64,000 nucleotides of DNA, from assembly GCA_030432695.1 (NCBI GenBank), contig JAUILN010000007.1:489553-553552 (forward strand), given 5' to 3'. The stretch's first letter is position 1. Each line of letters starts with the position of its first letter. Shown one piece after another: positions 1 to 64,000 of this stretch. This stretch comes from a bacterium (lineage in GTDB: Bacteria; Planctomycetota; UBA1135; UBA2386). The notes beneath the pieces are model-generated. The model ran no database searches and was not told where the DNA came from. It saw nothing but the letters and a program-made list of their open reading frames with translations. A program made the translations under genes and the position numbers.

Positions 1-28
1 AGGAGCACGCCGACCCGGAACGCCGCCG

Positions 29-1813
29 TTGATCCTGTCGCGCTCGTTCCTGCTCGGCGTCGCGCTGCTCGCCGCGTCGGACCTGGCCGTCGACCGTCTA
101 CCCGCGCCTCCGACGGTGGGTCCCCTGCTCGCCAGTATGGCGCTGCTGCCGGTGCCCAGCCTGTTGGCCCGTTGGTCGGGTCGCCGACTGGCCCGCGCCG
201 CGATCCTCGGTTGGCAGCTCGGTAGGGCGATGCGACTCTGGGTTCGTCTGGAATCGCTGAGCGTGCCCCTGGCCTACGCGGTGATGCTGTTCGCCGCCAA
301 CCTCGAGGACTTCGCGCGCGCCACTGCGCCGCAGTCCGACGCGCTGCACACCACGGTCCTGCTGCTGCCGCTCCTGCTGCTCGAGGGCTCGTTCCGGATG
401 GCGCAGGCGCACACCAACTCGTGGTTCGCGGTGCGTAGCCTGCTGCCCCCGCATCCGCTGGCGGCGACCTGGGGCCGCGGCTCGGCGCTGATGGCCGCGG
501 CGCTGGTCGGCGCCGCAGCCGTGCTCGACGTCGCCGGCCACGACCGGCACGTCGCGGTGTTCCTGTCGTCGACCTACGTCGGCAACACCGCCAGCCTGCT
601 GTTCGCCATCGCAGTCCTCTCGGTGGTACTCGCGCCGCTGCTGATCCTCGCCCTCTCGACGGACCGCCGCCTGCCGAGTGGCCTCGACGGGCTGGTCCGC
701 GACACCTGCCACTCGCTCGGCTTCCCGCCGTCGGCAGTGCGGGTGATGCGTTCCGGCGGCCGATTGGTGACCGCAGCGCTGGTCGGACCGCTGCCGTGGC
801 CGCGCTACCTGCTGCTGACCGACGGTCTGCTCGCGGTTCTCGATCCGTTCGCGCTGCGCGGCGTGGTGGCCCACGAGGTCGGCCACGCGCGTGCCCGTCA
901 CCCGGGCCTGTTGCTCCTGCTGTTCGTCGTCGTGCCGGTGCTCGCGATCCACCCGCTGGCCTCACTCGACCTGGAGAGCCTCGGCCCGGAGAACCTGGCG
1001 ATCGGAGGCCTGGTCGCGCTCGCGCTCGGCTGGTGGCTGGTCCGACGCGTCATGCACCAGATGGAGTTCGAGGCCGACCATCTGTCGGCCGAGGCGCTCG
1101 GAGGCGCGATGCCAACCATCACCGCACTCGAGAGGGTCGGCGACGTCCACGGAACCCGCGGCGACCGCGCCACGTTCCGACACCCGAGCGGCCGAGCCCG
1201 CATCGAGGCACTGCTGGCCTGGGAACGCGATCCGGGCTACCGCGATCGGTTCGCCCGCCGGAGCCGGCGACTGCGCCGCGCGATCGCGGTGGTGCTTGTC
1301 ACCGCGGTGACTCTCAACGCGTGGTCGCTGTGGCGCACCTGGGACGTCGACCGCGTCTATCTCGCCTTCCTCACCGGCGACTTCGCCCAGGCGACGGAGC
1401 GGCTGGAGGCCCTTCCCGACGACGCCCCGGGCTTCGCGGACCGCGAGCGAACCGAACTGGCCGAGACCCTCTCGGCGGCCCGGGAGCTGGTCGACGGAGG
1501 CGGCCCCTGGGAGCGCATCGGTCCCGAGCTGGCGCGGGATGCCTGGCGCCGCGGCCTGGACGAACTCGCGAGGTCCGGTCCGGCGGAGGCATCACGCTGG
1601 TTCGACCTCTCGACTCTCGGCCCCGCGCCCGGGATCACCCGGCAGCTGACCCAGCGCTGGAGCCGAGCCGCGCGGGACGGCGAGCGCGACGAGGAAGCGC
1701 GAGTCGCGCGGCACCTCTCGGGGCTGCCCGGCCTGCCCCCGGAGCTGCGAGCGGCCCTCGATCGGAACCGATCAGCCGACGACGGAGCGGTCGAATCCCG
1801 CCGCGGACAATGA
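29..1813 (+). CDS. M48-family integral-membrane zinc metallopeptidase (true start may lie upstream of the window)
   Basis: HExxH motif in VVAHEVGHARARHPG, downstream FEADHLSAEAL, multiple hydrophobic segments; the frame is open to the window edge. Confidence 0.8.
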   Translation: MILSRSFLLGVALLAASDLAVDRLPAPPTVGPLLASMALLPVPSLLARWSGRRLARAAILGWQLGRAMRLWVRLESLSVPLAYAVMLFAANLEDFARATAPQSDALHTTVLLLPLLLLEGSFRMAQAHTNSWFAVRSLLPPHPLAATWGRGSALMAAALVGAAAVLDVAGHDRHVAVFLSSTYVGNTASLLFAIAVLSVVLAPLLILALSTDRRLPSGLDGLVRDTCHSLGFPPSAVRVMRSGGRLVTAALVGPLPWPRYLLLTDGLLAVLDPFALRGVVAHEVGHARARHPGLLLLLFVVVPVLAIHPLASLDLESLGPENLAIGGLVALALGWWLVRRVMHQMEFEADHLSAEALGGAMPTITALERVGDVHGTRGDRATFRHPSGRARIEALLAWERDPGYRDRFARRSRRLRRAIAVVLVTAVTLNAWSLWRTWDVDRVYLAFLTGDFAQATERLEALPDDAPGFADRERTELAETLSAARELVDGGGPWERIGPELARDAWRRGLDELARSGPAEASRWFDLSTLGPAPGITRQLTQRWSRAARDGERDEEARVARHLSGLPGLPPELRAALDRNRSADDGAVESRRGQ

Positions 1814-1887
1814 CGGTCGACGGCTCCGGAACAGCCAGGCTCCCCTGACCACCGAGTGAGGAACGCCGCTGGCCGGCGGGTCGAAGC

Positions 1888-4197
1888 TCAGTAGCGATTG
1901 ACCTCGACCGCCCAGGCTGCGGGGATCTCCGCGACCTGATTGCCATTGCGGTCGAACTCGCGCACGCCACCGTTCTCCGCGACCAGCGTATGGCCGTTGG
2001 GCAGCCGGTCGGCATCGCTCGGTGACGACAGGTCGGTGATCTGGAACACGATCTTGCCGGAGCGATCGACCTCGATCACCTGGTGCTTGGTCCGCTGGGT
2101 GATGAGCGTATTGCCATTGGGCAGGCGGTCGGCGTCGTGCGCGCTCTCGACCCGGTCCATCTCCCAGACCACCTCGCCGTCGCGGGAGACCTCGATCACC
2201 CGGCTGCCCTCGCCGTCGGCGATGAGCACGTTGCCGTTCGGCAGGCGATCGACGTCGTAGGGCTTCACGCCTTCGAACGTCCAGACGATCTGCTTGTCGG
2301 GCGAGACCTCGACGACCCGCTTGCCGAAGGTGTCGGCGATCAGCGTATTGCCATTGGGGAGGCGGTCGGCGTCATACGGGTTGCGCAGCTCCTCGAAGCT
2401 CCAGACCTCCTCGCCGTCACGGGTGACCTCGACGACGCGATTGAGCGCGAACTCGGTGATCAACAGGTTGCCGGAGTCCAGACACTCGACGTCCCACGCC
2501 CCGTACACCTCCTCCAGGGCGAACGTCTCGCGGCCCTGGTCGTCGACCTCGAAGATCCGGTTGTCGGAGTAGTCGGCGATGAGCGTGAAACCCCAGAGCG
2601 CTCCGCCACCGACGCCGAACTCGATGCGCTGCACGTCGGCCACCTCGACGACCGCGGCGCCGAGGCCGGGAACCTGCGCGGCGAGGCGACCCTGCGCATG
2701 GCCTCCGAGGTGGGCGAGGAGTCGATCACCGCTGGCGAGGTCGAGCCGCGCAAACAATGCGTTCGAACTGCCGGCGTCCTGCGGCCGACGGAACAGCAGC
2801 CCTGCCACGTCGGTCAACGCCACCTCCTGCGCTTCGCCCCCGGCCGCGGGCTCGTAGACCAGCGTGCCGTCGGCGAACGACAGGATCCGTGCATCGATCA
2901 TCTTGTTGTCGCGCATCCGGATCCGGTCGTGCGTCGGCACGGCGCCGACCAGCCGATCGAGTTCCGGATCGGTGGCCACACCCTGGACCTGGTCCCGGCG
3001 GATGGAGACCTCGCCGAACAGCTCGGACCGCACGGTGATCGTCTCGGCATCGGCCGCCAGGAGCCGGCCCACGACGAGACTGCCCTGCTTGGTGAACACG
3101 CGGACCGCGCCCTCCGGTAGCGGTGCCGTCGCCACGTCGCGCAACACCACCGGGCACTCCAGGCGCGGCAGCCGCATCCGGTCGAGGCCGTCGACCAACT
3201 CGGCGAACACCAGCCACGAGCCGCGGATCTCCAGGATCGGCGCATCGACCTCGCCGCGGTCGGCGAGCTGGGTCCGCGCCGTGACGCGCTCGTCGGGGTC
3301 GACCACCGGAATCGAGAGGCCCGCCAGGGAACGGATCGCCGGGTCGACCGCGACCTCGCTGATGCGCGCCGCGACCTCGGGGCCGTCCTCGCGCGCCCGC
3401 AGGTCGGCGAGCAGCGCGCTGGCCTCGGTGGTGGTCAGCACCCCGTCGGTCGCGAACAGTTCCAGCACCACGTCGCGGGCCTCGGGCACCTGCAGCAGCG
3501 CGAGGCCGGCCAGGGCAGCGCGGCGCTTCGCGGAGCCCGACGCCTCCTCGAGCACACGGGTGCGCAGCAGGGTGGCGTCCTCCGCATGGCTGCCGGTGGC
3601 ACCGAGCGCCACCAATGCGTGTTCGACGACCAGTGGGTCGGTGTGTCCCAATGCGCTGATCAATGCACGTCGCAGACGGTCATTGCCGGGCATGTATGCG
3701 GCGGTCGCCACCAATCCACGCAGGATGCGGATCTCGTTGCGCGCATCGTCGATCTTGCTGTCGGCGATCGCATTGGCGATGCGCCGCGCCCGGATCCGCT
3801 CCTCCAGGGTCTCGCCGGACTGCGCGCGCTCTTCGATCTGCGCCTGGGCCCGCGCGCCGTCCTCGACCAGTCGCCGTTCGGCATTCTCCCGAACCACCCA
3901 GCGCTCGTCGGCGAGCTGATCGAGCAGGCGCTCGATCTTCAGCGAGTACTCGCGGTGGTCGCCGTGCACCGTCTGCGCGAGCGCATCGGCGCACAGCTCG
4001 GCGTTGCGGACCAGCGCGGCGATCTGCCGGGCCTGTGCCAGCACTCCGACCTCCAGGAATCCCGAAGCGCGGGCCCGCAATTCCTCCTGGGTCCAAGGAT
4101 CCGCACCACCCGCCGCCTGCGACACCGCGGGAGCGGCGATCATCCAGCAGAGGAGCACGGGGGCGAGCGATCGGCCGAAAGCAGCTGAACAGGGCAT
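1888..4197 (-). CDS. Secreted HEAT-like repeat protein with C-terminal beta-propeller (repeated DxDRLPNGNTLIAD units)
   Basis: ATG at 4197 followed by signal-peptide-like MPCSAAFGRSLAPVLLCWMIAAPAVSQA; about six ~37-aa repeats near the C terminus. Confidence 0.75.
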   Translation of the reverse strand: MPCSAAFGRSLAPVLLCWMIAAPAVSQAAGGADPWTQEELRARASGFLEVGVLAQARQIAALVRNAELCADALAQTVHGDHREYSLKIERLLDQLADERWVVRENAERRLVEDGARAQAQIEERAQSGETLEERIRARRIANAIADSKIDDARNEIRILRGLVATAAYMPGNDRLRRALISALGHTDPLVVEHALVALGATGSHAEDATLLRTRVLEEASGSAKRRAALAGLALLQVPEARDVVLELFATDGVLTTTEASALLADLRAREDGPEVAARISEVAVDPAIRSLAGLSIPVVDPDERVTARTQLADRGEVDAPILEIRGSWLVFAELVDGLDRMRLPRLECPVVLRDVATAPLPEGAVRVFTKQGSLVVGRLLAADAETITVRSELFGEVSIRRDQVQGVATDPELDRLVGAVPTHDRIRMRDNKMIDARILSFADGTLVYEPAAGGEAQEVALTDVAGLLFRRPQDAGSSNALFARLDLASGDRLLAHLGGHAQGRLAAQVPGLGAAVVEVADVQRIEFGVGGGALWGFTLIADYSDNRIFEVDDQGRETFALEEVYGAWDVECLDSGNLLITEFALNRVVEVTRDGEEVWSFEELRNPYDADRLPNGNTLIADTFGKRVVEVSPDKQIVWTFEGVKPYDVDRLPNGNVLIADGEGSRVIEVSRDGEVVWEMDRVESAHDADRLPNGNTLITQRTKHQVIEVDRSGKIVFQITDLSSPSDADRLPNGHTLVAENGGVREFDRNGNQVAEIPAAWAVEVNRY

Positions 4198-4352
4198 CGA
4201 TTCGTTCGTTTGGCGGAAGTCACGGCGGGGGACGCGCGTCGGGAACATAACCGCCGCCGCCCCTCGCGGGTTGGGAACCCACCGCGTAGATTGCGCCTCT
4301 CCGGCGCGCCCCCCCACGACGACTCGCACCGTCGCTGCTTCCACGATTCCTC

Positions 4353-7214
4353 GTGTCGACGAAGAAATCGCCAGCCCCTCACGCCGCCGTTCGGATGCAC
4401 GGCGCTGCAGAGCCTCAGAGCGCACAGCCTCGGGGTACTGCGGCGCGGGTTCCGACGGATCGACGCAGTCTTCCCGAATCACGCGGCGCTCCGGTGCCTG
4501 GTAGGTCGGCGACGCCGGCCCAGGTGGTCGCATTCGTGGCCCTATCGGTCGCGCTGGGTTCGCTCGCCGAACGCGGCACCGCGCAGGTACAGGTCGAAGC
4601 ACGTCCGCCGATCGCGCTCGTTGCCGAGCTGACCGGCCGCGGACCGCAGACGCAGACCGACCTGGGTCGCGCGCCCAAGATGCTGCAGAGCCCGAACGTG
4701 GACCGGTTCCTGCGTCGGGCCCAGGACTTCCTGTCTCGCGACGACTTCGCCGGTGCGATCCAGATCCTTCAGGACGTCGTTGAAGGTCGCACCCTGATCG
4801 ATCCGGCCGCCGAGGCCGCAAGAGAAGACGCGCCGGACGAATCGTCGGGGGCCGAGAATCCTCCGGAGGACTCCCCCGGGGTGCAGGGCTTCTTCGAGGA
4901 GGACTCGACCCACGCGGTCTTCAGCACCGACGAGCGGCTCTACCGGCCAGTGCAGCGCCTCTGCCACGAGATGCTGGCCGCCTTGCCGAGTGCTGGCGCA
5001 GCCTACTACCGCACCCGCTTCGAGGTGGCGGCAGAACGGGCGTACGAAGCGGCCAGCCGCGCAGGCGACCCACGCGCCTTCGAAGAGGTGTTCCGGCGCT
5101 ACTTCCTGACCCGCACCGCCGCGCGCGCGATGCAGGACGCCGCGAACCTGCAACTCGACGCCGGCCGCTACCGCGCGGCGATCCGCACCTACGGTCTCCT
5201 GCTCGACGTCTACCCGAGCGAGGACCGCGCGGCCGCCGGGATCCGAGACGCGTGGCTGCGCTTCAAAGTCGCGCTGTGCTACCACCTGATCGGCGACGAC
5301 GCGCGCGCCCGCCAGGAACTCGCGGCCCTGGCCACCGACGATCCCGGGATCACGCTGCGCATCGCCGGTGAGCTGACCTCGATCGAAGAGCTCGCCGAGA
5401 CCGGCTTCGATGCCGAGACGGCACCCGCCGAGACGCGACGTCGCGACGGCGGGATCGGCAACCTGTTCGCCGACGCCCAGGAAACCCTGGTGCCGCTGTG
5501 GGAGCAGCGTTTCGCCGACCAGCGCCCGTACCGGCCGGCCAAGGCGAGCAACAACGACCGAGCCCGCTTCGTGGTCTTCGACGGCCAGCAACTCGCGCCG
5601 ACCCCGAAGTACAACGACTTCCGCCCCGGCCTGAGAGTGGCCTACCTCGACGGCGAACTGGCGTTCCTCGACCACCAGCGACTGCGCATCGTGGAGACCC
5701 TCACCGGTCGGGCTCTCGCGGAGACCGACGGCCGCGTCGACGTGCCCGAACCGCAACCAGGCCGCCCGCGGACTCGCATCCCCGCGTACGACCACTGCAC
5801 CTCGCAACCGACGATCCTGGCCGATCTCGCGGTGATCCTGGTCGGTACCGACTCCTCACGACCCGACGGGATGCGGGCCGTCCTCGAGACCGAGCTCAAG
5901 GCCTGGACCCTCGACGGCAAAGAACGCGTCTGGCAGTCGAGCGATCGCACCGAATTCCACGATGTGACGTTCCTGGCCTCGCCGACGCCGTTCGGCGACC
6001 GGCTCCTGGTGCCGACCATGCGGAAGGGCACCTACGAGCTGACCTGCCTCGAGGCGCGCACCGGTGAACTCGTCTACCGCGTGGCGCTGCATCGCGACGG
6101 CACCGAGTTCGCGCGGCCGATCACGCCGCCCGCGGTGGTCCGTGAGGGCATCGCCTACGTGCTCACACAAGCCGGCTGTCTCGCGGCGGTCGACGCGCAC
6201 ACGGGCTCGCTCCGCTGGATCGTCCGATACGAGCGCCTGCACCCGCTACGGCGGATCCCGCCGGTGGTCGCGCAGCGTGAGAACGATCCGTTCCGCGGCA
6301 ACTACTTCCGCGAAGAGGGCGTCGAGGGCTTCGCGCCCGGCGAGCTGATCGCTCACGACGGCATGCTGGTGTTCGCGCCCGTCGACGGCCGAGTGCTGCA
6401 CTGCCTCGACGCCGCGACCGGCGATCCGATCTGGATGCTGCAGCAGCACGACCTGAAGCTGCTGCTGGGTCACGATGGCGAGGACCTGTTCGCGCTCGGT
6501 CGCGACGAGCTGATGTGCATCGGGCTGCGCAGCGGCGTGCGCAAGTGGTCGGCCTCGGTGCCGGCCCATCCATCGAGCGCACGCTGGCGTGGCCGGGGCC
6601 TGGTGCTGGCCAACACCGTGGTCGTTCCCGGCGACAACGAGATCCACGTGCGGCCGACGACCCGTGACGGCCAGTGGCGCTCGATCCCGCTGCCCGGCTT
6701 CAGCCTCGGCCGCGATCCACTCGAAGGACCCTTCGACCTCTACGCCGACGACGTGTTCCTGACCGCGGTCTACGAGGGCGGCCTGCAGGTCTTCGCCACC
6801 GCCGAGTCGTTGGCCCGGATCGCCGAGGAGACCGAAGATCCGATCCGTCGCTCGGTGCTGCTGGCGCAGGCCGGCGATCTGGGCGCCGCAATCGATGCGC
6901 TCGACACCGTGCGGGCCGCGGCCACCAACGGTGCGGTCGACGACCCCGACGGCGTGCGCCCCACCGCGCTCCAGCTCGACGTCGCCGAGCGGATGCTGGC
7001 CCTGACCGGCGAGCTCGCTTTGGCACTGGCGACCCGCGGCGACGCCGAACGCGCCGTCGCGATGCTCGACCGCTCGAGGCCGCGAATGACCAACTCCGCG
7101 CTGCTGCAGCAGTGGCATCTCGCGCGGCTGGAGGTGTTCGAGACCCTCGGCGATCTCGACGCCGTCTACAAGGAACAGGAAGCCCTGTACCGCATCATGG
7201 AGCGGGGTTCGTGA
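4353..7214 (+). CDS. PQQ-like beta-propeller/TPR-like protein
   Basis: ORF 953 aa; propeller-type segments (GCLAAVDAHTGSLRWIVRYE, DGRVLHCLDAATGDPIWML), N-terminal helical repeat region; start codon uncertain. Confidence 0.7.
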   Translation: MSTKKSPAPHAAVRMHGAAEPQSAQPRGTAARVPTDRRSLPESRGAPVPGRSATPAQVVAFVALSVALGSLAERGTAQVQVEARPPIALVAELTGRGPQTQTDLGRAPKMLQSPNVDRFLRRAQDFLSRDDFAGAIQILQDVVEGRTLIDPAAEAAREDAPDESSGAENPPEDSPGVQGFFEEDSTHAVFSTDERLYRPVQRLCHEMLAALPSAGAAYYRTRFEVAAERAYEAASRAGDPRAFEEVFRRYFLTRTAARAMQDAANLQLDAGRYRAAIRTYGLLLDVYPSEDRAAAGIRDAWLRFKVALCYHLIGDDARARQELAALATDDPGITLRIAGELTSIEELAETGFDAETAPAETRRRDGGIGNLFADAQETLVPLWEQRFADQRPYRPAKASNNDRARFVVFDGQQLAPTPKYNDFRPGLRVAYLDGELAFLDHQRLRIVETLTGRALAETDGRVDVPEPQPGRPRTRIPAYDHCTSQPTILADLAVILVGTDSSRPDGMRAVLETELKAWTLDGKERVWQSSDRTEFHDVTFLASPTPFGDRLLVPTMRKGTYELTCLEARTGELVYRVALHRDGTEFARPITPPAVVREGIAYVLTQAGCLAAVDAHTGSLRWIVRYERLHPLRRIPPVVAQRENDPFRGNYFREEGVEGFAPGELIAHDGMLVFAPVDGRVLHCLDAATGDPIWMLQQHDLKLLLGHDGEDLFALGRDELMCIGLRSGVRKWSASVPAHPSSARWRGRGLVLANTVVVPGDNEIHVRPTTRDGQWRSIPLPGFSLGRDPLEGPFDLYADDVFLTAVYEGGLQVFATAESLARIAEETEDPIRRSVLLAQAGDLGAAIDALDTVRAAATNGAVDDPDGVRPTALQLDVAERMLALTGELALALATRGDAERAVAMLDRSRPRMTNSALLQQWHLARLEVFETLGDLDAVYKEQEALYRIMERGS

Positions 7215-7294
7215 TCCAGCCCGCAGCGTCACCCGGAGGCCTCGAAGTGTCTGCATCCGATCCCGTTCCCGTCTCGTGTGGTCGGCACCGTGCC

Positions 7295-8323
7295 ATGCCC
7301 ATCGCAGCGCTCGGCGTCTTCGTGCTGTTCGTGGCGTTCCAGGCGCCACGTGCCCAGGAGATCTCGCGCCCCGCCGGCGTGACCCCGGAGATCCAGGCAT
7401 CGATCGCACGAGGTCTCGAGTATCTGGCCCGTACCCAGAACCGCGACGGCTCCTGGCGTGCCAACGGCGGCCAGGGCGGCTACCCGACCGCGATGACCGC
7501 GCTGGCAGGCACCGCGATGATCGGCTCCGGCTCGACCCCGACGCGCGGTCGCTACTGGGATCACGTTCAGGCCGCCACCAACTTCCTCATCGACTGTGCA
7601 CAGCCCGACGGCGTGATCACGGCGCCCGCCGAGGAGGGGCGTTCGATGTACGGCCACGGCTTCTCGACCATGTACCTCGCCGAGGTCTACGGCATGGAGG
7701 AGGACCAGCGCCGCCAGCAGATCCTCCACGACATCCTCACCCGCGCCTGCCAACTCACCGCACGCTCGCAGTCGCGCGCCGGGGGTTGGCTCTACACGCC
7801 GGAGTCCAACGGCGACGAAGGCAGCGTCACGGTCACGCAGATCCAGGCCCTGCGCGCCTGTCGCAACGCCGGGGTCACGGTGCCCAACGAAACCATCACC
7901 CGCTCGGTCGAGTACATCCGCAAGAGCGCCAACCCCGACGGCAGCATCCGCTACAGCGTGAACTCGGGAGGCGGCGGCCGGCCGGCGATCACCGCCGCAG
8001 CGGTCGCGGTGCTCTACAACGCCGGGCGCTACGACGATCCGATGGCCGAGAAGGCGCTGCAATACGCCAAGCGCACCCTGCCGGTGAACGGCAGCGGCAA
8101 CGGCCACCACTACTATGCCCAGCTCTATCTCGCGCAGGCCTTCTACCAGCGCGGTGGTGACGACTGGGACGAGTACTACAGCAAGATGTCGCGCTGGCTC
8201 CTGTCGCAGCAGCGCAGCGACGGCAGCTGGATGGGTGACGGGGTCGGCAGCACGTACGGCACCGCCATCGCGCTGACCATCCTGCAGCTCCCCTACGCCT
8301 ACCTGCCCATCTACCAGAGGTGA
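7295..8323 (+). CDS. Prenyltransferase/squalene-oxidase repeat protein, copy 1 (GTG at 7211 is an alternative start)
   Basis: QNRDGSWRANGGQGGYPTAMTALA, SANPDGSIRY, QQRSDGSWMGDG repeats; signal-like N terminus MPIAALGVFVLFVAFQAPRAQ. Confidence 0.8.
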   Translation: MPIAALGVFVLFVAFQAPRAQEISRPAGVTPEIQASIARGLEYLARTQNRDGSWRANGGQGGYPTAMTALAGTAMIGSGSTPTRGRYWDHVQAATNFLIDCAQPDGVITAPAEEGRSMYGHGFSTMYLAEVYGMEEDQRRQQILHDILTRACQLTARSQSRAGGWLYTPESNGDEGSVTVTQIQALRACRNAGVTVPNETITRSVEYIRKSANPDGSIRYSVNSGGGGRPAITAAAVAVLYNAGRYDDPMAEKALQYAKRTLPVNGSGNGHHYYAQLYLAQAFYQRGGDDWDEYYSKMSRWLLSQQRSDGSWMGDGVGSTYGTAIALTILQLPYAYLPIYQR

Positions 8324-8327
8324 GTCG

Positions 8328-9413
8328 GTGCTGAACGAGTTCGGGAAGTCGGCGCCGGCGCAGCGACATCGGTGGGCACTGCGACATCGATGGGCACCCG
8401 GTCTGGCGGTCGCCGTCGCGGCCGTGGCTGCGGCGTTGCCTCGGGCCCAGTCGGACGCGCCGGCCGAGGTCGGACCGGAGGTCCGCTCCGCGGTGAGTCG
8501 CGGCCTGCAGTACCTCGCCCTGTCGCAGAACTCCGACGGCTCCTGGCGCGCCAACGGCGGGCAGGGTAGCTACCCGGTCGCGATGACCGCACTGGCCGGC
8601 ACCGCGCTGCTGGCATCCGGCTCGACACCGACCCGCGGCAGGTATTGGCTGCAGGTCCGCCGCGCCACCGACTTCCTCCTGTCCTGCACCCAGCCCGACG
8701 GCCTCGTGGCGGTGTCCCGCGAGGTCAGCCAGCCGATGTTCGGCCACGGCTTCGCGACGCTGTTCCTCGCCGAGGTCTACGGAATGGAGGAGGACCGGGG
8801 ACGCCAGCGCATCCTGCACGACGTTCTGGAACGGGCCTGCGAACTCACCGCGCGCTCGCAGTCGCGCGCCGGCGGTTGGCTCTACACGCCGGACTCGAAC
8901 AGCGACGAGGGCAGCGTCACGATCACCCAGATCCAGGCCCTGCGCGCCTGCCGCAACGCCGGCATCGCGATCAGCGAGGACACCGCCGCCCGCGCGGTCG
9001 ACTACGTCCGCAACAGCGCCAACCCCGACGGCAGCATCCGCTACCGGGTGTCGAGCGTCGGCGACGCGCGGCCGGCCATCACCGCCGCGGCGGTCGCGGT
9101 GCTCTACAACGCCGGGCGCTACGACGACCCGATCGCCGAGAAGGCGCTGGCCTACGCCCGCCGCACCCTGCCGGTGAACGGCAGCGGCAACGGCCACCAC
9201 TACTACGCCCAGGCCTACCTGTCGCAGGCGCTGTACCAGCGCGGCGGCGCGGACTGGGACGACCACTACTCCCGGCTCTCGCGGTGGCTGCTCGCCCAGC
9301 AGCGCGCCGACGGCAGCTGGATGGGCGACCACGTCGGGACCACCTACGGGACCGCGCTCGGCCTGACCATCCTCCAGCTCCCGTACGCCTACCTCCCGAT
9401 CTACCAGAGGTGA
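8328..9413 (+). CDS. Prenyltransferase/squalene-oxidase repeat protein, copy 2 (tandem paralogue)
   Basis: Very similar to the preceding ORF along its length, same QNSDGSWRANGGQGSYP and QQRADGSWMGDH repeats. Confidence 0.82.
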   Translation: MLNEFGKSAPAQRHRWALRHRWAPGLAVAVAAVAAALPRAQSDAPAEVGPEVRSAVSRGLQYLALSQNSDGSWRANGGQGSYPVAMTALAGTALLASGSTPTRGRYWLQVRRATDFLLSCTQPDGLVAVSREVSQPMFGHGFATLFLAEVYGMEEDRGRQRILHDVLERACELTARSQSRAGGWLYTPDSNSDEGSVTITQIQALRACRNAGIAISEDTAARAVDYVRNSANPDGSIRYRVSSVGDARPAITAAAVAVLYNAGRYDDPIAEKALAYARRTLPVNGSGNGHHYYAQAYLSQALYQRGGADWDDHYSRLSRWLLAQQRADGSWMGDHVGTTYGTALGLTILQLPYAYLPIYQR

Positions 9414-9417
9414 CCCG

Positions 9418-11736
9418 ATGCCACTCGCCTTCGGGTTCCTGAACCCGCTGTTCCTATGGGCGCTGCCGCTCGCGGCCGTGCCGATCATCATCCACCTGCT
9501 CAACCGGCGGCGCTTCGACCGGCGGCCGTGGGCGGCGATGGAGTTCCTGCTGGCGGCGATGAAGCGCAATCGCCGGCGGCTCAGGATGGAGCAGTGGCTG
9601 ATCCTGCTGCTGCGCACGCTGGCGATCCTGTTGCTGGTGCTGCTGGTCGCGCGCCCGCACCTGCAGGGCTCGGTGCTCGGCGGCCGGGTCGCCCACCACG
9701 TGCTGCTGGTCGACGACTCGGCCTCGATGGCCCACCGCGGCGGCGCCGACGCGGCGTTCGATCGCGGCATCGAAGCGGTGCGCGCACTGGTCACCCGGCT
9801 CGCCGACCAACGACCCGGCGACCTGCTGACCGTGCTGCGCTCCTCAGCGATCGACGCGCCCGAACTGAGCGCGGTGCCGATCGGACCCAACACGCCAGGT
9901 CGGATCCGTGAAGCCACCTCGGCGTGGCAGGTCGGCGACGGTTCCCTCGACCCGGGTCTCGCACTGGCCGCCGCGCGCCGGCTCGCCGAAGCCAGCGAGA
10001 ACGCCGGGGAGACCGAATACCACGTGGTCACCGACATGCGCCGCCGCGACTGGATCGACGGCGCCAGCGGTGAGCTGCGCGATGCACCGCGGGCCTGGTT
10101 CGCCGCGCTCGACGAGGGCCAGCACGTGACCTTCGTCGACGTCGGCGCGAGCGACGCCAACAACCTCGCGGTCACCGCGATCCGCGCGACCGACCGCTCG
10201 TTGGTCGCAGGCGTGCCAACCGGCCTGTCGATCGAGGTCCGCAACCAGGGACCGACCGCCACCACGCCCACCGAGGTGACCCTGCAGGTCGAGGGCGGCA
10301 GCCGCGTGGTCCGGCCGGTCGGAGCCCTGCAGCCGGGCGAGTCGGCGCGGATCGAGATCGAACAGACCTTCACCACCGCTGGGCCGCAGGGAGTCACCGC
10401 CCGCCTGCCCGGTGACCGCTACGGACCCGACGACCTGCGCAGCCTCGCCCTCGACGTGCGGCCCGCGGCGCGCGTCCTGCTGATCGACGGCGATCCCGGC
10501 ACCGACGAGGAGGACCAGGAGATCTTCTATCTGCAGTCGGTCCTCGACCCCGACGCCGAGTTCGTCACGGGCGTCGAGCTGCGGGTCGGCGACGAGCGCC
10601 AGTTCGCCGCGATCGACGCCGCCGAGCTGCGCGACACCGACCTGATCTGTCTGTGCAACGTCGCCCGTCCCGACGACGCGATGGTCGCGAAACTCGAGGA
10701 GTACGTCGCCGGCGGCGGCGGCCTCGCGATCTTCCTCGGCGACCAGATCGACGTCGCCCGCTACCAGACCGCGCTGTGGAAGGCCGGCAGGGGCCTGTTG
10801 CCGGCGGCGCTGGTCGACGTGGCGGGGGACGTCGACGACCCCGAACCGGTCTACCTCGCCGACGAGGACCATCCGGTGCTCGCCACCGCGACCGACCTGC
10901 TGCGGTTCCTGTTCGCCGAGCAGACCCGGCTGGGCCGCTGGTTCGAGCTGCTGCCCGGCGACGAGGCGCCCTGCGACGTCCTGCTGCGGGTGCGCGACGC
11001 GGATGGCAGCCCGCTGCTGGTCGCGCGCCAGTACACCGCGGGCGGCACCGATGCCGGTGAGGTCTACCTGCTCGCCACCACCGCCGACGCGCAGTGGCAC
11101 AACATGCAGGGACTGCCGGTGTTCCCGATCCTGATCAGTCAGCTGCAGGCCCACGCCACCCGCGCCCAGACGCCGGGAGTCCGCAACCTCGACCCCGACG
11201 GAGTGCTCACCGTCCGCGTCGACCCCGCCCGCCACCGTCCCGACGTCGCGGTCGCCCCGACCAGCGCCGCCGACGACGTGATCACGTTCGCCGCCACGAT
11301 CGCCGAGGCAGCCGGCGGTGCGGGGGCCGGCGGTGCAGGGGCCGGCGGTGCAGGGGCCGGCGGTGAGGGCGCGGGTGGCGGAGCAGCAGGAGCACCGACC
11401 GATCCGCTCGACGTCGCCGTGCCGATGCGCGCACTGCAGGGCTACGGCCTGTTCGAGGTCCGCCGCGAGCTGCACGCCGGCGGTGCGGAACGCGAGTACG
11501 TGGCCCGCAACCCACTGCTCGCCGAGGGTGAACTGGAACCGCTGTCGGCCGGCACCCTGCGCGGCACCCTGCCCGAGTCCGCCCAGGATCGGGTCACCAT
11601 CGTCCGCGCCGCCGACGGCGCAGGCGCCGTGCGCGACCTGTCCGCGCAGAGTTCCCTGTGGCGCTGGCTCGGCCTGTTGATGGTCGTCGGCATGCTGCTC
11701 GAGACGGTCCTGGCGTGGAGGTTCGGTCGGCGCTGA
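9418..11736 (+). CDS. BatA-domain/VWA-like membrane protein
   Basis: N terminus FGFLNPLFLWALPLAAVPIIIHLLNRRRFDRRPWAAMEFLLAA is typical of BatA double-TM; VWA-like DDSASM. Confidence 0.85.
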   Translation: MPLAFGFLNPLFLWALPLAAVPIIIHLLNRRRFDRRPWAAMEFLLAAMKRNRRRLRMEQWLILLLRTLAILLLVLLVARPHLQGSVLGGRVAHHVLLVDDSASMAHRGGADAAFDRGIEAVRALVTRLADQRPGDLLTVLRSSAIDAPELSAVPIGPNTPGRIREATSAWQVGDGSLDPGLALAAARRLAEASENAGETEYHVVTDMRRRDWIDGASGELRDAPRAWFAALDEGQHVTFVDVGASDANNLAVTAIRATDRSLVAGVPTGLSIEVRNQGPTATTPTEVTLQVEGGSRVVRPVGALQPGESARIEIEQTFTTAGPQGVTARLPGDRYGPDDLRSLALDVRPAARVLLIDGDPGTDEEDQEIFYLQSVLDPDAEFVTGVELRVGDERQFAAIDAAELRDTDLICLCNVARPDDAMVAKLEEYVAGGGGLAIFLGDQIDVARYQTALWKAGRGLLPAALVDVAGDVDDPEPVYLADEDHPVLATATDLLRFLFAEQTRLGRWFELLPGDEAPCDVLLRVRDADGSPLLVARQYTAGGTDAGEVYLLATTADAQWHNMQGLPVFPILISQLQAHATRAQTPGVRNLDPDGVLTVRVDPARHRPDVAVAPTSAADDVITFAATIAEAAGGAGAGGAGAGGAGAGGEGAGGGAAGAPTDPLDVAVPMRALQGYGLFEVRRELHAGGAEREYVARNPLLAEGELEPLSAGTLRGTLPESAQDRVTIVRAADGAGAVRDLSAQSSLWRWLGLLMVVGMLLETVLAWRFGRR
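11311..11379 (+). repeat. 15-bp in-frame tandem repeat encoding GGAGA linker
   Basis: GGCGGTGCGGGGGCC / GGCGGTGCAGGGGCC / GGCGGTGCAGGGGCC / GGCGGTGAGGGCGCG. Confidence 0.85.
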
Positions 11737-11756
11737 GCCGTCCGGGGAGAACACCG

Positions 11757-14249
11757 ATGCAAGAGCTACTGCGCAGGATCGCCGCATGGCGCGACGTGCC
11801 GATCGAGGACGGCACCGAGCTGCACGTCGAACTCGCGGGCTTCCCGAGCGGCGGCCTGGGGCTCTTGGTCCTGGTCGGGATCCTGCTCTCGCTGGCGCTG
11901 GTGGTCTACGCCTACCGCCGTGAGAGCCGCAATCTGTCGGGCGGCCGGCGCGGCCTCCTGATGGTGCTGCGCATGGTCGCGGTGCTGCTGGCGGTGGTGC
12001 TGCTGCTCGATCCGCAACTGGTGGCGGTGCGCCGCGAGGTCCAGCCGGGCCACACCATCCTGCTGGTCGACACCTCGCAGTCGATGGGTCACCGCGACGC
12101 CTACGAGCGTCCGGCGGTCGAGTCGCTGGCCACCGGCTGGAAGGGTCTGGGGATCGCCGACCCCGCCATCACCCCGCGGATCGAACTGGTGCGCGCGCTG
12201 CTGGCGCACGGCGACGGCGAGCTGCTCGAGCGACTGCGGAGCCGCAACAAGGTGCTGGTCTACGGATTCGGTGCCGCGCTGGAACCACTGGGCAGCCTGG
12301 AGTTCCAGAACCCCGCCACCGCCGCCCGAGCGACCGCGGCCCCGAACGACCAAGAAGACCCTGCCGTCGATCCGATCGAGGCATTCGACCCCGAGACGCT
12401 GGCCGCGTCCGGCACCTACTCGAATCTGGGTGGCGCGGTCCGCGCCGCGCTCGGCCGCAGCGGCTCCGCCAACGTCGCCGGCGTGGTGTTGATCACCGAC
12501 GGCCGTCGCAACCTCGGCCCGCAGGGTCCCGAAGTGGCGCGCATGCTCAAGAACCGCGGCGTGCCGACCACCGTGGTGGTGCCGGTCGGCGATCCGTCGC
12601 CGGTGCAGACACTGCGGATCGAGCGCCTCGACGCCCCGGAGAAGGTGTTCCAGAAGGACCCCTTCGAGATCAGCGCGGTGGTCGAGGCCCAGGGCTACGG
12701 CGACCTGGAGTTCCCGGTCCACCTGGTCCGCACCGACGCCGCCAACGGCGATCCGGTCACGATCCGCACCGAGACCGCGCGGATCCTCGCCGGCACGCCC
12801 GAGACCACGGTCCGCTTCGGTGATCTGCGGTCCGAGGTCACCGGAGTGGCGACGTGGTCGGTAGTCATCGAGCCGCCGCGCTTCGAGGCCGAGTCCGACG
12901 AACGGCACGTGCGCCGTGCCCGCATCGAGGTGCTCGGCGAGAAGACCCGGGTGCTGCTGCTCGCCGGCGGCCCGAGCCACGAGTACCGCATCCTCCGCAA
13001 CCTGCTGACCCGCGACGACACCATCGAGCTGTCGTGCTGGCTCACCAGCGCCGACCCGGACTTCCCGCAGGACGGCAACGTGTCGCTGGAGAAGCTCCCG
13101 GCCACCCGCGAGGAGATGGAGGACTTCGACGTCTTCATCCTGCTCGACCCCGACTCCTCGAAGCTCACGCCCGAGTGGTGCGAGGCGGTCGCGGAGCAGA
13201 TCCGCGAGAACGGCGCCGGCATGTGGTGGGGCTGCGGCGAGAAGTACACCCTCGACGCGCTGCGCGAAGGCGCGACCACCGCACCGCTCGCCGAGCTGCT
13301 GCCGGTGATCCCTGACGTGCAGGAGGCCGACACGCGGATCGGCCTGGCGCGCGGCATGCCCCGCGCGTTCCGCTACCAGCTCACCACCGACGGCACGACC
13401 CACAAGGCGACCCGCGTCGCCGAAGACCGCGCCGAGAGCGAGACGATCTGGGCCCGGCTGCCGGGCTTCTATTTCGTGTTCCCGGTGGAGCGCGCCAAAC
13501 CCGGAGCGCAGGTCCTCGTCGAGCACGAGCAGCCCGGCGCTGCCGGCAGCGGCCCGTTCCCGCTGCTGGCGTCGGGGTTCGTCGGCTCGGGGCGGGTGCT
13601 GTTCTGCGCGACCGACGACACCTACCGCTGGCGGACCACCTTCGAGAACGCCTACGACCGGTTCTGGGTCAAGGGCATCCGCTACCTGTTCGAGGGTCGA
13701 CTCGGGGCCGGCAACAGCCGGGTCCGCATCGAGGTCGACGAGGAGACGGTGGAACTCGGCCAACCGCAGAGGGTGATCGTCGAGCTCCGCGACGAGGCCT
13801 TCGAGCCCCTGGTGGTCGACGGCCACACCGTCCTGCTCGAGGACGAGGACGGCGTCGGCGAGGAGCTGGCGCTGGAGCCCGTCGAAGGCGTACCCGGCCA
13901 GTACCAGGCCTGGATCCGTCCGACCCGCACCGGCTGGTTCCGCGTCGCGCCGACCGAGGAAGGCGACGGCCCCGCGGCCGAGGCCACCTTCCAGGTGGTG
14001 CCCGCGGCCCTCGAGAAGGAGGGCCCGAGCGACCTCCCCGAACTCACCGCGATCGCCGCCGCACCCGGTGGCGTGTTGGTCGCCCGCCCCGACGAGGCGC
14101 TGACGGCGATCGACGCGATCCGCGCCGAGACCCGCATCGAGCCCTACACCAACTCCCGCACGCTGTGGGACTCGTGGTGGACGCTCGGCGCCCTGACCCT
14201 CGTGCTCGCCCTCGAGTGGTGGATCCGCAAGAGGTCGAACCTGCTATGA
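11757..14249 (+). CDS. VWA / glutamine-amidotransferase-like membrane protein
   Basis: ATG at 11757; LLVDTSQSMGHRD (MIDAS-like DxSxS), C-terminal TM; stop overlaps the next ATG (ATGA). Confidence 0.75.
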   Translation: MQELLRRIAAWRDVPIEDGTELHVELAGFPSGGLGLLVLVGILLSLALVVYAYRRESRNLSGGRRGLLMVLRMVAVLLAVVLLLDPQLVAVRREVQPGHTILLVDTSQSMGHRDAYERPAVESLATGWKGLGIADPAITPRIELVRALLAHGDGELLERLRSRNKVLVYGFGAALEPLGSLEFQNPATAARATAAPNDQEDPAVDPIEAFDPETLAASGTYSNLGGAVRAALGRSGSANVAGVVLITDGRRNLGPQGPEVARMLKNRGVPTTVVVPVGDPSPVQTLRIERLDAPEKVFQKDPFEISAVVEAQGYGDLEFPVHLVRTDAANGDPVTIRTETARILAGTPETTVRFGDLRSEVTGVATWSVVIEPPRFEAESDERHVRRARIEVLGEKTRVLLLAGGPSHEYRILRNLLTRDDTIELSCWLTSADPDFPQDGNVSLEKLPATREEMEDFDVFILLDPDSSKLTPEWCEAVAEQIRENGAGMWWGCGEKYTLDALREGATTAPLAELLPVIPDVQEADTRIGLARGMPRAFRYQLTTDGTTHKATRVAEDRAESETIWARLPGFYFVFPVERAKPGAQVLVEHEQPGAAGSGPFPLLASGFVGSGRVLFCATDDTYRWRTTFENAYDRFWVKGIRYLFEGRLGAGNSRVRIEVDEETVELGQPQRVIVELRDEAFEPLVVDGHTVLLEDEDGVGEELALEPVEGVPGQYQAWIRPTRTGWFRVAPTEEGDGPAAEATFQVVPAALEKEGPSDLPELTAIAAAPGGVLVARPDEALTAIDAIRAETRIEPYTNSRTLWDSWWTLGALTLVLALEWWIRKRSNLL

Positions 14250-16585
14250 CGAGCACCGAACCCCAGACCAGGACTCCCGCGGCCCCGGCGGCGGCCGGCC
14301 CGCTCGGCTCGTCGCTGAAGTCCGCGCACGAAGTGTTCGCCGGTCTGCGCACCCGCGCGCGGGTCGGCATCCTCGTCGAGGGCGCCGCCGTACTCGGCAT
14401 CGCCGCGGCGGTGTTCGTGTTCGTCAGCTACGGCCTCGACCGGATGCTCGAGCTGGAGCGGCCGTTCCGCATCGCGGTCGCCGCCGTGTTCGGACTCGTC
14501 GCGCTGCGGCTCGCGGCACGACGCATCGTCACCCCACTGCGCACCGCACTCGACGACGACGAGATGGCGCTGGCGATCGAGCGCGTCGAACCGGGCCTGC
14601 ACCAGGGCCTGATCTCCGCGGTGCAGTTCGATCGCGATCTGTTGCAGCCCAAGAGCGGCGGTGCCCACGGCGAGTCGACCGCGCTGATGCGCGAGGTGGT
14701 CGCCGACATCGAGGCCCGCGTGGGCCGGGTCCAGGCGATCCGTGCGCTCGACGCCCGACGGGTGCTGCGCTACGTCGGTCTGTTGATCGTCGGCTTCGGC
14801 GCGGTCGCGACGTGGATCGGCATGGCACCGGCCGAGGCGGCGCTGTGGGCACGTCGCAACCTGCTGTTCGCCGACCAGCCCTGGCCGCGGAACACCTTCC
14901 TGCAGTTCCTCGACGTGCCGGCCGATGGCGTGATCCGCATCGCCGAGCGAGAGGACCTGACGCTGCGCGTCGACGCCCAGGGAGTCGTCCCCGAACGCCT
15001 CGAGCTGGAGGTCCGCTTCAGCAGCGGCGAGACCGCCGACCGGCCGATGGACCGGGTGGGGGAGCGCGAGTTCTCGGCTCGCCTCGAGTCGGTGCTCGAA
15101 GACGCCGAGGTGCGCGCGGTCGGCGGCGACGGCGTGACCGAGGTGCTCCGCATCCAGCTGGTCCCGCGGCCGCGGGTCACCGACCTGCAGGTCACGATCT
15201 CCTGGCCGGACTACCTCGGCCGCGAACCCGAGACCTTCGAGCCGAGCGGCGGCGGGATCACCCTGGTCCGCGGCAGCAGCCTCGGCGTCCGCGCCCGGAC
15301 CACCAAGCCGATCGCCCAGGCGGCGCTCCGACTCGGTCAGGACCAGCGCATCCCGGTGACCGTCTCCGGTGCCGACGCCACCGAACTCCACGCCGAGTTC
15401 GTGCCCGAGGACACCGTGCTCGCCAGCCTCGACGTGGTCGACCACGACAACCTGGGTCCCGAGCTGCCGCCCGAGCTGGCGATCCGGGTCGGCGACGACC
15501 TGGCACCGGCGCTCGACTACTCGACCGACGGGATCGGCACGATGATCACCGCGTACGCACGCATCCCCGGAGTGCTCCGGTTGCGCGACGACCACGGGGT
15601 GTTCGCGGTCGAGGGCGGATTCCGGACCCGCGACGCCGAGGCGCCGGAGGCGATCCCGAACGCAGGTGATGGCGAGTCGGTCGCCGCGCCAGAGGAACAG
15701 CCGTTCGAGCCCGGCCCGTTCCAGTGGGCCGACGCGCTGGAGGCCGGCCGCGCCGAACAGGACCTGACGGTGGTCCTCGACCTGCTCGAGCTCAACCCCG
15801 AACAGGACGCCGCCAACGCCAACAACCGCGTGCGACCCGGCATGCTGCTGAGCCTGCGCTTCGCCGCCACCGATGCCCAGGCGCGCGGTGCCACACCGGG
15901 AGTTTCCGAAGCGGGGCGTGGAGAGAGCGACGTGTTGAGCCTTCGCGTGGTGACGATCGAGACGCTGCTCGAGGACCTGCGTCGTCGCCAGGACGAACAG
16001 GCCCGGGAACTCGAGCGCGTCCTCGACCAGCTGATCCTGTCGCGCAGCGTGCTCGCCGAGATCGTGTCCCCGACCGGGCCCGACGCCGAGAAGGCCGCCG
16101 AGGCCTTGCGCCAGGTCGAGACCCTCGGCCGTCGCCAGATCGCGCTGGGGAAGAAGTCCCAGACCATTGCCGAGCGCTACGGCCGCATCGTCTCCGAGAT
16201 GGAGAACAACCGGCTCTACCAGGAGCCCAAAGTCACCCGGCAGATCCGGGAGCGGGTGGTCGATCCGCTCGCGGCAGCGGCCGAGGAGGACTTCCCGACC
16301 ACGGCGGATGCCACCTTCGCCTTCGCCGAAGCCGGAACGGAAGACTCAAGAGAATACGTCGTCAGAGGTTATGACGACCTGATTGCAACGGTGCGACGCG
16401 TGCTCCAACAGATGGAGCGCGCGGAGAGCATCGCGGCGATCGCCGAGGCCCTACGCGGGGTGATCCGCACCGAGCGCCAGGCCGAGGAACTCATCGAGAA
16501 GCTCCGCGACGATGCCGGCGCGGGGATCTTCGGTAACCCCGACCCGAAGCCCGATGACGGACCCGGGAAGCGCGAGGACAAGTAA
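14246..16585 (+). CDS. DUF4175-like membrane protein
   Basis: Two N-terminal TM helices, DDDEMALAIERVEPGLHQGLISAVQFDRD, long C-terminal helical region; ATGA overlap. Confidence 0.7.
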   Translation: MTSTEPQTRTPAAPAAAGPLGSSLKSAHEVFAGLRTRARVGILVEGAAVLGIAAAVFVFVSYGLDRMLELERPFRIAVAAVFGLVALRLAARRIVTPLRTALDDDEMALAIERVEPGLHQGLISAVQFDRDLLQPKSGGAHGESTALMREVVADIEARVGRVQAIRALDARRVLRYVGLLIVGFGAVATWIGMAPAEAALWARRNLLFADQPWPRNTFLQFLDVPADGVIRIAEREDLTLRVDAQGVVPERLELEVRFSSGETADRPMDRVGEREFSARLESVLEDAEVRAVGGDGVTEVLRIQLVPRPRVTDLQVTISWPDYLGREPETFEPSGGGITLVRGSSLGVRARTTKPIAQAALRLGQDQRIPVTVSGADATELHAEFVPEDTVLASLDVVDHDNLGPELPPELAIRVGDDLAPALDYSTDGIGTMITAYARIPGVLRLRDDHGVFAVEGGFRTRDAEAPEAIPNAGDGESVAAPEEQPFEPGPFQWADALEAGRAEQDLTVVLDLLELNPEQDAANANNRVRPGMLLSLRFAATDAQARGATPGVSEAGRGESDVLSLRVVTIETLLEDLRRRQDEQARELERVLDQLILSRSVLAEIVSPTGPDAEKAAEALRQVETLGRRQIALGKKSQTIAERYGRIVSEMENNRLYQEPKVTRQIRERVVDPLAAAAEEDFPTTADATFAFAEAGTEDSREYVVRGYDDLIATVRRVLQQMERAESIAAIAEALRGVIRTERQAEELIEKLRDDAGAGIFGNPDPKPDDGPGKREDK

Positions 16586-16681
16586 TCTGACGCCTGCGCA
16601 CTCCGCACCGAACCAGGCCGCCGCGTAGACGTCACCCCCGACGTCGCAACACGCGCGACCGACAACGCCGAGAGAGACGAC

Positions 16682-18622
16682 ATGACCGTCCTGACCCGCA
16701 CCCTCTGCGCCGCCCTGGCGCTGGTCGCGTTCTGCGTGACCGGCACCGAAGCGCTCCGCGCCCAGAACGAGGCGACCACCCTGCAGCAGGAGGCGGAACG
16801 CAAGTTCAGCGAGCTGCACGAGCGCATGCAGAAGCTGCAGCTGCTCAAGGCGGAGTCCGAGCCCGACGCGGCGGCGACCCTCGACGCCGGCAACCGCTTC
16901 ATCCAGGAGCGCGAGCTGCGGCAGGCGATGAGCGAGGTGCGCAGCCTGCTCGGCGACGAGCGCTACGACGAAGCCCTGGCGCAGATGGACGCGGTCACCA
17001 AGGACCTGCAGCGTCTGCTCGACCTGTTGCTCGACCGCAACCTCGACCTGCAGGACCTGCTCGACGAGATCAAGCGGCTCGAGGAGTACAAGGACCGGGT
17101 CGAGGAGCTGCTCACCGAACAGCAGGACCACAAGGACCGCAGCGCCGAGGCCGAAGCCCTCGAGAAGCACCTTCAGGAACTCGAGGAGGCCAAGGACGCC
17201 GTCCAGCAACTGATCGACGACCAGGACAAGTTGCGCGACGCCGCCAATAAGGCCGGTCTGCAGGCTGCGGAGAACGCCGCCAAGGAGATGTCGGAGGCCG
17301 AGGGCGACCTCAAGCAGCGCACCGAGGACCTCGAGCCCAAGCTGCGCAAGCTGGAGCGTGACGCCGAGAAGCTGGCCGAGAAGAAGGGCGAGGCCAAGGA
17401 TGGCGCGCCCAAGGACGGCAAGCCCTCCGATCCGAAGAGCGGCGAACCCAAGGACGGCGAGTCGAAGGACGGCAAGCCGGGCGAAGGCAAGTGCTCCGGC
17501 GCCTGCCAGGGCGCATCGAAGTCGATGGGCCAAGCCCAGGAGAAGCTGCAGAAGAACCAGCCCGAGCGCAGCCTCGAGGACATGGACCGCGCCAAGGCCA
17601 AGCTCCAGGAGTCGCTGAACGAACTCGAGAAGCTCAGCGAGGATGCCAAGCGCCGCCTCATGCAGCTGCCCTACGACCAGCAGTCCAAGGCCCAGGAGCG
17701 CACCAAGGTCTCCACCGACAAGCTCGCCCAGGACATGGAGTCCGACGACAAGAAGGGCGACTCCGAGGGCAAGCCGCAGCAGACCCCGGGCAAGCGCAAC
17801 GTCCAGCAGGCGGTGCCGAAGCAGAAGGCCGCCGCAGGTCAGCTCAAGGAGTACAAGCCGGGCGAGGCCAAGCAGGACCAGCAGGACGCGCTGGACCAGC
17901 TCGAGAAGGCCAAGAAGGAACTCGAGGACGCACTGGCCCAGTTGCGCCAGGAACTCCAGGACGAGGTGCTGCGCGCCCTCGAGGAGCGCTTCGCCGAGAT
18001 GCTTGAGCGTCAGAAGGTGCTGGGCGAGCGGACCAAGGCCGCCGACCGCCTGGCCGAACAGAGCGTCACCGCCGAAGGTACCGTGCCCCGCGCGGTCGCC
18101 GACCGGGCGCTGGAGATCGGCGCGGGCGAGCGCGAGCTGGCCGGCGAGGCCCACGACGCGCTCAAGCTCCTCGAGGAAGACGGCTCGACCGCCGGCTTCC
18201 CGGAGGTCGTCGGGATCCTGCGTGACGACCTGAACTCGGTGGCCGACCGGCTCGAGCGCGCCAAGGTCGCCGCGGTGACCCAGGCGATGCAGGCCGAGAT
18301 CGAGCAGACCCTCAAGGACCTGATCGACGCGCTGCGCCGCACCATCGAGCAGAAGGAGGGCGGCGGCCAGCCTTGCCAGTGCAACGGCCAGCCGGTGCTG
18401 GTGCCGCGCTCCGCCGAGCTGAAGCTGGTGATGATCAAGCAGAAGCGCGTCAACTCGCGCACCAAGGCCTACGACGAGGAGGTGCCGGAGCAGCTCCGCG
18501 TCACCGACGAGGCCAGGGACGCCGCCGGCGAGCTGGCCCGTCAGCAGGGCAAGGTCGAGGATCTGCTGCGCAAGATCGCGACGCAGATCCAGAAGGACGA
18601 GCAGGCGGCGGGAGGCAACTGA
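16682..18622 (+). CDS. Coiled-coil Lys/Glu-rich secreted protein with KDGKP-rich linker
   Basis: Signal-like N terminus; heptad-rich sequence; GAPKDGKPSDPKSGEPKDGESKDGKPGEGK. Confidence 0.7.
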   Translation: MTVLTRTLCAALALVAFCVTGTEALRAQNEATTLQQEAERKFSELHERMQKLQLLKAESEPDAAATLDAGNRFIQERELRQAMSEVRSLLGDERYDEALAQMDAVTKDLQRLLDLLLDRNLDLQDLLDEIKRLEEYKDRVEELLTEQQDHKDRSAEAEALEKHLQELEEAKDAVQQLIDDQDKLRDAANKAGLQAAENAAKEMSEAEGDLKQRTEDLEPKLRKLERDAEKLAEKKGEAKDGAPKDGKPSDPKSGEPKDGESKDGKPGEGKCSGACQGASKSMGQAQEKLQKNQPERSLEDMDRAKAKLQESLNELEKLSEDAKRRLMQLPYDQQSKAQERTKVSTDKLAQDMESDDKKGDSEGKPQQTPGKRNVQQAVPKQKAAAGQLKEYKPGEAKQDQQDALDQLEKAKKELEDALAQLRQELQDEVLRALEERFAEMLERQKVLGERTKAADRLAEQSVTAEGTVPRAVADRALEIGAGERELAGEAHDALKLLEEDGSTAGFPEVVGILRDDLNSVADRLERAKVAAVTQAMQAEIEQTLKDLIDALRRTIEQKEGGGQPCQCNGQPVLVPRSAELKLVMIKQKRVNSRTKAYDEEVPEQLRVTDEARDAAGELARQQGKVEDLLRKIATQIQKDEQAAGGN

Positions 18623-18626
18623 CCCG

Positions 18627-19640
18627 ATGGGTGCTCCTCTGAACCACCGCGCGATCGCCCTGGCGATCGCGCTCGGCGCCGCGGCCGCAAGCCCGGCGCA
18701 GGATCAGGACCGGAATCCGTTCCAGCCCTTCGACCGCGACGCCTTCGTCGCCCACGTGAAGATCCTGGGGGCCTCCGACGAGGTGATCGCCGAGTTCCTC
18801 GCCGACTGCGACGAGGGTCTCGCCGGCCGCGCCGCCGACGATCTTCTGCGCGATCTGGTGCCGGCCCTCGACGAAGCCGCGGTGCTGGCAGAGGACGGCG
18901 ATCCACGCGCGCCGATCGCGCTGCTGAAGCTGGTCCAGGACCAAGGCGCCGCCGACGGCGATGCCTACGTCCGCGCCCACGCCCGCTACCACGCCGGCCG
19001 CGCCTTCCTCGACGCCGACGACCCCGAGCGCGCGGTGGAGATCCTGACCGAGTTCCTGCGTCAGGACCGCAACCGCACCCCGCTCGACGCCGAGGTCGCG
19101 TTCTTCTACGCGACCTCGCTCGCGGACATCCCCGAACCCCAGTCGGCGGCGATCGCCTTCACCGACTACCTGCGCCTGTTCCCGACCGCGCCCGAACGGT
19201 TCCGTGCCGTCGCCATGCAGCGCAAGGCCGAACTCGAATCACAGTTCGACTCGCCGCTGCACGGTCTCGCCGACGTGATGAAGGGCGTCGAGCGCGACCT
19301 GAAGAAGACCAAGACCGGCGATCCGGTGCAGACCGAGCAGCTCGAGATCGTCGAAAAGCTCAAGGAGATCATCGAGAAGATGGAGGAGCAGGAGCGGCAG
19401 AGCAGCGGCGCTCCGGGCGGCAACCAGCCGTCGCCGGCGCCTGCCTCCAGCTCCGCGCTGTCCGAAGGAGCATCTCGGGTCGGCACGCTCGGCAAGGTGC
19501 CGGGCGTCTCCGACCGCTGGGGCGAGATGAAGGACAAGGACCGCGAGGCGATCGAGAACGAGGTCAACGCGCGGCTGAACGGTCGCTACCGCGAGCTGGT
19601 CGAGGCCTACTTCGAGTCGCTGAACAAGGGCAAGAAGTGA
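18627..19640 (+). CDS. TPR-like hypothetical secreted protein
   Basis: ORF 337 aa, signal-like N terminus, helical repeat composition; overlaps the next GTG. Confidence 0.6.
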   Translation: MGAPLNHRAIALAIALGAAAASPAQDQDRNPFQPFDRDAFVAHVKILGASDEVIAEFLADCDEGLAGRAADDLLRDLVPALDEAAVLAEDGDPRAPIALLKLVQDQGAADGDAYVRAHARYHAGRAFLDADDPERAVEILTEFLRQDRNRTPLDAEVAFFYATSLADIPEPQSAAIAFTDYLRLFPTAPERFRAVAMQRKAELESQFDSPLHGLADVMKGVERDLKKTKTGDPVQTEQLEIVEKLKEIIEKMEEQERQSSGAPGGNQPSPAPASSSALSEGASRVGTLGKVPGVSDRWGEMKDKDREAIENEVNARLNGRYRELVEAYFESLNKGKK

Positions 19641-20899
19641 GTCGTCGGGCGTACCCCTCCGCTACCTCGCTCCTCGCCCTGACGGTCGGTCTGGCCACCG
19701 AACTGCCGGCGCAGGAGTGGCGGATCTTCGATCTGGAAGGCACGCGGATCCCCGGCCGCCCGGTCGGCTTCGCGGACGGCGCGCTACAGATCGCGTCCGA
19801 CGGCGGGCAACGCGCGGTGGCGCTCGGCGACCTGGAGGCCCTGGAGCACACCGATGCAGCCCCGCTGGCCGGCACGCTGCCGCAGGGCCGCGTGTGGCTG
19901 CGTTCCGGGCTCGCTCTGCCGGCGCGGGCGCTCGCCGGCGTCGAATCCCCCGCCGGCGGCACCGCGGTGCGCACCGACGTCGGCCTCGGCGAGGACCACG
20001 CGGTCGACCTGCCGCTGATCAGGCTGGCCGCGCTGCGCTTCGCGTCGACCGAGAGCGCCGGTGACTACCGCGGCTTCGAGGAGGCCCTCCAGTCACCACC
20101 GACCACCGAGGATCTGCTGTTCGCGATCGACACCCGTCGCGACCGGATCACCCGGCTCTCGGTCCGCGTGCTCGGCTTCGCCGCCGGCGCCCTGCAGGTC
20201 GAGTTCCGCGGCCGCGAGGAGGCGCTGCCCTACGACCAGGTGCACGGCATCGTCCTCGGCACCGACCACGGCATCGCCCCCGAGCCGCTGGCCGAGCCGA
20301 CCGTCGCGATCACGCTGGCCCCCCGCGACGGCGCAGCCATCCACGTGGTCGGCCGGATCACCGGCCTCGCCGACGGACGACTGCGGGTCGCCACCGCCGA
20401 CGGCTTCGAGCTGCCGCTGCCGCTCGCGTCGGTGGCCCGGATCGCCGTCCGCTCCGACAAGCTCGCCTGGCTGTCGCAGCGCGAGCCCGCCAAGGCGGAG
20501 CAGGTCGCGGCCTTCGACCAGACCCGGCCCTGGCTCCGCGACCGCGCCCCCGGCGGCGAGGGCTTCGTCCTCGGCGGCGAGACCTACGGCCGCGGGCTGT
20601 GTCTGATCCCGCGCACCCGCCTGGAGTTCGCGCTCGACCCGGGCCGCTTCGACGTGTTCGAGGCGGTGGTCGGCATCGACGAGCGCGGCGGCGGTGGCCA
20701 GGCCAATGCAACGCTGCGCGTGCTCCTCGACGACGAGGTCGTGTGGGAAGCCGAGGCCGTCTCCCGCGCCACGCCCCCCGCCCGACTGCGACTGCCGCTC
20801 AACGGTGCTGCGCGCCTCGTCCTCGAGGCCGACTTCGGCAAGAACTTCGACCTCGGCGACCACTGCGCCTTCGCCCAGGCGCGGTTGCTGAAGCTCTGA
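19637..20899 (+). CDS. NPCBM/NEW2-domain-containing protein
   Basis: C-terminal FALDPGRFDVFEAVVGIDERGGGGQANATLRVLLDDEVVWEAEAV; GTG start at 19637. Confidence 0.75.
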   Translation: MSRRAYPSATSLLALTVGLATELPAQEWRIFDLEGTRIPGRPVGFADGALQIASDGGQRAVALGDLEALEHTDAAPLAGTLPQGRVWLRSGLALPARALAGVESPAGGTAVRTDVGLGEDHAVDLPLIRLAALRFASTESAGDYRGFEEALQSPPTTEDLLFAIDTRRDRITRLSVRVLGFAAGALQVEFRGREEALPYDQVHGIVLGTDHGIAPEPLAEPTVAITLAPRDGAAIHVVGRITGLADGRLRVATADGFELPLPLASVARIAVRSDKLAWLSQREPAKAEQVAAFDQTRPWLRDRAPGGEGFVLGGETYGRGLCLIPRTRLEFALDPGRFDVFEAVVGIDERGGGGQANATLRVLLDDEVVWEAEAVSRATPPARLRLPLNGAARLVLEADFGKNFDLGDHCAFAQARLLKL

Positions 20900-20946
20900 T
20901 CCCGCGGCCGCTCTGCGCGGCCAGCCAACTGGTCCGGAGGACCGCC

Positions 20947-22716
20947 TTGTTCTTCCCCCGCCTAGACCACCGCGTGCTGCGGCAAGTCGCCCGTTCGAGC
21001 CTGGTCCTCGGCATCGCGAGCCTGCCGCTCGCCGCCCAGGACGACTCCGACACCGATCTCGACCGCGTCCTCGCCGCCCAGGCGCGCCGCATCGCGACCA
21101 TGCAGAAGGTCGCACCCGCGGTCTGCTCGGTGATGTCGATGGACGCACCGGGCGGCGGCTCGGGCGTGGTCATCGACCCGCTCGGCTTCGTGCTGACCAA
21201 CTTCCACGTGGTCGGCAAGCCCGACGTCACGGTGATGAAGGTCGGCATGCCCGACGGCCGGCTCTACCGCGCCGAGGTGCTCGGCATCGACCCGGGCTCC
21301 GACCTCGCGGTGCTGCTGCTCGAACCGCAGGCGGGCGAACCCCGCGAGTTCCCGTCGGCGCCGCTCGGTGACAGCCAGGAGCTGCTGGTCGGCGAGACGG
21401 TGTTCGCCATGGGCAACCCGTTCCTGCTCGCCACCGACTTCGCACCCACCACCACCTTCGGCATCGTCTCCGGCACCCGCCGCTACCAGCCGGGCGGCGG
21501 CAACCGGATGCTGGTCTACCCCGACTGCATCCAGGTCGACGCGCCGGTGAACCCCGGCAACTCGGGTGGCCCGCTGTTCGACATGCAGGGCCGGGTGGTG
21601 GGCATCAACGGCCGCATCTCGATCCAGGACCAGCGCGGTCGGGTCAACGTCGGCGTCGGCTTCGCGATCGCCAGCCACCAGATCCGCAACTTCCTCGCCG
21701 ACCTGATGGCCGGCCGCCACGCCGAGCACGGCACGCTCGACCTCAACGCCTGGTTCATGAGCGGCGAGGCGATGGGTGGCAGCCGCGAGCCCGGGGTGTT
21801 CGTGCAGTCGATCTTCGAGGACTCGAAGGTCATCGACCACGGCATCGGTCTCGGCGACGAGCTGCTGACCTTCAACGGCACGCGGATCCGCAGCGCCAAC
21901 CAGCTCGCGACCCTGATCGGCGTGCTGCCGGCCGGCGCCTGGGTCGAGCTCACGTTCCGCCACCGCGACGACGACGGCAGCTTCGGACCGGTGCAGCGCG
22001 CCGAGTTCCCGGTGCGCCGCCTCGACACCGGCTCCAGCAACGACGAGCGGCTGGCCTCGGCACCGCACCGCGAGCTGGCCCTGCAGGCCCTGGCGCGTCC
22101 GGTCGGCGGCGGGGAGGAGCCGGCCGAGGGCGTGACCCTGACGATCCGCGGGCCGGCCGACGACGGCGGCGAGGAGCTGGTGATGCTCCGCCGCAGCGGC
22201 GCGATGTTGCGCATCGACTACCAGGGCGGCAGCAACGACGGACTGGCGCTCATCCACCGCGGCGACGGCGACGCCTTCGCGATCGCCAAGGACGGCACGG
22301 TCACCGATGCCACCGCCGAGCAAGCCGCCAAGCTGAGCCGGATCCTGCAGACCAACCCGTGGCTCGGCCGTGGCCCGCAACAGCGCGAACTCCTGCAGCT
22401 CGACGCCGAGGGCACCGAGCTCCGGGATGGAGTGATGGCCAGTGGAGAATTGGTCGGCGGCGTCATGGTCGGCAACGCGCCGGGCTTCCGGGTCCGCCTG
22501 CCGGGCGACGGCCAGCGCGAGGTGTTCTTCGGCCTGGAGGGCCAGCCGCTCGGCTGCGTCTACCGCGACCCGCTGCAGCGCGCGCTGATCGAGCTGCGCG
22601 GCACCGGCGAAGGTTCCCGCATCCTGGTCGACGGCGTCCTCGCCGCGGGCTGGCGCATCGACGCGCCGGTGTTCGAGGCCGTGCCCGCAACGCTGTTCGA
22701 GAGGCCCACCCGATGA
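20947..22716 (+). CDS. HtrA-like trypsin-like serine protease with PDZ-like region
   Basis: Intact triad context: LTNFHVV (His), GSDLAVL (Asp), NPGNSGGPL (Ser); likely TTG start at 20947. Confidence 0.8.
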   Translation: MFFPRLDHRVLRQVARSSLVLGIASLPLAAQDDSDTDLDRVLAAQARRIATMQKVAPAVCSVMSMDAPGGGSGVVIDPLGFVLTNFHVVGKPDVTVMKVGMPDGRLYRAEVLGIDPGSDLAVLLLEPQAGEPREFPSAPLGDSQELLVGETVFAMGNPFLLATDFAPTTTFGIVSGTRRYQPGGGNRMLVYPDCIQVDAPVNPGNSGGPLFDMQGRVVGINGRISIQDQRGRVNVGVGFAIASHQIRNFLADLMAGRHAEHGTLDLNAWFMSGEAMGGSREPGVFVQSIFEDSKVIDHGIGLGDELLTFNGTRIRSANQLATLIGVLPAGAWVELTFRHRDDDGSFGPVQRAEFPVRRLDTGSSNDERLASAPHRELALQALARPVGGGEEPAEGVTLTIRGPADDGGEELVMLRRSGAMLRIDYQGGSNDGLALIHRGDGDAFAIAKDGTVTDATAEQAAKLSRILQTNPWLGRGPQQRELLQLDAEGTELRDGVMASGELVGGVMVGNAPGFRVRLPGDGQREVFFGLEGQPLGCVYRDPLQRALIELRGTGEGSRILVDGVLAAGWRIDAPVFEAVPATLFERPTR

Positions 22717-23771
22717 ACGCGCTCGCTCCGACCCGTCTCGCCGTGCTGTCCCTCGGGGTCACCTGCGCCGGCCTCCTGCCCGCCCAGGGCGACGCGTACG
22801 CCTTCGCCGAGCGCCAGCCCCGCACCGAGCTCGAGCGCCTGATCGACAGCCGCATGCCGAGCGTGGTGAAGGTCCACGGCGCCTCGGGACTGCGCACCAT
22901 CCTGCCCTACGCCACCGGCGTGGTGGTCAGCGCCGAGGGCCACATCCTCACCCTCGACCTGGTGATGGTGCAGCGCGACAAGACCCGCGTGGTGCTGGCC
23001 GACGGTTCGGTGCACCTCGCCGAGCTGCTGCCGCCCGAGACCGACCTCGGCGTGCGCCTGTTGAAGATCGATCCGGCCGAGTGCACCACGCCGCTGGTGC
23101 CGCTGGAACTCACCGACGACGTGCCGCCCAACGGCACCTTCGTGTTCTCGCTCGGCAATGCGTTCCGCCTGGCGGAGTTCTCCGAGAAGCTGTCGGCGAC
23201 CTTCGGCGTGGTCACCGCCACCGCCACCACAGGCTTGCGCTACCAGCTCAGCGACGTCGAGTACGACGGCCGGCTGATCCTCACCGACGCCGCCAACAAC
23301 CCGGGCCACTACGGCGGCGCGCTGTTCACCCTCGACGGCCGGTGGATCGGCCTGAACGCGCGGATCACCGAGTCGAAGGAGACCAACACGCTGGTCTCCG
23401 CTGCGATCCCCGTGGCCGACCTGCGGGCCTACATCGAGCGTTACACCGGCGACGGACCGGTGCTGGTCGTCGACGACGAGGAGGAGGCCGCGGTCGAGCC
23501 CGGCTACCACGGCATCGTGCTGTTCGACCACGGCGGCCGCCGCTCGCCACCGGCCTACGTCGAGCGCGTCGAGCGCCGCTCGCCGGGGCGCGATCTCGGG
23601 CTCCGTCCCGACGACCTGATCGTCCGCGTCGGTCGCCAGACGATCCGGAGCTGCAAGGAGTTCGACTCGGTCCTCGCCGAGCTGCCAGCCGGCAGCGAGG
23701 TCGAGGTGACCTGGAAGCGCGGCACCGAGGTGCTGCGCGGCAAGATGACCCTGACGGAGGCGAAGCGATGA
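22713..23771 (+). CDS. HtrA-like pseudoprotease with PDZ domain (His and Ser substituted)
   Basis: GHILTLDLVM replaces LTNFHVV; NPGHYGGAL replaces NPGNSGGPL; PDZ SPGRDLGLRPDDLIVRVGRQTI. Confidence 0.78.
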   Translation: MNALAPTRLAVLSLGVTCAGLLPAQGDAYAFAERQPRTELERLIDSRMPSVVKVHGASGLRTILPYATGVVVSAEGHILTLDLVMVQRDKTRVVLADGSVHLAELLPPETDLGVRLLKIDPAECTTPLVPLELTDDVPPNGTFVFSLGNAFRLAEFSEKLSATFGVVTATATTGLRYQLSDVEYDGRLILTDAANNPGHYGGALFTLDGRWIGLNARITESKETNTLVSAAIPVADLRAYIERYTGDGPVLVVDDEEEAAVEPGYHGIVLFDHGGRRSPPAYVERVERRSPGRDLGLRPDDLIVRVGRQTIRSCKEFDSVLAELPAGSEVEVTWKRGTEVLRGKMTLTEAKR

Positions 23772-25165
23772 AGCGCGCGATTCCGGCGACTCTCGCCACG
23801 CTGACCTGCACCCTGCTGGCGCCCCACGCCATCGCCCAACTGCCCCGCGGCGTCGACGACCCGATGGAGCTGGTCGCGCTGCAGCGCGTGCTCCGCGCCG
23901 CGATGGAGGCCAACGCCGACACCACGGTGCGCATCGAGACCTTCGGCGGCGTGCGCCGCGTGCTGGCCGGCAACTCGGGTCCCCAGGACGGCATCGCCGG
24001 CCCGACCCCGCAGTGGAAGCCCAAGCAGGAGTGGCTCGACGACCTGTTCGGCAAGATCGACCCCGACCGCTTCGCCGAGCTGTGGAAGGACGCCGGCCTC
24101 GACCCGAAGCCCGACGGCGAGGCCTTCGAGGCCAAGGACCTGCTCCAGCTCGGCCCCGAGCGGCTGAAGAAGCTGATGGAGGAGCACGAGGTCGGACCCT
24201 GGGCACCGAAGGACGCCGGCGAGCAGAAGAAGCCCGGCCTCGGTCCGCTGGTCCAGCCCGGCTTCCTCCAGGCCCAGGGCGCCACCACCGGCGTGATCCT
24301 GAGCTCCGACGGCTGGATCGTGGTGTCGCGCTTCGCGCTCAACTTCGACCCGTCGACGATCCTGGTCACGCTGCCCGACGGCCGCAGCTTCACCGCGGTC
24401 CGCGGCGGCGAAGACGTCAGCCGGGGCCTCGCCTTGCTGAAGATCGACGCCGAGGGCCTGCCGACCCCGACCCTCGCAGACCCCCGCGAGGTCCAGGTCG
24501 GCCAGTGGGCCTTCGCACTCGGCCGCACCTTCGCCGAAGGCCGGCTGCCGAGCGTCCACATCGGCATCGTCTCGGCCACCGAGCGCCTGTTCGGTAGAGC
24601 CCTGCAGATCGACGCCAACACCTCGCCGGCCAACTACGGCGGTCCGGTGGTCGACGTCCACGGCAAGGTCCTCGGCATCGCGGTGCCGCTGTCGCCCTCG
24701 GGCCGCGACGCCGGCGTCGACTGGTACGACTCCGGCATCGGCTTCGCCGTCCCACTCACCGGCATCGGCCCGCTCCTCGATCGGATGAAGCTCGGCGAGG
24801 TCCTCGAGCGCGGCTGGCTCGGCATCCAGCTCGACGGCAAGCACCTCGGCCCCGGCGCCGTGCTGCAGTCGGTGCTCCCCGACAGCCCCGCCGCACTCGC
24901 CGGCCTGAAGCCCAAGGACACGATCGTGGTCGTCGACGGCGAGCAGGTCCGCAATCCCTTCCACCTGCAGATCCTGGTGTCCCGCCACATGGCCGGCGAC
25001 CCGCTGCACGTCGAGTTCCAGCGCGGCGACGCCGAGCCCACCTCGATCACCGTGTTCCTCGCCGAGGCACCGAGCAAGGAGCAGGAGGCGGTGTCGCGCA
25101 GCGAGGAGACGTTCGAGCTGCCGTGGGAAGGCGATCAGCCGGCGGAGCCGGACGGGGGGCGGTGA
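23768..25165 (+). CDS. HtrA-like pseudoprotease with PDZ domain (triad absent)
   Basis: GWIVVSRFAL, VSRGLALLKI, SPANYGGPV at triad positions; PDZ SPAALAGLKPKDTIVVVDGEQV; ATGA overlap with the preceding gene. Confidence 0.78.
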   Translation: MKRAIPATLATLTCTLLAPHAIAQLPRGVDDPMELVALQRVLRAAMEANADTTVRIETFGGVRRVLAGNSGPQDGIAGPTPQWKPKQEWLDDLFGKIDPDRFAELWKDAGLDPKPDGEAFEAKDLLQLGPERLKKLMEEHEVGPWAPKDAGEQKKPGLGPLVQPGFLQAQGATTGVILSSDGWIVVSRFALNFDPSTILVTLPDGRSFTAVRGGEDVSRGLALLKIDAEGLPTPTLADPREVQVGQWAFALGRTFAEGRLPSVHIGIVSATERLFGRALQIDANTSPANYGGPVVDVHGKVLGIAVPLSPSGRDAGVDWYDSGIGFAVPLTGIGPLLDRMKLGEVLERGWLGIQLDGKHLGPGAVLQSVLPDSPAALAGLKPKDTIVVVDGEQVRNPFHLQILVSRHMAGDPLHVEFQRGDAEPTSITVFLAEAPSKEQEAVSRSEETFELPWEGDQPAEPDGGR

Positions 25166-25178
25166 GGCAAGACCCAGA

Positions 25179-25913
25179 TCAAGTCGGCCCGACCACCACC
25201 GCGCACGACCCGTTACGCGACCAGCCGTCGCGGGCGATGCGCTCGCGCAAGCGGCGGTAGGCCGCGCGGTCGGCGACCGTGCCCACCGCGTCGAGCTCCG
25301 GCAGGCACTCGGCATCGAGTTCGGCGAGCGGTCGCGGTGCCAAGCGGAACCAGCGCTCGGTGCGGGTCATCGACCAGCCAGCCGGCAGCAGCGACGCGAG
25401 CTGCTCGGGTGAGAGGTTCGGGCGGTGCACGCGGCCCCGCCGCTCGTGCAGGCGCTTGACCAGCAGGTCGACCTCGAGCGCGAGCCGCTGCGAGGGGATC
25501 GACTCGTCGAACCAGGGCTCGGCGAGGACCAGCGCCTGGCAGGCGACGCGGGCCGCCTCGGCGAAGGCGGACCTGGGGTCGGCGAGGTGGTGGGGGACGT
25601 GGCGCATCGCGACCACGTCGAAGGAACCGTCGGCGCACGGCAGGGCGGTCGCGTCGCCGGTGCTGGCGGTCAGGCCGAGGGCCCGGGCGGCCGCGGCGGA
25701 GGCACGGTCGTCGAGGCCCTGCGCATCGATCCCGGCCCGCCGGAGTCGCGCCAGGACCGCTCCCGCGCCGCAGCCCACGTCGAGCACCGAGGCCGGTCGG
25801 AGACCCGCGACGAGCGCCGCAAACCGGTCTCGGAGCCAGTCTACGTGGGCAGACTGCGCAACTTGCGCTTCAGCGCATCCAGAATCACCGGACGACTCGA
25901 CCAAAATCGCCAT
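25179..25913 (-). CDS. Class I SAM-dependent methyltransferase
   Basis: Motif I VLDVGCGAGAVLARL, downstream FDVVAMRHVPHHLADP. Confidence 0.8.
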   Translation of the reverse strand: MAILVESSGDSGCAEAQVAQSAHVDWLRDRFAALVAGLRPASVLDVGCGAGAVLARLRRAGIDAQGLDDRASAAAARALGLTASTGDATALPCADGSFDVVAMRHVPHHLADPRSAFAEAARVACQALVLAEPWFDESIPSQRLALEVDLLVKRLHERRGRVHRPNLSPEQLASLLPAGWSMTRTERWFRLAPRPLAELDAECLPELDAVGTVADRAAYRRLRERIARDGWSRNGSCAVVVGPT

Positions 25914-26101
25914 GATCGCTGCAAGCTACTTTGCCAAAGGGAATTGCGCTTGGCGGATTGTCGACACCAGGATCCTTCGGGGACCGCCGGGTTTCCGGCG
26001 AGAAGCCCAGTGCGTAACCTGGATCGTCTGCCTTGGCACCACCGCGCCCGAGTGGTGGACCCATGCTCCTTCGATCCCGATCCGCTCGGTGATCCGCCGT
26101 C

Positions 26102-27334
26102 ATGATCCTGCGTCGCTGCACCGCCCGAGACCCCGACCGGCCGCTTTGGCCGACGCACGGGACGTGGGAGAGCGACGCGTTGTATCGCGAGCTGCGCGAG
26201 GCGGTGCTCGATCTCGAAGATCGATGGACGCGCGGCACGTTGAAGCCGGTGCAGGTCGACGATCCCGAGCTGCTCGCCTGCATCGGTCCCGAACTCGGCA
26301 ACACCTACCGCAACCTCGCAGCCAAGGCGCCGCGCGGTGACCTCGAGTTCCGCCGGCAGACGATCCTCGCGCTGCTCGAGCAGCTCCGCGACAGCGTGTT
26401 CCGGGTCGAGCGCTGGTGCGCGTTCGCCTCGGTCGACGGCAGCCACGGTCGGCGTGCCGCCTACGCCACGTGGATCGGTGAGCAGGCGAATGTCGCCGAC
26501 CCGACGGTCAGCGAACCCGCGGTCGTGCAACGCCGCGACCAGCTCCTCGCCCGCCGCTTCTGGGGCCTGGGCTTCCTGAACGACGACGTCGACGCCACCG
26601 ACGCCCTGTCGCGCCGCAGCGTCCACGCCGGAGTGGCGCGCTTCGCCTGCGACATCACCGACGTCGCCAAGGTGCTGAAGCGTCCGGCGCGCGGCGTCGG
26701 CTCGATGGTCCCCGACCACGGCGACCGCCGCTTCGAGCAGCTGATGCTCGACATCCTCGACGAGAACAACCCCCGCGCCCGGCCAGCACGCCTGCGCGAG
26801 GACTTCTGCCAGAAGACCGACCTGCGGGTGCGCTACCCCGGATTGCAGCGACCCAAGGGTGCGCGGGTCCAGGTGAAGTCGGCGTCGATCCTCGCGGTCC
26901 ACGCCGAACGCATCGCCAGCATCCGCAACCCGGAGCAGTTGGTGATCCTGTCGCCGGTCGAGCTCGCGCGCTTCGTCGAGCGGCAGCCCGCCGCCGGCGA
27001 GGACCGCGCGCTCGACCATGAGGCGCTGCGGGCGGTCTGGGATGCCCTGCCCGATCAACCGGCCAGCACCGAAGACCTCAGCCAATCGATCTCGCGGGTC
27101 CTGTGGAACGCGATCTCCGCTCCGCTGGCCGACCCGCGCGGACCGATGGGGCTGGTTCCTGCGCCGATCCGCGACCTGATCCGGACCTTCGTCCGCGAGC
27201 GGGCCTTCTTGTCGACCGCGTCGTTGCGCCGCGAGCTGGAGAACGGTGCCGAGGTCAGCCAGGGCAGCGACGGCCGGCTCCGCTACCGCAGCGGACGCCG
27301 CAGCGAGGCGGGCGAGAGCGCGGCGCAGGCCTGA
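26102..27334 (+). CDS. Orphan protein of unknown function (possible PD-(D/E)XK-like core)
   Basis: ORF 410 aa; no recognised family; RFEQLMLDIL ... LREDFCQKTDLRVRYPGLQRPKGARVQVKSA. Confidence 0.6.
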   Translation: MILRRCTARDPDRPLWPTHGTWESDALYRELREAVLDLEDRWTRGTLKPVQVDDPELLACIGPELGNTYRNLAAKAPRGDLEFRRQTILALLEQLRDSVFRVERWCAFASVDGSHGRRAAYATWIGEQANVADPTVSEPAVVQRRDQLLARRFWGLGFLNDDVDATDALSRRSVHAGVARFACDITDVAKVLKRPARGVGSMVPDHGDRRFEQLMLDILDENNPRARPARLREDFCQKTDLRVRYPGLQRPKGARVQVKSASILAVHAERIASIRNPEQLVILSPVELARFVERQPAAGEDRALDHEALRAVWDALPDQPASTEDLSQSISRVLWNAISAPLADPRGPMGLVPAPIRDLIRTFVRERAFLSTASLRRELENGAEVSQGSDGRLRYRSGRRSEAGESAAQA

Positions 27335-27425
27335 ACCGGTCCCCGGTCACCCGCGCCGATAGCCCGCTCGCCGGATCCGCCCCTTGGCCCGGTCGACCCG
27401 TCATCCGACAATGCCAGGTTCCCCG

Positions 27426-28391
27426 ATGACGACGACCACCCAGACCCCGATCGACCCGAGCCTCGACCTCTTCGCGGAGATCGAACGCCTGAAGGTCGAG
27501 CGCAAGGCGGTCATCCTGGCGCACTACTACCAGGATCCCGACATCCAGGACCTCGCCGACCACCTCGGCGACTCGCTCGACCTCGCGCGCACCGCGCAGG
27601 CCGAGACCGACGCCGAGGTGATCCTGTTCTGCGGCGTCCACTTCATGGCGGAGACCGCCAAGATCCTCAACCCGGATCGCATCGTCCTGCTGCCCGACCT
27701 CGAGGCCGGCTGCTCGCTCGCCGATGCCTGTCCGGCCGATCAGCTCCGGGCCTGGAAGGCGAAGCACCCCGACCACTTCGTCATCAGCTACATCAACTGC
27801 TCGGCGGCGACCAAGGCCGAGTCGGACCTGATCTGCACGTCGAGCAACGCCGCGAAGATCCTGAAGGCCGCGCCCGACGACCGGCCGATCCTGTTCGCCC
27901 CCGACCGCAACCTCGGTGGCTGGTTGAGCAAGCAGCTCGGCCGCGAGATGGACCTGTGGCCCGGCAGCTGCCAGGTCCACGTGACGTTCAGCGAGCGCAA
28001 GATCATCGAGCTGAAGACCAGGCACCCCGACGCCGAGTTCATCGCGCATCCGGAGTGCGAGGACCACGTGCTGCGCCACGCCGACTTCGTCGGCTCGACC
28101 CGCAAGCTGCTCGAACGGGTCCGCGACGGCGACCGGCAGACCTACATCGTCGGCACCGAGAGCGGCATCCTGCACACGATGCAGAAGGCAGCGCCGCACA
28201 AGACGCTGATCGAGGCGCCGGTCGAACAGGGCCAGGGCTGCACGGCGTGCAGCGAGTGCCCGCACATGAAGCGCAACACCGTCGAGAAGATCTATCTGGC
28301 GCTGCGCGACCTGCAGCCGCGGATCGAACTCGACGAGGAGCTGCGCCGGCGCGCCGAGCTGCCGCTGGTCCGGATGCTGGAGCTGTCGTGA
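27426..28391 (+). CDS. nadA: Quinolinate synthase
   Basis: [69 protein letters not shown]. Confidence 0.95.
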
Positions 28392-28693
28392 CCGCGCCCC
28401 AATCGAATCCCGGAAGCCACGGCCTCGGCGGTCCCAGCGCGCCGCGCTCGCTGCAACGTCCGCTGCCGATGCGGATGGCGTTCCTCGGCATGGCCTGTGT
28501 GATCCTGTTCGTGGCCGCGCGCCGGATCTACGGCCAGTACGACAGCGGCGAGGAGATCACGCCGCAGGCGGTCGCGATTCCGCTGGTGATGGCCATCGCC
28601 CTGGGGATGCAGTTCTTCGCCAGGGAACGCGGTTCGAAGATCCAGCTGCTGTCGCTCGTCCTGGTGGTCGTCTGCCTGGTCCTGATGATGTGA
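28388..28693 (+). CDS. Small membrane protein (GTG start)
   Basis: Overlaps the nadA stop (GTGA); two hydrophobic helices. Confidence 0.6.
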
Positions 28694-28706
28694 GCGGGAC
28701 CGTCCG

Positions 28707-29018
28707 ATGAACCGCTCGACCTCCGGAAACGGAAACTCGCCGTGGGACCGTCCACCGACACCCGCGCGGGCCTGGGCACATCGCATCGCAGCGCTCGCGG
28801 CGGTCGGTCTGGTGGTGACGAGCTACACCCGTGCCGCGCTGGACGGGACACCCGCCAAGGGTCACCCCTGGCTGGCGGCTGCCGCACTCAGCCTGGCGGC
28901 GTTCTTCCTGGTGCAGAACCGGCTGTGGCGAGGCGAGCGGTGGGTGCAGGTCGCCGCGGTGCTGCTGCCCTTGGCGGCGGTCGGCTCGGGTGTCGCGATG
29001 CTGCTGATCCGGACCTGA
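28707..29018 (+). CDS. Small membrane protein
   Basis: ORF 103 aa with three hydrophobic segments, collinear with nadA. Confidence 0.5.
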   Translation: MNRSTSGNGNSPWDRPPTPARAWAHRIAALAAVGLVVTSYTRAALDGTPAKGHPWLAAAALSLAAFFLVQNRLWRGERWVQVAAVLLPLAAVGSGVAMLLIRT

Positions 29019-29036
29019 GCGACCCCGACGCTCCGC

Positions 29037-30872
29037 TCATCGATCCAACAGCCCGGCCACCAGCTCCGCGACGCGGTCCGCCATGAGCGCGTATCCCGCG
29101 TCACTGCAGTGGCCGTCCGACGCGAACAGCGGGGCACGCGCTTCGGCACCTTTGGGGAAGAACCCGAACATGTCGGCACACGGCACCGCAGACCGCGCGC
29201 AGAACGACCTGAGAGCAGCCTGGACGTCGCTCTGCTCGAACGGGTAGGTCACGACGACCAGTTCCGCACCAGCACGTCGGCAGAGCGCGGCGATCCGCTC
29301 GAGGTGGCGCTGCAGCACCTCGTCCCACGTGAGGCCATCCGCGGTCGCGGAATGCGCGGCCCGCCACCGTACGAGCAGGTCCGCCGCCGCCCCGGCATCC
29401 AGCCCGCCGCGGCGGAACGAGGCGAGCACCAGCTCCTCCTCGGTGTCTTCCGCCAACGAGCGCAGCCGGTCGGCCAGCCACGCCGGGTCGTCGGTCTCCT
29501 GGACGGCGCGCGCGATCCACTCCGCCCGCGCGTCCGGAGCCTTGAAGATGCGGATCGCAAGGCTGTAGGCGCGCTGCGTCGCGAACTCATCCGTGCGCGC
29601 GGCAGCGAGCGCAGTCTGGACCCGCGCGGGTAGCTCTTCACGGGGAGCGTGCTCGCAGGCGAACCCCAACGCCAGCAGGTGCAGGTCGACCTCGACCGGA
29701 CCGAAAGCGAGGTGTCGATCGAACAGCTCGATCGCATCCTCCCACGCACCGACCGTGACCAACGCCCGCATCGCCAATCCGACGAGGTCGGCCGACGCAC
29801 CGGGCTGCGCTCGCTCCTGGAACCCGGCGACGATGTCGCTCTGTTCCTCGGGCGTGAGCCCGCCGTCGGCTCCGAGCTCCAGCAGCCCGACCAGGGCCCG
29901 GTCGCGCACGCCGTCACGCGGATCGGCGGTCGCCAGCAGGTCGCGGAACCGGTCCCGCGCACCGGTGACATCGCCATCCATCCGAGCCCGTTCCGCGCTC
30001 ATCAGCAGGTCGGTCTCGGTCACGATGTCGGCCGGATCCTCGTCGCTCGGCGTCAGAGCCAGATGCTGACCGCTCTCCGACGCGAGCAACCAACCCGATT
30101 CGGCCCGGGTGGGGACGAAGCGTTCGACCGGCAGCTTGCCGGACGGATCGGTCAGGGTCAGGCGCGCGCGTTCGCCGCGCCCCTCCCAGGTCCAGCCGTA
30201 CCGCGCCGGTCCGATCTGACAGCGGCCGTCGGCGTCGAAGCGCGCGGGCACACCGGTCGGCAGGACCGCCCAGGTTCCGAGCAGCTCCACACCTTCACCA
30301 GGCTCGAAGTCACTCGGAGGGCCGTTCTCGGCGCCCTCCGCGGTCTCGCCGCCGCCGCGATCGGAGCCCTCGAACAAGCCCTGACCGTGGAACAGGATCC
30401 TGAGCAATCGCAAGGTCCGGAACTCCAGGGAGAACGATCCGGAGTCCACATCCTCCTCCGCGGCCAATCCGCGGCGCCGCCACTTGTCGTTGCAGCCGAT
30501 CAGCACACAGACCACCCGCGGCTGCTGTTCGAGGGCCTTCGGAAGCCGGCGGAGTACATCCATCGAGTCGCTGCCGGGCCAGCCCATGTTGGCGACCTCG
30601 ACCTCTCGACCGAGGCGCGTTCGCAGCCGGATCGCGAGTTGGCTGGGATAGGCTCCGGCACGCGACTCTGCGCCGACCCCGAAGGTGAAGCTGTCGCCCA
30701 GACAGACCACCTCGACATTGCCGTCCGCAGATTCGCACGTGTCCTCCGGTGAGGTCCCGAGCACCCAGACCGTGACGGCGCCCAGCTGCAGGATCAGTTC
30801 CAAGGCGACCACGCTGGCACCGATTGCCAAGGCGACGCGACGCCACAGGACCGATGCATGCACCTCAGTCAT
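29037..30872 (-). CDS. SGNH/GDSL-like hydrolase with large insertion
   Basis: VVCLGDSFTFGVGAE, NMGWPGSDSMDV, VLIGCNDKWR, DGHCSDAGYALMA. Confidence 0.75.
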   Translation of the reverse strand: MTEVHASVLWRRVALAIGASVVALELILQLGAVTVWVLGTSPEDTCESADGNVEVVCLGDSFTFGVGAESRAGAYPSQLAIRLRTRLGREVEVANMGWPGSDSMDVLRRLPKALEQQPRVVCVLIGCNDKWRRRGLAAEEDVDSGSFSLEFRTLRLLRILFHGQGLFEGSDRGGGETAEGAENGPPSDFEPGEGVELLGTWAVLPTGVPARFDADGRCQIGPARYGWTWEGRGERARLTLTDPSGKLPVERFVPTRAESGWLLASESGQHLALTPSDEDPADIVTETDLLMSAERARMDGDVTGARDRFRDLLATADPRDGVRDRALVGLLELGADGGLTPEEQSDIVAGFQERAQPGASADLVGLAMRALVTVGAWEDAIELFDRHLAFGPVEVDLHLLALGFACEHAPREELPARVQTALAAARTDEFATQRAYSLAIRIFKAPDARAEWIARAVQETDDPAWLADRLRSLAEDTEEELVLASFRRGGLDAGAAADLLVRWRAAHSATADGLTWDEVLQRHLERIAALCRRAGAELVVVTYPFEQSDVQAALRSFCARSAVPCADMFGFFPKGAEARAPLFASDGHCSDAGYALMADRVAELVAGLLDR

Positions 30873-32724
30873 CGATCACCTCCGCGATCTCCACGGCCAC
30901 CCTTCGGGCCATTAATGCGTAGCCAGCGTCGCTGCAATGGCCATCGGGCGCGAACAGGGGCTGCCGTTCGGCCTCACCGGTGGGAAACACCGAGCGCATC
31001 TCCGCCAACCGCACCCCCGAACTCGTCGCGAAGTCCCGCAAGGTCTCCTGCAGCTCACGGATCTCGAACGGATATGTGAGTGCGACGAGCGTCACGCCGC
31101 GTGCGACACAGGCCTCGTGCAGTCGTGCGAGGTGCCTGGTGAGCACAGCCCTCCAGTCGAGGCCTCCTTCGGCGGCAGCAGCGTCACGGAGTCGCTCCAG
31201 CGCCGGACCGGGATCGACCCCCAGCCGCCTCGCCACCGCTTCCACCCTGGCCTCGTCGAGCCAGGACCGGCGACGTTGGAACTCTGTCGTCAGGTCCCCG
31301 CCGGACCGGTCGTCCTCGGCCGCAGCGCGGACCAACACATCGATCTGATCCTCCTGGCTGTCCGACACCGACAGCTGAATCAGCCTGGCAGCATTTCGGA
31401 CTTCGACGGTCGACGTCGGATCCGCGAGCAGCGCCGAGACGATCCGGATCACGTCCTCCCTGGTCCTCGACTGGCTCGCGGCACGTGCCTGTGCGAGCCG
31501 CAGCCCGGGTTCGATCGAGCCAGACCTCGCGGCCCGTCGCTCCACTCGCTCGTAGGCGTCGTCGTAGCGACCCGCACGCATCAGGGACCTGACCAGTGAT
31601 CTCTCGACCGCGACGTCGTCGTGCCCATCCGCCAGGTCCCGCAATCGCTCCAGTCGCTCGGCGATCGCACCGGACGAACCCGCGTCGTCGACCGCGATCA
31701 CTACCAGGAGTTCGAGCGCCTTGGCCCGCTGTTCCGCCGGGAGCCGCGAGTCGAACGCGATCGGTGGAAGCACTTCCCGGAACTCATCGATCCGACCCTC
31801 CGAGATGCCGATCTCGGCCTGGCGGAGATAGAGCCGACTCCGTGCCTCGCCAGCCGCGAGATCGTCCATCGGCAGCAGCGCCGATCGCGATCCGGCTGCG
31901 TCGGTGAGCGCCCAGCCCAGCTCACGTCGCTCGGCCCGGAACGACCGCACACCAGCGTCCGAGGGTTCCAGCCGGGAGGCCGTGGGATCGCGCGGAACGC
32001 CGACCCGTAGCTCGCCGGAGACATAGCCCCAGGCGAGATCCGCGTCGCCGATGCGACAGCTTCCGTTCTCGGCAAGGATCACCGGCAGGTCACCGGGCAC
32101 CAGCTGCCAGCCGCCGACCAGGTCCCGGGCTTCCCCGGTCCCGACGACCGAGTTCTCCACGGCCATCGCCTGGGCTGTGTCGCCCTGGAACGACCCGAGC
32201 CCACGCGAGAGGATCCGGACCAACTCGACCGACCGCAGCTTCCACTCGAACCGCGCCGCCGCCCCCTCGGTACCGTCCAGGTCCAGTTCCTCGATCAACG
32301 CCGGATGTCGCCAGCGGTCGTTGACGCCCACCAGCACGCAGAGGACTCGCGGCTCGCCGGCCAGGGCGAGGCCGGCGCGCTCGAGAACGTCACTCGAGTC
32401 GGAACCGGGCTTGCCGAGGTTCTGCACTTCGACCGTGCGACCGAGCTGCTCGGACAGCAGGTCGGCGAGCTGGCTCGGATACGCGGCGTCGGGCCCGCTG
32501 GCACCCATGCCGAAGGTGTAGCTGTCGCCGACGCAGACGACCTCGGCCCGAGCTTCCTCGGGGTCGGCATCCGCCGAACCGCCGATCCAGACTGCCGCCG
32601 CGAGCAACTGCAACAGCAGCTCGAGACCCAGCGCCGAGCTGAGCACCACCAGCGCGCCGCGCGCCACCCATTTGCGGGACCGCGATCGTCCTGGGGATCC
32701 TGGGTTGGTCTCGTCGTTGGTCAA
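30865..32724 (-). CDS. SGNH/GDSL-like hydrolase with large insertion (tandem paralogue)
   Basis: VVCVGDSYTFGMGAS, NLGKPGSDSSDV, VLVGVNDRWR, DGHCSDAGYALMA; 8-bp overlap with the downstream paralogue. Confidence 0.75.
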   Translation of the reverse strand: MTNDETNPGSPGRSRSRKWVARGALVVLSSALGLELLLQLLAAAVWIGGSADADPEEARAEVVCVGDSYTFGMGASGPDAAYPSQLADLLSEQLGRTVEVQNLGKPGSDSSDVLERAGLALAGEPRVLCVLVGVNDRWRHPALIEELDLDGTEGAAARFEWKLRSVELVRILSRGLGSFQGDTAQAMAVENSVVGTGEARDLVGGWQLVPGDLPVILAENGSCRIGDADLAWGYVSGELRVGVPRDPTASRLEPSDAGVRSFRAERRELGWALTDAAGSRSALLPMDDLAAGEARSRLYLRQAEIGISEGRIDEFREVLPPIAFDSRLPAEQRAKALELLVVIAVDDAGSSGAIAERLERLRDLADGHDDVAVERSLVRSLMRAGRYDDAYERVERRAARSGSIEPGLRLAQARAASQSRTREDVIRIVSALLADPTSTVEVRNAARLIQLSVSDSQEDQIDVLVRAAAEDDRSGGDLTTEFQRRRSWLDEARVEAVARRLGVDPGPALERLRDAAAAEGGLDWRAVLTRHLARLHEACVARGVTLVALTYPFEIRELQETLRDFATSSGVRLAEMRSVFPTGEAERQPLFAPDGHCSDAGYALMARRVAVEIAEVIDD

Positions 32725-32915
32725 GGTCCGGCCTGCTCACGCCACGCGGGCGAAGGCATGAGACCCGGTCACCGGGCCGCTGGGGAAGTAAGGGTGTCCC
32801 ACATCGGGATCAACGACCCGGAGCGTAGCGATCGAGACCGACGCCGGGGCAGTCGCGACCATGGGTCATGGCAGGCGACCCAGCGCCTATCGCGCCGCTT
32901 CCCCAGAGTGGTCGA

Positions 32916-33992
32916 TCAGAGCTCGATCGACCGGCCGGTGCGGAACGCCTCGTCGGCAGCCAACACGATCCGCAGCGAGTTCACCGCATCGGCGAGGTGC
33001 TCGCCCATGTCGAGATCCTCGCGGATCGCTCGTTCGAACAGCTCCTGTTCCCGCCGGCACAGGCCGTCGTGATCCGGCTCGTCGGTCGTATCGACCCACT
33101 CGTCCGGGCGGGTGAAATCGTCCTCGGCGTCCCGGTCCTGCCAATGGACCCGCAGGGTGTTGGTCTTGGTATGGCTGTCGACGTCGGCCGACTCGGTGCC
33201 GCGCTCCTCACCGCCCCTGTCGACGATGCTCACGCAGCCGCGCGGGCCGATCACATCCTTCACGAAGTATGCGACCTCGCTCATCATCGGCCCCCAACCG
33301 GCCTCGTACCAGCCCACCGAGCCGTCCTCGAAGCTCACCTGCAGCTGGCCGTAGTTGTACATCCCCTCCACGAGTTCGTCGGTGAGCCGCGCACCGATGG
33401 CGCTCACCCGCACCGGCTTGCTGCGCGTCATCTGGCACATGACGTCCACGTAGTGCACGCCGCAGTCGACGATCGGCGAGATCGTGTCCATCAGCGCCTT
33501 GTGGGTCCGCCAGTCCTTGCCACGGCTCTGCTGGTTGAGGTTCATCCGCATCACCAGCGGCTTGCCGAGTTCGCGCGCGACCTCGATGAACTTCGTCCAG
33601 GCCGGGTGCACGCGGAGGATATAGCCCACCACCACCTTGCGGCCCTTGGCCGCCGCCAGGTCCACGATCTCGCTGGCCTGGTTCACCGTCTCGGCGAGCG
33701 GCTTCTCGACGAACAGGTGACAGCCCGCTTCCAGCGCCTTGCGCGCATACTCGTGGTGCGTGCCGGGGTAGGTGTTGATCGAGACCGCATCCGGACGGGT
33801 CTCGGACAGCGCGGCCTCGAAGTCCCCGAAGGTCGCATAGCCGCCCCCCAGCTCCTGGTTCAGGGCATCGCGCGACCCCGCACCCCGGCTCACCAGACCA
33901 ACGATCTCGAACCCGTCCATCGCGTGGTAGGCGCGCGCGTGGCTTGCCCCCATGTTGCCGCAACCGACCACCAGCACTCGAATCCTGCTCAT
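32916..33992 (-). CDS. Gfo/Idh/MocA-family oxidoreductase
   Basis: RVLVVGCGNMGASHARAYHAM Rossmann N terminus; LFVEKPLAETVNQA (EKP). Confidence 0.85.
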   Translation of the reverse strand: MSRIRVLVVGCGNMGASHARAYHAMDGFEIVGLVSRGAGSRDALNQELGGGYATFGDFEAALSETRPDAVSINTYPGTHHEYARKALEAGCHLFVEKPLAETVNQASEIVDLAAAKGRKVVVGYILRVHPAWTKFIEVARELGKPLVMRMNLNQQSRGKDWRTHKALMDTISPIVDCGVHYVDVMCQMTRSKPVRVSAIGARLTDELVEGMYNYGQLQVSFEDGSVGWYEAGWGPMMSEVAYFVKDVIGPRGCVSIVDRGGEERGTESADVDSHTKTNTLRVHWQDRDAEDDFTRPDEWVDTTDEPDHDGLCRREQELFERAIREDLDMGEHLADAVNSLRIVLAADEAFRTGRSIEL

Positions 33993-34082
33993 GGTGCCGT
34001 TGTAGCGGGCACGGCGCGAAATGCACCGCGCGTCGCGGGGGGAACCGCGGGTGCGATACCGCTCCGGTCAGCACCGTGCCGG

Positions 34083-37000
34083 TCAGCGCGGCACGCGCGC
34101 GACCAGCGTCGTGGATCCATCCTCCATCGCCGCCTCCACCTCCACCCGGCGCGCGCGGACCAGCTCGAGGTCGCGGCGGACCAGCTCGCGTTGGCTCTCG
34201 ATCGGCTCGCAATCGATGAACCGCCGGGCGATGGCCTCGGCATCTTCCAGGTGGCGTCCGGCGACCTCCAGGTCGCCGAGGGCGATCGCACACTCGGCTG
34301 CGACGCGTGCCACGAGCGGGAACGACCGCGCATTGATCCGCTGGGCGATGCGGAGCAGCTTCTCGGACGCGCGCCGATCGCGCTGTTCGGGGTCGACCAC
34401 GTGCACGAGGCCCAGGAGGGCGAGGGCCGTGGAACTCTCCCGACGAGACTGCAGGAGATGTTTCGACTCACAGAGCATGAGCGGTTCGCGGGCTTCTCCG
34501 AACCGTCCCAGCTGGAGCAGGGCCCTCGCCGTCTCGAGCAGGCGTCGGCCCATCGAGTAGGAGGGCTCGGCGGCGTCGACCAGTTCTCCGGCCCGCTCCA
34601 GGGCTTCGAGCGCCTCGACCGGACGCCCCAACTGGTTGAGGACCATCCCGAGCATCAGCAGGTGATCGGGCTCACCGGGCTCCAGCTCGTGGACCCGGCG
34701 GATCACCGGTATGGCGGCTTCGAGCTCACCGGTCTGCAGGACCATCATCATGCCGAGGTTCCGAGCAGTGACCTTGTGGTAGGGGGCGGCGTCGAAGGCC
34801 GCTCGGAAATGCTCGCGCACGTCCGCGACGGTGCGGCGGAACGACTCGATGGCCTCGGCGTGCGCCTCGCGCGCGGCGGCTCCCAGCTTGGAGTGTTCCT
34901 TGAACACCGCGACCCGCAGGTCGGTGTGCTCCGCGCGGAGCCGCGGCGCATCGAGCATGGCGAGACGATCCTCGACCATCCATGAGCCGGTTCCACGCGC
35001 CCGGGCCGCCTCCAACGTGGCACGAGCCGCATCGTGGTCCCCGCGCAGACCCTGGATCTCGGCGAGCTCCAGCGAGGTCTGCACCGCCAATGCAGGGTCG
35101 ACGCGGTTCTCGAGCCGCGCGGCGAGTCCCTCGCACCCGCTGCGCAGTAGGGCATCGACGCGGTCGTCGTGCACGTCCTTGCCGAGCAACGCCAGCATGC
35201 GCACCAGTGCCAACGCCAACTCCGGGGCGTCCGGGTGTCGCTCCATCGCCTCGCTGAGCGACTCCACTGCGGCGGCCGGCCCATCGTCACCTCCACGCGC
35301 CCGGTGGATCCGCGCCGTCTCCAACTCCACCGCGATCGGATCGGCTCCGAGTTCACGAGCCCGTTCGACGGCCTCGAGGGCCAGATCCTGGTCGAACGAG
35401 TCGAGCGCCATCGCGATGCGGAGATGAGTGACCCAGGAGGACCCGTAGCGGGAACGGAACGTCGCGACCGCGCGGCGCAGTTCCTCCTCCTCGCCCTGCG
35501 CCGCCAGAGCGCTCACCAGTTCGCCGTGCAGGTGCTCCGACGCGCGCCCGGCCGACAGTTCGAGTGCGCTCCTTAGGGTCGAGGTGGCCAGCCGATATTC
35601 GTCGTGGGAGTCCTTCACCGTCGTACGCCGCAGGATCGAGATCGCGGCGATGAACAGGTCGAGGGGATCTTGCGAGGTCTCGGAGACCTGCAGGTCTTCG
35701 GCCGGCGAACGGCGATACACCTCAGCTCCGATGGCCTCGAGCGACTGCAGGATCGGATGCCGACGAAGCAGCTCCGGCCGACTCGAGAGTTCGCGGCGAG
35801 CACCCTCGGGATCCCCGAGCGTGGCGCGCACCAACGCCAACCCGGCGAGCGCCAGCGCACTGTCGGGATCGCGGGCGAGTGCCGCCTGGAACGGCTCGAG
35901 GGCCCGGTTGCGCAGCGCATCCTCGCGGACGAACAGGAACCCTGCGGCGATCGACCGACTCACCGCCGACTGGATCTCCGCCTCGTGCGCCGCCTGCGCC
36001 CGCGGCAGCTCGAAGGCGAGCCAAGATCCGATCGAGAGCAGCCCCAGCAGCAGGGCCACGGCCATCAGCCGCGCCGGCTCCTGCCGGAGCCAGTTCCAGA
36101 CCCGCGCCGCGGGGCCGCGGGGTACGGCCTCGACCAATCCACCGAGACGAAACGCGCGGAGGTCCGCGGCAAACTGGGCTGGCGTCGCGTAGCGACGCTC
36201 CCGATCGGGGTCCATCGCCTTGTGGACCACCTCCGCGAGGTCACGTGGCACCCAGGTCGCGATCTGCTGACCGAGGCGCGGGACCTTGCGGGACTCGATG
36301 CACTCCAGGCTCTCCTTCGGCGAGCCGCTGGTGGGAGGGCGCAGCGCCAGGAGTTCGTAGAGCAGCGCCCCGAGCCCGTAGACATCGGTGCGAGCATCGA
36401 GGTCGGTCGAGCCACGGAGCTGCTCGGGCGAAGCGTACTGGGCCGTGCCACAGATCGAGTCGTCGCCTTCCCCGGTGGCCGCGTCCTCTGGATCGAGCGC
36501 GACGCCGAAATCGGACAGGTGCGGATTGGCATGCCGATCCAGCAGGACGTTCGACGGCTTGACGTCGCGGTGCAGGACCCCGGCGTCGTGCACCGACCGG
36601 AGGGCGCCGCCGATCTCCTCTCCGACGTGCGCGACCCACTGGACGTAACGGTCCCCGACCAACAGATCGACGACGTCGCATCCGATCAACGCCGCGACCA
36701 CCGCCAGCGCCGGCTCGCCATCCCCGGAATCCGGGGCGCCCGCCACGCCCTCGACCACGTCGGCGAGCGTGCAGCCGTCGATGTAGTCGAGCGCCAGGGC
36801 GAAGCCGTCCTCCGACTCGAGCACCTGCAGGATGCCGACCACCCGGGCGTCGCGGACCCGCGCCATCGCCCGCGCCTCGAACAAGAAGCGCTGCCTCGAC
36901 GCCGCCCGTGCCGCGAGGCCGCGCGGCAGCAGCTTCAGGGCCACATGACGCAGCAGCTCGGTGTCGAAGGCGAGATGGACGATGCCCATGCCGCCTCGAC

Positions 37001-37166
37001 CGAGCTCGCGCTCGACCACGTAGTGGCCGACCCGCCAATCGAGCGCTGCCCCCTCCGGCGCGCCACCCGACGGAAGGCCGGGCGGCGGACCGTTCCACAG
37101 GGGAGCGAGGGTCTCCCGGTCGACGTGCAGCGTCTCGTCACAGGGCCGGCGCGATTCGGGAGTCAT
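34083..37166 (-). CDS. Ser/Thr protein kinase with TM and C-terminal TPR-like region
   Basis: GRGGMGIVHLAF, HVALKLL, VLHRDVKPSNVLLD, LSDFGVAL, GTAQYASPEQLRG. Confidence 0.9.
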   Translation of the reverse strand: MTPESRRPCDETLHVDRETLAPLWNGPPPGLPSGGAPEGAALDWRVGHYVVERELGRGGMGIVHLAFDTELLRHVALKLLPRGLAARAASRQRFLFEARAMARVRDARVVGILQVLESEDGFALALDYIDGCTLADVVEGVAGAPDSGDGEPALAVVAALIGCDVVDLLVGDRYVQWVAHVGEEIGGALRSVHDAGVLHRDVKPSNVLLDRHANPHLSDFGVALDPEDAATGEGDDSICGTAQYASPEQLRGSTDLDARTDVYGLGALLYELLALRPPTSGSPKESLECIESRKVPRLGQQIATWVPRDLAEVVHKAMDPDRERRYATPAQFAADLRAFRLGGLVEAVPRGPAARVWNWLRQEPARLMAVALLLGLLSIGSWLAFELPRAQAAHEAEIQSAVSRSIAAGFLFVREDALRNRALEPFQAALARDPDSALALAGLALVRATLGDPEGARRELSSRPELLRRHPILQSLEAIGAEVYRRSPAEDLQVSETSQDPLDLFIAAISILRRTTVKDSHDEYRLATSTLRSALELSAGRASEHLHGELVSALAAQGEEEELRRAVATFRSRYGSSWVTHLRIAMALDSFDQDLALEAVERARELGADPIAVELETARIHRARGGDDGPAAAVESLSEAMERHPDAPELALALVRMLALLGKDVHDDRVDALLRSGCEGLAARLENRVDPALAVQTSLELAEIQGLRGDHDAARATLEAARARGTGSWMVEDRLAMLDAPRLRAEHTDLRVAVFKEHSKLGAAAREAHAEAIESFRRTVADVREHFRAAFDAAPYHKVTARNLGMMMVLQTGELEAAIPVIRRVHELEPGEPDHLLMLGMVLNQLGRPVEALEALERAGELVDAAEPSYSMGRRLLETARALLQLGRFGEAREPLMLCESKHLLQSRRESSTALALLGLVHVVDPEQRDRRASEKLLRIAQRINARSFPLVARVAAECAIALGDLEVAGRHLEDAEAIARRFIDCEPIESQRELVRRDLELVRARRVEVEAAMEDGSTTLVARVPR

Positions 37167-37472
37167 GGATGGGTCCCAGGCAAGAAAGTGTCGCCGACGA
37201 CGAGCAGAGGGCCCGCACCGCGAGAACTCACCGAACACGTGTCGGAGGCGTCACCACCCGGCTCCGCGGCGCGGTTCCCGTCCGTTCAGGCCTGAAGCGC
37301 AGCGACGACCATCGAGGAACCAGATGTTCGCTCCACCCGGGCAAGACTCCAACCCCAGGACCTCCTCGACCGGTGGTTTCCCCAGCCTCGGTCACGCGGG
37401 CCGACCCGGCTTCGGCAACCGTCCGCGTCGGCCGGCGGTGGCCTGGCGCGACCGAGCCTGATGCACCGGGGG

Positions 37473-38054
37473 TCACCGGGTCTCGCCGATCCTCTGCGCC
37501 AATCGGGCCCGCGCCCGACGCCACGCGCTCGCCGCGGCCGGCGCAGTGGTCCCGAGCACCGCGGCGATCTCGGAGTAGGGCGCGCGCTCGATCCCGCGCA
37601 GCAGAACCAACTGCTGATCCTTCGGTGGCAGCGACTGCACAGCATCCCACAACAGCTCGGCACGCTCCCGGACGACGGCCCGTGACAGGGCCCCCGTCAC
37701 GCTCGCGACCAGCACGTCGGACCGGCCATCACCGGGCAGGGCCCAGTCTCTACGGCGCGCCGCGCGGCCGATGAGGTCACGCAGCCGTCGCGCGAGCGTA
37801 GTCGTCAGGTACTTCGCGAGAACCGGAGTCCGCCGCCGGCCCCGGAGGTCCAGTGTGCCGATCCGCGGCAGGACCCGGAGCCACACGTCCTGGACCAGAT
37901 CCTCGGGATCGCAGAGTCCGGCCAGCCTACCGCGCAGTCGCAGCCGAGCCTCGACCAGGAGCCACGGCGACCAGCGTTCGACCAGCGCCGCGACGCCGTC
38001 TGCCCGCCCCGCGACCGCGCGGGCCACCACCAGGGTGGTCGGATCGCCGCTCAT
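37473..38054 (-). CDS. ECF-type RNA polymerase sigma factor
   Basis: CDPEDLVQDVWLRVLPRI (region 2), LPPKDQQLVLLRGIERAPYSEIAAVLGTTAPAAASAWRRARARL (region 4). Confidence 0.85.
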   Translation of the reverse strand: MSGDPTTLVVARAVAGRADGVAALVERWSPWLLVEARLRLRGRLAGLCDPEDLVQDVWLRVLPRIGTLDLRGRRRTPVLAKYLTTTLARRLRDLIGRAARRRDWALPGDGRSDVLVASVTGALSRAVVRERAELLWDAVQSLPPKDQQLVLLRGIERAPYSEIAAVLGTTAPAAASAWRRARARLAQRIGETR

Positions 38055-41000
38055 CGACCCTCCTCCTCGGCGACCCCGCCGACGACCGCCCCATACGCAG
38101 CCTCGAGCCGTTCCACCTCGGTCGGACGCAGCGCCCGCAGGTCTGCTTCACGGACCTGCCGCAGCAGGCCTTCACGACTGGTCGGCCAGACCGCGACCCG
38201 GTTGCCGACCCCGGAGAGCAGGAGGCTCTGACCGTCTGGATGGAACGCGACGCGACGCGGTTCGACGTCGAGCGCGGCGTAGGCCAGCGACACGGCTCCG
38301 GTGGTCGCGTCGCAGAGCACCACCTCGCCACCGCTCGACCAGACGGCCAACGACTCGCCGTCCGGCGACCAGCACACACCCGCGGCGCCGTCGTCGAGGG
38401 GCGCGAGGTCCAGCACGGGTCGGCCGGCGCGGTCGAACAGCTCGACCACGCCACGCTTGCGCGCCACTGCGACTCGTTCGCCGTCGGGCCGCACCGCGAT
38501 CCCGGCAACCAGGTCGTCGGTCCGACCCAGCACCGTCAGTTCGTGCGCCGCGGAGTCGACCAGCAGCGCGTCGCCCTGGTCCGAGACCGCCATGACCAGC
38601 TCCCCTTCCCCGACCCACTCCACCCAGGCGATCGGCCGGCCGAGGTTGGCGACGCGCTGGTCCCGACCCTCCAGATCCTGGACCGACACGTTGCCGTGCT
38701 CATCCCCGCAGAGCCAACGCGGCGCACCATCCGGGTTCGGATCGACGGCGAGGGCCCGCGCCTCGCTCGGCAGCTCGAAGCTCTTCACTCGCCGACCCTC
38801 GCGGTCGAACACGTAGACCTCGCGCGCGCCGAGCACCGCCAGATGGCGATCGTCGAGCACGGCAACCAGGTGGCGCGGGTTGTCCGCATCGAGTTCCAAC
38901 GCACCGACGTCCACGACCTCGCCGGCGACGCCCCGCAGGTCGTGGAACCGCGCCCGCCGATCCTCGCAGCTCGACAGCAGTCCGGTTCCGTCGGGAGTGA
39001 ACTCCATCAGCAGCGCATCGGTGCCCGCGGTGGGCAGCGTGGCCAGCAACCGGCCCTCGGGGAACGACCGCCACTCGATCGCGCGATGGCGCGCCACCGC
39101 GACCGACCGTCCGCCGGGCGCCAGCACCGCGCGCGCCGCCCACACACCATCGCCGCCGAGGTCGAGATCGCCTCGGGCATGACTCGCCCACAGGCGGACC
39201 GTGTGGTCGAGGCCGGCACTGACCACTCGGCCGTCGCGGAGCGCCCCGAGTTCGGTGACCCAGTGGTCATGTCCGGCCAACAGCCGGGCGGCGCGCGCCT
39301 GACCATCGTGGATCCACAGCGCCCGGTCTTCGCCACCACTGAGGATCCGACCATCGGCGGCCAGCAGGACACGCCGCACCGGCACGTGATGGCCGGGCAG
39401 CGGGATCGTCTTGCGGGTCTCTGCGAGATACAGCACGACGCCCTTGGAGAACGTGCCCAGCACGATCCGCGACAGGTCGGGGGCGACGTCGAACGACACC
39501 ACTTCACCGAGGCCACTCACCTCACCGCAGATGCCGGAGCGCAGGTCTCGCAGGTGCAGACCGTTGCCCGCGCCCTCGCGGCGGACCGCGCCCACCGCCA
39601 CCAGGCGCCCTTCGCTGGCGGCGACGAACCGCGGCCGCTGGTAGGGACGGCAGCGCCAATCGGCACGCACGCCCGAATCCGGATCGAGCGGCTCCGCCAC
39701 GCAGAATCCGCCTTCGGTCGCGACCGCGACGTGGCCGGGATCCGCGATCCAGGCGACGCGAGCCGGAACGTCCGGGAGGCCGTCCAGGACCACGCGGCGG
39801 GAGCCGTCGGAGTGGACCAGCACCACGCGCCGATCCGCGGTCCCGAGCAACAGATCACCGGTCTCCGGACCGGCGGCCACCGCGCACACCGGCAGACCTT
39901 GGACCAGGACCTCGGTCCGCCCTGTCCGCAGGTCGACGCGCGAGACTCCCTCCGGCCCCGGAACCAACGCGGCCCCGCCATCGGCCTCGACCACGAAGTC
40001 GGACAGGGCCCGGTCGAGATCGGCGAGTTCGTCGAGGTGCGCCGCGCCCGACGCCTCCTCGGCGTCGCCCACCAGGATCCGTCCGTCGCCACACGCGACC
40101 ACGAAGCGTCGGCCGCCCGGGAGCACCTCGAGGGCTCCGCAGACCGACTCGCCCAGATCCCAGACGCGGTCCTCCCGGAGTTCGCTCCAGGCCCGGTGCA
40201 GCGCGGTGAAGGCGCGCCGGGTACCTGCGCTCGACGGGTCTGAGCCCAGACCGGCATCGACCGCTCGTTGCGCGAGGTGCAGGCCGCGCCCGGGGGACCG
40301 CGGCGTCTCCTCGTCGCTCGCCATGGCGAGAGCCAGCGTCCGGCTCCGCCCCAGCGCCAGGCGGGTGGCGAGCTGCTCGCTCGCCAGCTCGGCGTTCAAC
40401 GACCACATGCCGATCCACGCCGCGCCGACAACGACCAGGACGGCAGCCGACAGGCCAGCGGTCAGCGGATGCCGACGTGCCCAGCTCCAGGTGCGTCCCA
40501 GCGGCCCGCGCCGGCGCGCCAGCACCGGCTCCCCGCGGCGCAGGCGCGCCAGGTCGTCGGCGAACGCGGCGGCGTCGGGGTAGCGGGCTGCGGGCTCCTT
40601 GGCGAGCGCGCGCTCGAGGATCGCCGCGAGGTCCCGGTTCGGGCGAGTGACGACGGTTCGGTCGACCCGCGCCTCGGTCTCCAGGATCGCCCGCCATACC
40701 GACTCGGCCGTCGGTCGGACGGCGGCTTCGCCGTCGGGTCGGTGCCGCAGGAACGGATGCTGCAGCGTCACCAGCTCGTAGAGGGTCACACCCAGTGCGT
40801 GGACGTCCGTGCGGGCGTCGACCGCCTGGCCACGGATCTGCTCCGGCGCCATGTAGGCCGGCGTGCCGATGCGGTCGCCACTGCGGGTGCGCAGCGAGTC
40901 GCGGTCTTCGGCCAGCGCCAGCCCGAAGTCGAGGATCACCGGAAGGCCCGCAGTATCGAGCATCAGGTTCCCGGGCTTCAGGTCACGGTGGACGATGCCG

Positions 41001-41587
41001 AGCTGGTGGACCCGATGCAGACTGCGAGCCAGGGTCTCGAACACCGCGAGCAACGCGTCGTCGGCCACCGCGCCGCCAGCCGCAGACCGCCGCTCGGCGA
41101 GGATCGCGGCGAAGGTCCGGCCCTCCACGAAGCGCATCGCGATCCAGGCGAGACCGTCCTGCACCCCGCTGGCCAGCACCGGGCACACGCAAGGGTCTTC
41201 CAGCCGCGCCGCCAGTTCCGCCTCCCGCACGAAGCGCCGCAAAGCGCCTTCACCGAACGCCGGTCCGACCCGCAGCACCTTCACCGCGACGCTCCGGCCG
41301 AGCCGCGGATCACGCGCCTCCCAGACCGTCGCCTGACCTCCGCGGCCGACCTCGCGGAGCAGCTCGTAGCCGCCGAGGACCGGCGGCCGCTCGTCGCCAT
41401 CAGGGACGACCGCAGCTCGAAGCCGGTGGTATTCCGCGACGATCCAGGTCTCGAAGCCTGGGAATCTGGCCAGGTGTTCAGCGAGCGATCGAGACCGGCC
41501 GTCGGCGAGATCCGCGTGGTACTGCTCCGCAAATGCGAGGAGCACGGCGTGGGGTTCGGCCTGGGATTCGGGATTGCGGCGAGTCAT
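38051..41587 (-). CDS. Ser/Thr protein kinase with WD40-like beta-propeller
   Basis: GRGGQATVWEARDP, VAVKVL, IVHRDLKPGNLMLD, ILDFGLAL, GTPAYMAPEQIRG; C-terminal propeller repeats; 4-bp overlap with the sigma gene. Confidence 0.9.
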   Translation of the reverse strand: MTRRNPESQAEPHAVLLAFAEQYHADLADGRSRSLAEHLARFPGFETWIVAEYHRLRAAVVPDGDERPPVLGGYELLREVGRGGQATVWEARDPRLGRSVAVKVLRVGPAFGEGALRRFVREAELAARLEDPCVCPVLASGVQDGLAWIAMRFVEGRTFAAILAERRSAAGGAVADDALLAVFETLARSLHRVHQLGIVHRDLKPGNLMLDTAGLPVILDFGLALAEDRDSLRTRSGDRIGTPAYMAPEQIRGQAVDARTDVHALGVTLYELVTLQHPFLRHRPDGEAAVRPTAESVWRAILETEARVDRTVVTRPNRDLAAILERALAKEPAARYPDAAAFADDLARLRRGEPVLARRRGPLGRTWSWARRHPLTAGLSAAVLVVVGAAWIGMWSLNAELASEQLATRLALGRSRTLALAMASDEETPRSPGRGLHLAQRAVDAGLGSDPSSAGTRRAFTALHRAWSELREDRVWDLGESVCGALEVLPGGRRFVVACGDGRILVGDAEEASGAAHLDELADLDRALSDFVVEADGGAALVPGPEGVSRVDLRTGRTEVLVQGLPVCAVAAGPETGDLLLGTADRRVVLVHSDGSRRVVLDGLPDVPARVAWIADPGHVAVATEGGFCVAEPLDPDSGVRADWRCRPYQRPRFVAASEGRLVAVGAVRREGAGNGLHLRDLRSGICGEVSGLGEVVSFDVAPDLSRIVLGTFSKGVVLYLAETRKTIPLPGHHVPVRRVLLAADGRILSGGEDRALWIHDGQARAARLLAGHDHWVTELGALRDGRVVSAGLDHTVRLWASHARGDLDLGGDGVWAARAVLAPGGRSVAVARHRAIEWRSFPEGRLLATLPTAGTDALLMEFTPDGTGLLSSCEDRRARFHDLRGVAGEVVDVGALELDADNPRHLVAVLDDRHLAVLGAREVYVFDREGRRVKSFELPSEARALAVDPNPDGAPRWLCGDEHGNVSVQDLEGRDQRVANLGRPIAWVEWVGEGELVMAVSDQGDALLVDSAAHELTVLGRTDDLVAGIAVRPDGERVAVARKRGVVELFDRAGRPVLDLAPLDDGAAGVCWSPDGESLAVWSSGGEVVLCDATTGAVSLAYAALDVEPRRVAFHPDGQSLLLSGVGNRVAVWPTSREGLLRQVREADLRALRPTEVERLEAAYGAVVGGVAEEEGR

Positions 41588-41653
41588 GGAATCGCCGGCC
41601 ATCATGGGAGGGGGCGCTGAACACCGGCGTCGACCCATGGTCGTCCTGCCGCG

Positions 41654-41666
41654 TCCGGTAACCGGA
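41654..41666. promoter_or_regulatory. TCCGGT-A-ACCGGA palindrome in divergent intergenic region
   Basis: Perfect 6-bp arms. Confidence 0.6.
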
Positions 41667-41697
41667 AAGGGCTGCCCTCCCAGTTCGGGATCGTGAC

Positions 41698-41720
41698 TCC
41701 GGACCGAGTTGTGGTCCGGA
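41698..41720. promoter_or_regulatory. TCCGGACC-(7 nt)-GGTCCGGA inverted repeat in divergent intergenic region
   Basis: Perfect 8-bp arms, loop GAGTTGT. Confidence 0.6.
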
Positions 41721-41833
41721 TCCGGAGCGTGCTACCGTGTCGGACGAAGGAATCGCCGTGTCCCCCGATACGGCTCGCTACAGGGGTGCCTATCGGGCGG
41801 CACCTCGACCCCGTCATCATCTCGGTGCACCCC

Positions 41834-44800
41834 ATGTCTCCCATTCGTCAGAGACTCGCTCTCCTCGTCACACTATTGCCCTTGGCAGGTTGCGGGCCCG
41901 CCGCGATCGGCGTTGGAGTCGGATCGATCGGTGGAGGCGGTGGAGGCGGCGACACGAGTTCCCTGAAGGTGGACGAACTTCGGGTCAACGGTACTGCGGA
42001 CGTCAAGGAGTCGATCCTCCTTCTCACCGGCATCGCACACCCCGACGTGCCCGAAGGGGAAACCGCCAACGCGATCGTCGAGATGCAGTTCGCGCTGCGG
42101 GAGACGCCCGGGGAGTTCAAGACCCTCACGGCGAGCAGCACGGACGCACGCGTCGAGGATCTCGGCCAAGGCCGGCTTCGGATCTCGGGGATCTCGAAAG
42201 CGCCGAGCCCTCCGGTACTGCTGAGCTGGTCACACGGCGACCAGCTGACTCCGAGCGCCCCCGGGATCCTCGAATGGAGCGATGTCAGGATCCGCGCGGT
42301 GGGCAACCTCGAGTCGGCTCCGGAGGACCGGAAGAAGAACGACGTCGTCATTCAGACTCTCGTCTCACTCGGCCAGGAGACCGGGACCATCGCGATCACC
42401 TCGGTGGACCGACCCGAGGTTCCCGACGATCCGGGCCGCGCCGTGAACGAGCGCGACCTCGTGCTGCACGGCACCTACACGGATCGCTACTTCCGCAAGC
42501 TGGACGACGGCAGCTTCTTGTCGGACGAAGATCGCCTCACGATCGAAAACGCCAGGCTGCTCGTGCCGTCTCTCACAGGCGGAGACCCGACCCCGATCGA
42601 CGTGGAGATGGTCGTTTCGATCGGGCTCCCGATGGACGATCCTGCGGGTCGCCCGTCCGGTGAGGAGTTCGTCTTCCCGTTCGAGGCCCGAATCCCGACG
42701 TTCGGCATCGTCGATCCCATGACCGGTGAGCGACGCGGATTGATCGCGCCAGGTCGATTCGACGAGTTCGTCGTGGAGTTCGACTACTCCGAAGCGCCCG
42801 CCGGGGGAACTCGCGCCACGGCTGCAGATGGCCTGGAGGTTCACCAGGTATCGCATTCCATCCAGGTGCCGCAGATCTTCGGCGAGCCGCCGGCCGTTAC
42901 GAGCATCAACGTCAACGAAGAGGCGTTCGATCCAGGGCGACCCGACTACCTCATCCCGATCCGGGTCGAGGTGGCCAACCAGAGCGGCTACCCGGTCAAC
43001 GTGCGGATCGGTCTGGCGGGGAACTTCGAGAGCAACAGCAACAGCGGCTCGATGCCAGCCACGCTGTTGGGAGTGCCCGATGGCGAACCGGAACCCATCG
43101 AACTCGTCATGGCGGCGGGTGAGCAGCAGAGCCTCTACGTCTACTGGGACGTCGCGGGAGACGCGGGATTCGGACTCGACCCAGGTCGACGGAACGAGCA
43201 GGACATGACGGGTTTCCTCGAACTCCTGCCGAGCCTTCTCGGTCGCGAGGATGAGGCGTCCCTCGGGCACCCGGTCGATGCGATGGGCCCTCAGGCCTCC
43301 GTGCCGCTCGACCTGAATACGCGCCTGTTCCCCCGGATCGGGCAGTCGGTCGTTTCCTCCGGACGCTTCCAGGTCACCACGAACGGTGCAGTGCGTGACA
43401 ACGTGATCGTGGTTTCGGGATCGAACATCGCGGGCCACAACGGTCCGCAGGACGACCCCAACCGAACCCACGACATCCTGTTCACCAGCGACGTGAATTG
43501 TGAGCTGGATCCTCAACTTCCGGACAACCCGGCGGAGAGCGGCATCGGAGTGGTGCAGAGCTTCTCGGCGCTCGAGAGGGCGCTCGGTGAGAATCCGGTC
43601 CGCCTACTCAATGCGAGCCAGACCGGCTGCTCCTTCGGGTCCGGGATCACCGACATCGCCTCGTTGGACCTGAATCCCGACGGGCCTGACGCCATGATCA
43701 TCTTCGGGTCGAACACCGAGTATGTCTCCTGGAGTTCGGCAACCGGAGCAGGCGTCGACCCGGAGGTGTCGGCGTTCGCTCAGATCAGCCGCCAGCGCAT
43801 CGGTCAGAACTTCATGCGCCAGATCGGGAACTCGGGTACCGACGCCGTCCGCATGCGGCCCATTCCGATTGGTGACCGGGCCAACCGTGGCGTGCTGGGC
43901 GTCCAGTACGACCGGACGATGACGAGCAACTTCCCGAAGTACCCGATCACCGACTTCATCGTCGACATCGCGTGGCCCAATGACCGCGACGATCCTGGCG
44001 CCGGCTGGGCGATCGATACCGGCCGTCAGCGTTTCGACCTCCCCAATCCGGTTCTGGCGACCGACCGACATTTCCACTTCCGGCCCGCGCTGGTCGCCGG
44101 CGAGTTCGACGGTGATCTCCAGACCCGTGAGGTCCTGATCGCCAGCAGTGGTTCGGAACACCCAGACGCGCCCTCGCAAGGCCGTCGCTCCTTCATGCAC
44201 CTGATCCGCTACGAGCCGGCGGGATCCGGATGGCGCGTGGCGAGCCAATCCGAGTTCTTTGCAGAGCTGGCGCCACCCGATCCCATTCCGGCCGATACGT
44301 ACGTCTCCGAATGGCGGGTGACCAGGATCCCTGGTGAGGATGGTCACGACCACCTTCTGCTGGCCCGCGCGCTTCGGACCAAGATCCAGAACAGCAGCCA
44401 GGCGAGTGCGGGTGACCCCCCTCGCGGTATCGAGCTGTTCGAACTCACCAACCACGGTGGAGGAATGGGTGTCCTCGGCTCCCCTTGGATGCCCCTCGAG
44501 GGCAACGCCCAACTTCAGATCGGTTCCCGCAGTCGGACCGGAAACGGCGTTCCATCGGTCGGTCTACCCAGTACGTGGACCAACCGGGGTGGCCGCGACG
44601 ACATCCGGATGGACCTCGCCGACGTCGAAGTCCACGACGTCGACGGGGACGGTCGGCCGGAGGTCTTCCTGGTGTTGGTGGGCACGCAGAACTTCAACAG
44701 CGAGCAGAACAACCGCGCGCGGCTCCTGATCATGGGTCGTACCTGGGTCCGACAGCGGGCGCTGGACGGCGATGCCGACGACGACCCGACTCTGCGGCGC

Positions 44801-46246
44801 CCGCTCTGGCGCCAGATGGTGGGACTCGATGACCTCGAGTTCGCGACCCCCGCCGAGGGAATTCCCGAGAGCGTGAGCGGCCGCGCATCCCTGCTGGACT
44901 TCGTGGATGTCAATGGCGACGAAGAGCTGGACTTCCTGTTCAAGGTCCAGCCCGTTGCTTCGAAGAGTGCCGATGAGGCACCCGGCGAACTCTGGGCGCT
45001 ACCCTCGCTCCGCGGCGACCAGCCCGGGTTCGGAACGGAGCTGAACGCAGCTGGCGGCTCCATCCCGTCCGCCGGCACCGCTGCGGTCTTCGACCTGGAC
45101 GGCGACGGGGTGACCGACATCCTCGCCAACGGCGACATGTTCATGGGCGCCGGTGACGCTCAAGGCACGGACCCGCGCTACATCCCGCGGGGACTGGGTC
45201 TCGTCGGGGACAGAAGCGGCCTCGCCAACTTCCTGGCGGACGCCCTCGTCGACCGAAGGACGCTCGAGCAGCGCGCGATCGATGTCGTCGCCTGGGGCAC
45301 TCGGACCGGCCGGCCGGCCGCGGAACTGCAACGGATCCGGTACGAATCCCCGCCACGGGTGTTCCGCGTCAACTCGGTCCAAGAGTCGCTCGACTCCCTG
45401 CTGCCAACTTCGACCGCTGCTGAGATCCACTCTGTCCACAGTGTCCTGGTGGACCGCAGCGCTGCACATCGTGATCTGCTCTTCGTCGTGACGGACGGTT
45501 CCGGGAACGACCAGCTCCGGGTCCTGCGGCGCGACGCGAACGGCTACAGCGAACTCACCCGGGTCAACAACGTACGCTTCCTCGCGACGGTGCGTACTTC
45601 GTTGCAAGCCTCCGAGATCCCATCGGATCCCTGGCGCGACGACGTGCCCGAGTTCGTCGTCGTTGCCGCGCCGGAGACCAATCGACTCCGATTGCTCGAC
45701 CCGGCACGTGACTATCAGCACGTCCAGGGATTCTCGATCGGCACTTCCGAGGATCGGATCACGGGGATCGTGACCGGACGATTCGTCGGAGATTCCGCAG
45801 ACGACATCCTCGTCATGACCCAACGTGACGTGTCCGATCCACGCATCGCCGACGCGGCCACCCGGGTCTTCGTCCTGTGGCAGCGTGGACCGCTCGAACT
45901 GGTCCCGATCTCCGACCAGAGCAGCAGGCCGAACCGCCCGGTCGTCCAGTATTACGAGTCAGCTCGGTCGTTGGCCGTGGGCAATGCGTTCGGAGAGTCC
46001 GATGCCGAGTCGCTGGTGGTGAGCAGCCGGTCCCGCCGGTTCCTGCAACCCATCGCCACGGGAACTGCTGACGAACCCACCGTGCGCATGGCCGTCTCGA
46101 CATCCCTCCTCTCCGGCGGAATCACGGTTCCGGAATCCGCAACCCTGATGGACGCCGACGGGGACGCCCGTGCGGAGGCGTACTTCACGGAGCCGGGCCC
46201 GACCCCGTCGGTTCTCCGGTTGCGCCGCGGCGCCCTGGACCGGTGA
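41834..46246 (+). CDS. Giant lipoprotein with FG-GAP/VCBS-like repeats
   Basis: Lipobox-like LLPLAGC then Gly tract; DVDGDGRPEVFLVLVG, DVNGDEELDFLFKV, DLDGDGVTDILANG, DADGDARAEAYF. Confidence 0.75.
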   Translation: MSPIRQRLALLVTLLPLAGCGPAAIGVGVGSIGGGGGGGDTSSLKVDELRVNGTADVKESILLLTGIAHPDVPEGETANAIVEMQFALRETPGEFKTLTASSTDARVEDLGQGRLRISGISKAPSPPVLLSWSHGDQLTPSAPGILEWSDVRIRAVGNLESAPEDRKKNDVVIQTLVSLGQETGTIAITSVDRPEVPDDPGRAVNERDLVLHGTYTDRYFRKLDDGSFLSDEDRLTIENARLLVPSLTGGDPTPIDVEMVVSIGLPMDDPAGRPSGEEFVFPFEARIPTFGIVDPMTGERRGLIAPGRFDEFVVEFDYSEAPAGGTRATAADGLEVHQVSHSIQVPQIFGEPPAVTSINVNEEAFDPGRPDYLIPIRVEVANQSGYPVNVRIGLAGNFESNSNSGSMPATLLGVPDGEPEPIELVMAAGEQQSLYVYWDVAGDAGFGLDPGRRNEQDMTGFLELLPSLLGREDEASLGHPVDAMGPQASVPLDLNTRLFPRIGQSVVSSGRFQVTTNGAVRDNVIVVSGSNIAGHNGPQDDPNRTHDILFTSDVNCELDPQLPDNPAESGIGVVQSFSALERALGENPVRLLNASQTGCSFGSGITDIASLDLNPDGPDAMIIFGSNTEYVSWSSATGAGVDPEVSAFAQISRQRIGQNFMRQIGNSGTDAVRMRPIPIGDRANRGVLGVQYDRTMTSNFPKYPITDFIVDIAWPNDRDDPGAGWAIDTGRQRFDLPNPVLATDRHFHFRPALVAGEFDGDLQTREVLIASSGSEHPDAPSQGRRSFMHLIRYEPAGSGWRVASQSEFFAELAPPDPIPADTYVSEWRVTRIPGEDGHDHLLLARALRTKIQNSSQASAGDPPRGIELFELTNHGGGMGVLGSPWMPLEGNAQLQIGSRSRTGNGVPSVGLPSTWTNRGGRDDIRMDLADVEVHDVDGDGRPEVFLVLVGTQNFNSEQNNRARLLIMGRTWVRQRALDGDADDDPTLRRPLWRQMVGLDDLEFATPAEGIPESVSGRASLLDFVDVNGDEELDFLFKVQPVASKSADEAPGELWALPSLRGDQPGFGTELNAAGGSIPSAGTAAVFDLDGDGVTDILANGDMFMGAGDAQGTDPRYIPRGLGLVGDRSGLANFLADALVDRRTLEQRAIDVVAWGTRTGRPAAELQRIRYESPPRVFRVNSVQESLDSLLPTSTAAEIHSVHSVLVDRSAAHRDLLFVVTDGSGNDQLRVLRRDANGYSELTRVNNVRFLATVRTSLQASEIPSDPWRDDVPEFVVVAAPETNRLRLLDPARDYQHVQGFSIGTSEDRITGIVTGRFVGDSADDILVMTQRDVSDPRIADAATRVFVLWQRGPLELVPISDQSSRPNRPVVQYYESARSLAVGNAFGESDAESLVVSSRSRRFLQPIATGTADEPTVRMAVSTSLLSGGITVPESATLMDADGDARAEAYFTEPGPTPSVLRLRRGALDR

Positions 46247-46351
46247 CCCGAGGCTGAATGGACGTCTGCCTTCCCTACTCCGGAGGCGGACGGGACGGCA
46301 TCCCGCGAGTGGGTCCTGGAATCGCCCTTCCACTCTGCGAGACTCCGCCCG

Positions 46352-47881
46352 ATGCCCAATCCGCTCGCTGACGAGCTGCAGACCGACCGCCGCGCGCGCC
46401 CGAGTGCGCTGGTGATCTTCGGGGCGTCCGGAGATCTGACCCGCCGCAAGCTGGTGCCATCGTTGATGGGCCTCGCCCAGGACGGCCTGCTGCCGCCCGG
46501 CTTCGCGGTGGTGGGTTTCGCGCGCCGCGACTGGAGTCAGGCCGAGTTCCGCCGCCGCCTGGAGGAAGGTGTCGAGGCTCACGGCCGCGAGGGCGCGGGC
46601 GACGCCTTCGCCGAGTGGCAGGGTCGCTTCTCGTACTTCGAGGGCGACTACGACGACCCCGAGTCCTACCGGAAGCTCGCGGTGCACCTCGACGAGGTCG
46701 ACCAGCGGCAGGGCACTCAGGGCAATCGGATCTTCTATCTCGCGACGCCACCGGCGGCGTACCAGACGATCCTCGGTCATCTGCACGAGAGCGGGCTGTC
46801 GACCGAGACCGACACCGGTCCGGCCGGCGGGACTTTCGCGCGGGTGATCGTCGAGAAGCCGTTCGGCAAGGACCTCGACACCGCACAGGCGCTCAACGCG
46901 CAGGTCCTGGCCGGCTTCAACGAGCACCAGGTGTTCCGCATCGACCACTACCTCGGCAAGGAGACGGTCCAGAACATCCTGGCGCTGCGGTTCGCCAACT
47001 CGATCTTCGAGCCGCTCTGGAACCACCACTACATCGACCACGTGCAGATCACGGTCGCGGAGTCGATCGGCATCGAGGGCCGCGGCGGCTACTTCGACAA
47101 TGCCGGGATCATCCGCGACATGATCCAGAACCACCTGCTGCAGGTGCTGACCCTGGTCGCGATGGAACCACCGGTGTCGAGCAGCGGCGACTCGATCCGC
47201 GACGAGAAGGTCAAGGTGCTGCGAGCGATCCGCTCGCTCACCCCAGAGAAGGTCGCGGCCAGCACGGTCCGTGGTCGCTACACCGCCGGCTGGTCGCGCG
47301 GCGAGGCGGTGCCGGGCTATCTCGACGAGGAAGACGTGGCCGCCGACTCGACCACCGAAACCTACGCGGCGGTGAAGCTGTACGTCGACAACTGGCGCTG
47401 GGCCGGCACGCCGTTCTTCCTGCGCTCGGGCAAACGCCTGCCGCGGCGCGTGACCGAGATCGCGATCCACTTCCACCGCCCGCCGCACCTGCTCTACGGC
47501 GACATCCACCGCAGCAAGCTGCACCGCAACGTCCTGCTGCTCCGCGTGCAGCCCGACGAGGGGGTCTCCCTACGCTTCGGCTCCAAGGTGCCCGGCCCGC
47601 ACTTCCAGATCCGCGACGTGCGGATGGACTTCAGCTACGGCAGCGAGTTCGGCAGCCGCTCGGCGGACGCCTACGAGCGTCTGCTGTTCGACGCGATGCT
47701 CGGCGATCCCACGCTGTTCGCGCGGCGCGACGAGGTGGAAGAAGCGTGGCGCATCGTCGACTCGATCGTCGAGGGTTGGTGCGCTTCGGAAGGTCGACCC
47801 GCGGACTACGAGGCGGGAACCTGGGGGCCGGAGGAGGCCGAGGAACTGCTCGGGCCGGCCCGCGAGTGGCGCCGGCCCTGA
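46352..47881 (+). CDS. zwf: Glucose-6-phosphate 1-dehydrogenase
   Basis: VIFGASGDLTRRKLVPSL, RVIVEKPFGKDL, RIDHYLGKETVQNILALRFAN. Confidence 0.97.
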   Translation: MPNPLADELQTDRRARPSALVIFGASGDLTRRKLVPSLMGLAQDGLLPPGFAVVGFARRDWSQAEFRRRLEEGVEAHGREGAGDAFAEWQGRFSYFEGDYDDPESYRKLAVHLDEVDQRQGTQGNRIFYLATPPAAYQTILGHLHESGLSTETDTGPAGGTFARVIVEKPFGKDLDTAQALNAQVLAGFNEHQVFRIDHYLGKETVQNILALRFANSIFEPLWNHHYIDHVQITVAESIGIEGRGGYFDNAGIIRDMIQNHLLQVLTLVAMEPPVSSSGDSIRDEKVKVLRAIRSLTPEKVAASTVRGRYTAGWSRGEAVPGYLDEEDVAADSTTETYAAVKLYVDNWRWAGTPFFLRSGKRLPRRVTEIAIHFHRPPHLLYGDIHRSKLHRNVLLLRVQPDEGVSLRFGSKVPGPHFQIRDVRMDFSYGSEFGSRSADAYERLLFDAMLGDPTLFARRDEVEEAWRIVDSIVEGWCASEGRPADYEAGTWGPEEAEELLGPAREWRRP

Positions 47882-47902
47882 ACGGGCTCCCGGCGCGCCC
47901 CG

Positions 47903-47950
47903 CCGCTACTTCATGCGGCTACTGCTTCATGCGGCCGCTACTTCTTGACC
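47903..47950. repeat. Three imperfect 16-bp tandem units spanning the uspA stop codon
   Basis: CCGCTACTTCATGCGG / CTACTGCTTCATGCGG / CCGCTACTTCTTGACC. Confidence 0.7.
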
Positions 47951-48402
47951 TGCGGAATCGCGTAGACCGGCACCTTCGAGTTCCGGATCACCTCTTCGAC
48001 GACGCTACCCATCACCAGGCGGCTGAGGCCCCGGCGCGCGTGCGTGCAGATCGCGATGATGTCCACTCCGTTGGCATCGGCGTAGTTCAGGATGACTTCG
48101 GGGATCTCCTCGCCGACCTGAGCGACCAGCTCCAGATCGATCGACGAGTCGAACCGCTCACGCAGTTTCTCCATGTCCTTGCGCGCAAGGTCGAGCTGTT
48201 GTTCGTCACTCGGAATCGGCACCGGCGAGACGAACGGTGTGCCGGTCGCGTGATGATCCATCGACGGCAAGACGTAGAGCAGGCTGACCTTCGCACCGAG
48301 CGCCGCGGCGAGGTCGTTGACCGGCTCGAAGGCCTGGAACGACTCCTCCGAGAAGTCGGTGGTCAGCAGGATGTGCTTCTTGTTCTGGGTCATGTGAGCC
48401 AC
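47938..48402 (-). CDS. Universal stress protein UspA family
   Basis: HILLTTDFSEESFQAFEPVNDLA, IIAICTHARRGLSRLVMGSVVEEVIRNSKVPV. Confidence 0.92.
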   Translation of the reverse strand: MAHMTQNKKHILLTTDFSEESFQAFEPVNDLAAALGAKVSLLYVLPSMDHHATGTPFVSPVPIPSDEQQLDLARKDMEKLRERFDSSIDLELVAQVGEEIPEVILNYADANGVDIIAICTHARRGLSRLVMGSVVEEVIRNSKVPVYAIPQVKK

Positions 48403-48403
48403 C

Positions 48404-48422
48404 CGCCCGGAGCGACCGGGCG
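48404..48422. promoter_or_regulatory. CGCCCGG-AGCGA-CCGGGCG hairpin immediately upstream of the uspA start
   Basis: Perfect 7-bp stem, 5-nt loop. Confidence 0.5.
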
Positions 48423-48615
48423 TCTCCGCGGAGGATAACCCCTGAGCCGGTTCCGGATTGCAGGGATCCGCACCAGCCGATGGGGGCCCGGAGCGCCCGC
48501 GACCGGCACGAATCCGGATCTCTGGGAGGCCATTCGTCCGTGATAGACTCGAGCGTGCCGTCCGCCGCTCGGTCCGGCGCTGCGGCTATCCGGTTCGACT
48601 GCAGGAAGCTCTCCC

Positions 48616-49614
48616 ATGGATCGCGAACGACACATCGTCGAACACGAACGTCCGGTGGAACTGCACGACCTGGAGCAGTGCCTCCGCAAGCCCTGCGATG
48701 GTCAGGTTCTCGAGGTCACCCCGACCGAGGAGGAGAGCACGCGGCCGGTCTACCGAGCCGTGACGATGAACCTGGTCGCGGTCGCGCCAGCCGCCGACGA
48801 GTCGCTGCTGCATGCCGGTTTCCGCAAGCTGTTCCGCACCAATCCGTGCATGGCCTTCCTGGTGCTGATGACCGAGGGCCGCCAGCCGATGCGCGCGTCG
48901 TTCTCCACCGTGATCGAGGAGAGTCGCACCAGCCGGACGGTGCTGCTGGAACAGATCACCCTGCGCGTTCCACAGCGCGATCCCGCCGCGATCGCGAGCA
49001 TCGTCCGACCACTCCTGGTCCACGACCTGCCGACCCTGACCTTCTGGGCTTGGCGACTGCCCCGCGATCCCGAGGCGATCAACCACCTCGCCAGCCTGGG
49101 TGATCTCCTGGTCTTCGATTCCGCGCTGTTCGACGACCCTGCGGCCGACCGCGCTCGCCTCCTGAGCGACGAGTTCCCGAGCAGTGTGCAGCCCTGCACA
49201 GACCTGGTCGAGCACCGGCTCGCGCCCTGGCGTCGCGCCCTCGCCGAAGCGCTCGAACACGCGCACTGGCCACCCCTCACACCGGCTCGAGCGACGATCC
49301 ATCACACCGGCGGGCGCGGCAATCTGGCGGCAGCCGAGCTGCTGGCCGACTTCATGGCGGAGCGACTCGGCGCGGAGGTCCGGCTGGAGAACCGCTGCAA
49401 CCCACACGCGCCGAGCTTCGAGCCCTGCCGGGTCGAACTGCGGTTCGACGATTGCCGCATCGTCGTCGCGCACCGTTGGCCCGCTGCCCACCTACGCGTC
49501 GACGTGACGCTGGAAGACCGCTGCCTCCTGCCGTTCACGGTGGTGTCGCGCGCCGCGTCCCGCGCCGAACTCCTGGCGAGCGCCGCGGCACAGTTGGACA
49601 AGGTCGTGGTGTAG
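48616..49614 (+). CDS. opcA: OpcA-like glucose-6-phosphate dehydrogenase assembly protein
   Basis: LLVHDLPTLTFWAWRLP, DLLVFDSALFDDP; location next to zwf. Confidence 0.78.
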   Translation: MDRERHIVEHERPVELHDLEQCLRKPCDGQVLEVTPTEEESTRPVYRAVTMNLVAVAPAADESLLHAGFRKLFRTNPCMAFLVLMTEGRQPMRASFSTVIEESRTSRTVLLEQITLRVPQRDPAAIASIVRPLLVHDLPTLTFWAWRLPRDPEAINHLASLGDLLVFDSALFDDPAADRARLLSDEFPSSVQPCTDLVEHRLAPWRRALAEALEHAHWPPLTPARATIHHTGGRGNLAAAELLADFMAERLGAEVRLENRCNPHAPSFEPCRVELRFDDCRIVVAHRWPAAHLRVDVTLEDRCLLPFTVVSRAASRAELLASAAAQLDKVVV

Positions 49615-49684
49615 GAAGCCGTGACCCCGGCCTCGGGGATTTCCCGAGCCGCGAATCGGCCCGGCTCCTCCAGTCGGACGCCGT

Positions 49685-50269
49685 GTGACGACGATGCCGA
49701 TCGAGGAGCGCGTCGCGGCAGACATGAAGGGCATCGTCTTCACGGAGTTCCTCGAGCTGATCGAGCAGCGGTTCGGCCTGGAGATCGCCGACCGGGTCCT
49801 GGAGTCGACACCGCTCGCGTCCGGCGGGGTCTACACCGCAGTGGGCAGCTACCCGCACCAGGAGCTGGTGGCGATGGTCTGCAGCCTCGCGGAGATCACC
49901 GGCGAAGCTCCGGCCGATCTTCTCCGCACGTTCGGACAGCACCTGTTCGGCCGCTTCGCAGCGCTCTACCCGGCGTTCTTCCACGGCGTCGACGACGGTC
50001 TCGAGTTCCTGTGCCGGGTCGAGGACCACATCCATGTCGAGGTGCGCAAGCTCTACCCCGACGCCGAGCTTCCGAGCTTCGAGTACCAGCACGAAGACGA
50101 CCGGACGACGATTCTCTACCGCTCCCGCCGGCACTTCGGAGACCTCGCCGAAGGCTTGATCCGGGCGTGCCTGGAGCACTTCTCGACGCCGTGCCACGTC
50201 GAGCGAACGGACCTCGACGACGAGGGTGCCGAGGTCCGTTTCGAGCTGACCCCGGCCGATCGGTCGTGA
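49685..50269 (+). CDS. H-NOX (heme NO-binding) domain protein
   Basis: Proximal His context DHIHVEVRKLYPDAELPSF and YxSxR motif (YRSRR). Confidence 0.9.
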   Translation: MTTMPIEERVAADMKGIVFTEFLELIEQRFGLEIADRVLESTPLASGGVYTAVGSYPHQELVAMVCSLAEITGEAPADLLRTFGQHLFGRFAALYPAFFHGVDDGLEFLCRVEDHIHVEVRKLYPDAELPSFEYQHEDDRTTILYRSRRHFGDLAEGLIRACLEHFSTPCHVERTDLDDEGAEVRFELTPADRS

Positions 50270-51657
50270 AGATGACCGCCGAAGGCGTCCACGAGCGTCG
50301 GGCAGCACGCGAACGCGCCGCACGCAAGCAGGCCGAAGCGCTGCTCGAGCAGAAGAGCCTCGAGCTCTACCTCGCCAACCAGGACCTGACCCGCGCTCGC
50401 GACGAACTCGAGCTGCGCGTTGCCGAACGCACGCGAGAGCTGCAGCAGGTCAACAGCGAGCTGCGGAGTGCCAAGGAAGCCGCGGAAGCCGCGAGTCAGG
50501 CGAAGACCACGTTCCTCGCCAACATGAGTCACGAGATCCGCACGCCGATGACCGCGATCCTCGGCTACGCCGACCTCGCTCTCGACCCCACCGAGACCAG
50601 CGAGCGCCGCTTCGAGGCCGCGGAGATCATCAAGCGCAACGGCGAGCACCTGCTCGAGATCCTCGACGACATCCTCGACCTGTCGAAGCTCGAGGCCGGC
50701 CGTGTCTCGATCGAACGGATCCCGGTCGATCCGGTCGAGATCCTCGAGGACGTCGTCGACCTGATGCGGGTCCGCGCGGCTGCCAAGGCCCTGAACCTGA
50801 CCATGGAGCCGCGCAGTCGGCTCCCGCGCGCGGTGCTGACCGACCCGACGCGCCTGCGTCAGATCCTGGTGAACATCGTCGGCAACGCGATCAAGTTCAC
50901 CGAGGTCGGATCGGTGACGCTCATCGGCGAGTTCTTGGCCCCGAGCGGTGCCGGCCGCCTTCGCATCCACGTGGTCGACACGGGGGTCGGGATCCCGTCC
51001 GAGAGATTGGAGAGCATCTTCGCGACGTTCGGCCAGGCCGACACCACGACGACGCGCTGCTACGGTGGAACCGGCCTCGGCCTCACGCTGTCGCGAAGAC
51101 TGGCCCGTCTGCTCGGCGGCGAGATCGAGGTGAGTTCCCAGGTAGGCCTCGGCAGTCGGTTCTCGGTCGAGATCGATGCTCCCATGGTCAGGGAACACGG
51201 CTTCCATCGGCCGCACCCGGCCGCCGAGACCGCGGCCCTTCCACCCCGACCCGCGCACGACCACGACCTCCGAGGTCTCAAGGTGCTGTTCGCCGAAGAC
51301 GGACCCGACAACCAGCGCCTCATCTCCCACCTTCTGCGCCGCCGAGGTGCAGTGGTCGAGATCGTCGACAACGGTCGCGACGCGGTGGCGCGCGTGCTGG
51401 ACGCCCCGCCGCCTGGCTACGACGTGCTGCTGCTGGACATGCAGATGCCGATCATGGATGGCTACCAAGCGGCAGCGACGCTCCGCGCGGGGGGTCACAC
51501 CGGCCCGATCCTGGCACTGACCGCCAACGTCCTGCCCGTGGATCGCACGCGCTGCCTCGCCGCCGGCTGTGACGACTACGCCTCGAAGCCGATCGACGTC
51601 GACGACCTGTGCAGCAAGCTGGCCCGGCTCACCGGACGGGCGAAGCCAGGAACGTGA
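50266..51657 (+). CDS. Hybrid sensor histidine kinase/response regulator
   Basis: FLANMSHEIRTPM H-box, N box VGNAIKFTEVG, G boxes DTGVGIPSE and GGTGLGL, REC VLLLDMQMPIMDGYQA; GTGA overlap with H-NOX. Confidence 0.92.
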   Translation: MKMTAEGVHERRAARERAARKQAEALLEQKSLELYLANQDLTRARDELELRVAERTRELQQVNSELRSAKEAAEAASQAKTTFLANMSHEIRTPMTAILGYADLALDPTETSERRFEAAEIIKRNGEHLLEILDDILDLSKLEAGRVSIERIPVDPVEILEDVVDLMRVRAAAKALNLTMEPRSRLPRAVLTDPTRLRQILVNIVGNAIKFTEVGSVTLIGEFLAPSGAGRLRIHVVDTGVGIPSERLESIFATFGQADTTTTRCYGGTGLGLTLSRRLARLLGGEIEVSSQVGLGSRFSVEIDAPMVREHGFHRPHPAAETAALPPRPAHDHDLRGLKVLFAEDGPDNQRLISHLLRRRGAVVEIVDNGRDAVARVLDAPPPGYDVLLLDMQMPIMDGYQAAATLRAGGHTGPILALTANVLPVDRTRCLAAGCDDYASKPIDVDDLCSKLARLTGRAKPGT

Positions 51658-51661
51658 TCGA

Positions 51662-52040
51662 TCACCGGAGGTGCCGGACGTCGGCGGCGAACTCACGACC
51701 GATCGAGGTATTGCGGCGGATCACCGACGCCAGGGTCTGCGCCTCGACCAGGACCTGGACGCTGCGAGGCAGGTGGTTCTGGTACCAGAACCGGACGCCA
51801 TCGCGGAGTGCCCGGACCTGGCGGATCAGCACCGAATGCACCAGCTCGCCGATCAGGGCTCCGGGCAGCGGATCCTCGGCGAGTCCACCGATCCACGCGA
51901 AAGGAAGTCGTGCACCGCGTCGACGACCATTCCGTCGATCTGCTGTGCCCGCTGCGCCGCCAAACCACGGAGCAGCGACTCGTTGCCGCGCAGTTCAGCG
52001 ACGCTGGTCCCGCGAACGCACCGGAGACTCGCTGCGCAGG
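51662..52040 (-). pseudogene. Decayed, truncated animal haem peroxidase (C-terminal remnant)
   Basis: Frame 1: VAELRGNESLLRGLAAQRAQQIDGMVVDAVHDFL; shifted frame: AWIGGLAEDPLPGALIGELVHSVLIRQVRALRDGVRFWYQNHLPRSVQVLVEAQTLASVIRRNTSIG; frame break near 51895-51905. Confidence 0.8.
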
Positions 52041-52056
52041 AGAGCGGGCCGGGACT

Positions 52057-53766
52057 TCAGCGATCCGCGGCGCGCAGGAAGGTGATCGGAATCCGGAGAC
52101 TCGCGGAGACAGGCTTGCCGTCGCGCAGCTGCCGGATGATCGGATCTTCCGACTCGGCGGGAATCTTCGACAGGCTCACCTTGCCCGCGCCGCCGAGCTT
52201 GCACGCATCGACGACCTGGACGAGCGTGCCGGCCGCGACCGCGGAGTCGGTGCGGATCAACACCTCGAAGTCGTCGCCTTCGGTCTCCCCGCGTAGCCGA
52301 CGCACCAGCGTCTCCACTGATTCGATCGGCACGACCCGGCCTGCGTAGACCACCTTGCCGGTGCGGGAGATGGCGAGGAGTGGCGCGGGACCTCGATCCC
52401 CGGTGGCGTCCCTCGACTCGGATGGAGCCGCATCCCGAAGCGCCGAGCGCCGCTGAACCGCCGCGGCTTCTCCGAAGCGACCCTGCGGCGACTTGCGGGT
52501 CGCAATGTCCAGCGCGCTCGCCCGCAGCAGATCGAGTCGACCGGTCCGGGCGCGATCGGTCGCGGGCGATTGCAGCAGCTCGAGCGTCTCCTCGTATCGA
52601 TCCGCCTTCAGCAGCTCGATCGCGGAACGCAGCGGCTGGCCCTCGGCGGACCGACGAGGGTCCGGCACCAGTGCGTCCAAGTCGACTTCGTCCAAGTCGA
52701 CCGGTGGGCTCTCCGGCGGCAGCTCGGGTGGCTGGAGCGGCCGCACCGGATCTTGGACCCTCGCGTCAGGCGCCGCGGATGCGATGCGAGCCGGGACGGG
52801 CGCGAGCGTCAGCAACGCGATAGTCCCCGACAGATAGGCAGCGCGTGTCCACGCAGAGAGTGGGACGAGGGAGCGTTCCGACATGATCCTCTGAATCCTC
52901 CAGGTCATCGCACCGGCTCCGCCCGCACCGGTGGCGAGTCGTGGCATTGCCGCACCCCGCCCACCGGCCAGCAGGGCGACCGTCTTGATCAGGGCCTCGG
53001 CGTAGGTCGCGGGGCCTTCGCTGCCGAGATGGCGCAGCACGCGCTGGTCGCAGCTCGCCTCCTCGGCGAAGCGCAGTTCGGTCCGGAACCACCAGACGAG
53101 CGGCAGCCACCACCAGACTGCGAGCGCCGCCGCCTCCAGCAACCGAATCCAGTGATCACGGCGGACGTAATGCGTGAGTTCGTGCAGGAGCACCGCTCGC
53201 AGCTCGGTCGGGGACAGCTCGTCGAGGAGACCCCGAGGCAGGACCAGCGAACCCGGGATGGGCCAGATCGCCGGAGAGACGGCTGCCTCGAGGACCCGCA
53301 CTCGCGGCGGGTCAGAGAGTCCGAGCTCCGCGGCCGCGGCGAGCACGGCAGCCGACAGTCCCTGATCCGCCGCGGCGGCAACGCGTAGCCGTCGATGAAA
53401 GGACCACGCCCCGAGCGCGGTGCCGAGCGCGACCACCAACGCGCCGAGCATCCACACTGCGACGAGGACCTCTGCGAAGCTGACGACGGTAGCATCGGCG
53501 GCGAGCGGATCGACGAGTCGATCCGGAGGTGCGAACTCGAAGCTCGGCATGCCTCGCTCCGAAGTCCGGAATGCCGGAGTCTCGTCGGCAACATGCGTCG
53601 GCAGCAACGGCACCTCGAACAGCGGCGGAACGAGGAGACCGAGGAACGCCACGCACCACAGCGAATGGCCGAGTTCGCTCCGACCCAACCTGCGGGTCGA
53701 GACCCAAGCCGCAGCTGCCACGCCGAACACCACGCCCGCGTGGACCAGGATCGACAGCGGAGTCAC
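52057..53766 (-). CDS. M56 (BlaR1-type) metallopeptidase fused to C-terminal ExbD/TolR-like domain
   Basis: GTG start at 53766; LLHELTHYVRRDHWIR; C-terminal LLAISRTGKVVYAGRVVPIESVETLVRRLRG...VLIRTDSAVAAGTLVQVVDACKLGGAGKVSLSKIP. Confidence 0.8.
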   Translation of the reverse strand: MTPLSILVHAGVVFGVAAAAWVSTRRLGRSELGHSLWCVAFLGLLVPPLFEVPLLPTHVADETPAFRTSERGMPSFEFAPPDRLVDPLAADATVVSFAEVLVAVWMLGALVVALGTALGAWSFHRRLRVAAAADQGLSAAVLAAAAELGLSDPPRVRVLEAAVSPAIWPIPGSLVLPRGLLDELSPTELRAVLLHELTHYVRRDHWIRLLEAAALAVWWWLPLVWWFRTELRFAEEASCDQRVLRHLGSEGPATYAEALIKTVALLAGGRGAAMPRLATGAGGAGAMTWRIQRIMSERSLVPLSAWTRAAYLSGTIALLTLAPVPARIASAAPDARVQDPVRPLQPPELPPESPPVDLDEVDLDALVPDPRRSAEGQPLRSAIELLKADRYEETLELLQSPATDRARTGRLDLLRASALDIATRKSPQGRFGEAAAVQRRSALRDAAPSESRDATGDRGPAPLLAISRTGKVVYAGRVVPIESVETLVRRLRGETEGDDFEVLIRTDSAVAAGTLVQVVDACKLGGAGKVSLSKIPAESEDPIIRQLRDGKPVSASLRIPITFLRAADR

Positions 53767-54161
53767 GACCGCTTCTCCCGTCGGGAGTCGAGCTTCTCCA
53801 CCAGCTCGCGCAGACGCAGCACGTCCTCTGCATCGAACTTGCCACCCGAGACGAGCTGGGTGAGCAGCGAGGTCATCGATCCGCCACACAGGGCATCGGC
53901 GACGTCGCGCAAGCGGCTGTCGATCAGCCTCTCCCGGCTCACCCGGGCCCGGAACACGTGGGGTACCGAACTGCGGGATCGCGCCACCAGCTTCTTGGCC
54001 TCCAGCCGCTCGAGGAGCTTCTGCACCGTCGCATACTCGCTGGTGCTGCCCGCCTCGTAGAGCCGGTCGGTGATCGCCCGGATGGTGGCCCGGTCTTGCT
54101 CCCAGAGGACCTCGAGGACGGCCAGCTCGGCTTCGGTGACGTGTGGACGGGACTTCGACAT
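53763..54161 (-). CDS. blaI: BlaI/MecI/CopY-family transcriptional repressor
   Basis: VTEAELAVLEVLWEQDRATIRAITDRLYEAGSTSEYATVQKLLERLEAKKLV winged-helix; 4-bp overlap with the M56 gene. Confidence 0.9.
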   Translation of the reverse strand: MSKSRPHVTEAELAVLEVLWEQDRATIRAITDRLYEAGSTSEYATVQKLLERLEAKKLVARSRSSVPHVFRARVSRERLIDSRLRDVADALCGGSMTSLLTQLVSGGKFDAEDVLRLRELVEKLDSRREKRS

Positions 54162-54167
54162 GGGATT

Positions 54168-54208
54168 ACTCAGTCAGGTCGTCTGAGTCTGAGACGTCCT
54201 GACTGAGT
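54168..54208. promoter_or_regulatory. 41-bp near-perfect palindrome, candidate BlaI operator
   Basis: ACTCAGTCAGGTCGTCTGAGTCTGAGACGTCCTGACTGAGT: 18 of 20 base pairs complementary; 6 nt upstream of the blaI ATG. Confidence 0.7.
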
Positions 54209-54233
54209 GCCACAACCCCCTGACCCCGATCGG

Positions 54234-56042
54234 TCACAAGCTGCGGATCGAGCCGGTGGCGGCATGCAGGAACTTCAGTCCGCCGCGCGAGACCACCCGG
54301 CCCTGGACCTCGACCGGCAGGGCGACGAGGTCCAGAACCGCATCGTTCAACGCCTCGCCCTCCGGGCCGACCAGCACGTAGTGTTCGGGTCCGTCGTCCG
54401 TGCGCACCAACAGGATCGGCGGCACGCCACCGCGGATGCAGTGGATCGCGCAGGCGCGATGCGGCTTGAGGACTCCGGGGTTCATGACGCCGAGATAGCA
54501 CTTGGAGTCGACGATCTCGCCGCGCAGCGTCGCTTCCCCAAGCTCCTCCTCGACAACGAGTGCCGCGTCGCGCGCGACCGCCCGGTCGGCGGTGGCGACG
54601 ACCGAGTCGGGAGCGACCTCGAGCATCGCCTGGCCCTGGCCGTCGTGGATCAGGGTGCCGCGCAGGGACACCTCGCGAAGGTTCAGCTCGCGCGCCGTGG
54701 TGGGATCGAAGCCGTACTTCCACTCGTTCACGAGCAGCACGACCCGCGCACCGGTCGTCGCCTCGGGTTTGGCCAGCAGCAGCATCGGCACTGGATCGCC
54801 GACCAGCACCCCGCGGTACTCCGACACGTTGCCGTAGTCGAACCACGCGCTGCGGATCGTCGACTGCATCGCCGCGAGTCCGGCACCGAGCCCGCCCACG
54901 CTCAGCGCGAGCACCAGCACGCCCCGCTTCACGAACGCCAGCTCTCCGGCGGGCCGCTCAGGGGCGGCGCCGACGAAGAACGGTCCGTCGTCGGCCGGCG
55001 CCGGCAGACCGGCTTCGATCCGCGCCGGCTCGACGTAGGTCCCGGGAGACTTGGGGGTCGGGTCGACGAACACCTTGCCTCCGACCACCCGCACCTCGAA
55101 GGTCGGCAGCTTCTCGGTGAACGGCGCCGGCGCCGCGCCGGTCGCGGGTTGGTACTGGTAGCCGTGCCACGGGCAGGTGATGCACCCGTCGATCACCTTG
55201 CCCTCGCCGAGCGGTCCGTTCTGGTGCTGGCAGACGTTCGAGACCGCGGACACCTTGCCGTCGTAGCGGAACACCGCGACGCGCTCGCCGCCGATGCACG
55301 CGATACGAGCGCGGTCCTCGGCGATCGCGTCGATGGGGCAGACCTCCACGAAGCGATCGGGCAGGGACTCCGACCGGCTCGCGTCGACGCGACGCTCCTG
55401 CGCCGCCGCTCGCAGGTGCAGGATCGCCAGGGTCGTGAACCCGGCGACGAACAGCAGCACGTATCCCGGATGCAGCTCGGCCTGCAGCACCCCGAACGCC
55501 ACGTGGATCAGCAGCGCGGCGTAGGCCACGTACACCCCCATGTGCAGCGCCTTCCACATCGGCGCGGTGAGGTTGCGGAGCCAGAAGTCATGGCTGGTCG
55601 CGGCCAGCGCGAACAGGATCAGCAGGGCCACGAAGCCGAAGGCCTGGAACGGGAAGCTGCCGAGCGTCGCACCCGCGTCGGTGGTGAACACCGAGACGAT
55701 CGGGTTGGCATCGCTGCCCACGTGGTAGGTGGCGATCGCCAGCACGGCGTGCACCAGACCGAGGAGGAACATCGTCACGCCGAGGTGGCGGCGGTTGTAG
55801 AGCAGCGGCAGGAAGCGCCGGTCGACACGCGCGAGCGGACCGATGCCGAGGATCACGTGCAGCAACACCAGCCCCCCGGCACCGGTCGCGCGCATCATCA
55901 GGATCTCGGGCGTGGCGGCGGGCTCCAGCGCGAGGCTCACGCCCAGGAAGACCACGATCCAGGCGACGACCAGGCCGAACAGCACCAGGTCGTGGCGCTT
56001 CTTGAAGCGGTTCCAGCTCACCGCGGCGTAGCCGACGCTCAT
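54234..56042 (-). CDS. Ferric-reductase-like TM domain fused to Rieske [2Fe-2S] domain and C-terminal Cys-containing domain
   Basis: Multi-TM N terminus; NVCQHQNGPLGEGKVIDGCITCPWHGYQY (CxH...CxxH); C-terminal DSKCYLGVMNPGVLKPHRACAIHCIRGG. Confidence 0.82.
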   Translation of the reverse strand: MSVGYAAVSWNRFKKRHDLVLFGLVVAWIVVFLGVSLALEPAATPEILMMRATGAGGLVLLHVILGIGPLARVDRRFLPLLYNRRHLGVTMFLLGLVHAVLAIATYHVGSDANPIVSVFTTDAGATLGSFPFQAFGFVALLILFALAATSHDFWLRNLTAPMWKALHMGVYVAYAALLIHVAFGVLQAELHPGYVLLFVAGFTTLAILHLRAAAQERRVDASRSESLPDRFVEVCPIDAIAEDRARIACIGGERVAVFRYDGKVSAVSNVCQHQNGPLGEGKVIDGCITCPWHGYQYQPATGAAPAPFTEKLPTFEVRVVGGKVFVDPTPKSPGTYVEPARIEAGLPAPADDGPFFVGAAPERPAGELAFVKRGVLVLALSVGGLGAGLAAMQSTIRSAWFDYGNVSEYRGVLVGDPVPMLLLAKPEATTGARVVLLVNEWKYGFDPTTARELNLREVSLRGTLIHDGQGQAMLEVAPDSVVATADRAVARDAALVVEEELGEATLRGEIVDSKCYLGVMNPGVLKPHRACAIHCIRGGVPPILLVRTDDGPEHYVLVGPEGEALNDAVLDLVALPVEVQGRVVSRGGLKFLHAATGSIRSL

Positions 56043-56179
56043 CGATTGCCCTCCACGGACGTCGTCGAGGGTGAGTTCGCCGGCGTGCGGAACCACAGTG
56101 CGTAGCCGCAGACCACCGGCAACAGGATCGCGAGGACGATCCAGACCGCACGGTGCACGTTTCGATGGGAGCGCAGCAT
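56039..56179 (-). CDS. 46-aa single-TM small protein
   Basis: Manual translation MLRSHRNVHRAVWIVLAILLPVVCGYALWFRTPANSPSTTSVEGNR; ATGA overlap with the Rieske fusion gene. Confidence 0.6.
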   Translation of the reverse strand: MLRSHRNVHRAVWIVLAILLPVVCGYALWFRTPANSPSTTSVEGNR

Positions 56180-56183
56180 GGGA

Positions 56184-56429
56184 TCACCTCGCGGCCCGGC
56201 GGTGGGCATTGGACTCGATCGGGTCCCGCTCGCTGCGGATCCAGCGCTTCAGCAAGAGCGGCCAGAACAGCGCCGCTCCGGGAATCAGTACTGCGCGAAA
56301 CCCGGCGCCTGCCCCGCGAGCGCCAGGGTCGATCCGGCCGGCACCGACGCATGCGAAAGGCACCGCGAACAGCAAGCCGAGGCCCAGATAAGCGCCGAGC
56401 ACGGCGAGAAGCCCTTCGATCGTCGTCAT
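56184..56429 (-). CDS. 81-aa membrane protein
   Basis: ATG at 56429; MTTIEGLLAVLGAYLGLGLLFAVPFACVGAGRIDPGARGAGAGFRAVLIPGAALFWPLLLKRWI; collinear with the Rieske operon. Confidence 0.6.
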   Translation of the reverse strand: MTTIEGLLAVLGAYLGLGLLFAVPFACVGAGRIDPGARGAGAGFRAVLIPGAALFWPLLLKRWIRSERDPIESNAHRRAAR

Positions 56430-56511
56430 GTGGAGGCTTGACGCCGCCGCGGCGTCGAGGGAGCAGAGGAGGGGAGCCCAGACACGATGGGACCTGTCAC
56501 GATGTAGCCGG

Positions 56512-57786
56512 TCACGAGTTCCGTAGCCGCGGACCACTACCCGGCCGACGGTGCCGCAGCGGCATCTCGGAGACCGCGCCGCGCGCGGAGTCCCCGGCGT
56601 GCCGACCGTACCATCTCGCCCACGGTGCCGCGGTGATCCCGTGGAGGAATACGCTCAGCAGCACCGTCGTCGCGACGACCGCCAGCACGTCGTTGACGAG
56701 CGGCATCTCGGAACTCTCGACCACCACCAGGGCGAACAGGATCGACGCGATGCCGCGCGGGCCGAACCAGGCGAGGAACGCCAACGTGGACCAGTCGAGT
56801 CGCTTGCCCCGCAGACTCAGCCAGACCGGCACGCCACGGATCACGGTCAGGCTCAGCAGGGAGTAGCCGAGGATGGCCGCATCGAAGCGCTCGATCGCCA
56901 CCGGCGCCAACAGGGCCCCGAAGGCCGCGAAGGTCAGCAGACTCAGCAGCTGGCCCTCGGACTCGCCGAACTCGACCAGCGTGTCGCAGAGATCGTTCGC
57001 GGTGTTGCCGAGCACCGTGCCCGCCACGAACGCGGCCAGGAAGCCGTTCCCACCCAGAAGCTCCGCGGTGGCGAACGCCAGCACCGCGAGTCCGAGGGTC
57101 GCGAGCGACGCGAAGTGCGCACAGGCCCGCCCAGCGCGGATCGCTCCCGAGAGCAGGTATCCACCCACTCCACCGACGACCGCACCCGCGAGGGGACCGA
57201 ACGTGACCTGCAGGGCCGCGAACCGGAGCCAGTAGCTCGCCGTACCGTCCCCATCGGCGTGGCTGGCATCCACCGCGTAGATGCACAGCAGGACCACCGG
57301 CAGCGCGATGCCGTCGTTGAGCCCGCTCTCGACGTTCAAGGTCTGACGGATCTTCACCGGCACGCTCGGGTCGCTGACCACTGCCTGACCGAGCGCCGCA
57401 TCGGTGGGCGCGAGGATCGCCGCGATCAGCGCGACGACCGGCCATCCGAGCTGCGGGAACATCAGACCGCCCAGCACCGCACCGAGCACGATCGTCAGCG
57501 GCAGACCGATCCCGAGCATCCGCACCGGAAGATCATGCTCCCGCCACAGCATCCGCAGGTCGATGCGACTGGCATCGGTGAACAACACGAGCACCAGCGT
57601 GATCTCGGCGAGCATGTGGACCCACTCGCGGTGCTCCTCCAGCTCGAAACCCATCGGCTGTCCGTAGGCGAGCAGCAGGCCGAGCGCGGTGAACCACATC
57701 GGCGCGGTGAGGACCGAGCCGGCGAGACGGTGGGACCAGAGCGCGAAGGCAAGCAGGCCGAGGGAGAGGCAGACCAGGACGAGCAT
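56512..57786 (-). CDS. Na+/H+ antiporter (CPA1/NhaP-type)
   Basis: About 12 hydrophobic segments; ALIAAILAPTDAALGQAVVSD, NVESGLNDGIALPVVL. Confidence 0.88.
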   Translation of the reverse strand: MLVLVCLSLGLLAFALWSHRLAGSVLTAPMWFTALGLLLAYGQPMGFELEEHREWVHMLAEITLVLVLFTDASRIDLRMLWREHDLPVRMLGIGLPLTIVLGAVLGGLMFPQLGWPVVALIAAILAPTDAALGQAVVSDPSVPVKIRQTLNVESGLNDGIALPVVLLCIYAVDASHADGDGTASYWLRFAALQVTFGPLAGAVVGGVGGYLLSGAIRAGRACAHFASLATLGLAVLAFATAELLGGNGFLAAFVAGTVLGNTANDLCDTLVEFGESEGQLLSLLTFAAFGALLAPVAIERFDAAILGYSLLSLTVIRGVPVWLSLRGKRLDWSTLAFLAWFGPRGIASILFALVVVESSEMPLVNDVLAVVATTVLLSVFLHGITAAPWARWYGRHAGDSARGAVSEMPLRHRRPGSGPRLRNS

Positions 57787-58031
57787 GGTGGCGGATCACG
57801 AGCCGCGTGCTGGTGCGCCACTCTACGGGGTTCGCGACCCCGACCGGTGGATCCTTCCCCGCTACGCCTCGTGGTGTGATTCATCCCGATGGGGCATGTG
57901 ATCCGCGAGAGACTGGCGTCGCCGGCAAGGCGGACCACCGCAGGCGTGTTGGCGGACACGCCGAGCATGGCCCAACGAAGCCGGCGGCGTCAGGATCTGC
58001 GGATACTGCCCCATATGGGTGAATCGGACCA

Positions 58032-59426
58032 TCAGGACCCGATTCGCATCCGCGCGGATTCGCTCAGCACGATGCCCCGCGGATTTGCCGCCGGATCGAG
58101 GACCACCGCCTGCAGGAACAGTTCGACCCCTTCCAGGGCACCGTCCGAAGGCACAGGAATGGACCAGACCGCCCGACCCTGCTCGTTCTGCAGCCGGACG
58201 TCCCACTCCGCGCTGGTGCGCTGAAGACAACCAGGCATGCCGATGCGCGTCAGGTCGATGGGCAAGGGGACTCCCCCAGGTGAACTCGCATCGGAAAGCC
58301 CGATCAGTCCCCAGGTGATCGCGAGTCGATGGGTCGGGAGGGGCGCGATCTCACAGACGAAGGTCTCGCCGAATCGCGGCAGGCTGTCACCGACGGCGGC
58401 GAGCCCTGCGGTCCCCGCGCTGCCCGTGCAACCTGCGCCGTGGAATCCAAAGGAAGCGGGCGAACTCTCGGCGTCGAGATCAAGTGTCCAGTAGGGCCCT
58501 GTGGCATCGCCGGAGAACGCCAGCACCCTACCGGTGTCCGGATCCTGAGACATGGACACGAAGTACGAGCCCGGCGGCAGGTCCGGGGCAGGAGTCAATG
58601 ATGTCCAGCGCCCCGCTCGCCACAGCCGCGTTCGGTTGGTTAGCCCAGAGGAGCCGCTCTCCGCATAGGTCCCCACGATTCCGCCAACATCGGCATCCGC
58701 GCCGAAGGCGACGCCGATGAGGAACGAGATCTGCCCGACCCAGCGGGTGACCCACTGGTTGCCATCCCAGCTCCACATCGTCTCGAATCCTCCCCGCGCC
58801 AATGAGCGCACGACGATCTCGCCATCGAACGAATTCCACAGCGCGGCGGAGACATCGGCGGGCCTGGGATTGTCGAGGAAAGGCGTCCAATCCTGAGCGC
58901 TCCACCGCCACATCCTCGAGCCGTCGGACTGCGCGTCGAACAGAAACACATCGCCGCGCACCTCGTCCGTCACCAGTACGGGTCGTGAAACGCCGTCGGG
59001 TCTCGTGGCGGTCGCGACTGCTTGCCAATCGGCGCCGTCCCAGAGCCAGGTATCATCGAGGACCCCGCCTCCGAATTGGTCGACGACACCGCCGAACAAC
59101 AGAAGCCCGCTCCCCGGAAGGTGCGTCATTGCAGAGAGAAACCGCGCCGACGGGTGATGGGCCGGTTGTAACTGACGCCAGGCGCCGTGGCTCCACGCCC
59201 AGGTCTCGTCGAAGATCGGTCCCGAGAAGATGTTGAGGTCGCGTCCTCCGAACTGGATCAGCTCCTGTCGTACGGGGTCCACCGCGAGCGCTTGGAGCCT
59301 GATCGCCGCTGGTCGCTGACCGACGGTCACGGGGTCCCATCGCGGCGACTGCGAGACGACCCCCGACGGCGCGAGCATCACCAGGGCGGCGAGGAAGAAC
59401 GAGGAACGATCAAGACTGGTGCACAT
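58032..59426 (-). CDS. Kelch-like secreted protein, type A copy 1
   Basis: IQFGGRDLN, LLLFGGVVDQFGGG motifs; C-terminal FHGAGCTGSAGTAGL...PLPIDLTRIGMPGC. Confidence 0.7.
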   Translation of the reverse strand: MCTSLDRSSFFLAALVMLAPSGVVSQSPRWDPVTVGQRPAAIRLQALAVDPVRQELIQFGGRDLNIFSGPIFDETWAWSHGAWRQLQPAHHPSARFLSAMTHLPGSGLLLFGGVVDQFGGGVLDDTWLWDGADWQAVATATRPDGVSRPVLVTDEVRGDVFLFDAQSDGSRMWRWSAQDWTPFLDNPRPADVSAALWNSFDGEIVVRSLARGGFETMWSWDGNQWVTRWVGQISFLIGVAFGADADVGGIVGTYAESGSSGLTNRTRLWRAGRWTSLTPAPDLPPGSYFVSMSQDPDTGRVLAFSGDATGPYWTLDLDAESSPASFGFHGAGCTGSAGTAGLAAVGDSLPRFGETFVCEIAPLPTHRLAITWGLIGLSDASSPGGVPLPIDLTRIGMPGCLQRTSAEWDVRLQNEQGRAVWSIPVPSDGALEGVELFLQAVVLDPAANPRGIVLSESARMRIGS

Positions 59427-59444
59427 GGAACAGGCGACTCCGGT

Positions 59445-60842
59445 TCAAGAGGTTCCCAGTCGAACGACCAGACCATTGGACATGGTGGCGCCGAGAGCGT
59501 GAATCCCTGGATCGAGCGCGAAGGCCTGCAGATAGACCTCCGCGCCGATGAGTGTCGGATCGAACGGTATGGGGAAGGACCAGCGGGCGTAGCCGCCGAG
59601 GTTGTCGAGCGCCGTGTCGAGTTCGGCGCTCACCAGCAGGGAGCAACCGGGCATGCCGATCGGCGCGAGGTCGATCGGCAGCGGCGTTCCTCCGACACGA
59701 TCGCGGGAGAATCCGATCAACCCGAAGGGCGGACTGAGTCGGGAGACCGGCAGCGCGCGGATGCGCAGCTCCAGGCTCTGGCCCAGGATCGGCAAGGATC
59801 CCTCGATCGCATGCAGGTCGGGGGTGCCCCTCGAGCCCGCGCAACCGATCCCGAACCGGTCGACCGCCGAGGCCTGGTCGGCGCCCTCGAGCAGCCAGGT
59901 TTCGTCCAGCCAGGCGGAACTGCTTCGCCGCCCTCCGAAGAGCAGCATGCCAGGACGCGGAACGCGTACGGCACAGACCGATTGCCGAGAACGCGAGTAC
60001 CCCTGATCACTCCCGACCAGCACCGTACGCAGCCGAACACCGTCCCAGTGAATGACCGACCTCCCCACGCTGCTCCTGTCCAGGGGCTGGATCAGCAGCC
60101 CGTCACCTGCCGGATCGGGCAGCAGCGTCGCGGCCCCGAACAGATTGGAGCGGCCAACCCCTCCGAGGACCCGCTGCCAGGTGGTCCCGTCGAACTCGTG
60201 GATCGCGACGCTCTCCGCGCCGGCGGACCCCTCGATCGCCAGGGCGACGAAGCGATCCCGACGCGGATCGAATCCACCCGAGACCACTCTCGACGGAGCG
60301 CCGGCGGCCGCCCATGAGTGCCACGCCGAACCGTCGAAGCTCCAACCACTCCACGTCCGGTCGTCGGTCTCCACGGCGTGAACGGTATGGCGCAACGCAT
60401 CGTGGAAGACAGTCGGCCGGTACAGCGCCACCGGCGGCGAAGGCAGCTGGCTCCAATCGTTGCCATCCCATTGCCAGGTGGCCCTCCAGACTGCATTGCC
60501 GACCCAGCCGCCGACCAGGATCACGCGGTCGTTGGTGGCGTCGTAACAGATGCCCTGTCCACGCCGCCGGGACGGCGCATTTACCGGGTCCAGCCGTCGC
60601 CACCCGGCGGCATCGCGGAGCCAGGTGTCACCCAGCTCCACCGAGTCCGCGCCGAGCCCTCCGAAGAGCAGCACCTGGTCACGCGAGGGGATCGCGACCA
60701 TTGCTGCATCCGACCGTGCGGACGGTGACGGGACGTCGGACAGATCGGTCCAGGTACGGATCTGGGAGAACCCATCCCGCACGAGACAGAAAGCGACGAG
60801 CAACGCGACCGAGACTCGCAGGACAGAACCGAGCAGCACCAT
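59445..60842 (-). CDS. Kelch-like secreted protein, type B copy 1
   Basis: VLLFGGLGADSVELGDTW, MLLFGGRRSS; C-terminal FGIGCAGSRGTPDL...PLPIDLAPIGMPGC. Confidence 0.7.
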   Translation of the reverse strand: MVLLGSVLRVSVALLVAFCLVRDGFSQIRTWTDLSDVPSPSARSDAAMVAIPSRDQVLLFGGLGADSVELGDTWLRDAAGWRRLDPVNAPSRRRGQGICYDATNDRVILVGGWVGNAVWRATWQWDGNDWSQLPSPPVALYRPTVFHDALRHTVHAVETDDRTWSGWSFDGSAWHSWAAAGAPSRVVSGGFDPRRDRFVALAIEGSAGAESVAIHEFDGTTWQRVLGGVGRSNLFGAATLLPDPAGDGLLIQPLDRSSVGRSVIHWDGVRLRTVLVGSDQGYSRSRQSVCAVRVPRPGMLLFGGRRSSSAWLDETWLLEGADQASAVDRFGIGCAGSRGTPDLHAIEGSLPILGQSLELRIRALPVSRLSPPFGLIGFSRDRVGGTPLPIDLAPIGMPGCSLLVSAELDTALDNLGGYARWSFPIPFDPTLIGAEVYLQAFALDPGIHALGATMSNGLVVRLGTS

Positions 60843-60890
60843 CCCGGAACAACGGATTCTCCGGGAAACGACTTTCTGCGGGACTCTCCC
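60840..60890 (-). promoter_or_regulatory. 51-bp repeated leader element, start-codon hairpin, copy 1
   Basis: 44/51 identity with 63827-63877; stem TCCCGG/CCGGGA conserved, 13-nt loop diverged. Confidence 0.6.
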
Positions 60891-61020
60891 GGCGCAGCCT
60901 CCTGCCGCAACCGAAGGGGCATGACTCGCTGCGCTGACCGTGTTGTCTGGATCTACCCCTTCCGAGAATGGACCCTGACCCGCACCGCCGGGAACGGCCG
61001 CCCGCCATTGGGGCGGGCGA

Positions 61021-62430
61021 TCAGAATCCCAACCGCAACCTGGCGGAGTCGGACAGGACGAGGCCCGCCGGATTCCCGCTGGGATCCATGTGGATCGCCT
61101 GCAGGAACAGCTCCACACCCTCGAAGTCCCTGAGATGCGGAATGGGGATCTCCCAGACCGCGGTGTCGAGCTGCTTCGGAAGCCGCTGATCGAGTTCCGA
61201 GCTGACTCGCAGCATGCAGCCGGACAGTCCCAGGAAGGACAGGTTCTGGGGCAACGGCGACCCGGAGAAGTGCGTCCGATCCGACAGGCCGATGAGTCCC
61301 CAGGAGAGGAGCAACCGGCTGGTCGGCAGTGGCCGAACCTCGCAGCGGAAGGTCTCGCCGAGTCGCGGGAGACTGTCCGACACCGGGTGGAGGCCGGAGA
61401 CTCCGACCGAACCCGGGCAACCGGAGCCGTGGTATTCGACCTCCGCGTCTACGCCGGTCGGGACCAAGTCGAGGCGATAGTAGTCCGAGGACGCCGTCCA
61501 CGGAATGTAGAGGACCCGACCGGTGTCAGGCTCCTGGATCAGGGTGGAGTCACGGTAGTACGTCGCGACGCCGGGGGACGCATCGACCTGAACCCAGCCA
61601 TCGTCGACCCAGGCCATGGTCAACGCCTCCGTGGACCCAAGCCCTATCGCACGGATCGAGATCAACGCGCCGTGGGACGAATCGGCCGCAAGACCGAACG
61701 GCCAGCCGGCGATGGGCGGAGCCGGAATCGCGGTCCATACCGCGCCGTCCCAATACCACAATCCCTCGCGATTGTCAGACCCGTAGGCCTGGACAACCAG
61801 GCGACCTGAATGGTCGTCAAAGGTGGCCTGGAATATCCCCCACGGCTGCGGCGAACTGGTCTGCGGCTGCCAATCCGAGTCGATCCAGCGCCATACTCGC
61901 GAACGCGACTGCGCGCCACTGCGTTCGATCAGGAACACGTCGCCGTGAGTACGGTCCGTCACGAGCAGCGGGAAGACGACGCGCTCCGGGCGCGTCGAGG
62001 TCGGGATCTCGCGCCACTCGATTCCGTCCCAGGACCAGGTGTCCCGCAACGGCTCACCGCCGACCTGCCATTCGCTCCCTCCGAAGAGCAGCACACCGCC
62101 GCCGGGCAGATCGGTCAGCGCCGCGCGCGCCCGAGCGGTGGGCCTCACGACGGGAGTCACCTGCCGCCAAGCCGATCCGGACCAAAGCCACGTTTCGTCC
62201 CGGACCGTTCCCCCAACCTGGAGGTCGATGCCACCGAATTGGACGATCTCGTTTCGGGCCCGGTCCTGCGCAAGGGCCGGTTCGAGGATCCCGGCAGGGC
62301 GAACGGGAACGACCACGGCGTCCCAGCGGGCTCGTTGCCCGTTCGTCCCACCCGAGAAGAGGGGGAGGGCTACCGCCAGAAGAACCGAGCTCCTGATTCT
62401 CGCGCTGTTCATCGATGGTCTCCTGCACAT
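61021..62430 (-). CDS. Kelch-like secreted protein, type A copy 2
   Basis: IVQFGGIDLQVGGTVRDETW, VLLFGGSEWQVGG; C-terminal YHGSGCPGSVGVSGL...PLPQNLSFLGLSGC; start MCRRPSM aligned to copy 1. Confidence 0.7.
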   Translation of the reverse strand: MCRRPSMNSARIRSSVLLAVALPLFSGGTNGQRARWDAVVVPVRPAGILEPALAQDRARNEIVQFGGIDLQVGGTVRDETWLWSGSAWRQVTPVVRPTARARAALTDLPGGGVLLFGGSEWQVGGEPLRDTWSWDGIEWREIPTSTRPERVVFPLLVTDRTHGDVFLIERSGAQSRSRVWRWIDSDWQPQTSSPQPWGIFQATFDDHSGRLVVQAYGSDNREGLWYWDGAVWTAIPAPPIAGWPFGLAADSSHGALISIRAIGLGSTEALTMAWVDDGWVQVDASPGVATYYRDSTLIQEPDTGRVLYIPWTASSDYYRLDLVPTGVDAEVEYHGSGCPGSVGVSGLHPVSDSLPRLGETFRCEVRPLPTSRLLLSWGLIGLSDRTHFSGSPLPQNLSFLGLSGCMLRVSSELDQRLPKQLDTAVWEIPIPHLRDFEGVELFLQAIHMDPSGNPAGLVLSDSARLRLGF

Positions 62431-62431
62431 G

Positions 62432-63829
62432 TCAGTAGGTGCCGATCCGGACCGATGCCGCATCCGACATCACCGCGCCGAACGCGTTGCGGCCCAGGTC
62501 GAACGCGAGGACCTGAACGTGGAATTCGAGGCCGACCACGCCGAGGTCGAGTGGAATGGGGATCGGCCAGAGCGCACGGCCACCCAGGTTGTCGAGTGGG
62601 AAGTCGAAGTCGGCGCTGACCGACAGAGCGCACCCCGGCATTCCGAGATCGCCCAGGTCGATCGGCAGATCCGCGCCGCCCGGTCCGTGATCGCGTGACG
62701 TGCCGAGGAGACCCCAGGCAGGGTTCAATCGGGACGCGGACAACCGCTGGATCGCGATGGAGAGAGTCGAACCCGGAACCACTGGCAATTGCGCGCTCAG
62801 CGAAGGTATGCCGGCGTTCCCTTCGCACCCGGACGCGTAGACCTCGAGCGACGAGCGAGTTCCGACGCCGCGAAGAAGCCAGGTCTCGTCGAAGACCTCG
62901 TCCCGATCAACGCGACCGCCGAAGATCAGCATGCCCGGTTCCGGATCGGCCACCGCGCACGCGGACACGCGTCGGCGTTGAGGGCCATACACATCGGCTG
63001 CCGGCACCCCATACGTCTTCGCACCATTCCAACGCCTCACGACCTGCACGTCCCCGATGTTTCGCAGGGGCTGCATCAGCAGACCCTGACCCATGGGATC
63101 GGGAACCATGGTCGCACTCACAATCACCCCCAAGTCCCCGATACCCGATTGAACCAGCTCCCAGGCCACTCCATCGAACTCGTGGATCGCGGCCGTTTGG
63201 TTCCTACCGGACGACTCGAGAGTGACCACCACGACGCGGTCTCGACTCGTGTCGATTCCCGCGTTCACCACCCTGCCGGGCGCACCCTCCGATGCCCACG
63301 TGGACCAGGACGTCCCGTCCCACGACCAACCCTTCCACGCCGCACGGTCGTCGGCATCGATCAGAAGGACCTTGCCGCGCAGCGGATCGTGGAGCAGCAC
63401 GGGCCGGTAGACCGTGCCTGGCGCCTCCGGAAGGGTCGTCCAGACCTGGCCGTCCCAGGCGTATGCGCTCTGATGGATCGCACTGCCGACCCGCCCGCCG
63501 ACCACCAGGGCCAGCCGGTGCGTCGCGTCGTAGCACATCGCGGCATCGCGCCGCGGGGAGGGTCCTCCAGGTGCGCGAATCTCCCGCCACGTGCCGTTCG
63601 CGCGGACCCAGAAGTCACCCAGTTCCGCGGACGCGGCGTCGATCCCACCGAAGAGCAGGACCTCGCTGCGGTCTCCGTCCCAGCAGATCGCCGCATTGGA
63701 TCGCGGCGGCGGGGAAACGCTGGACGAGAGCTGAACCCAGTTCCGTACCTGCGCCGGCACCATGGAACAGACACAGAGCGCCAACAGGAGGGACTGCGGC
63801 GCGACACCGAGCGGGACGACCAAGGCCAT
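62432..63829 (-). CDS. Kelch-like secreted protein, type B copy 2
   Basis: VLLFGGIDAASAELGDFW, MLIFGGRVDRDEVFDETW; C-terminal ASGCEGNAGIPSL...DLPIDLGDLGMPGC. Confidence 0.7.
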   Translation of the reverse strand: MALVVPLGVAPQSLLLALCVCSMVPAQVRNWVQLSSSVSPPPRSNAAICWDGDRSEVLLFGGIDAASAELGDFWVRANGTWREIRAPGGPSPRRDAAMCYDATHRLALVVGGRVGSAIHQSAYAWDGQVWTTLPEAPGTVYRPVLLHDPLRGKVLLIDADDRAAWKGWSWDGTSWSTWASEGAPGRVVNAGIDTSRDRVVVVTLESSGRNQTAAIHEFDGVAWELVQSGIGDLGVIVSATMVPDPMGQGLLMQPLRNIGDVQVVRRWNGAKTYGVPAADVYGPQRRRVSACAVADPEPGMLIFGGRVDRDEVFDETWLLRGVGTRSSLEVYASGCEGNAGIPSLSAQLPVVPGSTLSIAIQRLSASRLNPAWGLLGTSRDHGPGGADLPIDLGDLGMPGCALSVSADFDFPLDNLGGRALWPIPIPLDLGVVGLEFHVQVLAFDLGRNAFGAVMSDAASVRIGTY

Positions 63830-63877
63830 CCCGGAACAACGTCCTGCCCGGGAAACAGCTTTCTGCGGGACTCTCCC
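63827..63877 (-). promoter_or_regulatory. 51-bp repeated leader element, start-codon hairpin, copy 2
   Basis: 44/51 identity with 60840-60890, same position relative to ATG. Confidence 0.6.
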
Positions 63878-64000
63878 AGAGGATGGATCCTGAACCCATC
63901 GACGCGTCGATACGGCACCAGCCGGTCTTGGCTACGACTCCGACCGCTCGAGTGCACCCAATGGATCCGGACCGCGAAACCACGTCGCTGATTCGCGCAC

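Follow-up and report, generated by a model that had tools for sequence, protein, structure and literature searches.

A two-piece remnant of an animal-type haem peroxidase gene in an apparently empty gap of a Planctomycetota genome

Does the unannotated gap between a hybrid histidine kinase gene and an M56 peptidase gene in a Planctomycetota genome hold a dead gene and, if so, how did it come to be there? The gap lies in the window analysed here, a stretch of 64,000 nucleotides, and a first-pass annotation had proposed that its minus strand carries what is left of a former animal-type haem peroxidase gene. Animal-type haem peroxidases include white-blood-cell enzymes. The locus is an ordinary pseudogene of a known family, derived from a patchily distributed accessory gene; the remnant was correctly detected from raw sequence.

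Identification of the remnant

When all minus-strand frames of the gap (51657–52057) were read, two pieces of Pfam family PF03098 were found, in order and in two frames. Piece 1 (SVAELRGNESLLRGLAAQRAQQIDGMVVDAVHDFL; 51901–52005, minus strand) shows firm homology from position 51987. It is followed by a deletion junction, placed approximately at 51898–51903 (minus strand), and then by piece 2 (AWIGGLAED...RNTSIGREFAADVRHLR; 51665–51898, minus strand), which represents the C-terminal end of the peroxidase domain and is closed by a TGA stop codon (51662–51664, minus strand). The frame of piece 2 is two bases on from that of piece 1, and the peroxidase remnant totals approximately 107 residues in these two frames. 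Both peptides quoted in the first-pass annotation are present in the translation at the positions given there, with strand, order and register correct. The frame break between them is real, as judged from translation and from an alignment to 76 intact relatives.

Piece 2 scores above the curated Pfam cut-off for PF03098 (E = 1.1e-11; score 44.5 bits, cut-off 25 bits), which marks it as a descendant of the peroxidase-cyclooxygenase superfamily. Comparison with this profile bears out the original assignment for piece 2, whereas piece 1 alone gives a weak match (E = 0.11), albeit at the correct place in the profile. The 76 intact bacterial relatives also supplied a profile for each piece, and the six-frame translation of the window was searched with these: piece 1 was matched with an E-value of 2.6e-13 and piece 2 with an E-value of 7.2e-31, and no other match in the window had an E-value below 1. 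A whole-genome search recovered the same site independently. Two strong profile matches in the correct order and on the correct strand rule out chance; they agree with the earlier claim that both peptides match the C-terminal part of the family, and support the existence of a former animal-type haem peroxidase gene.

Missing regions and loss of the haem site

In the alignment, the two pieces are separated by 66 residues in 73 of the 76 intact relatives (the previous estimate was approximately 70), and 66 codons are gone at the junction, where the frame changes. Because this spacing is found in nearly all intact relatives, one deletion of 3n+1 bases accounts for both the missing block and the change of frame. 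The internal deletion and the frame change that had been proposed as a pair both stand, but a single event suffices to yield the two.

The N-terminal part of the peroxidase is missing as well, as had been suspected. Intact relatives have an open frame of approximately 370–450 residues before the equivalent of piece 1; here, only about 50 bases separate that piece from the end of a complete M56 gene upstream. No missing peroxidase parts were found elsewhere in the same genome by a genome search. An assembly or sequencing error in an otherwise intact gene is highly improbable: although the genome is a draft in 37 contigs, such an error does not account for the lost N-terminus beside a complete M56 gene, and residues that are otherwise conserved are altered in what survives.

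The active-site residues of the family are those given in PMC5787809 and PMC4420034, and residues were numbered according to the intact peroxidase of the same genome (L037). On this scale the remnant spans residues 371–399 and 466 onward, and the deleted block corresponds to residues 400–465. The relevant motifs of L037 start at 114 (distal Gln/His), 239 (R-x-x-E), 332 (GHT, with the proximal His) and 414 (NIQRGRDHG). The distal Gln/His and the distal Arg (R-x-x-E) are absent from the remnant, as both motifs precede its first surviving residue (371). The proximal haem-ligand His is likewise absent: the GHT motif, the His of which aligns with His-325 of PDB 6ERC, also precedes the remnant. The proximal Asn and Arg, which fall in NIQR according to the alignment to PDB 6ERC and the active-site residues from PMC5787809, lie inside the deleted block. 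Every haem-site residue named in PMC5787809 is absent, and the remnant has neither the distal nor the proximal residues of a working enzyme of the peroxidase-cyclooxygenase superfamily. With all of these residues gone, the remnant is almost certainly a dead peroxidase fragment, whatever its origin.

Sequence decay and expression signals

The surviving residues have themselves changed. Of the 28 columns that are shared by 95% or more of the relatives, the remnant differs at 4, compared with a maximum of 2 in any intact relative. In RNFL, H replaces R and D replaces N; V replaces F, and it also takes the place of the second D in RDGDRFWY. In a tree, the terminal branch of the remnant is the longest of 77 (1.41, against a median of 0.5). 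Third-codon-position G+C values of 0.83 and 0.86 indicate a composition that is still coding-like, suggesting that the decay is not very old; it is presumably of moderate age.

It is scarcely credible that the surviving C-terminal piece gives rise to a short functional protein or RNA. Piece 2 is open over 78 codons and has the coding-like composition described above, but no ATG, GTG or TTG lies ahead of it in its frame, and no open reading frame of at least 70 amino acids with a start codon covers it in that frame. Neither a promoter or terminator pattern nor an Rfam family or other RNA element was found in the gap, and the conserved positions are broken. The remnant probably has no product.

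A 12-base direct repeat is present in the gap, at 52021 and 52093. This repeat is ordinary, because 31 of 158 windows of the same size carry one, and repeat-mediated deletion was rejected accordingly; no repeats above chance level were found in the gap.

Relatives and origin

The same genome contains one intact peroxidase elsewhere, on another contig (G000:C15:236256-237752), with an open frame of 670 amino acids and a PF03098 E-value of 1.2e-140. The remnant is 52% identical to this protein over piece 2 and 49% identical over both pieces. As only about half of the residues are shared, a recent duplication of the genome's own peroxidase was rejected as the source of the remnant. The nearest intact relatives of piece 2 (62–63% identity) are from Planctomycetota and Verrucomicrobiota, and further intact relatives are found in Pseudomonadota, Myxococcota, Sumerlaeota and Latescibacterota. 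Within the order of the host, 20 of 154 genomes encode an intact peroxidase. A tree based on approximately 100 columns did not place the remnant, and AU tests, with p = 0.24 for grouping with the same-genome copy and p = 0.36 for grouping with copies of the family, gave support to neither grouping and rejected neither.

Decay in place is the probable origin of this pseudogene. On this reading, an intact accessory gene for a secreted haem peroxidase (peroxidase-cyclooxygenase superfamily) would formerly have stood on the minus strand at this spot. Its 5' three quarters would have been lost, right up to where the M56 gene ends, and the 3n+1-base deletion would have taken out approximately 66 codons; the surviving 3' pieces, in their different frames, would now be drifting.

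It is unlikely that the fragment was instead already truncated on arrival, through partial duplication or transfer, and was never an intact gene here. Such an arrival would fit a family that is scattered over phyla and present in so small a share of the genomes of the order. It is also favoured by the outcome of the synteny comparison, from which the intact gene had been expected: none was seen at the equivalent locus among the fetched loci, in a set of compared genomes that includes none of the same genus, and this, like the still coding-like composition, counts against decay in place. On the other side, the low identity to the same-genome copy argues against a recent copy of it, and the gap is free of repeats above chance. 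Decay in place remains the preferred reading.

Genomic neighbourhood

The upstream neighbour, which is not part of the remnant, encodes an M56 (BlaR1-like) peptidase (52057–53889, minus strand; PF05569, E = 2.2e-33). This protein has a C-terminal ExbD/TolR-like domain (PF02472, E = 3.1e-6) and no penicillin-binding sensor domain by Pfam. The convergent neighbour, also distinct from the remnant, is a hybrid histidine kinase (50253–51657, plus strand, with an estimated start codon) with Pfam HisKA, HATPase_c and Response_reg domains. An H-NOX/HNOB gene (PF07700, E = 4e-36) precedes and slightly overlaps this receiver-containing kinase, such that 49685–51657 constitutes an H-NOX/kinase pair; H-NOX relatives at approximately 50% identity occur in some genomes of the order. 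A ferric-reductase-like membrane domain fused to a Rieske [2Fe-2S] domain is encoded at 54234–56096.

The first-pass annotation had suggested that the peroxidase belonged to a neighbouring redox or BlaI-regulated module. Neighbourhoods were compared across 104 fetched peroxidase loci, a sample that includes duplicates (76 distinct loci, 1.17 Mb); two organisms among the 104 have BlaI/M56 close to an intact peroxidase. In OFTM205 (Planctomycetota; L124:2740-7638), the intact peroxidase and a BlaI/M56 pair are adjacent and convergent, 17 bases apart; in L092 (= L146), BlaI/M56 lies approximately 2.7 kb from the intact peroxidase. Nine genomes of the order contain 58 BlaI matches, or approximately one per megabase, so about one near a peroxidase would be expected by chance in 1.17 Mb of distinct loci. 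Linkage of the peroxidase to BlaI/M56 is thus near chance level and not recurrent, and regulation of the peroxidase by BlaI is not supported. The 5' part of the gene, in front of which a BlaI operator would lie, is gone. Membership of a redox module is not supported either: no intact peroxidase in the fetched loci has H-NOX, the kinase or the Rieske protein nearby. With these three, M56 and BlaI as queries, no fetched locus showed the same arrangement. A former BlaI-M56-peroxidase operon, with the peroxidase in third place and since lost, is very unlikely. Such an operon would be a regulated oxidant-producing unit, and in L124 the M56 and peroxidase genes are in opposite orientation.

Comparison with known peroxidases

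The remnant is of little weight beyond annotation. It adds another instance of loss for a bacterial myeloperoxidase relative of patchy distribution, and illustrates that, in a gene-dense bacterial genome, a recognisable dead gene may hide in a gap left unannotated. The remnant resembles the bacterial members of PF03098 in piece 2 (above the cut-off and up to 63% identical), but differs from them in having only approximately 107 residues, in two frames and without catalytic residues. The peroxidase of the same genome (49–52% identical over the common parts) belongs to the same family and, unlike the remnant, has a full and intact domain. The C-terminal stretch of myeloperoxidase, lactoperoxidase and Dictyostelium peroxinectin A (PDB 6ERC) is homologous to the remnant; these three are active enzymes, whereas the remnant has no haem site.
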